Shown in pieces: positions 1 to 36,343 of a stretch of 36,343 nt of DNA. The translations under genes were made by a program, and so were the position numbers. Numbering within the stretch: position 1 is the stretch's first letter; every line of letters begins with the position of its first letter. Location: positions 1 through 36,343 of the IMG/VR virus record IMGVR_UViG_3300035666_000088, one strand, 5' to 3'. This DNA comes from a virus. The notes beneath the pieces are model-generated. The model did not search any database. It saw only the letters and a program-made list of their open reading frames with translations, and was not told the origin of the DNA.

Positions 1-159
1 TGTTCCGATCCCCTTGTGCCACTATTTCGGCAATGGCTTGGAGGGTTGCTCGCTCGGCATCAGAAGCCGTGTCAGGCGCTCTGTCAGGTTGACTTCCTGT
101 TTCTTTGCTATCTGGGGCGGCAGGGGCGGCAGCTGTGGGGGTTGATACACAACTTGGGG
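1..159. repeat. Terminal overlap, left copy (matches 36185-36343)
   Basis: Bases 1-159 match 36185-36343 with three differences, all transitions: 127 C/T, 142 T/C and 145 A/G. The repeat lies inside the spanin genes, and joining the ends restores one uninterrupted spanin reading frame. This supports a circular or circularly permuted genome of about 36,184 bp. Physically replicated terminal repeats should be identical, so the mismatches suggest the two ends came from different members of a phage population, or from sequencing error. Confidence 0.9.
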
Positions 160-433
160 CGCTGATGCGCACCCTGCCAGCGCGAATGGCACGATCAAGA
201 GCAGACTGCTTTTCATTGATGACATTATTTGTCTCCTGTAGCTTGGTTGCGTTTGCGTTTAATTGTTCATTGAGCTTTTGCTCTGTGGCCCTAGATTCCT
301 CGTTTTTGCGAGCAATCTCAATCTGCATCTCTTTGTCCCTGTCTTTCCAGCCAAAGTGATACCCGCCTCGGTAAGTACCAAACAAGGTTATGCACAGACC
401 GACCAAAACCCATGGCAGCGGGATGCCAAACAT
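1..433 (-). CDS. Rz-like inner-membrane spanin (5' part; continues across the join)
   Basis: The i-spanin joins the inner membrane to the Rz1 lipoprotein and helps disrupt the outer membrane at lysis. It starts MFGIPLPWVLVGLCITLFG, an N-terminal signal-anchor, followed by a charged coiled-coil rich in Glu, Lys, Asn and Gln (about residues 30-80) and a Pro/Ala/Ser-rich tail. The ATG at 433 overlaps the upstream stop as TAATG. The frame leaves the window at base 1 and resumes at 36184, ending at 36117 for 166 residues in total, a normal Rz length. Rz1 is embedded in the +1 frame. Identification rests on topology, the embedded lipoprotein and the neighbouring endolysin. Confidence 0.82.
   Translation of the reverse strand, partial: MFGIPLPWVLVGLCITLFGTYRGGYHFGWKDRDKEMQIEIARKNEESRATEQKLNEQLNANATKLQETNNVINEKQSALDRAIRAGRVRISAPSCVSTPTAAAPAAPDSKETGSQPDRAPDTASDAERATLQAIAEIVAQGDRN
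22..225 (-). CDS. Rz1-like outer-membrane spanin lipoprotein
   Basis: This 67-residue lipoprotein has a short signal sequence and the lipobox LAGC (Cys19), then the proline-rich segment QPPQLPPLPPQ typical of Rz1. It should be lipidated, sent to the outer membrane and bound by the C-terminal part of the overlapping Rz-like protein to complete the envelope-spanning lysis complex. It lies wholly within the Rz reading frame in another phase, the embedded arrangement known from lambda-like systems. Three differences in the second copy at the window end are all silent in this frame. Confidence 0.85.
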   Translation of the reverse strand: MSSMKSSLLLIVPFALAGCASAPQVVYQPPQLPPLPPQIAKKQEVNLTERLTRLLMPSEQPSKPLPK

Positions 434-942
434 TATTGCGCCTCCTGTCTGGCCGCTGCCAGCTGCACACGCTCATGGTCATCCTCAAGATGGTCTGGTG
501 GCGTTGTGGGTGGTGGCCCAGGGGTCCAAGACTCATCCAGTGGAGGGTTGACCCATTCTGGCAATGCACCAGATGGCGCGACCCATGTATTAGATTGGCC
601 ATAGGATGGCGCCACAGGCGCTGCAACAGGCGCAGGGGTACTAGGAGCAGGGCTAGGTGGTGCAGGCGTTCCTAGAGCCTTTGCCGTGGCGCTCACAGCC
701 CGTTTGCTCATCACCCCACCGATGCCGCCAACAATAAGTAGCACCACATCGTTGAGCATTTTCAAAAGCGCCTGGTCAATGGGCGCCATGGTCTTGATTG
801 GCTGGGTGACAAAGATGATGCTGTATAAAAACGCAACAACAATGAAACAGAGAATCAGGGTCACTGAAATGACCACAAACCCCCAGACCCTGACCTCGAT
901 CTCGTCAGGGGTTAGGTTTAGCTTCAGGTGGTGGTGGTGCAA
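433..942 (-). CDS. Small membrane protein with two transmembrane segments, putative holin
   Basis: This 169-residue protein has a hydrophobic helix at about residues 19-45 and a second at about 64-80 (LNDVVLLIVGGIGGVM). A Pro/Ala linker and a charged C-terminus follow. It sits directly upstream of the spanin pair, with the endolysin next, so a holin role is the natural inference, but no holin family motif was recognised. The start is TTG at 942: there is no early ATG, and the sequence before it carries a good ribosome site (GGAGAAG). The first 38 bases overlap the upstream lipoprotein gene. It could also be a structural or superinfection-exclusion membrane protein. Confidence 0.6.
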   Translation of the reverse strand: MHHHHLKLNLTPDEIEVRVWGFVVISVTLILCFIVVAFLYSIIFVTQPIKTMAPIDQALLKMLNDVVLLIVGGIGGVMSKRAVSATAKALGTPAPPSPAPSTPAPVAAPVAPSYGQSNTWVAPSGALPEWVNPPLDESWTPGPPPTTPPDHLEDDHERVQLAAARQEAQ

Positions 943-1114
943 TTTGCTTCTCCAAAATAGGGGCGACCAGGTATTCGGGGCAAGTCTGGGTAAACAGACA
1001 CTTTGGCTTTTGGCAATCTAGCGCGTGGAAATTATCGGGGTTTTGACACTTGTAGCGATACCGGTCTTCGCAGCCAGCCAACATTATCAAAGTAATTGCG
1101 AGTAGATATTTCAT
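905..1114 (-). CDS. Small cysteine-rich lipoprotein
   Basis: This 69-residue protein starts MKYLLAITLIMLAGC, a signal peptide with lipobox LAGC (Cys15). The mature part has four further cysteines (KCQNP, DCQKP, KCLF, TCPEY) and a Pro-rich tail. It is probably exported and lipid-anchored in the host envelope. The function is unknown; within the lysis region it could assist outer-membrane disruption or block superinfection. The ATG at 1114 overlaps the preceding stop as ATGA, which fixes the start. Confidence 0.75.
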   Translation of the reverse strand: MKYLLAITLIMLAGCEDRYRYKCQNPDNFHALDCQKPKCLFTQTCPEYLVAPILEKQIAPPPPEAKPNP

Positions 1115-1275
1115 GCGTATACATCCACAGAATTAGGTCTTGCCCATTTTTGCTGCTGAATCTGCTGCTCTTTTTGGTGATTGAGCCTCTGCAATTCTTG
1201 CAAGTTCTTTTGGTGAATGACCCTCTGGGCCTCTTGGAGCATTTTGGCATTTGCCTGATATGGCGTGATTTTCAT
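1111..1275 (-). CDS. Small Gln-rich helical protein (54 aa), function unknown
   Basis: The gene runs ATG 1275 to TGA 1113-1111 and encodes MKITPYQANAKML followed by a charged, Gln-rich segment predicted to be one long amphipathic helix. It has no signal peptide and no membrane segment. The start overlaps the upstream stop as ATGA and its stop overlaps the lipoprotein start as ATGA, so it is held in a coupled chain. That two-sided overlap is the main evidence that it is a gene. Confidence 0.65.
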   Translation of the reverse strand: MKITPYQANAKMLQEAQRVIHQKNLQELQRLNHQKEQQIQQQKWARPNSVDVYA

Positions 1276-1427
1276 TTTCCAAGCCCCACCTTTCCAAGCA
1301 GTAGATTGACGATCCGGTCCGACAAGTCATCCGGCAAAAATCGAAGAAACCCAAGCAGCCACCAGATGACCAACAGATAAACAAACACCTTCAAAAACAT
1401 GTCGAATTGTTTTTGGTATTCGTTCAT
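1272..1427 (-). CDS. Single-span membrane protein (51 aa)
   Basis: It begins MNEYQKQFDMFLKVF and continues into a hydrophobic helix with a WW pair (about residues 11-31), then DDLSDRIVNLLLGKVGLGK. One transmembrane segment is likely. The ATG at 1427 and the TGA at 1272 both sit in ATGA overlaps with neighbours. Its place among several tiny membrane proteins suggests a role in lysis timing or envelope modification; this is inference only. Confidence 0.65.
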   Translation of the reverse strand: MNEYQKQFDMFLKVFVYLLVIWWLLGFLRFLPDDLSDRIVNLLLGKVGLGK

Positions 1428-1918
1428 CGGCCACACCCGCCCTTTGGACACAAGCTCATCAACTCATTTATACCAATAAAGACAAGAAGCAAAACAAAAG
1501 CCACGCCGCCAATGATCATGGCTATCTCTTGCATTTCCTCTTCTTTAGCTTTGGCCTTCTTTTCCTCGGCCTTCAGTGCTGCCATCTCTTTGGCATCATC
1601 TCTGTCCATCTCTGCTTGACGGGCCTTGATCTTGTTCCAGACATCGATCTTGCCGGTCTGCATGAAGAGCATTTTCAGCTCTTCCTCAAAGGCTCTGGCT
1701 TGCTCCAGCGCCATCTCAATTTGCAGGGCTGCTCCCATGTTGGAGCCTTTTTTCTCCCTCTTGGCCTGAAGCATGGCCTTGGTCGCCTGGCTCTTGGCAT
1801 CGAACATTTTCCCAATCATTGGGGCCAGCGAGCCTAATTCATTGGCCACCTTGCTGGCCTTTTTCACCATGCTGATGGCGCTTTGTAGGCCGTTTAGAGC
1901 TGTGATTGGATCGATCAT
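1424..1918 (-). CDS. Coiled-coil protein with C-terminal membrane anchor
   Basis: This protein of about 164 residues starts MIDPITALNGLQSAI. A Lys/Glu/Ala-rich coiled-coil covers most of the middle, followed by a hydrophobic segment near the C-terminus (IAMIIGGVAFVLLLVFIGI) and a Cys-containing tail (CPKGGCGR). The start at 1918 is preceded by a GGGAG ribosome site and overlaps the upstream stop as ATGA; a GTG at 1933 is less likely. The product looks like a tail-anchored membrane protein, possibly a virion or lysis component. I recognise no named family. Confidence 0.72.
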   Translation of the reverse strand: MIDPITALNGLQSAISMVKKASKVANELGSLAPMIGKMFDAKSQATKAMLQAKREKKGSNMGAALQIEMALEQARAFEEELKMLFMQTGKIDVWNKIKARQAEMDRDDAKEMAALKAEEKKAKAKEEEMQEIAMIIGGVAFVLLLVFIGINELMSLCPKGGCGR

Positions 1919-2031
1919 TTCCTCTTCTCCCACTTGATGCAGACAACCCTCCGATTGTAGACATCACCGGTCCATGTCCACCTGGTGCATCTATATTCGG
2001 CAGCTGCTAGTAAGACCAAAGCATAGATCAT
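1915..2031 (-). CDS. Tiny exported-like protein with W/C motif (38 aa)
   Basis: MIYALVLLAAAEYRC is a short hydrophobic leader, followed by a compact motif with two cysteines and three tryptophans (RWTWTGDVYNRRVVC, then IKWEK). The leader may be a minimal signal peptide and the two cysteines could form a disulfide in the periplasm. Start and stop both lie in ATGA overlaps with neighbouring genes. Function unknown. Confidence 0.6.
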   Translation of the reverse strand: MIYALVLLAAAEYRCTRWTWTGDVYNRRVVCIKWEKRK

Positions 2032-2120
2032 GGCCAATACATAACGATGACATAAGTTGACCAAATGATGGTCGCCACCAAGATGGCCGCAGCAATGAAT
2101 GCCACGGCCCAATCTCTCAT
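2028..2120 (-). CDS. Single-span membrane peptide (30 aa)
   Basis: It encodes MRDWAVAFIAAAILVATIIW and then STYVIVMYWP, almost entirely one transmembrane helix. The ATG at 2120 overlaps the stop of the upstream gene and the TGA at 2028 overlaps the next ATG, both as ATGA. The unbroken coupling is the argument that this very small frame is translated. It is a possible holin-like or antiholin-like peptide; the role is unproven. Confidence 0.55.
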   Translation of the reverse strand: MRDWAVAFIAAAILVATIIWSTYVIVMYWP

Positions 2121-2314
2121 AGCCCGAAAATCTTCTTGACGAATTCGGCAGCCACACCTGGTCCAAGCAAAACGGCCAAGATCACCGCATAAAGCAGATA
2201 TTCAATCTTTGTCATGCGCCTGTCGCCATCCTTCATTGATGAAGCAATAGCAGTGTAGCGCTCGGCGCAGATGGCCTCATGCACCGCCAGCCTTTTGTCA
2301 ACTTCTGCTTCCAT
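2117..2314 (-). CDS. Small tail-anchored membrane protein (65 aa), possible holin-associated
   Basis: The N-terminal half is an amphipathic charged helix (MEAEVDKRLAVHEAI onward). The C-terminal half contains a transmembrane segment (YLLYAVILAVLLGPGVAAEF) and a short basic tail. The layout resembles XhlA-type hemolysin/holin helpers, but I cannot show homology. The start at 2314 was chosen because an upstream in-frame extension would run into the preceding gene. The stop overlaps the next gene as ATGA. Confidence 0.65.
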   Translation of the reverse strand: MEAEVDKRLAVHEAICAERYTAIASSMKDGDRRMTKIEYLLYAVILAVLLGPGVAAEFVKKIFGL

Positions 2315-2325
2315 GATTATTCCGA

Positions 2326-2541
2326 TTAGACAGAAGCCGCACGAATTGCTGTTAAATCTTCGTTTGTCCAAAAGTCTTTAGCCAACATCAAAACCAGATG
2401 CTCTTTGTTACGAGCCAAGCAATCTGCCCAATCTTCAGCAGTCATCATTTCTGGTTTGCCAGCATTGATGAGAGCCACGCTATCTAAGCAAGCTGAGTAG
2501 TGCTTGGCGATTTGTTCTGGGGTTTGGGTTTCAATAGTCAT
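2326..2541 (-). CDS. Small protein downstream of tail fibre (71 aa)
   Basis: It begins MTIETQTPEQIAKHYSACLD and contains two short helical segments with Trp residues (EDWADCLARN, KDFWTNEDL). It is soluble, with no signal peptide. A strong AAAGGA ribosome site precedes the ATG at 2541. Being the gene immediately after the fibre, it may be a fibre assembly chaperone or a fibre-associated protein; this is inference from position. Confidence 0.7.
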   Translation of the reverse strand: MTIETQTPEQIAKHYSACLDSVALINAGKPEMMTAEDWADCLARNKEHLVLMLAKDFWTNEDLTAIRAASV

Positions 2542-2550
2542 GATTTTCCT

Positions 2551-4446
2551 TTAAAGGTTAGCGGCATCCAAACGTGCCTTGAGTGAGAGAATTAACGCAT
2601 CTTGAACTTGTAATTTCTTAAGCAACACAACAGTCAAACGCTCATATTGGAAACCTTCAATTTCGCCAGCTACTCCACGAGTGACAAGTTCTTCAAAACC
2701 AGCTTCAGCCGCTTCATCAGCAATCAATCCTAAATGGTCTTTGGTTTTGTCATCACGTTCACATTTAGATTTATAACGAACAGGCCGCAATAAGTTAATG
2801 TCAAAATCTTCAACATCACGGATGTCTTGTTTGTATTTAAGGGCAGAAGTTGAACGATAGAAAAGTCCGTCACCATCTACGCCTACGTTGCCAGCAGTAG
2901 CTGTAGTGTTGTCACGCACACCAGTGCAATTAAAAACTCCGCCTGACTGAAACCATGCCCTTGGATTCCCATTGCCATCAGCCAGCACGATGTAGCCGCT
3001 TGCAGTGCGAATGTCTAGGCCGCCTCCGTTACCACTGAAACGACCAAGAATTGTATTGGCAGAACCAGTAGTAATTACGCTGCCAGTACTTTGACCAAGG
3101 AATGTATTGCTACCAGCCGCACCTTGTAATGCAAATCCAGCGCCTTCACCAATACAGGTGTTTGCGTCACCTGTTATTGCGGCGGCTCCATTAGAACCAG
3201 AACGAGAGCCAATAAAGACGTTATAAGAACCTGTTGTAACGCTATCGCCAGCTTCAAGTCCTAAAGCATTGTTGTTAATGCCTGTGGTGTTTGCATAAAG
3301 AGCCTGATAACCTACAGCGGTGTTGCTATTGGCTGTGGTGTTGGAGAACAGCGCACGATAACCAACGCCTACATTGTATGCGCCCGTAGTATTTGCAAAA
3401 AGAGCCTGTTGTCCTATGCCAGAGTTATAAGATGCAGTGGTATTGAGTTGCAAAGAACCTAAACCAAAAGCTGAGTTGTATTGACCAGTTGTATTTGAGA
3501 ACAAAGCCTTCCAACCCATAGCAGTGTTTTCTGCACCTGTGGTATTTGCATATCCCGCTTGATAGCCAACAGCGGTGTTGTTGGAAGCGGTAGTGTTTAA
3601 TCCAAGAGCTTGTCTACCTAATGCCGTGTTTTCACCGCCCGTGGTGTTGCTTGTTAATGCGCCATTACCCATTGCGATGTTGCTACCGCCTGTGGTGTTA
3701 GAGCCAAGAGTACCAACACCTATCGCTGAGTTTTCTGTGCCAGTTGTGTTGGCATACAGAGATTGATAACCGACAGCAGTGTTGTATGAGGCTGTGGTGT
3801 TGGAGGTAAGTGCCTGCGTACCGATGGCGGTATTATTAGCGCCTGTGGTGTTTGTAAAAAGAGCGTTAGTACCAAAGGCGTTATTGTTTCCGCCAGTAGT
3901 ATTGCTATACAAAGAATAGTTACCAACAGCAACACCGCCAACTGCGGTAGTGTTTGAACGTAATACGTCCCGACCAACTGCCACGTTGTCCGTTCCACTT
4001 GTATTGCCCAGTAAAGCACTTGCGCCAATAGCAGTATTGCTTGTTCCCGTTTGAGAACCTCCTGATAAAGCACTAGCACCCACCGCAGTATTGGTAGACA
4101 CAGCACCAGCACCACGGCCTACTGTTAGACCTTGAATAGAACCTGCACCAGTTACGCTCAAAGTGCTTGATGCGCTTAGAGTGGTAAAAGCACCAGAGTC
4201 TGGAGTGCTTGAGCCAATGGCAGTCGCATCAATAGTGCTAGATGCACCAGTAACCACCAATGTTCCCGCTACTGATAATGTCTTACCAGCGCCAACATTT
4301 AGGCCAACACTAGTACCAGTGCCTGCGGCAGCAAAGACAGCATCTAAACTGTCCAAGTCGGTATTGATCTTTGTACCCCATGTGTCGGTGGATGCACCAA
4401 CTTCTGGTTTGGTAAGTAATAGATTTGTGGTGGTTGAATCTGCCAT
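2551..4446 (-). CDS. Tail fibre with 17-residue repeats and S74 intramolecular chaperone
   Basis: This 631-residue protein probably forms the trimeric receptor-binding fibre. The N-terminus ([20 protein letters not shown]) should attach to the tail. Residues of about 119-472 are a run of about 20 units, mostly 17 residues with pattern NTAxGxxALxxNTTGxx, like the head repeats of trimeric adhesins. Residues of about 534-631 match the Peptidase_S74 (endosialidase-type) chaperone, starting [16 protein letters not shown] and ending in a helical coiled-coil; that family self-cleaves at a Ser near the domain start. The start has a GGGG ribosome site. Confidence 0.88.
3031..4092 (-). repeat. 51-bp coding repeats in tail fibre
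   Basis: Tandem 51-bp units encode the 17-residue NTAxG...NTTG motif. About 16 units have exactly this length, flanked by a few of 17-20 residues. Two residue types alternate at the loop ends (NTTG and NTTA). At DNA level the units are diverged but share gtggtgtt and similar blocks, so unequal recombination could alter fibre length. Confidence 0.85.
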
Positions 4447-4455
4447 TTTTTACCC

Positions 4456-5217
4456 CTATGCGGCTATTTGCCAAGTCTCGCTATTATCCGCAATTGCTGT
4501 CCAACTTTCACTGTTGTCACTAATTGCGGCCCATGTTTCTGATGTGTCTGTGATCGGTGTCCATGTCTCTGCATTGTCAGAGATTGCATTCCATGTCTCT
4601 GCCGTGTCACTCTCTGCCACCCATTTTAGATTGCCAGCAATCGTCATAGATGACTGGCAAGTGAAATTGATTGGAGTGCTTTGTCTTCTCTGGCCGTTGA
4701 CACTCATGCCAGACTCAGCCGCAATCAGCACAGACTGATTCACGATCACGCTGGTGGCCACAGTCATTGTGGCAAAGTCTTCAATCAGGATTTGAATCAG
4801 TGGGACCCTGACACCATTGACAGACATCGCGCTGGTATCGACCGAGGCAAATGCACCGATGGCCACTCTGGTGGCCGCCAGGCTCGCGCTAGATGTGGCC
4901 GCAAATGTTGATTTGCCTATGGCATAGCGCAAAGCGCTTGCAGACATGCTGCTGGTGCTAGATATCGTGGCCGAGGCATCGGCAACTATTTGCGCAGCAG
5001 CTGTTGCACCGCTAGACGCTGAAACCGAGAATGATGCTGTCTTGACCACATTGGCCGAGACAGTCTCTGAGCTAGAAGCAGAAACAGAAAACGCGCCTAT
5101 GCAGACGCGCCTTGCATTGATTGCAGCCGTGCTGGTGGCTGCAAGTGTGGCTGCTCCAAGGCTTACGCCATAGGAGTAATTGCCTCCACCATACGGGCCA
5201 AGACCATAGGCTGCCAT
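4456..5217 (-). CDS. Virion protein with Ser/Ala-rich body and C-terminal ETW repeats
   Basis: This 253-residue protein starts with a Gly/Tyr segment (MAAYGLGPYGGGNYSYG). A Ser/Ala/Thr-rich region with recurring SVSASS and RVAIGAF strings follows, likely beta-rich. The last 50 residues are five 10-residue repeats with core (D)(N/T)(S/A)E(T/S)W. Its place between the fibre and a minor tail protein implies a tail or appendage component. I do not recognise a defined family. The gene starts one base after the preceding stop. Confidence 0.75.
   Translation of the reverse strand: MAAYGLGPYGGGNYSYGVSLGAATLAATSTAAINARRVCIGAFSVSASSSETVSANVVKTASFSVSASSGATAAAQIVADASATISSTSSMSASALRYAIGKSTFAATSSASLAATRVAIGAFASVDTSAMSVNGVRVPLIQILIEDFATMTVATSVIVNQSVLIAAESGMSVNGQRRQSTPINFTCQSSMTIAGNLKWVAESDTAETWNAISDNAETWTPITDTSETWAAISDNSESWTAIADNSETWQIAA
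4459..4608 (-). repeat. Five 30-bp coding repeats (ETW decapeptides)
   Basis: The 3' end of the virion gene consists of five 30-bp units encoding DTAETWNAIS, DNAETWTPIT, DTSETWAAIS, DNSESWTAIA and DNSETWQIAA. The Trp spacing is exactly ten residues, as expected for short beta-strand or turn repeats. Confidence 0.9.
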
Positions 5218-5218
5218 G

Positions 5219-5617
5219 TCATGTCAATGTGACATCAAGATCACCAGCTGGGATTCGCAGCACATCGCCATCGTTGATGGTGCGAGCTGTGGTCAGCGCT
5301 GCCCAGGCTAATAAATTGCCGCCAGTGCTTGCGTCAAAAATGCCAGCCCAGCCAATTGATCCCCAATTGCCGCCACTAGCAGCTGCAAATTCAATGGCCG
5401 CTGCGTTTGTTGCGTTGGTGGGGCTTGTGCCGGAGACAGTGATTGTTCCGGTGACCACTCGCGCATAGGCGTTGCCAGACACCTCAGTGCCGCCGCCAGT
5501 GTCACTTGGCGCAGCCGTGAAAAGGCCAATGTACCAAGCCGTGGGGCGTGTGGCGCTGCTGGTTGTCAACAGCCAGGTTAAAACTAGGTTTTCGGTGTAG
5601 TCGGTAAAAGATGACAT
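5219..5617 (-). CDS. Minor virion/tail protein
   Basis: This 132-residue protein has an N-terminal helix (MSSFTDYTENLVLTWLL), a TAWYIGLFT segment, GTEVSGNAYARV, and a C-terminal NDGDVLRIPAGDLDVTLT strand. This signature recurs in minor tail or fibre-associated proteins of many tailed phages. Predicted beta-rich and soluble. The ribosome site AAGGA lies at good spacing before the ATG at 5617. The role at the tail tip or fibre base is inferred from position. Confidence 0.75.
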   Translation of the reverse strand: MSSFTDYTENLVLTWLLTTSSATRPTAWYIGLFTAAPSDTGGGTEVSGNAYARVVTGTITVSGTSPTNATNAAAIEFAAASGGNWGSIGWAGIFDASTGGNLLAWAALTTARTINDGDVLRIPAGDLDVTLT

Positions 5618-5626
5618 GTCCAGTCC

Positions 5627-6250
5627 TTATCCAAAAGTCTTTGCACGGGTAAGCAATGCACCACCAGAAGACGCACCGCGATCATCGGCAGTTTGCAATT
5701 CACTCATTGCACGATCATATAGCGATGACCACACTTGGATTCTCGCATCATCTTGCAAGTATGGAGCAGCTTGCAGCAGCGCGCCATACAGATAAATGTC
5801 GGGGCTTGATGCCAAAAGCCAGTTGGTGGTCACAGTGCTTGATAACTTTGTCAACTTAGCGTAATAGGTCAACTCAGTTGTGTAGTTAGAGTCTGGTGTT
5901 GGGACCAATCTAAACTGGCCACCGACCACACCAAAGAATTTGGGTTTGGCGCTGGCCGTGTAATTGGCGGCCTCATTGTCCAAGGCATCAATGCTCAAAA
6001 ACTGCAATGGGGTCTGTGGATTTGTGCTTGTCAGTTTCAGAGATTTTGTTTCCAAAAAGTCAGCAGGCACAGCGCCATATTGCGCGTCAAAAGACGCATT
6101 GGCCCTGACAATCATCTGCCTGGTGCGCAGCGTTCTTTCAACTTGCGCCTCGGCCAGAGAGATAAAGTCAGGAATGGCATTTGTCAGGTCTGACCGATTA
6201 AGCCAATCACCAATGGATGTCTTCAGCTCTGTGTAGGTTGTCAGTGCCAT
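5627..6250 (-). CDS. Head-tail adaptor-like protein
   Basis: It starts MALTTYTELKTSIGDWLNRS, a short helical region typical of phage adaptor proteins, followed by FISLAEAQVERTLR and a beta-rich section. About 207 residues. Adaptors of this type bind below the portal and join head to tail. The start at 6250 overlaps the previous stop as TAATG; the longer upstream extension is rejected because it lies wholly in the preceding gene. The match is by overall pattern, not a catalytic motif. Confidence 0.72.
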   Translation of the reverse strand: MALTTYTELKTSIGDWLNRSDLTNAIPDFISLAEAQVERTLRTRQMIVRANASFDAQYGAVPADFLETKSLKLTSTNPQTPLQFLSIDALDNEAANYTASAKPKFFGVVGGQFRLVPTPDSNYTTELTYYAKLTKLSSTVTTNWLLASSPDIYLYGALLQAAPYLQDDARIQVWSSLYDRAMSELQTADDRGASSGGALLTRAKTFG

Positions 6251-6900
6251 TATTGGGCCTCTTTTTCCATCTCTTCTTTCACAATCCAAGTGTGTTCATG
6301 GCGATATTCAAATGTGCCAATATGGCCAATTTCCTTTGAGACATCATGGTCGATGTAAACCTTGTAACCTAGTTCTTGAGCTTTCTTACAAAAGAAAACA
6401 TCTTCTCCCATGTAGCCTCTGGTGGTCTGCCACGGCATATCAAACCATGGCTCGCTCATGCCCTCAAACACCTCGCGCTTGATCAGCATTATGCCAGTGC
6501 CAATGCTTCCCACCTCTTGCAATCCAGTAGATTCTGGCATGGTGTAGACCGGCACTCGCTTGTCGTTTTCGTCATAGTTTTGAGCTGTCGGGCCAGTGGG
6601 CATTCTGCGCCTGGCGCAGTTGGCGGCCACAATCTCTTTGTCGTGGGCCAATAATCTGCCAACCATGTCCTGTGGAAATGTCATGTCAGAGTCAATGAAA
6701 AGGATATGTGTGCAGCCTTCTCTCATGGCATCCAAGCAAAGGTCAGCCCTTTGGTTTTGGATAATCGTGCCTTGCATCAATTTCAGACTAATTGCGTCTG
6801 TGGTGTTGAGTGTGTGATACGCCACCATATTGACCATGCAATATGTGTAATTGGTGTGGACCTGATCACGGGCCGGTGTGCAGACTGCAATGTAGTTCAT
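6250..6900 (-). CDS. GT-A fold glycosyltransferase
   Basis: This 216-residue protein has a nucleotide-sugar/metal motif FIDSDM (Asp70 and Asp72). Downstream are GSIGTGIMLIKREVFEG and GEDVFFCKKAQELGYKVYID, the usual acceptor/base region of family 2-like enzymes. It likely transfers a sugar from a nucleotide donor to a virion protein, host surface glycan or modified base; the substrate is unknown. It is embedded between head genes and coupled to the upstream gene by ATGA. One of two glycosyltransferases in the genome. Confidence 0.8.
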   Translation of the reverse strand: MNYIAVCTPARDQVHTNYTYCMVNMVAYHTLNTTDAISLKLMQGTIIQNQRADLCLDAMREGCTHILFIDSDMTFPQDMVGRLLAHDKEIVAANCARRRMPTGPTAQNYDENDKRVPVYTMPESTGLQEVGSIGTGIMLIKREVFEGMSEPWFDMPWQTTRGYMGEDVFFCKKAQELGYKVYIDHDVSKEIGHIGTFEYRHEHTWIVKEEMEKEAQ

Positions 6901-7214
6901 ACTTTTCCAGGTCGAGTTCTAAAGAATTGGTTGTCGCTGTCGTTCAGCCATTTTTTCATGTATTCCTGATCATCGATCTTGCCCTCGGCCTTCATCTTGT
7001 AATAAAGAGCTTCTGGGATGGATGCGACCAAGTGCCATTCACCTTTCCATGTGGCCTTTTCATCTACAGCGTTATAGATGGCCTTGTTGGCCTCAATGAC
7101 ATCAGTCACATCTTGTTGGGTCTGGATGGTGACTTCATCGTTGTCGGTGTTGTAGTGCCAGGTGCGTGTAATGCCATGGTCTTTGTTGACATCAAATAAT
7201 TTTTTTTCAATCAT
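6897..7214 (-). CDS. Conserved phage protein of unknown function (105 aa)
   Basis: It starts MIEKKLFDVNKDHGITRTWH and ends NQFFRTRPGKV. It is soluble and mixed alpha/beta, with WHYNTDNDEVTIQTQQDV followed by a helical part. It follows the capsid gene beyond a terminator and is coupled by ATGA to the glycosyltransferase. Head-associated by position; no function can be assigned. Confidence 0.72.
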   Translation of the reverse strand: MIEKKLFDVNKDHGITRTWHYNTDNDEVTIQTQQDVTDVIEANKAIYNAVDEKATWKGEWHLVASIPEALYYKMKAEGKIDDQEYMKKWLNDSDNQFFRTRPGKV

Positions 7215-7217
7215 GTT

Positions 7218-7247
7218 AAAAAAAGGGCCAAGTTTCCCTGGCCCTTT
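7218..7247 (-). terminator. Rho-independent terminator after the major capsid gene
   Basis: On the minus strand a 9-bp stem (AAAGGGCCA / TGGCCCTTT) with an 8-base loop is followed by a run of T. It lies 15 bases after the capsid stop, in the only sizeable gap of the head module. A partial stop here would give far more capsid transcript than downstream tail transcript. Confidence 0.85.
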
Positions 7248-7261
7248 CCGTTTGCTTACTA

Positions 7262-8224
7262 TTAAGAAGTAACCAAGTCTGCGGCCAAGCCGTGGGCATT
7301 TTCAGCCAACACTTTGTGACCCCACTCAACGATCAACATGCGCTTCTCAGCGTCACCAGTCTTCGCCAATTCGACTTGCTGGTAAGGGCGCAGCACAGTC
7401 ATCTTTGCGTAGTCAGGATCGATCACCCATGCATCGCGCTCACGCTGGAATCTATTCGCGATCACCTGCACATTTCCGAAGTCTGAAACGTAGATGTCAA
7501 CGGCGCCGACCAGTGTTGCAGGCTTTGCACCACCATCAATGTTGAAGCGGCTGGAAGCAATACCAGAGAAACCTGACACGCGCTGCTTGTTGACAGGACC
7601 GCACATCAAAATCTTAGGTGTACCACCAGCTGTCCACACCTTCTGAATCACATTCTTGAGAATGGTTTCAGTGAATGTGCGCACATTGCCATCTGTACGG
7701 GCGCTGTTTGGCAGCGTTGTATAAGATGGATCAGTACCATTAGTCTGCTTGTCGGTGTTTGTTTTTACAAACGCGCCCAAAGATGCAGACACACGGGCAG
7801 TTGTCGAATCGCCAGCAACAGCAATACCGCCGTTGAGCATGACGAATTCTTGGTCACGTTTTAGCTCGCTGCCGCGCTTCGCGATTTGGTAGGCCAGCTC
7901 ACTGCGGCGCCCTGCCTTGTTCACCACTTCTTCAGTAGCTGACAAGATGATTGTCTTGCGTGAAATCTGTGCATAGTTTTGCAAACGCACAGTAGCAGTC
8001 ACAGAGTCAAACGATGAAACATCATCACCTTCGAGCTGCGCATTCGCAGCAGCACTGGCCAATGTATCTGTTTGCCACTCAAATAAGCTGTTGGACACAT
8101 TCTCGCGGCCAATGTTGCTCATGTAAGGTGTTTCTTCTGGAGAAATGTTTGTGATCACATTGCTCAAGTCTTCGCGGATACCCTTTGCAGAGTAGGTTAA
8201 AAATGTATTGCTAACGATAGCCAT
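7262..8224 (-). CDS. Major capsid protein (SU10-type, DUF5309-like)
   Basis: This 320-residue protein has the family's typical opening (MAIVSNTFLTYSAKGIREDL, then SPEETPYMSNIGR) and the central QISRKTIILSATEEVVNKAGR helix region. A C-terminal strand region follows (NRFQRERDAWVIDPDY and later LAKTGDAEKRMLIVEW). It should form the HK97-fold icosahedral shell. A GAGGAA ribosome site precedes the ATG. The scaffold gene lies just upstream and a terminator just downstream, the usual high-expression setting. Confidence 0.92.
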   Translation of the reverse strand: MAIVSNTFLTYSAKGIREDLSNVITNISPEETPYMSNIGRENVSNSLFEWQTDTLASAAANAQLEGDDVSSFDSVTATVRLQNYAQISRKTIILSATEEVVNKAGRRSELAYQIAKRGSELKRDQEFVMLNGGIAVAGDSTTARVSASLGAFVKTNTDKQTNGTDPSYTTLPNSARTDGNVRTFTETILKNVIQKVWTAGGTPKILMCGPVNKQRVSGFSGIASSRFNIDGGAKPATLVGAVDIYVSDFGNVQVIANRFQRERDAWVIDPDYAKMTVLRPYQQVELAKTGDAEKRMLIVEWGHKVLAENAHGLAADLVTS

Positions 8225-8231
8225 AATTTCC

Positions 8232-9212
8232 TCATTTCAATAAAAGTTCAATTGCAGAGGCCGCATCATCGATGCGACCGGTTTTTGCAAGACGCTGCTT
8301 TGCTCGCGTACTTTCAGTTGTTGTCGAAACCCGACCAGCTGCACCAGGCTTGGCTGTTCGTGGGCCATTGTTCACCACAGGCTTAATGCCTTGACGCTTA
8401 CTTACCATTTGGTCAAACATTGCTGCTTTACGCAACAACAAGACCAGCCGGTGGTCGTAAACATTCTTCAAATCTTCATCGGTAAAGCCTGCCGCCTTTG
8501 CAGACTCAATCACCAGTGCCTTTTCGGCCTTTGCCTTCTTGGGGTCCTTCCAATCTGGCAAAGCGGCTAATAAGGCTTCTTGCTGGCTGGCAAGTTGGGC
8601 CTCCATAGCGCGCTGCTGCTCATACTGAGATACTTGAAAAAGCCGCTGCTGTTCAGACTGAATAGCACCGAGTTTTTCTTGCCTCTCACGCATGACTTCC
8701 TTTTGCCTTACCCATTCAATTGGGTCCTCGTGATAGAGGCGCTCCAAATCAACTTGAGGCTCAGAAGACTGAAGTTGGGCTTGCAATGCTCCCAACAATT
8801 GAGCGTACTGCTCACGCTCGGCTCGGACTGCCTGCGTTTCTTGCTCGACTTGCTTTCGCACTTCGGCAATCTGCTGCGTTTTCCGAGTGTAGTCCTGTGT
8901 CCTGGAATAGCCTTTTTGAAGCTCGTCTAGCGTGACAGTAACTTCCTTGCCGTCTACTTTGACAGTGAAAGTCTGTGGCTGTTCTTGCTCCTCTTGCTCT
9001 TCCTCTACTTCGGACTGTTCCTCTGGGGACTCTTCATCTGGCGCGTCTTCCACACCAGACTCATCCTCCTCAGAAGCCGCTGCCTCTAGGTCCTCTTCGG
9101 ACCCATCGGCTGGCTGCGTCTCGTCAACTTGCGCTTGTCCTTCATCAGGGGCCAACATTGCCGAGATAGCATTGGTCGCATCGACCACATTCATTGCTTG
9201 TATTTCTGCCAT
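8232..9212 (-). CDS. Capsid scaffolding protein
   Basis: This 326-residue protein has a strongly acidic Glu/Asp-rich segment (about residues 25-75), a short FTVKVDGKEVTVTLDELQKG domain, a long Gln/Glu coiled-coil, and a basic C-terminus. Composition and position directly before the capsid gene match phage scaffolds, which guide procapsid assembly and then leave. The C-terminal region would contact the capsid protein. No protease domain is seen. The ribosome site is weak. Confidence 0.85.
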   Translation of the reverse strand: MAEIQAMNVVDATNAISAMLAPDEGQAQVDETQPADGSEEDLEAAASEEDESGVEDAPDEESPEEQSEVEEEQEEQEQPQTFTVKVDGKEVTVTLDELQKGYSRTQDYTRKTQQIAEVRKQVEQETQAVRAEREQYAQLLGALQAQLQSSEPQVDLERLYHEDPIEWVRQKEVMRERQEKLGAIQSEQQRLFQVSQYEQQRAMEAQLASQQEALLAALPDWKDPKKAKAEKALVIESAKAAGFTDEDLKNVYDHRLVLLLRKAAMFDQMVSKRQGIKPVVNNGPRTAKPGAAGRVSTTTESTRAKQRLAKTGRIDDAASAIELLLK

Positions 9213-9226
9213 AGTATTTTCTTAAA

Positions 9227-9484
9227 TTAGGTTTTCTGTGATTTGCTTATCGCATTCTGTGCAATTTTCCCGTTGTCCATAATCTTGATCAACTCTTGTC
9301 GCAGCCCGTCAATAGCCTGCAACATGCACCATGCTGTCTCGCGCCTCGCAGACTCTTCGGGTTTCGATGAACGAAATACCCAAAGTTGGTCACCTTCTAA
9401 TTTTGCAATCGCTGCATTGAGGGTTTCATCCTCAAGCAGCTGCTTGGCCTTTCGGCCTTTATTTACCTGGTCTTCGTTTGTCAC
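9227..9484 (-). CDS. Small head-module protein (85 aa)
   Basis: Starts with GTG at 9484, directly after the portal stop TAA; no early ATG is available. The product is soluble and helical, beginning MTNEDQVNKGRKAKQLLEDE with a central KLEGDQLWVFRSSKPEE. It sits between the portal and scaffold genes. It is possibly an assembly factor or minor head protein; no family was recognised. Confidence 0.72.
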   Translation of the reverse strand: MTNEDQVNKGRKAKQLLEDETLNAAIAKLEGDQLWVFRSSKPEESARRETAWCMLQAIDGLRQELIKIMDNGKIAQNAISKSQKT

Positions 9485-11707
9485 TTACTGTGCCATTCCT
9501 TGAAAGGTTGATGGGGGCATCATCTCAGGCGCTGGTGGCTGCTGCTGTGGCTGCTGCATAAGCTGCGCCGCTTGCTGCTGGGCCAGCAGTGCCTGCTGAC
9601 GAATCGCTTCACGATCAATATTTTGCGCGGCATCAATTTCCGCTGTACTGATCTGTGATTTGTACTTTAACTCAATTTCATACTTTTTGAGATACAAATC
9701 TTGGGCCATCTTGTCACGGGCCAAATCATCATCCAAAAGCATTTGCTGGCGCTTTAGCTCCAGCTCGGCTGCCTTTTTCTGGATATCTGCCTGAATAGAC
9801 TCTGCCTGCACCTTGGCCAAAATCTCCTCTGGCGATGGCTTTGGAGCTGGTGGCTCTGGTGGTTTGTAGTCAGCAGGGATGTCTTGGAAAAAGCTGGTTG
9901 AATCTTTAAACCCAGACAGCTCAACCACTTTTCGCAAAGTATTGCTAAATTGCATGGGCGTGACCAATGGGTTTGTTGGTCCAAGCTGCTGCAAGATTTG
10001 CTCTTGCTTGGACATGATCATCATCAGCGCTTGCAGCTTCTCGTTGGTGTCGCCATTGCCAAGGGCAATGTTGATCGTGGCATCCATGCCAGCATCCCAG
10101 AATCGTGGGTCGATCTGCACCCACTCGTTGCGCATTCGCACCATGCGAGCCTTGTCCTGGTGCGTTGTGACCAAGAACAAAATGCCCTTGAATAGCTTTT
10201 TCATACCCTCGGCCAAAATGCGCGCTGTCAGCTCAATGCGGCCTTGGCTGGCTGAAATGGTCGCCGCCACAGCTGCCTTGGTGCTTGACTGCAATGCGTC
10301 AGCATTCAGACCCATGGCCGCCTTACTCATGCCGGTGCGGTCTTCCTTGATCTGGTCCATGTATTCCATCATCGGGAATGCGGCCTGACCAACAAACGGG
10401 GTTGTGAGTGGCTGCACCATGCCAGGCGCGCGCATCCGAATGATGGCGCCCGTCTCGTTGTTCAAGACATCATCAATGTTGACTTGGCCTTCGACCACCG
10501 CTGTGCGTGGGTGAATGCTCTGGGCCAAACTGTCCAATGTGTTGCGGAGAATCTCAGACTTGATCTCTTGCAAGTCGCGGGTAATGTCAAAAATCGACAT
10601 CGCCTCAAGTGGGCTTGTGTGTGGCTCTGGGTCACAGGGAAAGTCAGCAAAGGGAATGTAACTCGCTGGCAGATTGCGCACCACCTTATAGCCACCACCC
10701 ATGCAGCAGACTTTTCTAAGCTCTGCAATGCCATCGCCATCATAGTCAACACGCGAATAAGCCTCGATGTACAAGACCCTGCGCATCATTGGATTGGCGG
10801 CGTCATTTGTGCCAAATGTGGTGCTTAGTGGCTGACGTGCCAAATACTCATCGTTGCTATCTAGGTCTGTCGTTGACAGATTCTCTTCAATCTCCTCTTC
10901 GTCATAGCCCATGGCCAGCAAGTCAGCCATGGTGGCCATCTGCCGGTGGGCAATGATGGTCGAATCGTCAAACGATCTGGCGCGTCTGTCCAGCAGCAGC
11001 TCTTCTGGCGGCACGGCCATGATCTTGATGCGGCCATCTTTTGTGATACGCTTGATTTGCACATCATGGATCATTGGTGCAGGCATAACCATCGGCGCGC
11101 CAGTTGTGGGGTCCACTGTTGTCAGCTGCGCCTCGTTGACATCTGGGTCTGGGTAGGATGTGATGACCTTGACCTCACCACCAGGCTCTTGCATCAGCAT
11201 CTGTAGCGTCTGCTCGTCAAGGCCGGTGTACTCCTCAATCCGCACCTTCTCCTCATCTTCCCACCAGAATTTGGCGATGCCGCATTTGCGCACCAGCGCA
11301 TCTTTGAAGATTGCGTAGGTCGTTAAAAATCCAGAATTGTCGTTTTGGAAAATGTAATTAGCGTAATCGGTGGCCTGTTGGGCCATCTTGATGTCCTCAG
11401 GTCCCCTGGGACTAAACTCGACCACATTCTCAGAATTGAAAAACACACGCATTAGGCTTGGCAGCATGGCCGAGACAGTGTCCCGCACCTCCATGGCCAC
11501 CACCTTGCTGTTGCCTTCGACCTCATTGCCGAATAAATCGCCGCGATAGTATTCAGTCCCCTTGGCGCGTGTGGGGGATAGATCACTGTCCACATAGCTC
11601 ACCGCATCGGTCAGGTCTTGCGTGATGATGGCTTGCAGCTCTGCATCATCCATTGGCTGTGTGGCAGCAATGTCGGTTGATAAGTTTTCAGTGATGTTTT
11701 CAATCAT
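9485..11707 (-). CDS. Portal protein (P22 type)
   Basis: This 740-residue portal should form the dodecameric ring at the head vertex through which DNA passes. The N-terminal part contains the YYRGDLFGNEVEGNSKVVAM region and AMLPSLMRVFF, followed by the clip/wing region. The Gln/Ala-rich C-terminal helix (repeated QQ and AQ strings, residues of about 640-735) corresponds to the barrel of P22-like portals. The start overlaps the methyltransferase stop as ATGA. Confidence 0.9.
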   Translation of the reverse strand: MIENITENLSTDIAATQPMDDAELQAIITQDLTDAVSYVDSDLSPTRAKGTEYYRGDLFGNEVEGNSKVVAMEVRDTVSAMLPSLMRVFFNSENVVEFSPRGPEDIKMAQQATDYANYIFQNDNSGFLTTYAIFKDALVRKCGIAKFWWEDEEKVRIEEYTGLDEQTLQMLMQEPGGEVKVITSYPDPDVNEAQLTTVDPTTGAPMVMPAPMIHDVQIKRITKDGRIKIMAVPPEELLLDRRARSFDDSTIIAHRQMATMADLLAMGYDEEEIEENLSTTDLDSNDEYLARQPLSTTFGTNDAANPMMRRVLYIEAYSRVDYDGDGIAELRKVCCMGGGYKVVRNLPASYIPFADFPCDPEPHTSPLEAMSIFDITRDLQEIKSEILRNTLDSLAQSIHPRTAVVEGQVNIDDVLNNETGAIIRMRAPGMVQPLTTPFVGQAAFPMMEYMDQIKEDRTGMSKAAMGLNADALQSSTKAAVAATISASQGRIELTARILAEGMKKLFKGILFLVTTHQDKARMVRMRNEWVQIDPRFWDAGMDATINIALGNGDTNEKLQALMMIMSKQEQILQQLGPTNPLVTPMQFSNTLRKVVELSGFKDSTSFFQDIPADYKPPEPPAPKPSPEEILAKVQAESIQADIQKKAAELELKRQQMLLDDDLARDKMAQDLYLKKYEIELKYKSQISTAEIDAAQNIDREAIRQQALLAQQQAAQLMQQPQQQPPAPEMMPPSTFQGMAQ

Positions 11708-12237
11708 GGCTTGACCTTTGTTAAAACCACATACATGGAGTCCACAGCCCTTGGGGTGCGGATGATTTCGTCTTGTGGCAATTCTAGTGCTTCTCCCACC
11801 TTTGAGAGACGCATTTCCAGTGTTGTCAATTCAAACCGATCTGGCCACCCCAAGTACCAGTGCCAATCGGTGTAATACCGCCAAGAATTCTCATTGAATG
11901 CTCGGACATGGGTCGGGTCTTGCCACGCCCCAAGGCTCAAGTCATAAGGCACATGAATGCGCATCTGGCCGCCCACCTTCAAAAGCTCTTTGCAGTTGGT
12001 CATGGCATCCACCAGATTGGGAATGTGTTCCAGCACATCATTGGCCAAAATCGTCTCAAACATGCCTGGCACAATCTCCAGCTGCCCAAAGCGCGTCTCT
12101 AGCGTATCGCCCCACTTTACTTTGCTGATATCCACCAGCCAGTCAGGATTCTTGCTGGACTGAATATCTGCATTGAGATACTCAGGATTCCAGTCTTTAC
12201 CGGAGCCTAGATTAAGAATCAAACCAGGCACTCGCAT
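11704..12237 (-). CDS. SAM-dependent methyltransferase
   Basis: From ATG 12237 the product starts MRVPGLILNLGSGKDWNPEY, with motif I LNLGSG for S-adenosylmethionine binding and an acidic NAD string. ANDVLEHIPN follows, the motif common in class I small-molecule/glycan methyltransferases, then GGQMRIHVPYD. The longer upstream in-frame extension would overlap the glycosyltransferase by over 100 bp and is rejected. Next to a glycosyltransferase, it may methylate a sugar on a virion or surface glycan; the substrate is unknown. Confidence 0.82.
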   Translation of the reverse strand: MRVPGLILNLGSGKDWNPEYLNADIQSSKNPDWLVDISKVKWGDTLETRFGQLEIVPGMFETILANDVLEHIPNLVDAMTNCKELLKVGGQMRIHVPYDLSLGAWQDPTHVRAFNENSWRYYTDWHWYLGWPDRFELTTLEMRLSKVGEALELPQDEIIRTPRAVDSMYVVLTKVKP

Positions 12238-12907
12238 AAGTTGGTCGATTCTCTCTGAGCCATGGCAGCGCAGCCTCATGCAGCTTATTGGCGTCAAAGC
12301 CAATCGTGTTGCTGCCAATATGGTGGACATAGCTGGCGCTTACAAAATGCGAGTAACCTTTTTCGATCAAGTCCCTGCAATGCACATCATCGCTGTACCA
12401 ATTCAGGGGTGGGAATTTTGCCTCTCCAAATGCATCACTTGATATCCATGCAAAGATCGGGCTGATTTCCTCGGCCATCTTGATGTGATTCTCAGATGGG
12501 AATTTGTAAAAGTTCAAACGCTCTGGTCGCTCAGTGATGCGCACATTCTGGCAAGGCCGAGCCGCATCAGTTCTTGATGCCACCCAACCAGCTTTCACAC
12601 TGTTCATGCTCTTGACAATGGCCACATCCTCAATCAGCACCTTCACACTGCTTGGTGTCAGCACAATATCGTCATTGGCCACAATGCATGATGACCAGTC
12701 CTTCAGCGCCGCCTCAATCACCTCGTTGTAGTCATCGCCAAAATTCCTTGGCTGGCCATAAATCTTAAAGTCAGCATTGAATTTCTCAATCACCGATTCT
12801 GGACCACGCAAGTAGACCGGACACTCTGGCGCATATTGCTTGATTGACTCAAGCAGCACCGCCAGGCCATGGCCCTTGACAGTGGCAATGACAATTGGAC
12901 AAATCAT
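12212..12907 (-). CDS. GT2-like glycosyltransferase
   Basis: This 231-residue protein opens MICPIVIATVKGHGLAVLLE, a Rossmann-like beta strand of GT-A enzymes. The acidic motif VANDDIVL (metal/nucleotide-sugar site) follows, and later YSDDVHCRDLIEKGY and HHIGSNTIG. It overlaps the methyltransferase start by 26 bp and is coupled upstream by ATGA, so the two are one functional unit. The acceptor cannot be read from the sequence. Confidence 0.8.
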   Translation of the reverse strand: MICPIVIATVKGHGLAVLLESIKQYAPECPVYLRGPESVIEKFNADFKIYGQPRNFGDDYNEVIEAALKDWSSCIVANDDIVLTPSSVKVLIEDVAIVKSMNSVKAGWVASRTDAARPCQNVRITERPERLNFYKFPSENHIKMAEEISPIFAWISSDAFGEAKFPPLNWYSDDVHCRDLIEKGYSHFVSASYVHHIGSNTIGFDANKLHEAALPWLRENRPTYASAWFDS

Positions 12908-13200
12908 TTTTTCGCTTTGTTTCTGGCTGAAATGTTGGCCGCCTTCGCCTTGGCGTCAGCCTTGGAGCTTGCGCCCCATGCCTTGAGTGACAGCAGCAGC
13001 CGTGTCGGCTCGCCTGCCTTGTATTCTGGACCAGGCATGTTGCCCATGCGCGCCAAGAAGCTGGCCCGCCTTGGATTATCGCCAGACTTGACCGGCGCCT
13101 TTAAGTTCATGCCCTCGGCCTTCGCGCTGGCGCGGCCCTTGGCATTTAAGCCGCCTGACGGGCTTTTGCCCTCTTTGCGCTGCCAAGCTGGGGTCTTCAT
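12904..13200 (-). CDS. Small basic protein (DUF6321-like)
   Basis: This 98-residue Lys/Arg/Ala-rich protein has the recognisable series TPAWQRKEGKSPSGGLNAKG, PVKSGDNPRRASFLARM and RLLLSLKAWGASSKADA. This pattern is shared by many phage proteins near packaging and head genes (DUF6321 by memory). The charge suggests binding to DNA or acidic proteins; the role is unknown. ATGA overlaps on both sides. Confidence 0.8.
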   Translation of the reverse strand: MKTPAWQRKEGKSPSGGLNAKGRASAKAEGMNLKAPVKSGDNPRRASFLARMGNMPGPEYKAGEPTRLLLSLKAWGASSKADAKAKAANISARNKAKK

Positions 13201-13349
13201 TTCTTTGGCTTCTTTGCAGTCTTGGCCGCAGCCTTGAAGTCAGCAGCTGTTGGCGCGCCTTTAGCACCAGGCTTTCTCATCTTCTCTTTGCTGCCAGCGG
13301 CTATGCGCTCGCGCTTGGCTGCGATATTGGCATAGAGTCCAGCTTTCAT
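13197..13349 (-). CDS. Very small basic protein (50 aa)
   Basis: ATG 13349 to TGA 13197 encodes MKAGLYANIAAKRERIAAGS followed by a Lys-rich second half (KEKMRKPGAKGAPTAADFKA). Lysine and alanine dominate. The start and stop are each in an ATGA overlap. Similar lysine-rich mini-proteins are common beside terminase and portal genes of podoviruses. Possibly DNA-binding or virion-associated. Confidence 0.72.
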   Translation of the reverse strand: MKAGLYANIAAKRERIAAGSKEKMRKPGAKGAPTAADFKAAAKTAKKPKK

Positions 13350-13816
13350 TTCTCTTCTCCCTCTTCATAATCTTCACCCTCTTGCTCGCCGGTGTTGGGA
13401 CCACCGACCACCCACGCATCGCAAGTTCTTGAGGCCGCGCACTTGAAGTCAAAAATCTCGCAGTAGCCAAGGTCAGCCAGCTTGATCGTTCCCCATGGGT
13501 CAGCTTCCATGCCAATGCCTTGGGCAATGCACTGCTTCATGTTGTCAGACACATTGAAAGCCGCGCAGTTACCGCACAGGCTTTGCTTGGCGTCATCCAT
13601 GCTGACATCCCACTGGTCAGCCTTCTTGCGCCAAAAAGCCTCATTGGGCAACTTTGGATTCTCAGGACCATAGGCTGCGCTGGTGATTGCCTTGGCTCGA
13701 TTCTTTAGGTTTAGCGTAATGTCTTGCGTGGGCATGGGGCAGTTCTCGCCCTCTTCCATGCCCTCGCCCTCTTCTCGGTCCATGACCTGGCTCATGGTGC
13801 GCTGCATGGTGGCCAT
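13346..13816 (-). CDS. Cysteine-rich conserved phage protein
   Basis: This 156-residue protein carries a C-terminal cysteine pattern CGNC, C (KQC), GYC, KC and TC spread over about 55 residues (LCGNCAAFNVSDN, then LGYCEIFDFKCAASRTCDAW). This would suit a metal or iron-sulfur site, though ligands are unproven. The N-terminal half is acidic and linker-like; the C-terminus is acidic. It overlaps both neighbours (TAATG and ATGA). It is perhaps a structural or packaging accessory. Confidence 0.75.
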   Translation of the reverse strand: MATMQRTMSQVMDREEGEGMEEGENCPMPTQDITLNLKNRAKAITSAAYGPENPKLPNEAFWRKKADQWDVSMDDAKQSLCGNCAAFNVSDNMKQCIAQGIGMEADPWGTIKLADLGYCEIFDFKCAASRTCDAWVVGGPNTGEQEGEDYEEGEEK

Positions 13817-14004
13817 TATTTTTTCGCCTTGTTCTTTGCTGTGCGCTGGCCGCGCATGGGCATCTTGGCCTCAGACATTGCAATGGCGATGGCCTGCTTG
13901 GGATTCTTAACCACTGGACCACCCTTGCCGCTATGCAGCTTGCCAGCTCCAAACTCACCCATCACCTTGCCGACCTTCTTTTGCGCCTTACTCATTGCCT
14001 TCAT
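13816..14004 (-). CDS. Small basic protein (DUF6496-like, 62 aa)
   Basis: It starts MKAMSKAQKKVGKVMGEFGAG, continues GKLHSGKGG and VKNPKQAIAIAMSEA, and ends in a Lys-rich tail. KVGKVMxEF with GKLHSG and KQAIAIAxSEA is the DUF6496 signature as I recall it. The GGGG ribosome site fixes the start at 14004; an upstream in-frame stretch would cross into the terminase gene. Role unknown; often found by terminase genes. Confidence 0.82.
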   Translation of the reverse strand: MKAMSKAQKKVGKVMGEFGAGKLHSGKGGPVVKNPKQAIAIAMSEAKMPMRGQRTAKNKAKK

Positions 14005-14035
14005 AGGTTTCCCCTTTGGTTTGTCAATACCCGAA

Positions 14036-15445
14036 TTATGCAACCCGCACAAGGTTTCTGCGCAGGGGCTGGCTCCATTTGCTTGAGCCACTGCTGCCGT
14101 ACATCCCCGCAATTGCGTCACTTGCAAATGTCAGAACAAAGGCATCGGCCTTGTCAGGGCTTGGCAGCCCCCGCCGCCTGATCTCGTCTTTCCCCTCAAT
14201 GGCGATCTTGCCATTGCTGGTGAAACTGTAGCGCACTGTGGCCAGCTCGCTGATCAAGACATCATCCTTTGGCATCTTGCAGTCCCGCGCCTCAAGCCAC
14301 GCCCTTGCCCTGTACCAAAGCTCTGCCTTGAGATTCCTGTATGTCCCGCCCATGGCTGGGCTTTCGCTGACATTGATCCCTCTGGCCGGCAGGCCCAGCT
14401 CCCTCAATCTGTCCACCACCCCAGCTCCGAGGCCAATGCTATCCACCAATATTTCTTTCGGCTGCTGGCTTGGCGCCAGTGCCTGGTACTCGGCCACCAC
14501 CGCACCAGTCAATTGCATCAGGTCCAAGTTCTTCCATGTCTTGATATTCTCAGTCACCGCATTGCCCTGCCTTTTGCACAGCGCTGACCTGTCACTACCA
14601 AACCGCGCCACATCCAAGCCCCAGATCATGGGCGCGTACTCACTCGGCGCCACATCCCGATTCACGGCACTCTCCAACAAATCCATCGCAATCACAGTGT
14701 CGTCATCACCCTTGGGGAATTCACCAATGACCCTGATCCGGTAGACATTGCTGTCCTCGCCATAGCGCATGGCCATCTCTTTGACATACTCATCACTCAC
14801 CCTCGGTGAGTCAGTACACGCCACTTGGAATGTGGTCCACTCATCACTGAGCCTTGTGTGGGTGTCATAGAAAAACCCAGAGCTTCGCACCGGATTCCCC
14901 AAAAGCAGCGTCACAGCGTTATGCCCCGACATCGAGCCAGCCGCCGCCTCGAACACTTGCTCTGGCACACCAGACGCCTCATCGGCCACCAGCATCACAT
15001 TCTCTGAGTGAATACCCTGCAAAGCCTCTGGCTGCTCTGCCCTGCTAGTCCTGGCACTTATGAACATCTCAGTGGGCGCAGCATTAAATTCAATCCTCTC
15101 TTGCTTGACTGTCAGCAGCCCCTGCAATGGCAGTGGCATCGCGTTGATCCACCTCTTTAGCTCCGCAAACATCGCGTCATAAAGCTGCGAGCTGGTGGGC
15201 GCAGTGACCACCACCTTGACAGGACTCCTGGTCATAAAGTACCAGAGCATGGCCCAGCTGCTTGCCGTACTCTTACCCACCCCGTGGCCAGACCTGACAC
15301 TAATCTTCCGATCCCCACGGGCAATCGCCTGCAAAAACTTCACTTGCCACGGGTCAGGGTCAACCCCCAGCACCTCTTGCACAAACAGCACAGGGTCAGG
15401 CTGATACCTCTGCACCCACACAGCAAACACATTTTCTTTACTCAT
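14036..15445 (-). CDS. Terminase large subunit (ATPase and nuclease)
   Basis: This 469-residue motor cuts concatemers and pumps DNA into the procapsid. The ATPase has Walker A GHGVGKST (residues 53-60) and Walker B MLVADEAS (Asp155, Glu156). The RNase H-like nuclease has WGLDVAR (Asp278), LVDSIGLGAG (Asp335) and PDKADAF (Asp434). All key acidic residues are present. The start is in an ATGA overlap with the preceding small gene. The small terminase lies 1.2 kb upstream, separated by five small genes. Confidence 0.93.
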   Translation of the reverse strand: MSKENVFAVWVQRYQPDPVLFVQEVLGVDPDPWQVKFLQAIARGDRKISVRSGHGVGKSTASSWAMLWYFMTRSPVKVVVTAPTSSQLYDAMFAELKRWINAMPLPLQGLLTVKQERIEFNAAPTEMFISARTSRAEQPEALQGIHSENVMLVADEASGVPEQVFEAAAGSMSGHNAVTLLLGNPVRSSGFFYDTHTRLSDEWTTFQVACTDSPRVSDEYVKEMAMRYGEDSNVYRIRVIGEFPKGDDDTVIAMDLLESAVNRDVAPSEYAPMIWGLDVARFGSDRSALCKRQGNAVTENIKTWKNLDLMQLTGAVVAEYQALAPSQQPKEILVDSIGLGAGVVDRLRELGLPARGINVSESPAMGGTYRNLKAELWYRARAWLEARDCKMPKDDVLISELATVRYSFTSNGKIAIEGKDEIRRRGLPSPDKADAFVLTFASDAIAGMYGSSGSSKWSQPLRRNLVRVA

Positions 15446-15645
15446 GGATGGATCGTCTCATAAATCTTCCATGCTTTAGGACTCATCGCCCACTTATGCG
15501 CCTGAAGCTCATCAGTCCGAACCAAAATCAACAAGTGATATGTCATCGCCAAATCAAACTGCCCCCCATCAATCGCCTCCATCATCCGAATCTTTAGGTC
15601 CAGCAGCAACACACTCAAATGCAGCGCAGTCAACAAATCAGTCAT
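15442..15645 (-). CDS. Small protein before large terminase (67 aa)
   Basis: It starts MTDLLTALHLSVLLLDLKIR, an amphipathic or weakly hydrophobic N-terminal helix, then LMTYHLLILVRTDELQ-like helical sequence and a Trp-containing tail. It is coupled at both ends by ATGA. Probably soluble. Function unknown. Confidence 0.6.
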   Translation of the reverse strand: MTDLLTALHLSVLLLDLKIRMMEAIDGGQFDLAMTYHLLILVRTDELQAHKWAMSPKAWKIYETIHP

Positions 15646-15842
15646 TTACTATCCCTCGCCTGCTTCAGATTCCGACCAGTCTCCCGATTGGTCCAACAAC
15701 TTGCACAAATCCACCTGGCAGCACTCATCTGCACCCCACCCTCCGGCGGCCTCATCTCTTCACACTTATTGCACAGCCTCAACTTATGCGCATGACAGTT
15801 TCCATTCAACCTCAAATGGTTGTTCACAAAATTACTCTTCAT
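15642..15842 (-). CDS. Small zinc-ribbon-like protein (66 aa)
   Basis: Starting MKSNFVNNHLRLNGNCHAHK, it contains two CxxC pairs about 20 residues apart (CNKC and CASC), a likely zinc site, with an extra Cys/His pair before them. The ATG at 15842 overlaps the upstream stop as ATGA, which argues against the longer GTG start at 15896. It may bind nucleic acid or a partner protein in packaging; the family is not known to me. Confidence 0.65.
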   Translation of the reverse strand: MKSNFVNNHLRLNGNCHAHKLRLCNKCEEMRPPEGGVQMSAARWICASCWTNRETGRNLKQARDSK

Positions 15843-16021
15843 TTCCTCGCGGGACATTCCCGCCCTTGTTTGCAATCCTGATGACAGGGTGGACACTTCC
15901 TGTCAATAAAATCATATTCATTGATCCACAACCGAGAAACCAAACCACAGCTCGGCCCAGTTTCTTGTGGTGGTGGCTCCTCTTTTTTTCTAAACCAATT
16001 AAATAAATTAAACATATTCAT
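15839..16021 (-). CDS. Small protein with C-terminal cysteine cluster (60 aa)
   Basis: It begins MNMFNLFNWFRKKEEPPP, an amphipathic/aromatic N-terminus that could touch a membrane, and ends with CPPCHQDCKQGRECPARK. The four terminal cysteines suggest metal binding. Start and stop both lie in ATGA overlaps. I have no functional assignment. Confidence 0.68.
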   Translation of the reverse strand: MNMFNLFNWFRKKEEPPPQETGPSCGLVSRLWINEYDFIDRKCPPCHQDCKQGRECPARK

Positions 16022-16179
16022 TGGATTTTCTGAATCTTATTATTTTGGTGAATTAACCACTTATCACCTAATAATCGAATCGCTTTAATATATTGTTTCT
16101 GATTATGTCTATTTGTACTCCTCGGTACATATTCAACATTGAATAACTGACGCACCTTTACCAGCATTACTGTATTCAT
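16018..16179 (-). CDS. Small basic protein (53 aa)
   Basis: It begins MNTVMLVKVRQLFNVEYVPR and is rich in Lys, Gln and Asn. The start at 16179 has a GGGG ribosome site and overlaps the preceding stop as ATGA; a longer upstream start would lie in the neighbouring gene. The composition suggests a nucleic-acid-binding mini-protein. Function unknown. Confidence 0.62.
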   Translation of the reverse strand: MNTVMLVKVRQLFNVEYVPRSTNRHNQKQYIKAIRLLGDKWLIHQNNKIQKIQ

Positions 16180-16340
16180 ATTATCCCCACGATCTGGTTT
16201 ATATCCACCCATGTGTGCCAAACAATTGTGCCATCCAAGCTCATCAGCTTGCAAAACACCTTCGCCTCTTTAGCCTCATCAGTGTCTAAGACTATCCACT
16301 CCTGACCCTTTATCACCACTGTTGCCTGCTTCGTTTTCAT
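16176..16340 (-). CDS. Small protein leading the packaging operon (54 aa)
   Basis: ATG 16340 to TGA 16176 encodes MKTKQATVVIKGQEWIVLDT, then a short helix (DEAKEAKVFCKLM) and a beta-rich end with two Trp. A strong ribosome site (AAAGGAG) and a promoter-like TTGACA lie upstream, and the stop overlaps the next ATG. It is the first gene after the 335-bp gap and so may be a good marker for this transcript. No family recognised. Confidence 0.65.
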   Translation of the reverse strand: MKTKQATVVIKGQEWIVLDTDEAKEAKVFCKLMSLDGTIVWHTWVDINQIVGII

Positions 16341-16675
16341 TCGTTACTCCTTTGTTTGTGGAGATTGAATTGTGAAGTGTTTTTGCGTTTTATGTCAACT
16401 AGTGCAAAAGATTTTTTAAAAATTTTTTTTTGTAGGTGTTTAGTGCCGCCACAGTCGCCCCCGCCGCGACCGGCCACGGGGGGGGTCGCGGCCACCGACC
16501 GCCAGCCGGCCACCGCCACCGCTGGGTTGTCCACAGACTTTTGTCCACTTCTATCCACAGATTCCTGTGCATAACTTCATCAGTAACACCAGAGCATTAC
16601 TTTTTCTGTGGATATCTCAAAATCAACTTAACATAATGGACACTGTATAAAGTGACTGCAATCTTTGGTATTCGT
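16341..16675. other. Gene-free block with DnaA-like boxes, GC inverted repeat and A/T tract
   Basis: The 335-bp gap holds five DnaA-box-like nonamers: TTGTCCACA (16527), TTGTCCACT (16541), CTATCCACA (16551), TGTGCATAA (16566; reverse TTATGCACA fits the consensus) and TGTGGATAT (16607). Next to them are an inverted repeat GCCGCGACC (16463-16471) / GGTCGCGGC (16484-16492) with a run of eight G in the loop, and an A/T tract (16411-16433). It could be a second origin, a packaging-start region, or only a promoter. I see no convincing gene. Confidence 0.6.
16369..16398 (-). promoter_or_regulatory. Promoter candidate for the terminase/structural operon
   Basis: A perfect sigma70 -35 box TTGACA (16398-16393, minus strand) is followed after 18 bases by CACAAT (16374-16369; four of six matches to TATAAT). 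The predicted start would be some 25 bases before the first ATG at 16340. This suits host RNA polymerase, in keeping with no phage RNA polymerase being seen. Confidence 0.55.
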
Positions 16676-17191
16676 TTATTGAGAATTGTCTATTGATACG
16701 ATGCTGCGCTTGCGCAGTGCATCGAGCGCCATGCTCCCCAGGTCGATGTTGACCAATGGCTGCTGCTTGTCGCCATACTCGTCTGGCGCCTGCTTAGAGG
16801 CCAGCCAGCGCCTTGTATCGACCCGTAGCTTGGCCACTTGCGCCTCTTGAGGTGTGGCAGCGTCTGCTATTTCGAGGGTCTGCTCTGCTAAACTTCTCCC
16901 GCCTCGCGTGCGTGCGCGTGCGAGAAGCTCTCCCCTCTTCGCATCTTTTTCTACCCATTTGTAGAAACCACCGATGCTGATGTCCAAAGACCTAATCACC
17001 GAATCGATTGTCTTACCCTGTGAGATGTGGTCAAAGACCATGGCCTCACCGCCAAAGGCGTGAATTTTCTTATTGATCCCAGACATCTCTTTGCGCTCGA
17101 TTGCAGCCTGGTCACGCTGAGTGAGCTGGCGCTCGACAATGTTGTCAGCCAACTCACTCAATGTCTTTGCGCTCTTTTTCGGTGTTGCCAT
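16676..17191 (-). CDS. Terminase small subunit (Sf6 gp1-like)
   Basis: This 171-residue protein recognises the packaging site and loads the large subunit. It has a helix-turn-helix region (GKTIDSVIRSLDISIGGFYKW), the ARARTRGGRSLAEQTLEIAD helix, and the RVDTRRWLASKQAPDEYGDK motif typical of Sf6-like small terminases, which package by headful. It overlaps the preceding nuclease gene by 38 bp. Its separation from the large subunit by a 335-bp block and five small genes is unusual. Confidence 0.85.
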   Translation of the reverse strand: MATPKKSAKTLSELADNIVERQLTQRDQAAIERKEMSGINKKIHAFGGEAMVFDHISQGKTIDSVIRSLDISIGGFYKWVEKDAKRGELLARARTRGGRSLAEQTLEIADAATPQEAQVAKLRVDTRRWLASKQAPDEYGDKQQPLVNIDLGSMALDALRKRSIVSIDNSQ

Positions 17192-17552
17192 TCAGATAAT
17201 CCTCAATTGTTTTGATTGCTTCGGCAGCTGATCTTGCGACCACTGCCCGATAACCTTTTGCATTTAACTGCAAATTTACTGCACTTTGTTTGCCCGATAC
17301 CACTCCGGCCTTGGTCTTCATCTCCACAAACAGCGCATGAAACCCGTTTTTAGGCTCTAGGACACACAAATCAGGCATCCCTGCTAAAACCCCCTCAGAA
17401 TGCAGCCTTACGCGCTCTGAGGCCGTTCTATCGCCTCCATTCGGTATTGCCGCGATGATGATGTCCGGATAGAACGCACGAAAGTGCTGCACCACCTTGA
17501 CCTGGTCAATGTGTTCAATGCTTTTTCTTTTGCGTTTTAAGTCAACCACCAT
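17154..17552 (-). CDS. VRR-NUC domain nuclease
   Basis: This PD-(D/E)XK-type protein of about 132 residues has the VRR-NUC pattern IPNGGDRT, GVLAGMPDLCVL (catalytic Asp), HALFVEMKTKAG (Glu and Lys) and KQSAVNLQLNAKGYRAVVA. In phages such proteins resolve branched DNA before packaging or act in recombination. The start MVVDLKRKRK at 17552 is likely; it overlaps the upstream gene by 16 bp and the ribosome site GAGGA sits unusually close. GTG 17549 is an alternative. Placed between replication and packaging genes. Confidence 0.82.
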   Translation of the reverse strand: MVVDLKRKRKSIEHIDQVKVVQHFRAFYPDIIIAAIPNGGDRTASERVRLHSEGVLAGMPDLCVLEPKNGFHALFVEMKTKAGVVSGKQSAVNLQLNAKGYRAVVARSAAEAIKTIEDYLNGNTEKERKDIE

Positions 17553-17872
17553 TCCTCGGATTCTACTGCCGAGGGTTTGGCTTGGTACATGTGGCATCGG
17601 TGCTTGACATCGGTCGGGAATACGGCAAAGCCAGTTGGGCTGCACTGGTGTTCGGTCCATGTGACTGTTGCCCAACCATTCTTTATCTTTGCCTCTTTCA
17701 GCATCCACTGGAGTGGCTTTGCGTTGACTTTCCTGATCTTTTCCATCAGTTCTGCTGGCATGGACTTGCGCTGCTCTACAGCACTGCAATGCTTGCATTC
17801 ATGGCAAAAAACCCTGTCATCCCACTCATGTGGATAACTTGTGGATAACTGCTCAACTTGTTGGACCATCAT
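17537..17872 (-). CDS. Cysteine-containing protein beside the origin (111 aa)
   Basis: It starts MMVQQVEQLSTSYPHEWDDR, then has CHECKHC (two CxxC-like pairs) and a later HRCHMY, suggesting a metal site. It is soluble and ends near the VRR-NUC start. Two perfect DnaA boxes are encoded within its first codons (the LSTSYPH segment), so origin and gene overlap. The AGGAG ribosome site supports the start at 17872 or the ATG right after it. Function unknown. Confidence 0.7.
   Translation of the reverse strand: MMVQQVEQLSTSYPHEWDDRVFCHECKHCSAVEQRKSMPAELMEKIRKVNAKPLQWMLKEAKIKNGWATVTWTEHQCSPTGFAVFPTDVKHRCHMYQAKPSAVESEEWWLT
17829..17848 (-). promoter_or_regulatory. Two perfect DnaA boxes, one helical turn apart
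   Basis: TGTGGATAA occurs at 17829-17837 and 17840-17848 (reverse TTATCCACA, the exact consensus). The 11-bp spacing places both on the same face of the helix. A third exact copy is at 17972-17980. Three perfect boxes within 152 bp are unlikely by chance. Confidence 0.75.
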
Positions 17873-17894
17873 TTCTCCTCAAAAACAGTAAAAA

Positions 17895-18075
17895 GTAAAG
17901 CGGTATGGACAAAGGAAATTTACCGCTTTACCGCTTTACTTTTCACCATCACAAAACTGACCAGATTGGCCTGTGGATAAGTGGGTCTAAGGACCCCACT
18001 TATACCAACAGACCTGCCTTTATCTAAACAGGTATACCGCTTTACTACCGCTTTACTACCGCTTTACCGCTTTAC
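17895..18075. repeat. Iteron array: seven copies of an 11-bp repeat, candidate replication origin
   Basis: The exact 11-mer TACCGCTTTAC occurs at 17921, 17929, 18035, 18046, 18057 and 18065 on the plus strand and once inverted at 17895-17905. Copies at 18035, 18046 and 18057 are perfectly head-to-tail. The inverted copy and the 17929 copy extend to a 15-bp inverted repeat (17891-17905 / 17929-17943). A DnaA box (17972) and a stem-loop (17977-18003) lie between the two clusters. This is the build of iteron origins of plasmids and some phages. The last copy runs into the stop of the primase gene. Confidence 0.8.
17977..18003. repeat. Inverted repeat within the origin region
   Basis: ATAAGTGGGTC and GACCCCACTTAT pair with one bulged C around the loop TAAG. 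The hairpin starts within the third DnaA box. No T run follows on the plus strand, and on the minus strand the next bases are mixed, so a terminator is unlikely; an origin structure or protein site is more plausible. Confidence 0.6.
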
Positions 18076-20225
18076 TTTATTTGAACCCATCCAGTGCCTA
18101 CTTGGTCCTGACAGAAGCGCTGGAATATGGCCGCGCCAACCGCCCGTCTTGCGTAGCTTTGGTCGGCCTGCGGCACTGCATGGTAGATGTCTTGCCACTC
18201 CAGCTGGTGCATCCCTGCCAACTCCTTTGGCACTGATGGGCGCCCTGACCCTCTGCGCATGATGACAGCGCCCTTGGCGTTGATGATGGACTGGACAAAG
18301 TTGCAGGCGGCATCTGCGGCGTCTTGGACTTGCTGCTGCCGTTTATCGTTCTGCCGGTCATTGGCTGCCTGCCTGCGATCATCCTCTGATGACTTTTCTG
18401 GCACGACAAGCAGCACCATCTGCTCTTGGATGTCCCCGTCTTCATCCAGCACAGTGTCTGCAAAGACATCGGAGTTGAATTTGATCTCCCTGAAATTGGG
18501 CTGGTATCTGGTCTTGACCAGGCGCATGTATCTTGTTTTTGTTTCGTCTTCAAAGAGGACACCGGTCAATGTTGCATCACCTGTGAATGCTGATGCTCCA
18601 CGGGCTGTGGCATCTGAGTCGGCCTTGCTGATGGTCTTGTTGGTGTGTGTGATGATGCACACTGGCGTGTCCAGCTGGATATAGATAGTCTGCTTTAAGG
18701 CTGCAATATATGCACCGACTTCAGAGTTGTCATTCTCATTATCAATATCCATCGTGGCATTTGCCGTGTCTAATACTAATAATGGCCTTGTATTATCAAT
18801 CGTGTGATTTATTACATTATGTGCAAGCATAAGTAAATCCTTCACATTTGATCTTTTTGCATCAATAATGACAAACCATTGGGATAATGTTTGAGAGTTA
18901 ATCCCATAATGCCTTGCATATCCAGTTAATGTTCTTTCAACTTGGTCCGAGTCTTCAGTCACTATGATTGTTTTGCGTTTCTTAGTGGCTGTGAGTTCGC
19001 AGTCCTTGGCCTTAATCCCTGCCATGACCATGCACAGAGAGATCACTGCTGTGGTCTTGCCGATGCCAGGCTGACCGGCCAGCACCATGAAGCTGTGCGC
19101 CCAAAAGCCTTTGACCATGTAGCGGATGGGCTTGATGGCGCCAATCGTTAGCTGGCGCTCTGGCCAGCCTTGTGGTGCGTCTTGGGCCACTGGCGCAGCT
19201 GGCGCCTGTGCCTGGCTGATCACAGCTGCAAAGTCTTCCACCGCTGACTTGCGCTCGGACTGCTTTGTTGGCGGCTCCCAGCCAGCGTCTTTAGCGTGTT
19301 TGAACAGTGTGCCAATGCCAACACCTTTGCCCTGGTGAAAGCTCTTCCAGTGGACTTCAATGTCCTTTGTGCCGGCAAACTTGGCGCCAGCCATGGACCA
19401 TGTCATCCATGGGCCAAGGCCTGCCTCGCCAAATTCGGTGTGCAGCGCTTGGCCGATCTCGATCCACTGGTCATAGTCGCAGTCTGGGGAAATGTGGTGC
19501 AAAGCCTTGATGGCACGATCAATGTCGCTGTCTTCAATCCTTGAGCCTAATTGGGTGAAGTCAAATGATTGTGATGGTGGTGCAGTTGGCTTTGGCTCTT
19601 GCAGCTGGTGCTGCTCGATGATTCCCCAATCTTTGAGTAAATCGTAGAGGTCTACGGCCTCTTGAAATTCACCGGCCACGGCGTTGCCGGAAAGTAGCAC
19701 TGACTTGCCTGCACTGTTTGGTAGGCCAAATACTTCTAGCTCTTGGCCGCCGCCGAGCTTGTATTTTGGCAGCACTTGGTCAGATTCTTTGGGTGGTGAG
19801 ACCCATAAGAAGACATGCCGGCCACGGCCACTGACTGACACTTCGGTCAGCATGTTGTTGGCTTTGACGAATTTCGCCATGCGCTGGATGGCCACATTGG
19901 TGGGGCCTGATGCGTGTTTCATATCCACATCGAGGCAGACCAGATAGTCGCCTGATGGGCTGATGATGGGGCGCTGCTGGACTAGGCCAAGGTATTGGCC
20001 GTGGGGCGCATCTTCCATGGACCAGATGTCTTCGGCACTGTAGAGGTCTGATGAGTCGGTGTCCCGTGCCACGCCTTGGCCGGATCGCTTGAATGGAATC
20101 TTTTTGCTGCCTTGCAGGGCAAAGGTACAAAAGACAGCATCAGGGGCGACTGCACCTATCTTGCAGGCCACACTTTGGGACTGCTGAAATACATTGTTTT
20201 GGGGTGTTTCAGTTATGATTGACAC
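18072..20225 (-). CDS. Primase-polymerase/helicase fusion (AEP, PriCT, RecA-like)
   Basis: A replicative protein of about 717 residues (726 if the ATG at 20252 is used). An archaeo-eukaryotic primase domain comes first, with CLDVDMKH (the DxD pair), SGRGRHVFLW and ELEVFG. Next is a PriCT-2-like helical domain (IDRAIKALHHISPDCDYDQW onward). The C-terminal RecA-type ATPase has Walker A GQPGIGKT and LLVLDTANATMD. It can thus prime, perhaps polymerise, and unwind. Domain order and length resemble the NrS-1 phage primase-polymerase. GTG 20225 has a good AAAGGA ribosome site; ATG 20252 has none. The iteron region lies directly after its stop. Confidence 0.88.
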   Translation of the reverse strand: MSIITETPQNNVFQQSQSVACKIGAVAPDAVFCTFALQGSKKIPFKRSGQGVARDTDSSDLYSAEDIWSMEDAPHGQYLGLVQQRPIISPSGDYLVCLDVDMKHASGPTNVAIQRMAKFVKANNMLTEVSVSGRGRHVFLWVSPPKESDQVLPKYKLGGGQELEVFGLPNSAGKSVLLSGNAVAGEFQEAVDLYDLLKDWGIIEQHQLQEPKPTAPPSQSFDFTQLGSRIEDSDIDRAIKALHHISPDCDYDQWIEIGQALHTEFGEAGLGPWMTWSMAGAKFAGTKDIEVHWKSFHQGKGVGIGTLFKHAKDAGWEPPTKQSERKSAVEDFAAVISQAQAPAAPVAQDAPQGWPERQLTIGAIKPIRYMVKGFWAHSFMVLAGQPGIGKTTAVISLCMVMAGIKAKDCELTATKKRKTIIVTEDSDQVERTLTGYARHYGINSQTLSQWFVIIDAKRSNVKDLLMLAHNVINHTIDNTRPLLVLDTANATMDIDNENDNSEVGAYIAALKQTIYIQLDTPVCIITHTNKTISKADSDATARGASAFTGDATLTGVLFEDETKTRYMRLVKTRYQPNFREIKFNSDVFADTVLDEDGDIQEQMVLLVVPEKSSEDDRRQAANDRQNDKRQQQVQDAADAACNFVQSIINAKGAVIMRRGSGRPSVPKELAGMHQLEWQDIYHAVPQADQSYARRAVGAAIFQRFCQDQVGTGWVQIK

Positions 20226-20277
20226 TGAAATTCCTTTGGTTTGGGGTTTCATTTAGTTGCCATGAGAGTTGAACTTT

Positions 20278-20316
20278 GACCTGGTAGTGTTTACGCGCTG
20301 CCAGGTCTTTTCTTTT
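20278..20316 (+). terminator. Plus-strand intrinsic terminator inside a minus-strand operon
   Basis: GACCTGG (20278-20284) and CCAGGTC (20301-20307) form a stem followed by TTTTCTTTT on the plus strand. The flanking genes are both minus-strand, so it would stop antisense transcripts or act as a hairpin between the two genes. It lies in the 81-108 bp space between the nuclease and the primase. Confidence 0.6.
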
Positions 20317-20333
20317 GGCATGAGGTTTGGATT

Positions 20334-21341
20334 CTATTCCTTGGCCCTGACCAAGCTGGCCGCAGCGACCTTCTCACCGACTAGGTCTTCGCTCACTTCG
20401 ACTCCGAGTTTTAAGACAGCGCTGGGGGACTTCAGCTCCCACACACTCAAATCATTCTTGAATGCCTCCATCACCAGCTTCTCATCCTTCCAGAATTTGG
20501 TCTTGCGGCCAGCTCGCATGGTCCAGCCAGTGATTGCTTGGCCGTTGGCAATTTGATCTTTGGCAGCAGACTGCACTGCATCGGCCCATGCGGCCACCAG
20601 AGCTGCGTTGTCCAGCATCTCAGGGGTGACAGTGGTATCGGGCTTGAAATCGCTTCTAGCGGCCTCTTGGACCTTCTCGCGCATGGATGGGCAGATGGTC
20701 TTGGCCTTGCAGTACCGGCAGGCGTCTACGCTGGGGCTTGTTGGTGCATCGCTTGTGAGCGCCAGCTCGGCAGCGGCCTTCAGGCGCTGGCCATGCTCGA
20801 TCAGGTCTTGGCCTGTGACTGTCCACTTGCTGTGGCCGACACGGGGCTGGAAGATGTGCATGGTGCATGTGATGCGCTCTGGCGCCTTGAATTGCCTCAT
20901 GGCGCCAAGTGCATAAGTCAGCAGCTGCTTGTTGTCTGTAGCGTCTACAGCCACACGGCCAGTCTTGAGGTCCACGACATGGAGGTGGTCGCCATCGACT
21001 AGGACTGCATCGGCTGTGCCGCCAAGCGCTGGGTGTAGGGATTTGAGGCCTTCGTCTAGGCTCACTTCGATGAGCTTTTTGCGCGGATTCTCGACCAGAT
21101 TGTTGACAAAGTCTGCATAGCTTTGGGCCATTGCAATGTGGTCCTTGTCGGTGTCGGCAGGGACTGCATGGCCAGACAGAATGATCTCAGAGAGTTCATG
21201 GATTGCTGTGCCGATGGCAGCAGCCTCACCGGCTGGCTCGTAAGGCATGAGGGATTCGAGTCTGTAGCTGCCTGGGCATTGCATGAATCTGTCGGTGCGG
21301 GATGCTGAGAGTCGGGCGTGTTTACGGGTTTCATGTTGCAT
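20334..21341 (-). CDS. Cas4/RecB-like PD-(D/E)XK nuclease (DUF2800-like)
   Basis: This 335-residue protein has GTAIHELSE near the N-terminus, GGTADAVLVDGDHLHVVDLK (catalytic Asp and the DLK motif), QLLTYALGAM, and CRYCKAKTICP, which with the early QCPG cysteine could hold an iron-sulfur cluster as in Cas4/AddB. Phage members likely process DNA ends in recombination or replication. A strong AGGAG ribosome site precedes the ATG. It is flanked by the helicase and the primase. Confidence 0.85.
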   Translation of the reverse strand: MQHETRKHARLSASRTDRFMQCPGSYRLESLMPYEPAGEAAAIGTAIHELSEIILSGHAVPADTDKDHIAMAQSYADFVNNLVENPRKKLIEVSLDEGLKSLHPALGGTADAVLVDGDHLHVVDLKTGRVAVDATDNKQLLTYALGAMRQFKAPERITCTMHIFQPRVGHSKWTVTGQDLIEHGQRLKAAAELALTSDAPTSPSVDACRYCKAKTICPSMREKVQEAARSDFKPDTTVTPEMLDNAALVAAWADAVQSAAKDQIANGQAITGWTMRAGRKTKFWKDEKLVMEAFKNDLSVWELKSPSAVLKLGVEVSEDLVGEKVAAASLVRAKE

Positions 21342-21353
21342 GGTTTCTCCTGG

Positions 21354-22580
21354 TTAAATGATTTGGTTGACCACATTGAGCTTCTTCAAGACCTTGGCCA
21401 GCACATTGTGGTCAAGGGATGCCCTGATGGTCAGGATGTAGATGACGGGTGGGATGCCTGATTTGTTGATGTTCTCGACCCTGCTACTGGCCTGCTCCAG
21501 TGCCGAGGTGGACCAAGTGCATTCGACAAAGACAATGGTGTCGGCAGCCGAGAGGTCCACACCCTCAGACATGGCGGCAATGTTGCCGATGATGCATTGG
21601 GTCTTGCCAGACTGGAAAGCCTCGATAGCCGCATCGCGTCTAGCCCGTGATGTGTCCCCCACCACAATGACGGGCTTGTGTTCTTTGAGTTCATCTTGCA
21701 GGGCAGCCACAACATCCTTATGGTGCGCAAAGACCACCACCGGCTCATTGGCCTGCAAGAGGTCATCGATGAATTCACTGGCAGCCTTCACTTTGCGCAT
21801 ACCGGCCTCGCGCATGATCTCGGCCAAGCCTTCAAATGCCATGAGCGCATTGGGATTGGCCACCAATGCATCGGCATCAAAGGCTTGCTCTCGCTTGTCA
21901 TTGGCCAAATCAAATGTGATCAAAGACACTTGCGGGTCTTTGTAGTCTTTGAAGATATTTTCTTTTTTGCGTCTCAGGACATGGGGCCGCATGAGTTCTT
22001 TCAGCTCTGGCAGATTGCTGGCGCCGCTGGTGTCTAGGCCCCATGGCGCCGACCACATCTTTGCGTATCGGGCCGCAAAGTCGTACCAGCCGCCTCGGTA
22101 GATGCCAAGGCCGTGCAATATGGGCCACAGCTCGATGGGCCTGTTTGGTATTGGTGTGCCACTGAGGGCATAGACATGGCCAATCTTTTTCATGGCCAGC
22201 ATGGCAGCCTTTGTCCTGGCAGCCTTGGGGTTCTTAATCCTGTGGCACTCATCGAGAACTAGGGCGTTATATCTGTCCACATGCGTAACACCATATTGCA
22301 GCACATCGTAGTTGATGATGGTCACATCGGCTGAATTTGGCTGCCCAGCATCGCGCTTGCCGTTGATGACATGCACTGAAGTCTTGGGCGCCAGCTTGTT
22401 GAAAGCCGCCTCCCAGACTGTCTTGGCGATGGCTGGGCAGACGATAAGGGCTGGGAGATTTTCTAGTGCAGCAGCTGCCGTGGGTAGCGTCTTACCAACA
22501 CGGGGCTGGTCGGCCAGTATGGCCCTGCGCCTAGAGAGCAAGAAGAGCTTGGCCTCTTGCTGATGCGGGAATAACTGCAT
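21354..22580 (-). CDS. SNF2-like superfamily 2 helicase
   Basis: This 408-residue ATPase has motif I DQPRVGKT (residues 24-31), motif II LVLDECHRI, motif III SGTPIPN, and the C-terminal lobe with VVVFAHHKD, GNIAAMSEGVDLSAA and QASSRVENI. It has the compact size of phage DNA helicases of the SNF2 class used in replication or recombination. It is the first gene of the leftward unit, with an AAGGAAAC leader that is shared with plus-strand early genes. Confidence 0.88.
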   Translation of the reverse strand: MQLFPHQQEAKLFLLSRRRAILADQPRVGKTLPTAAAALENLPALIVCPAIAKTVWEAAFNKLAPKTSVHVINGKRDAGQPNSADVTIINYDVLQYGVTHVDRYNALVLDECHRIKNPKAARTKAAMLAMKKIGHVYALSGTPIPNRPIELWPILHGLGIYRGGWYDFAARYAKMWSAPWGLDTSGASNLPELKELMRPHVLRRKKENIFKDYKDPQVSLITFDLANDKREQAFDADALVANPNALMAFEGLAEIMREAGMRKVKAASEFIDDLLQANEPVVVFAHHKDVVAALQDELKEHKPVIVVGDTSRARRDAAIEAFQSGKTQCIIGNIAAMSEGVDLSAADTIVFVECTWSTSALEQASSRVENINKSGIPPVIYILTIRASLDHNVLAKVLKKLNVVNQII

Positions 22581-22691
22581 GATCGTTTCCTTCGTTTAAT
22601 TTGTTTGCATCATATCCGATTTGTGCTAAAGTGCAATTTCTGTTTAATCGCAGAAACGCAAAAACCCTTAAACCTTTAAAAGGAAAAAACC
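22581..22691. promoter_or_regulatory. Divergent early promoter region
   Basis: The 111-bp space separates the leftward helicase from the rightward SSB gene. A rightward promoter candidate is TTGCAT - 16 bases - TAAAGT (about 22604-22631). The SSB start has AAAAGGAA, and the helicase start has AAGGAAAC. The region probably drives both early units. No clear operator repeat is visible here. Confidence 0.45.
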
Positions 22692-23252
22692 ATGACACGA
22701 GTCGTAACCGGTAAAGTTCGCTTTTCTTATTTCTCAGCTTTGACAGCTCGCAAGAATGAGATGAACGGCAAAGAAGAGTTCTCAACCCAAGTGCTGGTCC
22801 CAAAGACCGACACCGAGACTGTCAACCAATTGAAAGCGGCAGCCAAGGCCGCATTGACCGCCAAGTTCGGGGACAAGATTCCAAAGACTGTGCGCAATCC
22901 CTTGCGTGATGGCGATACCGAAACCAAGTCTGATGGCTCACCACTTGGGCCAGAGTATGCGGGCCACTACTTTTTCAACACCAAGTCAACCACCAAGCCT
23001 GGCGCTGTGGACATGCATGGCCACGACATCATTGGCTCTCAGGACATTGTCTCTGGCGACTATGGCCGTGTGAGCTTGAATGCTTATGCCTATGACCAGG
23101 CTGGCAACAAGGGTGTGTCGTATGGCTTGAACAACATCATGCTGCTGGCCAAGGGTGAGTCTTTAGGTGGTGCAAAGCCAAGTGCTGCCAGTGACTTTGG
23201 CGTGGTGGCCGGTAAGGCGCCAGCTGCCGAATCAGTCGACAATGACTGGTGA
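22692..23252 (+). CDS. Single-stranded DNA-binding protein (DUF2815-like)
   Basis: This 186-residue protein starts MTRVVTGKVRFSYFSALTAR and carries the OB-like core of DUF2815 proteins (FSTQVLVPKTDTETV, GPEYAGHYFFNTKS, DYGRVSLNAYAYDQAGNKGV). It ends in an acidic tail with terminal aromatic ESVDNDW, typical of T7 gp2.5-type SSBs that contact replication proteins through the tail. It probably coats ssDNA for the prim-pol/helicase. Its last 21 bases overlap the convergent regulator gene. Confidence 0.87.
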   Translation: MTRVVTGKVRFSYFSALTARKNEMNGKEEFSTQVLVPKTDTETVNQLKAAAKAALTAKFGDKIPKTVRNPLRDGDTETKSDGSPLGPEYAGHYFFNTKSTTKPGAVDMHGHDIIGSQDIVSGDYGRVSLNAYAYDQAGNKGVSYGLNNIMLLAKGESLGGAKPSAASDFGVVAGKAPAAESVDNDW

Positions 23253-23435
23253 TCTGTCCTCGATCAGCTTATTGAGCGCAATGTTCAATTGATTGACTGA
23301 TGTCCACAAAGGCTCCACAGTTCCAGACAGCCACCGGCTGACTTGGGACTGCTGGATGCCAGCGGCCTCGCACACCGCAGCCATGGTGATCTTGTGAGCC
23401 TTGGCCCTTGCCCTGATAGTGTGAATTGATTCCAT
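23232..23435 (-). CDS. Cro/C1-type helix-turn-helix regulator
   Basis: This 67-residue XRE-family protein has a clear helix-turn-helix (ITMAAVCEAAGIQQSQVSRW, with LSGTVEPLWTSVNQLNIAL). It should bind an operator, possibly the inverted repeat at 23492-23520, and control the divergent gene at 23552 and its own promoter. It is transcribed opposite to its neighbours and overlaps the SSB gene end. No integrase is seen, so it may regulate lytic timing, copy number, or a plasmid-like state. Confidence 0.82.
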   Translation of the reverse strand: MESIHTIRARAKAHKITMAAVCEAAGIQQSQVSRWLSGTVEPLWTSVNQLNIALNKLIEDRSPVIVD

Positions 23436-23551
23436 GGGCGCATTCTAATTGCGGTATATGTATAAAAACAACAGGCAAAAAATAATTCTTTACAGATTGT
23501 TTATTTCTGTCAGAATCTGTTACTCCTAAACACCTAAACGAAAGAAACGAA
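23436..23551. promoter_or_regulatory. Regulator intergenic region with operator-like inverted repeat
   Basis: Between the divergent regulator and the gene at 23552 lies ACAGATT (23492-23498) and its exact complement AATCTGT (23514-23520), 15 bases apart, which fits a dimeric repressor site. A/T-rich boxes (GTATATGTATA, 23452-23462) provide possible -10 elements. The leader AAACGAAAGAAAC precedes the ATG. Confidence 0.5.
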
Positions 23552-23935
23552 ATGAAAACGACAACTTTTACTGCTTATGTGGCTTCTGATTTGTTCAACG
23601 CTGGTTTTGCTTGTGATGGTCATCCATTCATTGCAGAACAGTTTTATGTGTTGATCGAGAATGCAGCTGGCAAGCGCTTTCGTCATCAAGCCATTTTTAA
23701 TGGCACTCAGCAAGTTATTTGTGAAGAGACTGGTGACGCTTTTTTCCCTGATTTGCGCGCAGAGGCTTCTGCCAAAGCAGAGCGTTTAGCTGCTCGCGTT
23801 AATGCAGCTCTTGAGGCTGGTAAGTTTATTTCTCCTACATTTTGGGATGAGATCGATCCAGCTTATGGCTCTGATGAGTATGTCGATCAAGGCACAGAGG
23901 CCAAGCGCTTATTCGCTGAGAAAGCCGCAGCTTAA
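23552..23935 (+). CDS. Early protein of unknown function (127 aa)
   Basis: It starts MKTTTFTAYVASDLFNAGFA, with an EQFYVLIENAAGKRFRHQAI strand-rich part and an Ala/Glu helix followed by FWDEIDPAYGSDEY. Soluble. The codon use is clearly T-rich at third positions compared with neighbours (ACT, GCT, TCT, GAT), so it may have been acquired or be highly expressed. It is first after the operator-like region. A stable hairpin follows. Confidence 0.75.
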   Translation: MKTTTFTAYVASDLFNAGFACDGHPFIAEQFYVLIENAAGKRFRHQAIFNGTQQVICEETGDAFFPDLRAEASAKAERLAARVNAALEAGKFISPTFWDEIDPAYGSDEYVDQGTEAKRLFAEKAAA

Positions 23936-23944
23936 TTAACCCAC

Positions 23945-23958
23945 GGGGCTTCGGCCCC
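23945..23958 (+). terminator. UUCG-capped hairpin after the early gene
   Basis: GGGGC - TTCG - GCCCC forms an exceptionally stable five-pair tetraloop hairpin ten bases after the stop of the gene at 23552. No T run follows, so it may be an mRNA 3'-end stabiliser or a weak, non-canonical terminator. Confidence 0.5.
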
Positions 23959-23976
23959 ATCAAACGAAAGAAACCG

Positions 23977-24072
23977 ATGAAACCCTCAACCGAAACCCTC
24001 CTTGACTATTTGACTGCCTTGGCCATTGGCGTTGGCTTGGCCTGCCTTCTGGTGGCATGGTGGTCTTCTTGA
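23977..24072 (+). CDS. Single-span membrane peptide (31 aa)
   Basis: It encodes MKPSTETLLDYLTALAIG and then VGLACLLVAWWSS, one transmembrane segment. The leader AAACGAAAGAAAC matches that of the gene at 23552, and the stop overlaps a TTG start downstream. Possibly a small early inhibitor or membrane factor. Role unknown. Confidence 0.6.
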   Translation: MKPSTETLLDYLTALAIGVGLACLLVAWWSS

Positions 24073-24212
24073 ACTACTTAGGCTGCCAACCCCAAAAGCC
24101 TGATGCCAAGTGCATGAATTGCAAGCGGCATAAGGATTCGGGGGTGGTTGTTGTCAATTCAAAAAGTAAAGCATGTGTGTACATGCCCATTTCATTACAG
24201 GAGAGAAAATGA
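24069..24212 (+). CDS. Small cysteine protein (47 aa, TTG start)
   Basis: From TTG 24069 the frame encodes MNYLGCQPQKPDAKCMNCKR, then HKDSGVVVVNSKSKACVYMP. Cysteines C6, C15, C18 and C36 would suit a small zinc knuckle. The start shares bases with the previous stop (TTGA) and its TGA overlaps the next ATG (ATGA). An internal ATG at 24114 is possible. The conserved-looking cysteine spacing and coupling support it. Confidence 0.5.
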   Translation: MNYLGCQPQKPDAKCMNCKRHKDSGVVVVNSKSKACVYMPISLQERK

Positions 24213-24478
24213 AACCCACACCATCTTGCCCTAAAGACCTCTTTGAGTTCAAAGCCATCATTGAAGATGTTGAGCTGACTTGCTTCTTGGAATACAGCCC
24301 AGAAGAAAAAGGCTCGACAGATTCTTATGGCGCATCCTATGAGCCTGATCTAGAAGAGTCCATGACATTGAATAACGCATACATCGCTGGCACTGATGTG
24401 GACATTGCCCACATGCTGCTGCAAAGCCTGGTGGACCATATCGAGATTTCTGCACTGGAGAAGTTCAATGACCGATAA
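24209..24478 (+). CDS. Early protein of unknown function (89 aa)
   Basis: Start MKPTPSCPKDLFEFKAIIED is preceded by a strong AGGAG site and overlaps the previous stop as ATGA. It is acidic and mixed alpha/beta (ELTCFLEYSPEEKGSTDSYG). It overlaps the next gene by 11 bases. No family recognised. Confidence 0.7.
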   Translation: MKPTPSCPKDLFEFKAIIEDVELTCFLEYSPEEKGSTDSYGASYEPDLEESMTLNNAYIAGTDVDIAHMLLQSLVDHIEISALEKFNDR

Positions 24479-24692
24479 ACCCGCCAGCCACTACCATGTG
24501 CCGAATGAGCAGTTTATGAATTCTCAAAAAGAATTGCCACTGGCTATTGAGGCTTGCCTCGACCTGGTCAAAGACTTACTCTCACCGGAAGTCTTTGGCC
24601 ACGCAATGCCGGATGAAGTTAAAAGCCGCGCATTCGTGGTCAGGGCCATGCTGGAGCGCTTAAAAGCACGAATCGAGGCCAGTGATGCCTAG
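24468..24692 (+). CDS. Small helical early protein (74 aa)
   Basis: It begins MTDKPASHYHVPNEQFMNSQ, then has a helical bundle-like section (PLAIEACLDLVKDLL, VRAMLERLKARIEASDA). The start at 24468 lies inside the end of the preceding gene; the longer upstream reading (24396) is rejected as a shadow. No function recognised. Confidence 0.65.
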   Translation: MTDKPASHYHVPNEQFMNSQKELPLAIEACLDLVKDLLSPEVFGHAMPDEVKSRAFVVRAMLERLKARIEASDA

Positions 24693-25071
24693 AGGAAATA
24701 AACCCCGTGTAAGCCCCGCCATTGAGGCGGCCTTGCAGAAAAAAGGCAATCTGTCTGACCTTGATCTGGCCAAGATGTGCTTTTGTGTGCGCAGAAGCGC
24801 AGCCAGAATTCTGTTTGACATGCACCGCCATGAGCTGGTCCACATCTCTGGCTACACCAGGGTGAGCGCCAATGGCCAGTGGCGGCCACTGTGGTCATGG
24901 GGTGAGGGTGAAGATGCAATTGCGCCTGGTCCAGTGCCAGGCATCGAGCGCATCAGAAAACACCGCGAAAAAATGAGCGCTGATGACAAAGACTTCAGCT
25001 TGGCCAGACGCCGCCAGAAAAGACGGGTCGTCAAACGCGACCCTCTGGTGGCTGCTTTTTTTGGGAGTTAA
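24685..25071 (+). CDS. Winged-helix-like DNA-binding protein
   Basis: This 128-residue protein starts MPRGNKPRVSPAIEAALQKK and contains a helix-turn-helix/wing pattern (GNLSDLDLAKMCFCVRRSAA, then LVHISGYTRVSANGQWRPLW). A very basic C-terminus follows (RRRQKRRVVKRD). A DNA-binding role is likely: regulator, or a candidate for the protein that binds the iterons. It overlaps the preceding gene by eight bases. Confidence 0.7.
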   Translation: MPRGNKPRVSPAIEAALQKKGNLSDLDLAKMCFCVRRSAARILFDMHRHELVHISGYTRVSANGQWRPLWSWGEGEDAIAPGPVPGIERIRKHREKMSADDKDFSLARRRQKRRVVKRDPLVAAFFGS

Positions 25072-25072
25072 T

Positions 25073-25255
25073 ATGGAAATTGAAATACTAAAGCGCTTGC
25101 TTGAGCAGGCTCAAAACATTGAGGCCGAAACCGGACAAGCTCCAACAGCTGTTGAAGCATTGTCTTGGGCCATTGATGAGATCACTCACCAAAGAGAGAG
25201 TCATAAGCAAGCAGACCACCACCACTCGCAGCAGCCAGAGCCGCTGCCGCTTTAG
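25073..25255 (+). CDS. Small coiled protein at the end of the rightward cluster (60 aa)
   Basis: MEIEILKRLLEQAQNIEAET and following sequence form amphipathic helices; the C-terminus is His/Gln-rich (ADHHHSQQPEPLPL). The ribosome site GGGAG precedes the ATG at 25073. Its last 74 bases overlap the 3' end of the convergent internal-virion-protein gene. Function unknown. Confidence 0.62.
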   Translation: MEIEILKRLLEQAQNIEAETGQAPTAVEALSWAIDEITHQRESHKQADHHHSQQPEPLPL

Positions 25256-26609
25256 GATCAACAAACCCTGCGTGTGCTTGGCCGCGAATGATCATGTCTC
25301 GCGCAGTCTCTGGCGACACATTCATTCGCCTTGCAGCCTTGTTAATTTGCTGAGATAGCAATTCCAGCTTGGGTGCGCCAATTGGGGATGTCACGCCAGT
25401 TGCGCCAGAGCCAGCGCCCCAAACGATAGCCTGTGCTGGCACTGCCTCAAGATTCATTGGCGCAGCCACCTGGCTCTTCCACCATGGCCCAAGAGCTGTC
25501 ATCTCTGGAACACTGGCGCTTGCATTTGGCACTGTTTCCACGCCTTTTTTGGTTGTTGCGCCACGCACATCAGGCAGGCCAACTAGGCGCGACCAATGCG
25601 CGTCACCAACCGGCCACTGGGTTTGGAATCCTGTTTGTGGCACTCCAGACGCATGGATATAGCTTGGCACTTTGGCCGATCCCATATCAAGGGCGCCAGA
25701 TTCAACATACTTTGACATTGGCCCACTGTGCGCAGTGCTGTGGTATGGGTGGCCAATAATGGCGCGCATATCTTGGGGGAAATCTTTACCTCGTCTAAAT
25801 TCAGCCAAGCCGCCAAACTTTTGGAAATCCCCAAATCTTCCAGCATTTGCCAACCAGTTGGCAGCAGTGCCTCGATTAAATTCTGTCAGCACTTCACTGC
25901 CTGGTGAGGCCATACCCGTCAATGCGTTGAATTTGTTGTACTCAGCAATAGCTTGTTGTGGTCCATAGATTTGCTCAAAACGCTTAAACAATGGGTCCAT
26001 GGTGTACCAGGCGCCCATGCCTTTGTACAAATCAGGATATTGCGCTGCCTCACCAATAATGTTTTGCAGGCGCTGAGTATTGCGCGGATTTGTAACTTCG
26101 CCTGCATGAGCTGCGCCCTTGGCACTTGCGGCAGCCTTAAATGGTCGATCCAAGATATTGCCTTGGCGCTGACCTTGCTGTGACATTTGCCACAAATCAT
26201 CTCTGGTCACACCAAAAAGCTGCTTCATTATTGGGTCTTCTGGGGCCACTCGCTTTGCGGCTTCAGCAACAAGCTCTTTGGGATTTTTATAAATCTCAGG
26301 ATAAGCCAGGCGCTGTGGCCGCATGACAGTTGCATCTTTTTTAGTGATGCCTTTAGTCATTCCAATTGGCGCAAAAGCCATTGGTCCAGCCATGGCCATC
26401 TCGGTCAATTCAGACAGTGCAGCCTTGTTTGTGATCTTGGCAGGATTTTTTGGATCACCAAATGCTTTGTCATAAAGGTCTTGAAACTTCTTGTCTTTTT
26501 CTTCAATGTTTAAAAGACCTTGCTGGATTGCCCTGCCAGTACCCTGCAATTGCTGGGTGCGTCTGGGGTCTTGCATCCATCCCAAAACATCATCAAGTAA
26601 GCCTGCCAT
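25182..26609 (-). CDS. Putative internal virion/ejection protein
   Basis: This 475-residue protein is the last gene of the late unit. It opens MAGLLDDVLGWMQDPRRTQQ, has a helical first third, then a conserved-looking block (GMGAWYTMDPLFKRFEQIYG, GTAANWLANAGRFGDFQKFG, RAIIGHPYHSTAH, VGDAHWSRLVGLPDVRG). Similar blocks occur in podovirus proteins at this position (a DUF7178-like pattern from memory). It may be ejected with the DNA. An enzymatic role cannot be excluded. Confidence 0.65.
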   Translation of the reverse strand: MAGLLDDVLGWMQDPRRTQQLQGTGRAIQQGLLNIEEKDKKFQDLYDKAFGDPKNPAKITNKAALSELTEMAMAGPMAFAPIGMTKGITKKDATVMRPQRLAYPEIYKNPKELVAEAAKRVAPEDPIMKQLFGVTRDDLWQMSQQGQRQGNILDRPFKAAASAKGAAHAGEVTNPRNTQRLQNIIGEAAQYPDLYKGMGAWYTMDPLFKRFEQIYGPQQAIAEYNKFNALTGMASPGSEVLTEFNRGTAANWLANAGRFGDFQKFGGLAEFRRGKDFPQDMRAIIGHPYHSTAHSGPMSKYVESGALDMGSAKVPSYIHASGVPQTGFQTQWPVGDAHWSRLVGLPDVRGATTKKGVETVPNASASVPEMTALGPWWKSQVAAPMNLEAVPAQAIVWGAGSGATGVTSPIGAPKLELLSQQINKAARRMNVSPETARDMIIRGQAHAGFVDPKAAAALAAASGGGLLAYDSLFGE

Positions 26610-26618
26610 GTTTATTCC

Positions 26619-28691
26619 TTAACGATTGGCCATGCCAGTTAGCTCTACGCGATACGGCTCTCTTGGCGCTGTTGCACCAATGTAGCTCGCACCATAAGGC
26701 ACAGTCTTGCCAAGCATTCTCGCACCAGCTGCCACGGCCTGCTGCAATCTGGCCATGCCGCTTTCATCACGCAATGCTTTGCGCACAATCTCTGGGTCTT
26801 CTGAGATCAGAATCTGAGCCACTCGCTGGCGATCTTGCTCAGACATTCCCTTGTTGGACTCACCCAGCATCTTGCTCACTACTCTAAACGCAGCCATGGG
26901 GCTGCCAGTGGCTGCGCTGGCCATTTCATCAGCTGTGATGGTCGAGCCAATGCGAGGCGCTTGCATCAATGATGCTGCCGTGTCCGATCCACCAAGCACC
27001 TTATTCTTGGCAGCTTGTGATTGGGCAGCTGTGCCAATGCGGGTCAAGATGCCATCAAGCTCATCACCAGGGTAAATGGTGCGCAAGATAGCGCCTTGCT
27101 TAGTCTCAGGACTGGCCAGCACACCCATCATGGACTTGGCACGGCCTGATCCCATCTGGTTTCGAATGGCATCCATGGCGCCAGCTCTGAATGCATTGAC
27201 TGCACCAGGATTGCTGGCCATGTCTTCCATCATTATTGCCACTTCATCTGCGCTCTTGCTGAAAATGGTGCGGCCTTCTTTGAACGCATCTCTTGCGCTT
27301 CTAAGCTGTGATGCTTCAGCGCGGGTTGCAGCCAGCCTTGGGGATGATGCATCAATAGCATCTCTCAAAGCGCCCTCAACGGGTTTCAAGGCCGATCCAA
27401 CACCGCCCTTGCCACTTGTAAAGGCTGCATCAATTGATGTCTGAATACCCCTGCGAACAACTTCAGCATCTTCCAGTGTTGGCGCCTTGGCAAACACAAT
27501 GTTGCCATCTTTGTCAAAAGAGAAAAATGGCTTCTTGCCGGTTTGCGCTGTATAGATTGCGTTGATGTCTGCAATGGCTGTTGGCGATCTTTGCAATGCA
27601 TCTTTAAGGCTGACCAATAAGTCTTGGCCAATGATGCCGCCAGTGCCGTAAGAGTCTTTGTAGGCTTGGTTTTCCAATGCCTTTGCTTCTTGATCGGTTG
27701 ATCGGAAAAAGCGCAAGACATTTTCATTCTGTGGCCGTGGTCCCATGAAGTTGGGGTTAAGGCCGCTGACCAGCTTTTGCTGCATATCTGTCAAGACTTC
27801 TCTGCGCAATGTGTCTGGGCGTGTCGATAAGGCGCCTTGAATCGTTGTAGATGCCTTGCCGCCTTGAGTGTACAGACCGCGCACAGCTGCGAGCAGTGTC
27901 TGGTTTTCAGCCATGATTTCGCCATTGGCAATGCGTTGCACGATCTCATCTGTGGTCAGGCCAGTCTCGCCTGCTAGGCGTTGAATCTCAGCCTCTGCTG
28001 CCTTGCCACCACGGCCACCGGCCAGGCGCCTGGCAGCGTCTAAGGCCATGTCTGTGATCTTGCCAGCGCCCATGAATGCAGCTTGCGCCACTGGTGCAAT
28101 AGAAGCGCCCATCACTGTAGAGCCTGGCACTCTGGCTGCACGGGCTGCAAAGTCTCCCTCGCCGGTCATAAAGCCAGTGACACCGCCTTGGATGCCGCCA
28201 AGCGCTGAAGTGCCTGCCAATGCCTTGACCAATGGCGCAACACTGGCGGCCATGCGTGGGCCAGTCAATGGCGCAGCTGTGCCGCCGGTGGCCGCAGTCA
28301 ATGCAGCCGCTGATCCAACACCGCCCAATGCCTCATAGCCCAATGACTCCATGGGTGATTGAGCTTGGTAAGCCTTCATCTTGCTTCTAATTTCAGCAAG
28401 CACCTTGTCGTAGTCTCTGCCAGTTACAGAGGAGATCAATCGAGCTTCTATCTCATCGGCAGAGCCAAGGGTAGCTCCTTGCGCAATAGAGCGCAGGCGT
28501 TGCGTTGGCGCTTGTGGCAGTGGCTGGGTCAATGCAGGCGCTGGTGCAGCCTGTGGCTCCATCATGCCGCCAATACTTTGCTCTAAAAGTCCTTTGAGGA
28601 CATTGAGCTTTTCAGTGGACAGCCCAGAGACATCTCCCTGCTTAATCTTGAGCAGCTCTTCAGTGGTGAAACCTTCTAATCCAGTGGTCAT
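26619..28691 (-). CDS. Putative DNA-ejection/internal virion protein (690 aa)
   Basis: It begins MTTGLEGFTTEELLKIKQGD. Residues of about 115-205 are Ala/Gly-rich and weakly hydrophobic, suited to membrane insertion; the rest is long helical sequence. This composition and its place after the tail hub suit proteins that form the trans-envelope channel during DNA entry. No lytic domain was recognised. The start is coupled to the upstream gene by ATGA. Confidence 0.68.
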   Translation of the reverse strand: MTTGLEGFTTEELLKIKQGDVSGLSTEKLNVLKGLLEQSIGGMMEPQAAPAPALTQPLPQAPTQRLRSIAQGATLGSADEIEARLISSVTGRDYDKVLAEIRSKMKAYQAQSPMESLGYEALGGVGSAAALTAATGGTAAPLTGPRMAASVAPLVKALAGTSALGGIQGGVTGFMTGEGDFAARAARVPGSTVMGASIAPVAQAAFMGAGKITDMALDAARRLAGGRGGKAAEAEIQRLAGETGLTTDEIVQRIANGEIMAENQTLLAAVRGLYTQGGKASTTIQGALSTRPDTLRREVLTDMQQKLVSGLNPNFMGPRPQNENVLRFFRSTDQEAKALENQAYKDSYGTGGIIGQDLLVSLKDALQRSPTAIADINAIYTAQTGKKPFFSFDKDGNIVFAKAPTLEDAEVVRRGIQTSIDAAFTSGKGGVGSALKPVEGALRDAIDASSPRLAATRAEASQLRSARDAFKEGRTIFSKSADEVAIMMEDMASNPGAVNAFRAGAMDAIRNQMGSGRAKSMMGVLASPETKQGAILRTIYPGDELDGILTRIGTAAQSQAAKNKVLGGSDTAASLMQAPRIGSTITADEMASAATGSPMAAFRVVSKMLGESNKGMSEQDRQRVAQILISEDPEIVRKALRDESGMARLQQAVAAGARMLGKTVPYGASYIGATAPREPYRVELTGMANR

Positions 28692-30094
28692 TTGTTGACT
28701 CCAGAAGAATTTAATTGGATTTGTCTGTCAATGGCGTTTAGCAATGGATTGCCACCGCCACCAGCGCCATAGGGCGTGACTTGATACATAGGCGCAAACT
28801 GCTCAAAGCCTGGCAATTTGCTGGCGCGTTTGAGATAGTCTTCTTGCGCTGACAAGCGATATCTAGATGTCTTCTGCGCCGTTGCAAGTGCTTGCCTAAT
28901 TTCAGCTGCGCTTAGTGTTTGGTCACCAGCTGCTGCGCGTCTAAGAATTCCACGCTCGCCTTCAGTCAATGAGCCTTGGCCACGCATCTGGGCTGCGGCA
29001 TCAAGTTCTTGCTGGGCCAAGCCTTGGACCACAATTCTGGTGTTTGCCAATTGCTCATTTGCGTCAGCACCAGCAACACCTAATTGCTGACCAATTCGCA
29101 GCATTGCTGTTCTGTAATCCGCACCTGGTCCAAGAATAGCCTTATCAAGTGCAGGCAGCATTCTGTCCACATTTGCCAATGTCTCATTTGCAGACCTTGC
29201 ACCAGCGGTCAACTCGGTTAATGTTTTTGACACATCACCGCCAACACCAGCCAAGAATTGCTGATTGCCAGGCATCTTGACTTCGACATTTGTATTTGTC
29301 TTTGGTGCAATCTGCGCACGATACTGGCCAACTTGACCAATACCCGCTTGACCAGTTCCAGCCAATGGCTGGCCACTGATGTACTCCACAGCTCGGATGT
29401 CAGGGGATTGAGCCTCGTATGGCATAGCGCCTTGGGCAATGCGTGGTTGACCTTGCTTGTTGTATTGGACCATGACAGTCCTACCATTCATCACAATAGG
29501 TGTTGGAGCGCTGTATTCTTCAGCAGCTTGAGATATCTTCAAAATCTCAGGCAAACCCTGCTCTGGCTTCATGCCAGACAATAGCGCCCGTTGTGTTTGA
29601 CTCAAAAACGAAAATGGGCCGCCTTGTGGCGCTGTTGGTGCAGCATTCATCAATGCGGCGCGATTAAGCGTTGGGCCGAATGGGCCAGCAGTTTCAATTG
29701 GTGCTGATTGACTAGCGAGACTAGCTTGTGCTGGTGTCATGCCACCAGGCGTAGCATTAGAAAATAAATTGCTGTATGCCGTTTGGCGCGCACGTTCTGC
29801 CTGCGCTTCTTTCAACTTCTCAGCCAAAAGAATGTCTTGCAGTGACCCAGCTCTTGCCTGCTGATAGCCCTGCTGGCCAGCCTGCAAAGCTGATCCAAGT
29901 GCTTGGCCCAAGTTGATTGGGGTTGTGCTTCGGCCACCAGCTTGGAGCAGTGCAGCAGCTGCTGACATCGCAGCATTGCGGCCCAATAGCTTGCGCTGGT
30001 CTTCTGTCAGCAACGCATCAAGACCTGATGGTGTGCCGCCCATACCGCCGCCAAAAATGGAGCCTATGTTGCTGAAGTCAAATCCATTTGCCAT
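28688..30094 (-). CDS. Putative internal virion/ejection protein (468 aa)
   Basis: It starts MANGFDFSNIGSIFGGGMGG, a Gly-rich head often seen in internal virion proteins. An Ala/Gln-rich helical body with coiled segments follows (LLAEKLKEAQAERARQTAY; ADANEQLANTRIVVQGLAQQ). It overlaps the next gene by ATGA. Likely packed in the head and ejected with the genome. Assignment is by composition and position. Confidence 0.65.
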   Translation of the reverse strand: MANGFDFSNIGSIFGGGMGGTPSGLDALLTEDQRKLLGRNAAMSAAAALLQAGGRSTTPINLGQALGSALQAGQQGYQQARAGSLQDILLAEKLKEAQAERARQTAYSNLFSNATPGGMTPAQASLASQSAPIETAGPFGPTLNRAALMNAAPTAPQGGPFSFLSQTQRALLSGMKPEQGLPEILKISQAAEEYSAPTPIVMNGRTVMVQYNKQGQPRIAQGAMPYEAQSPDIRAVEYISGQPLAGTGQAGIGQVGQYRAQIAPKTNTNVEVKMPGNQQFLAGVGGDVSKTLTELTAGARSANETLANVDRMLPALDKAILGPGADYRTAMLRIGQQLGVAGADANEQLANTRIVVQGLAQQELDAAAQMRGQGSLTEGERGILRRAAAGDQTLSAAEIRQALATAQKTSRYRLSAQEDYLKRASKLPGFEQFAPMYQVTPYGAGGGGNPLLNAIDRQIQLNSSGVNK

Positions 30095-30103
30095 ATTTTC
30101 ACC

Positions 30104-30553
30104 TTATTCCAATAAACCCTTGAGGCGGCTTTTAACCACATCGCCTCTGCTCATCATATTAGTTGATCCTGTGCCTGGCGCAAGCAAAGATGCAGCCATC
30201 ATGGCGCGTCTTTCCTGACCAGGCTTGATGGCCAATTCTGCCACCGGTGTCCCACTTCTATCCATGGCCACCGCCACATTGTCAAACCCCTTGGCCTGAT
30301 CATGCGCATAGCCAAACAAAGCCATGCCCACATCACGCTCAGAGCCTTGGTCAATGATCTTGACCTTGGATGGGTCGCTGGTGATCACAATACCCCTGCT
30401 GGTCCTTGCCACTGTCAGCCCATCAGGGATGCGAGAGGGCATAGGTGATCCAGGCGTGATCAGGATGGTGTCGCGCTTGCTTGATGGGTCAAGTAGTGCC
30501 ATCAGCTGCGCATCAGCATAGCGTTGTGGCTCTGGCGTTGGTGTGTTTGGCAT
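30104..30553 (-). CDS. Virion-associated protein of unknown function (149 aa)
   Basis: It starts MPNTPTPEPQRYADAQLMAL and contains a compact beta-rich region (RIPDGLTVARTSRGIVITSD) and a helical C-terminus (KPGQERRAMMAASLLAPGTG). It lies between two ejection-type proteins, so it is probably virion-associated. No family recognised. Confidence 0.7.
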   Translation of the reverse strand: MPNTPTPEPQRYADAQLMALLDPSSKRDTILITPGSPMPSRIPDGLTVARTSRGIVITSDPSKVKIIDQGSERDVGMALFGYAHDQAKGFDNVAVAMDRSGTPVAELAIKPGQERRAMMAASLLAPGTGSTNMMSRGDVVKSRLKGLLE

Positions 30554-30554
30554 G

Positions 30555-32081
30555 TTAGATCAGGGCAAGCAATGCGCCAAGGCCAGCACCAGTGCCAGCG
30601 CTTAATGCGCCACCGGTCAGGCCAGCCAATTGAGAGCCAGCCAATGCACCGCCAAGCAGTCCAGCACCAGTGTTTTGCGTGTACGGGGTCTGGGTGATCA
30701 TGCCAAGATTGGCAGGGTTTGCGCCAAGACTTGACTGGACAATGCCAAGACGCTGCAAGCCAATGTTGCGGATGGCATCCATTCGCTGCTGGTCCTGTGC
30801 CTGGCGCGCACCACCAGCTCCCATGACCGCTTGAGCGCCAGCAAGACGCAAGTTCTGCTGCTGCGCTGCCAAGTTGCCAAGCTGATTCGCACCGCCAAGT
30901 CGCAATTGCGCACCCTGCAAACCAGCTTGCTGGTTCGCAAGTGCCGCCTGCTGGCCAATGTTTGCGTTGAATTGTGCCGCCTGATTTCTGGCCGCAGCGT
31001 TTGCAAGCGCCGCTTGGTTTGCAGCGCCAGCACCAAACTGAGAGGCAACATTCTGGGCCGCCACATTGCTCAAACCCGCCTGCTGTAAATTGCCGGCATT
31101 GAATTGTGCAAGCTGATTTCGGGCAGCGGCGTTTGCAAGTGCTGCCTGATTTGCCGCACCAGCTCCAAACTGTGAAGCCACATTTTGGGCGGCCACATTG
31201 CTCAAACCAGCCTGCTGTAAATTACCAGCGTTAAATTGCGCCATCTGATTTCGGGCAGCAGCGTTTGCAAGTGCAGCTTGGTTCATCGCACCAGCACCGA
31301 ATTGTGATGCTGATGTACGCTGTGCAGCGTTTTGGATTGCAGCTTGCTGCTGCCGTGCAAGGTCTTGCTGCATCTGGTTAGCTGCAACATCAAAGCCTTG
31401 CGCTCTGAGCTGGGCGGCAGTCTTTGCGGCCTGCTCTGCAAACTGGCCACTCGATGCGCCTTGGGCCAAGGCTTGGCGTGATCCACCAAAAGCCTTGGCA
31501 GCTGCTGCCTGCTGGCCAATTCTGGAAGAGGCGGCAGACCTTGCTTTTTCAATATCAGCCAAAGATGCGTCAATCACCCCGCTGGTGTATGGGTTCATGT
31601 AGCGACTAATGTCACCCATATTGGCCTGCGCGGCATTGACATCGGTTGCGCCATAGCCCTGCGCACCAGCAAGGGATGCTGGGCCAGCTTGTGCGCCAGC
31701 GAATTGGCTTGCGCCATATCCCTGCGAGCTGGCAAGGGAAGCTGGGCCTGCTTGAGCGCCGCCAAACTGGCTTGCGCCGTAGCCTTGCGAGCCAGCAAGA
31801 GAGGCTGGGCCAGCGTCAAAGCCGCCAACCATGCCAGGCTGATACTGCGCGCCTGCCGCAGTCATCTCAGCGGCTCGGTCAATGTTTGCAAGACCTGGTC
31901 CGGCCAAGCTCGTGTTGACTAGCTGGCGCTCGCCAGCCTGATACATCGGATTGAATCCAGCAAACTCTTGCACGGGCAATGCCCCTGCAACATTCTTGGC
32001 CTGCTCAAAGTTCGCAAGAAACGCTTTTTTAATATCTGGATCAATCGAAGTTGATGATGTTTGACTTCCACCTTTTGACAT
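30555..32081 (-). CDS. Repeat-rich Ala/Gln internal virion protein (508 aa)
   Basis: It starts MSKGGSQTSSTSIDPDIKKA. Residues 90-152 are three 21-residue repeats (AGPASLAGSQGYGASQFGGA type). Residues of about 259-376 are 2.7 copies of a 44-residue repeat (SQFGAGAANQAALANAAARN...). The C-terminus is Gly/Leu-rich and hydrophobic (TGAGLLGGALAGSQLAGLTG), able to enter a membrane. Ejection proteins of short-tailed phages share these traits. Confidence 0.72.
   Translation of the reverse strand: MSKGGSQTSSTSIDPDIKKAFLANFEQAKNVAGALPVQEFAGFNPMYQAGERQLVNTSLAGPGLANIDRAAEMTAAGAQYQPGMVGGFDAGPASLAGSQGYGASQFGGAQAGPASLASSQGYGASQFAGAQAGPASLAGAQGYGATDVNAAQANMGDISRYMNPYTSGVIDASLADIEKARSAASSRIGQQAAAAKAFGGSRQALAQGASSGQFAEQAAKTAAQLRAQGFDVAANQMQQDLARQQQAAIQNAAQRTSASQFGAGAMNQAALANAAARNQMAQFNAGNLQQAGLSNVAAQNVASQFGAGAANQAALANAAARNQLAQFNAGNLQQAGLSNVAAQNVASQFGAGAANQAALANAAARNQAAQFNANIGQQAALANQQAGLQGAQLRLGGANQLGNLAAQQQNLRLAGAQAVMGAGGARQAQDQQRMDAIRNIGLQRLGIVQSSLGANPANLGMITQTPYTQNTGAGLLGGALAGSQLAGLTGGALSAGTGAGLGALLALI
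30954..31307 (-). repeat. 132-bp coding repeats
   Basis: About 2.7 tandem copies of a 132-bp unit (44 residues) in the internal virion gene; the two full copies are near-identical at protein level (residues 259-302 and 303-346), differing at two positions. Confidence 0.85.
31626..31814 (-). repeat. 63-bp coding repeats
   Basis: Three tandem 63-bp units (21 residues each, AGPASLA...GYGASQF) near the 5' third of the same gene. The first two units differ at two residues and the third diverges at its end. Confidence 0.85.
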
Positions 32082-32092
32082 TTTGCGTTCCT

Positions 32093-33025
32093 TTAATCTA
32101 AGAGAGATTTAATTTTTTTGGCAGGCACTTTGCCTTCATTGATCATGTCCAAAAGTCCACGGCCATATTTATTGACAGCAGATTTTTTGATGACATATTC
32201 ACCCCTTTGGACCATGGCAAACCCATCATCTGGGCCTTTGGGGTTTGGTCCAAGCAGGCCGCGAATCATGCCGCCCTTTGCATAGCCAGCCGTGTCAAAA
32301 CTGTCCTCGCCCATGTCTTGGCCATCATCGCCACCAAGATCACCGCCCATCTCACCACGAAAATCACCGCCATAAACTGGCACATCTGTGGCTGGCGCAT
32401 CTGCGGCTAACACATCTGTAGCTGGCGCATCGGAGACATAGTTATAGGATGCAGGCTGATATTGGACATCGTCATAGGATGCGGCATCAATATCAGAAGC
32501 ACGGGCGCTTTCAGCCAAAGCCTCTTCGCGCACAGCATCCTCAACACGGGACACGGCATCTGCGCCTTCTTGGTCATATATTGCCTGCTCGTACCTATTG
32601 ATAGCGTCTTGTCTATCTTGGTCGTATTGCTCGTCTGCTACTTCTTGCTCAATTTTATTGATGGCATCTTGACCAGCTTGGTCGTATGGGTCAACTTCTG
32701 TTACAGCGTTACCCACACCCACACCGCCCATGATGGGGCTAGCACCACCACCGCCACCACCGCCACCGGTGACAGCATCGCCTTGCATCCCCCTGGCATA
32801 AATACTAGGGTCAAAGCCGCCAAGCGCGTTTCCCATAGAAGAATTTGCGTATGGGTTTCTGAAAGCTGGCGTCATTGCCATGATCTGAGAATAGGGGTCA
32901 TCGCCAGTGAATTGTGGCAATGGCTGCTCAATCAATGATGGCAAGTTGGCGCCACCTTTACCACCGCCACCACCTTGGGCTGGGTCAGCAAAATTTGTAT
33001 ATCCTGAAGCGCCACCTAAGCTCAT
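32093..33025 (-). CDS. Gly-rich structural protein with C-terminal phage motif
   Basis: This protein of about 310 residues starts MSLGGASGYTNFADPAQGGG. It has poly-Gly runs, an acidic Asp/Glu/Tyr middle part (EVADEQYDQDRQDAINRYEQ), and a C-terminal motif GPDDGFAMVQRGEYVIKKSA with GRGLLDMIN. That motif appears at the end of many tail and virion proteins. A strong AAAGGAG site selects the ATG at 33025, overlapping the preceding stop as ATGA; the longer upstream start is rejected. Confidence 0.75.
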   Translation of the reverse strand: MSLGGASGYTNFADPAQGGGGGKGGANLPSLIEQPLPQFTGDDPYSQIMAMTPAFRNPYANSSMGNALGGFDPSIYARGMQGDAVTGGGGGGGGASPIMGGVGVGNAVTEVDPYDQAGQDAINKIEQEVADEQYDQDRQDAINRYEQAIYDQEGADAVSRVEDAVREEALAESARASDIDAASYDDVQYQPASYNYVSDAPATDVLAADAPATDVPVYGGDFRGEMGGDLGGDDGQDMGEDSFDTAGYAKGGMIRGLLGPNPKGPDDGFAMVQRGEYVIKKSAVNKYGRGLLDMINEGKVPAKKIKSLLD

Positions 33026-33396
33026 ATCAACTCCTTTGAAAGGATAAACCACTGAGGCTCATATCCCTCGTCTTTCAAAAATGTACGCTCCCAGCCCTTG
33101 CGGCCAGCCAGCGTTACCCTTGTACATCCGACAGACTTGCCCCAATTCTCAATATGAGGCCGCATCTTCTTCAATTCATCGAGATCACCACCAGCAAGGA
33201 AAAAGTGCAAATCCTTTAGCTGCGGATAAACAATCACCTCTGTCACTACTGCTGAAATCTGACCTGGCCACAATTGATACCGATTTGACAGAATCCCCGC
33301 AGCAATGTCGTCTAGCGTATGTGTCCCACCGCTGTATTCTAAAGCCGCCTCAATCCATTGGCGACACCGGTTGATCTCATAAATTCGGTCTGTCAT
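33022..33396 (-). CDS. GNAT-like fold virion protein
   Basis: From ATG 33396 the product has 124 residues (MTDRIYEINRCRQWIEAALE). Its C-terminal half (ENWGKSVGCTRVTLAGRKGW, then TFLKDEGYEPQWFILSKEL) has the strand-helix-strand layout of GNAT acetyltransferase-like proteins; T7 internal protein gp13 has a comparable fold as I recall. Catalysis is not implied. ATGA overlaps on both sides fix the start and end. Confidence 0.62.
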   Translation of the reverse strand: MTDRIYEINRCRQWIEAALEYSGGTHTLDDIAAGILSNRYQLWPGQISAVVTEVIVYPQLKDLHFFLAGGDLDELKKMRPHIENWGKSVGCTRVTLAGRKGWERTFLKDEGYEPQWFILSKELI

Positions 33397-34871
33397 CGTT
33401 TTCCAGAAGCCACAGCATCGAGCCTGATCACCCCAACACGCCAATCAGCCAACACCGCACCAGTCACCTTGATATTGACTTGGCGGCCAGAAAACCTGAC
33501 AGAAGTTGGGTTTGCTGCCGTATATGGTCCAAATGTCGATTGCGCGCCAGTTGGATAGTTTCGGGTTTTGAACGACACCACAGCCTCGCCCAAAGTCTGC
33601 TCATCTGGCACAACTTCGCGCACAGACATCACATTGTCGCCATTGCCAATCTGCACTGGACCAGACTCAGCGTAGACGCTGGCACTGTCATAAGCAAAAC
33701 CCACCTCATGGTCATAGAGATAACCATCAGCAGAAACCATCAAGGGATTGGTAAACACGCCAGCATCAGTGCCAGCTGTTCTGCCTAATGTGCCGATGTT
33801 CCAATGGTTTTCTCTGTAGTTATAGGTGACATAACTGTCATTCTCATTGCTTGAATTGCTTGGGTAATACCACCAAATCTCACCAAACTTGCTGTTGTGG
33901 ACAGCATAGATTTTTGATGATTGGTTGAAGTTCATGTTGCCAAAGACATAGTCCGACACATCACTTGGCAGTGGCTTGACATACCCGTCATAAATCCAGA
34001 AACCAGACTTGCTCATCCAAATGGCCGCAGTGTCAATGGCCGCCACAGATTGGGCAGATATCAGGCCGCAGCCACTTCCAGCCTTCTCAAAGCCATAGAC
34101 GAATGGGGCGCCAATGTACTGAGCCGTGTGGACATCGACATCGGTAAACAGTAGGTTTAGACCCTTGACCCTCTTGCCAGCGATCAATGTGCCAGGCGTG
34201 GCCAGCTCATAGTCGCCTGCCTGGTTGTCGTTTGTCGGGGTCCATGAAGTGTTGTCTTCTTGGTCTGACCACTGGACTTTTCTTGGGTTGCCACCAGCGC
34301 CAAGAGCAAACATGATGCGCTCGGCAGTGACAAGCACCGCCTTGTTGCTCGTTGGGGCATTGGTGATTGCAGCTGCGAGGGTCGGTGTGGAAAAGCCAAG
34401 CTGCCACTCATAGAGCTTGCCATCAGCGTTGGAGCAAGCCACCAAATACTCACCCCATGTGTCCATGGACCATGTCGTGGCCGGTGTGATGCTGGAGCTG
34501 TCTGGCCGTGCCACGCCATAGGCAAAGCTGCCATAGGTCGAATAACCATAGCCGGTCTTGACCACCGCATTGGCCTCACCCACAGTGAATCCTGTGGGGG
34601 TGATGTCTTTGAGTGTCCCAGCCTCATTGAGGGCATAGAGCTTTGAATGCGTACCAGCTGCGATCCACCGGTCAGCAGTGTTGTCGCGCCAAGTCAGCAG
34701 TCCACGGCATGATCCTGTCAGCTGGCTGGCAGACTTCTTTCGCCAGCCACCCATGGGCCGCAAAGTATTCTCAAACCAGCGAACAAGGTTTGCGTCAAAC
34801 CATCTGCCTGCTGCCTGATATTCAGTGCCGTTTCTGTAAATGCCTGGGGGTAATTTGAGTGGTATGTACAT
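33393..34871 (-). CDS. Tail hub protein, P22 gp10-like
   Basis: This 492-residue protein is built of repeated beta segments. It opens MYIPLKLPPGIYRNGTEYQA, then GRWFDANLVRWFENTLRPMG, with recurrent Trp/Tyr-rich blades (TWSMDTWGEYLVACSNADGK and others). This pattern matches the gp10-like packaged-DNA stabilisation proteins that plug the portal-tail channel. The family assignment is by pattern. Confidence 0.72.
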   Translation of the reverse strand: MYIPLKLPPGIYRNGTEYQAAGRWFDANLVRWFENTLRPMGGWRKKSASQLTGSCRGLLTWRDNTADRWIAAGTHSKLYALNEAGTLKDITPTGFTVGEANAVVKTGYGYSTYGSFAYGVARPDSSSITPATTWSMDTWGEYLVACSNADGKLYEWQLGFSTPTLAAAITNAPTSNKAVLVTAERIMFALGAGGNPRKVQWSDQEDNTSWTPTNDNQAGDYELATPGTLIAGKRVKGLNLLFTDVDVHTAQYIGAPFVYGFEKAGSGCGLISAQSVAAIDTAAIWMSKSGFWIYDGYVKPLPSDVSDYVFGNMNFNQSSKIYAVHNSKFGEIWWYYPSNSSNENDSYVTYNYRENHWNIGTLGRTAGTDAGVFTNPLMVSADGYLYDHEVGFAYDSASVYAESGPVQIGNGDNVMSVREVVPDEQTLGEAVVSFKTRNYPTGAQSTFGPYTAANPTSVRFSGRQVNIKVTGAVLADWRVGVIRLDAVASGKR

Positions 34872-34873
34872 GG

Positions 34874-35530
34874 CTATGTTGTTGGTAAGTTAGACACAAA
34901 GCTCATTGTGACAATGGCTGATGGCACTGCTGGCCGTGTAGGGCTGGTGCTTGTCCCAAAATGCTCAATAGTTACACCAGTATTTTCAGTTCTCCACATA
35001 ATTTCAATGTAATCATTAGCAGCCATGTCAACAAAGAAATTCAATGCAGCAATGATATGACTAGGATCACCAGTTCCTTTTCTCGCTACTAGGTGAAATC
35101 TGCTATTTGAGTTGTCAATGTTTGTTCCATTCTTGCGAAACCAAATATCTACATCTTGACCATCATTTGTGGTGTTTTTAAACTGAATGGAAAACTGACA
35201 GTTCCAGATTCCGGCATCAAGTACAGTGATTCTGCTATTGCTGGCAATTGTCACACCATTGGAAAAGTCTGTTGTGTTGAATGTGACAGCATAGGCCGTG
35301 GTGGTGTTGGCTGCCGTTTGGTCTGTTGAATCTTGAAACGCGCCATGCGGGTTATTCATAAACTTGCCACCCCTTGGGCCAAATAAGGCGCCAAGGACTG
35401 AGATCAGTTTTCTGAAAAAATTGTTTAAGGCGCTGTTGTTCTCATTTAGATTTCGGCGCTCATACACCTCTGGCGGGTAACCCAGACTCGGTATTGATGG
35501 GACTTCTAATTGTTGCTTGACATTGGCCAT
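34874..35530 (-). CDS. Tail/appendage protein with jelly-roll-like C-terminus
   Basis: This 218-residue protein starts MANVKQQLEVPSIPSLGYPP; a helix follows (NENNSALNNFFRKLISVLGA), then a C-terminal beta-rich domain with C1q/TNF-like strands (AGIWNCQFSIQFKN, DVDIWFRKNG, ANDYIEIMWRT). The helix-then-jelly-roll plan is common in phage appendage proteins of marine and freshwater phages. It lies between the endolysin and the tail hub. Confidence 0.72.
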   Translation of the reverse strand: MANVKQQLEVPSIPSLGYPPEVYERRNLNENNSALNNFFRKLISVLGALFGPRGGKFMNNPHGAFQDSTDQTAANTTTAYAVTFNTTDFSNGVTIASNSRITVLDAGIWNCQFSIQFKNTTNDGQDVDIWFRKNGTNIDNSNSRFHLVARKGTGDPSHIIAALNFFVDMAANDYIEIMWRTENTGVTIEHFGTSTSPTRPAVPSAIVTMSFVSNLPTT

Positions 35531-35536
35531 GGCTAA

Positions 35537-36130
35537 TTATGTCAGGACAGACAGCGCATGGTTAATGTGCTTGATCCTATCTTCAAGCCCAATAAACCCG
35601 CCATTGATCTTTTTGGTCATGGTCCGATAGTCTTGGTTATCCGCATACTGGTTGAGCTTGTGGGTGTCCCAAAACCAGCCAGCAGTCAGCGCAGCATACT
35701 GAGGCGTGGCCACCAGCTCTGGCTGCATGATCAGGTCCACGCCAAGGGCTTTGCCTGCATGGTGATAATTTGCCGAGCCAGTCAGCTGGATGCAGCCTCT
35801 GCCAATAAACCGCCAGGCATCGCCTGATGCCTCATCCCTGTTTCCCATCCGGTTGCTGTAGACCACAGTGGCAATGAGCTTGGGGTTTCTAGCGCAGGCT
35901 TGGGCCTTGGCAGCGTCAAAGCGCTTGGGCCAGAGCTTTTGCAGTGCCTCTGCCCTGTAGTTCAAATTCTCTTGCAGCACCTTGAAATTGCCACACTCAT
36001 GGCCACACTGGCCAATGAATGCAGCCTGGCGCAATGGCGTTGAAATGTCAAAGCGCTGGAAAGTCTCGTTCAGCGCATCGACCCACTGTGGACCAATATG
36101 CAGCCGTGCCAGTTGTTCAGCGTTTACCAT
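35537..36130 (-). CDS. Endolysin, GH19 (chitinase-like) muramidase
   Basis: This 197-residue protein cuts peptidoglycan at lysis. It has QCGHECGNF (catalytic Glu45), QENLNYRAEAL (a second acidic residue), FIGRGCIQLTGSANY and TAGWFWDTH, the GH19 series. No signal peptide is visible, so a holin is needed for release. Its ATG at 36130 overlaps the i-spanin end by 14 bases, tying lysis genes together across the join. Confidence 0.9.
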   Translation of the reverse strand: MVNAEQLARLHIGPQWVDALNETFQRFDISTPLRQAAFIGQCGHECGNFKVLQENLNYRAEALQKLWPKRFDAAKAQACARNPKLIATVVYSNRMGNRDEASGDAWRFIGRGCIQLTGSANYHHAGKALGVDLIMQPELVATPQYAALTAGWFWDTHKLNQYADNQDYRTMTKKINGGFIGLEDRIKHINHALSVLT

Positions 36131-36343
36131 TGATTAAATCCCTCGCTTCGTTATATGCGTCAATACAGGCATTGAGCTGCGCTGTGTTCCGATCCCCTTG
36201 TGCCACTATTTCGGCAATGGCTTGGAGGGTTGCTCGCTCGGCATCAGAAGCCGTGTCAGGCGCTCTGTCAGGTTGACTTCCTGTTTCTTTGCTATCTGGG
36301 GCGGCAGGGGTGGCAGCTGTGGGGGCTGGTACACAACTTGGGG
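36117..36343 (-). CDS. Rz-like i-spanin, 3' part (5' end at 433 after the join)
   Basis: The C-terminal portion of the i-spanin, ending at TGA 36119-36117. With base 1 joined to 36184, the gene has 501 bp and no frameshift. The copy in 36185-36343 differs from 1-159 by Ser to Pro, Thr to Ala and Ala to Thr in the Pro/Ala linker, all from first-codon-position transitions. Confidence 0.8.
   Translation of the reverse strand, partial: PSCVPAPTAATPAAPDSKETGSQPDRAPDTASDAERATLQAIAEIVAQGDRNTAQLNACIDAYNEARDLINGKR
36185..36343. repeat. Terminal overlap, right copy (matches 1-159)
   Basis: Same 159-bp stretch as at the left end, with T at 36311, C at 36326 and G at 36329. It includes a partial second copy of Rz1 (36206-36343), identical in protein sequence to the full gene over its length. 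Confidence 0.9.
36206..36343 (-). CDS. Rz1 spanin, second partial copy
   Basis: The C-terminal 45 residues of the Rz1 lipoprotein (from PQVVYQPPQ onward) are duplicated by the terminal overlap. The three base differences fall in third codon positions (TAT/TAC, CAA/CAG, CCG/CCA), so the protein is unchanged. It is a boundary artefact of the window rather than a separate gene. Confidence 0.75.
   Translation of the reverse strand, partial: PQVVYQPPQLPPLPPQIAKKQEVNLTERLTRLLMPSEQPSKPLPK

Follow-up and report, generated by a model that had tools for sequence, protein, structure and literature searches.

The sequence analysed here, IMGVR_UViG_3300035666_000088, is a stretch of 36,343 bp from a podovirus-like phage, and the whole of it is called the window below. 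The first and last 159 bp of it (1-159 and 36185-36343) overlap, being 98% identical with 3 mismatches. The record therefore seems to be a circular map of about 36.18 kb that was read slightly past its starting point, and to represent a complete or near-complete genome. Almost all genes of the window are carried on the minus strand. Along the gene direction, a SNF2-like helicase, an exonuclease and a 726-aa primase-helicase (18072-20252, minus strand) are followed by a repeat array, a 111-aa ORF belonging to no family (17537-17872, minus strand), a VRR-NUC gene and the small terminase gene, with the large terminase, an SU10-type portal and the capsid gene further along. The array fills the gap after the primase-helicase gene. 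No match to a known RNA family was obtained within the window, and among the ORFs scanned there neither a plasmid Rep protein family nor a separate iteron-binding gene was recognised.

The array is built from the 11-mer TACCGCTTTAC, seven exact copies of which, starting at 17895 (minus strand) and at 17921, 17929, 18035, 18046, 18057 and 18065 (plus strand), span 181 bp. Counted in the gene direction, iteron 1 (18065-18075, plus strand; GTAAAGCGGTA in the gene direction) holds the stop codon of the primase-helicase gene and is overlapped at an 8-bp offset by iteron 2 (18057-18067, plus strand), after which come iterons 3 (18046-18056) and 4 (18035-18045), both on the plus strand. Iteron 5 (18024-18034, minus strand) is an eighth, diverged and inverted copy, reading CTAAACAGGTA on the plus strand and forming a palindrome with iteron 4. 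Iterons 6 (17929-17939) and 7 (17921-17931), again on the plus strand, are offset from each other by 8 bp, and iteron 8 (17895-17905, minus strand) is inverted. The start-to-start spacings of the direct copies are 8, 106, 11, 11 and 8: three copies stand head-to-tail at 11 bp, two pairs share 3 bp, and the pattern beneath the overlaps is GTA-N5-GTA in steps of 8 and 11 bp. An inverted repeat of 15 bp, AAAAGTAAAGCGGTA/TACCGCTTTACTTTT, lies at 17891-17905 and 17929-17943. An earlier description made from the letters alone (the sequence-only reading) had reported seven copies in about 180 bp, six direct and one inverted, three of them head-to-tail, as well as the 15-bp inverted repeat; all of these are present where it placed them, while the 8-bp-offset pairs and the diverged eighth copy had escaped it. 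The genome-wide count also went its way, as no copy of the 11-mer, whether exact or with a single mismatch, lies outside the array anywhere in the 36,343 bp of the window. In shuffled sequence, the 11-mer occurred 0.17 times on average and never seven times. Chance repeats are thus ruled out by the shuffles and by the uniqueness in the genome, and what is found is the arrangement of an iteron origin, with direct repeats at regular, helical-turn-like spacing confined to one site.

Three exact DnaA boxes (TTATCCACA, minus strand) share the same 250 bp as the iterons, as is also the case in iteron origins. The one at 17972-17980 lies within a hairpin stem, the one at 17840-17848 falls in the opening codons of the 111-aa ORF, and the one at 17829-17837 starts 11 bp from the latter, as had been noted before. 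They are the only exact boxes of the genome (0.25 expected), where a box is an exact match to TTATCCACA, although the DnaA of the host may have a different specificity. The hairpin itself is the stem-loop already seen beside the iterons; it occupies 17969-18013 (minus strand), and the DnaA box sits on the 3' side of its stem, in the manner of an A-site.

Relatives of the locus were collected by scans of viral contigs, which gave about 115 loci with the primase-helicase gene, and the phage record MW202879 (Manatee Spring) was added; one more distant locus, L271, represents iteron type E. A profile-based rescan of viral contigs returned mostly the same contigs, and a scan of genome contigs added a single relative; the MAG holding it bears the label Acidimicrobium, which was not taken as a host assignment. 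Two loci that share a 19-mer but encode none of the tested genes of the window, L110 and L115, were left out. All loci reaching far enough behind the primase-helicase gene keep one layout, in which iterons at the end of the gene are followed by an inverted copy, the DnaA-box hairpin and a second group of iterons, and the next ORF begins with one or two DnaA boxes. This holds for 82 loci of clades A-C, about 32 of clade D and the type E locus, so the array, which had been called unusual for such a phage, is no one-off: about 100 related phage sequences, close and distant, carry it. None of the papers in the collection searched describes the origin of this phage group.

The iteron sequence itself differs by lineage, being GTAAANNGGTA in type A, GTAATNCGGTA in type B, CTAATNCGGAA in type C and TCGNNGNNACC in type D. 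Of 660 counted copies, inverted and intragenic ones included, 657 fit the A, B or C type of their own genome, although related sequences do not contribute independent events. Iteron 5 is present in all complete A-C relatives except L091. Slippage is unable to homogenise dispersed or inverted copies, and a shared sequence-specific binding protein would be the natural explanation. In many relatives one extra iteron, which the window does not have, lies within the coding sequence of the 111-aa ORF, and the residues it encodes vary with the type (CSKAV in A, CSNAV in B). This intragenic copy is found at about +290 from the primase-helicase stop (e.g. in L016, L056, L072 and L196), as if a DNA site constrained the protein. 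In L110, one of the loci left out, an intergenic-looking region (4350-4750) contains inverted arrays of TAAAGCGG/TTACTGCA-like 8-mers that resemble the core of the type A/B iteron.

The hairpin was compared across the same loci. Folding gave a stem-loop with the DnaA box in the 3' arm in all clades. Six of the nine consensus stem pairs have changed on both sides, and two compensatory changes fall inside the DnaA box (T-A to C-G in L030, A-T to C-G in L229). Arms scored 10-13.5 when paired with their own partner; exchanging them between clades A-C and clade D lowered the score to 2-7. The DnaA box is retained in almost every hairpin despite changes elsewhere in the stem, and one or two more exact boxes follow the hairpin at fixed positions. 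The feature that marks the A-site of R6K, a DnaA box in the stem of a structure-conserved hairpin, is thus found here. Across 18 genomes, exact DnaA boxes occur almost only at the array site and in a second cluster about 1.2 kb downstream (16527-16615 in the window). In most clade A-C genomes, this second cluster has exact boxes and usually a perfect DnaA-box hairpin, GTGGATAAGTCGTTATCCAC. The copy in the window is degenerate and MW202879 (clade D) has none, and the second cluster is therefore accessory at most. Its surroundings (window 16255-16675, and L272-L281), which lie downstream of the small terminase gene, combine the boxes with an inverted region rich in C/G and with a poly-A/T tract. 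Behind its small terminase gene, MW202879 (L122) has a resolvase annotated as gamma-delta-type (966-1634); in the window no such gene was seen there.

The circular detrended cumulative GC skew has its minimum 114-473 bp from the hairpin box in all nine complete or near-complete genomes, so the skew also places the origin where the sequence-only reading had put it. This minimum is seen although the genes on both sides of it run in one direction; GC skew can reflect local gene content. The raw cumulative minimum after rotation to the site was discarded, as it is biased by net skew. An AT-rich unwinding element beside the iterons was searched for and none was found within -150 to +250 bp; near the site there is no 60-nt window of 70% A+T, and even the least stable 60-mer of that interval is more stable than 600-2,700 other positions of the genome. 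The least stable 60 bp of several whole genomes lie about 0.2-0.3 kb past the second DnaA-box cluster, at +1,530. The site had been called a plasmid-type iteron origin. The comparison bears out an iteron origin, and the term plasmid-type is half right, no plasmid Rep family having been recognised and no AT-rich element standing beside the iterons, while the initiator indicated by the evidence is the AEP primase/RecA-type helicase protein of the phage itself.

The 726-aa protein, the proposed initiator, combines an archaeo-eukaryotic (AEP) primase with a RecA-type helicase in a single ORF. Pfam matches were PriCT_2 (1.3e-18), AAA_25 (4e-17) and, weakly, KaiC/DnaB_C, and no SF3 helicase family matched the protein. 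The model of the N-terminal part matches the primase-polymerase of phage NrS-1 (Foldseek E 1e-8), and the order of AEP domain, PriCT and RepA/DnaB-type ATPase is like that of PrimQH. The full-length model is poor in the helicase region. A model of the C-terminal part has a mean pLDDT of 80 and a helix-turn-helix-like core with strands; structure searches with it gave no confident match (Foldseek best E 3.6; VIA-align Z <=3.7), and a sequence search of solved structures with the primase-helicase returned weak, irrelevant matches only. A winged-helix fold, such as marks the C-terminus in the P4 alpha family and in PrimQH-like proteins, is thus a possibility for this part.

This C-terminal part follows the iteron type. 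One-nearest-neighbour (1-NN) prediction of the type scored 0.44-0.67 over most of residues 1-344, was partial in the helicase part and reached 1.00 for residues 608-726. Within 608-726, the fixed differences numbered 14 of 14 between types A and B and 43 of 43 between B and C, and residues 1-340 have none for any pair of types. Natural chimeras set the boundary of the tracking segment at residues 608-726: L056, L057 and L059 have a C-like helicase and L040 an A-like one, and all four combine it with a C-terminus and iterons of type B. In seven other genes, the iteron types have diverged little or not at all. For TerL, VRR-NUC, the exonuclease, SNF2 and ssb, A-C identity equals identity within types (exonuclease.88 within A,.89 within C and.88 between them; TerL.95-.97 within and between types), and TerS predicts the type at.25-.75. 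The 111-aa ORF predicts types A and C at 0.91 and 0.93 and type B at 0.50, and L040 and L057 have an exchanged copy of it. The A-C identity averages 43-58% for residues 608-706, 77% for the 111-aa ORF and 75-97% for other genes. The repeat type is thus shared perfectly only with residues 608-726 of the primase-helicase, and other genes recombine freely. The C-terminal codons adjoin the array, and physical linkage adds to the co-segregation, but linkage alone would not drive the divergence of one domain. Residues 608-726 are therefore the best candidate for the reader, and the iterons are likely read by the C-terminus of the primase-helicase.

We consider the array region very likely to be the replication origin of this phage. 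The whole reading, in which a podovirus-like phage uses its own primase-helicase as the initiator at an origin assisted by DnaA and equipped with an A-site-like hairpin, we hold at a probability of roughly 0.8. The comparison of sequences supports it by the conserved layout, the concerted change of the iterons, their co-segregation with residues 608-726, the covariation in the hairpin and the GC-skew minimum; physical binding, melting, priming, recruitment of DnaA and the direction of replication we infer. The C-terminal domain (about residues 608-726) would bind the 11-bp iterons directly downstream of its own gene and assemble there, and the RecA-type helicase and AEP primase domains would then unwind and prime. 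Host DnaA would bind the boxes. The hairpin may be extruded as a single strand, so that the DnaA box in its stem could act as an R6K-like A-site (ABC primosome) and the hairpin could serve as a priming or helicase-loading site. Such a role of the hairpin is plausible.

The array lies between genes of the replication operon, and its iterons 6-8 immediately precede the site at which ribosomes would bind for the 111-aa ORF. Such a position would also suit transcription control of the operon of the 111-aa ORF, VRR-NUC and small terminase, with the hairpin as a terminator or attenuator, and many iteron systems autoregulate too. We regard this explanation as improbable, since the DnaA boxes and the GC-skew minimum would be left unexplained and the iteron type tracks the C-terminus of the primase-helicase, which none of the seven other tested genes matches as closely. 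Moreover, no T-run follows the hairpin, and promoter and terminator scans found nothing there and gave totals no higher than in shuffles; an intrinsic terminator at the hairpin is thus unsupported. Iterons are also able to act in partition or copy control, and the terminase genes, small and large, lie downstream, so the repeats might be a packaging (pac) or a partition/incompatibility site. The repeat type tracks neither TerS nor TerL, and such a site would again leave the DnaA boxes and the skew unexplained, which makes it very improbable.

An origin whose iterons are read by another phage protein, such as a small one encoded on the plus strand or the product of the 111-aa ORF, would reduce the association with the C-terminus to hitch-hiking by linkage. 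Residues 608-726 do adjoin the array, and the 111-aa ORF on its other side tracks types A and C fairly well. Its failure for type B, its exchange in two of the chimeras and the far lower A-C identity in residues 608-706 than in any other gene argue against this explanation, as does the C-terminal origin reader of P4, pRN1 and PrimQH-type proteins (PMC4234260, PMC5862659), and we think it unlikely. As the main alternative for this part, the hairpin would serve the AEP primase of the phage as a priming site, comparable to ssiA/ssiB of RSF1010 for RepB', and its match to a DnaA box would be incidental. The protein joins an AEP-like fold to a RepA/DnaB-type helicase, a domain set that is split over separate RSF1010 proteins (PMC4234260). 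We find it doubtful but less so than the other alternatives, since the DnaA box was kept while the stem changed around it and further exact boxes stand at fixed positions.

The preferred reading, an origin served by its own primase-helicase with help from DnaA, was compared with known systems. The helicase of P4 alpha is of the SF3 family. P4 alpha is also a single multifunctional primase-helicase and a self-contained initiator whose C-terminal origin-binding domain reads repeats, but its primase is of the TOPRIM type, not AEP (PMC4234260). In the phage protein, PriCT_2 and an AEP-like primase are joined instead to a RecA-type helicase (AAA_25), and its origin has DnaA boxes and a DnaA-box hairpin; having neither an SF3 helicase nor a TOPRIM/DnaG-type primase, it falls outside the P4 alpha family. 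In pRN1 ORF904 and Bordetella phage BIP-1, an AEP primase, a helicase and a C-terminal DNA-binding domain are likewise followed just downstream by a stem-loop origin (PMC4234260), whereas their helicase is SF3 and iterons are lacking. The window has a stem-loop, but its RecA-type helicase, iterons and DnaA boxes set it apart from that origin type. Since the helicase is not SF3, the system is of neither the P4 nor the pRN1 type.

The PrimQH proteins of the PrimPol-PV1 supergroup share the set of AEP, PriCT, RepA/DnaB-type helicase and a C-terminal domain, the likeness being one of domain composition, and their C-terminus has been proposed as an origin reader as a prediction only (PMC5862659). 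PLE, the Vibrio cholerae phage satellite, has an iteron origin that covaries with the DNA-binding domain of its RepA, and experimental swaps have been made with this pair (PMC8263062). Covariation limited to the DNA-binding domain and swapping of modules are common to both systems, but PLE uses semi-palindromic iterons of about 30 bp and an N-terminal RepA_N domain, whereas here the iterons are of 11 bp, the domain is C-terminal in a primase-helicase, and a whole phage family is involved. The oriV of RSF1010 also combines iterons and hairpins with a hexameric helicase and an element-encoded primase (PMC4234260). Its functions are divided among three proteins, RepA, RepB' and RepC; with primase and helicase in one polypeptide and no separate iteron-binding gene recognised among the ORFs scanned, the phage origin is not of the RSF1010 type.

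The A-site hairpin of the ABC primosome is attributed to R6K. The likeness of the phage hairpin to it is the DnaA box in a hairpin; here it occurs in a phage and beside iterons, and DnaA-dependent loading is putative. The passage of PMC6127211 that cites Masai 1990 describes the A-site as a single-strand hairpin with a DnaA box at which DnaA loads DnaB. The origin appears to work like those of P4 or PLE with an R6K-type DnaA-box hairpin, as a member of neither family; what it has in common with the P4 alpha, pRN1/BIP-1 and PLE RepA systems is a self-contained initiator whose origin-reading domain stands apart.

A wider interpretation is offered tentatively. These freshwater phages may carry interchangeable replicon types in the form of a swappable cassette (C-terminal reader, cognate 11-bp iterons and DnaA-box hairpin) that has diverged sharply among genomes whose other parts recombine freely, perhaps kept diverse by selection, and their initiation may join an AEP primase-helicase-initiator of one polypeptide with a host-DnaA ABC-primosome hairpin. 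Such selection could, for example, act through evasion of parasites that target the origin, or of rival phages that infect the same cell. To our knowledge, origins and initiators of uncultured phages have almost never been identified from sequence. The roughly 100 natural sequences amount to a ready-made domain-swap experiment, in which a 120-residue domain and an 11-bp repeat co-vary and the rest recombines, and the DNA-recognition code of an AEP primase-helicase becomes directly testable with short oligonucleotides. They also support the prediction of an origin-reading C-terminus in such proteins (PMC5862659), supply a candidate for an A-site-type DnaA-box hairpin carried by a phage, and raise the question of why several incompatible replicon types persist in one phage gene pool.

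More distant phages with a PriCT-2 primase were also inspected. No repeat array was found near the primase gene of phiHSIC, and other arrays were found near that of vB_PstS-pAN, Torfinnsbu and Acjo_20. In Acjo_20 (L299, 3072-3153), repeats of AGCGTTAC in 8-bp steps precede the PriCT-2 primase gene, and in Torfinnsbu (L300, 5836-5872) repeats of AACAAAGC, also in 8-bp steps, follow it. In Pseudomonas phage vB_PstS-pAN (L301, 6158-6484), dense direct and inverted repeats of GTGTTGGGT come directly after the PriCT-2 gene, and these are probably a further origin of the same general kind. Repeats next to the initiator gene are therefore not confined to this group of phages.
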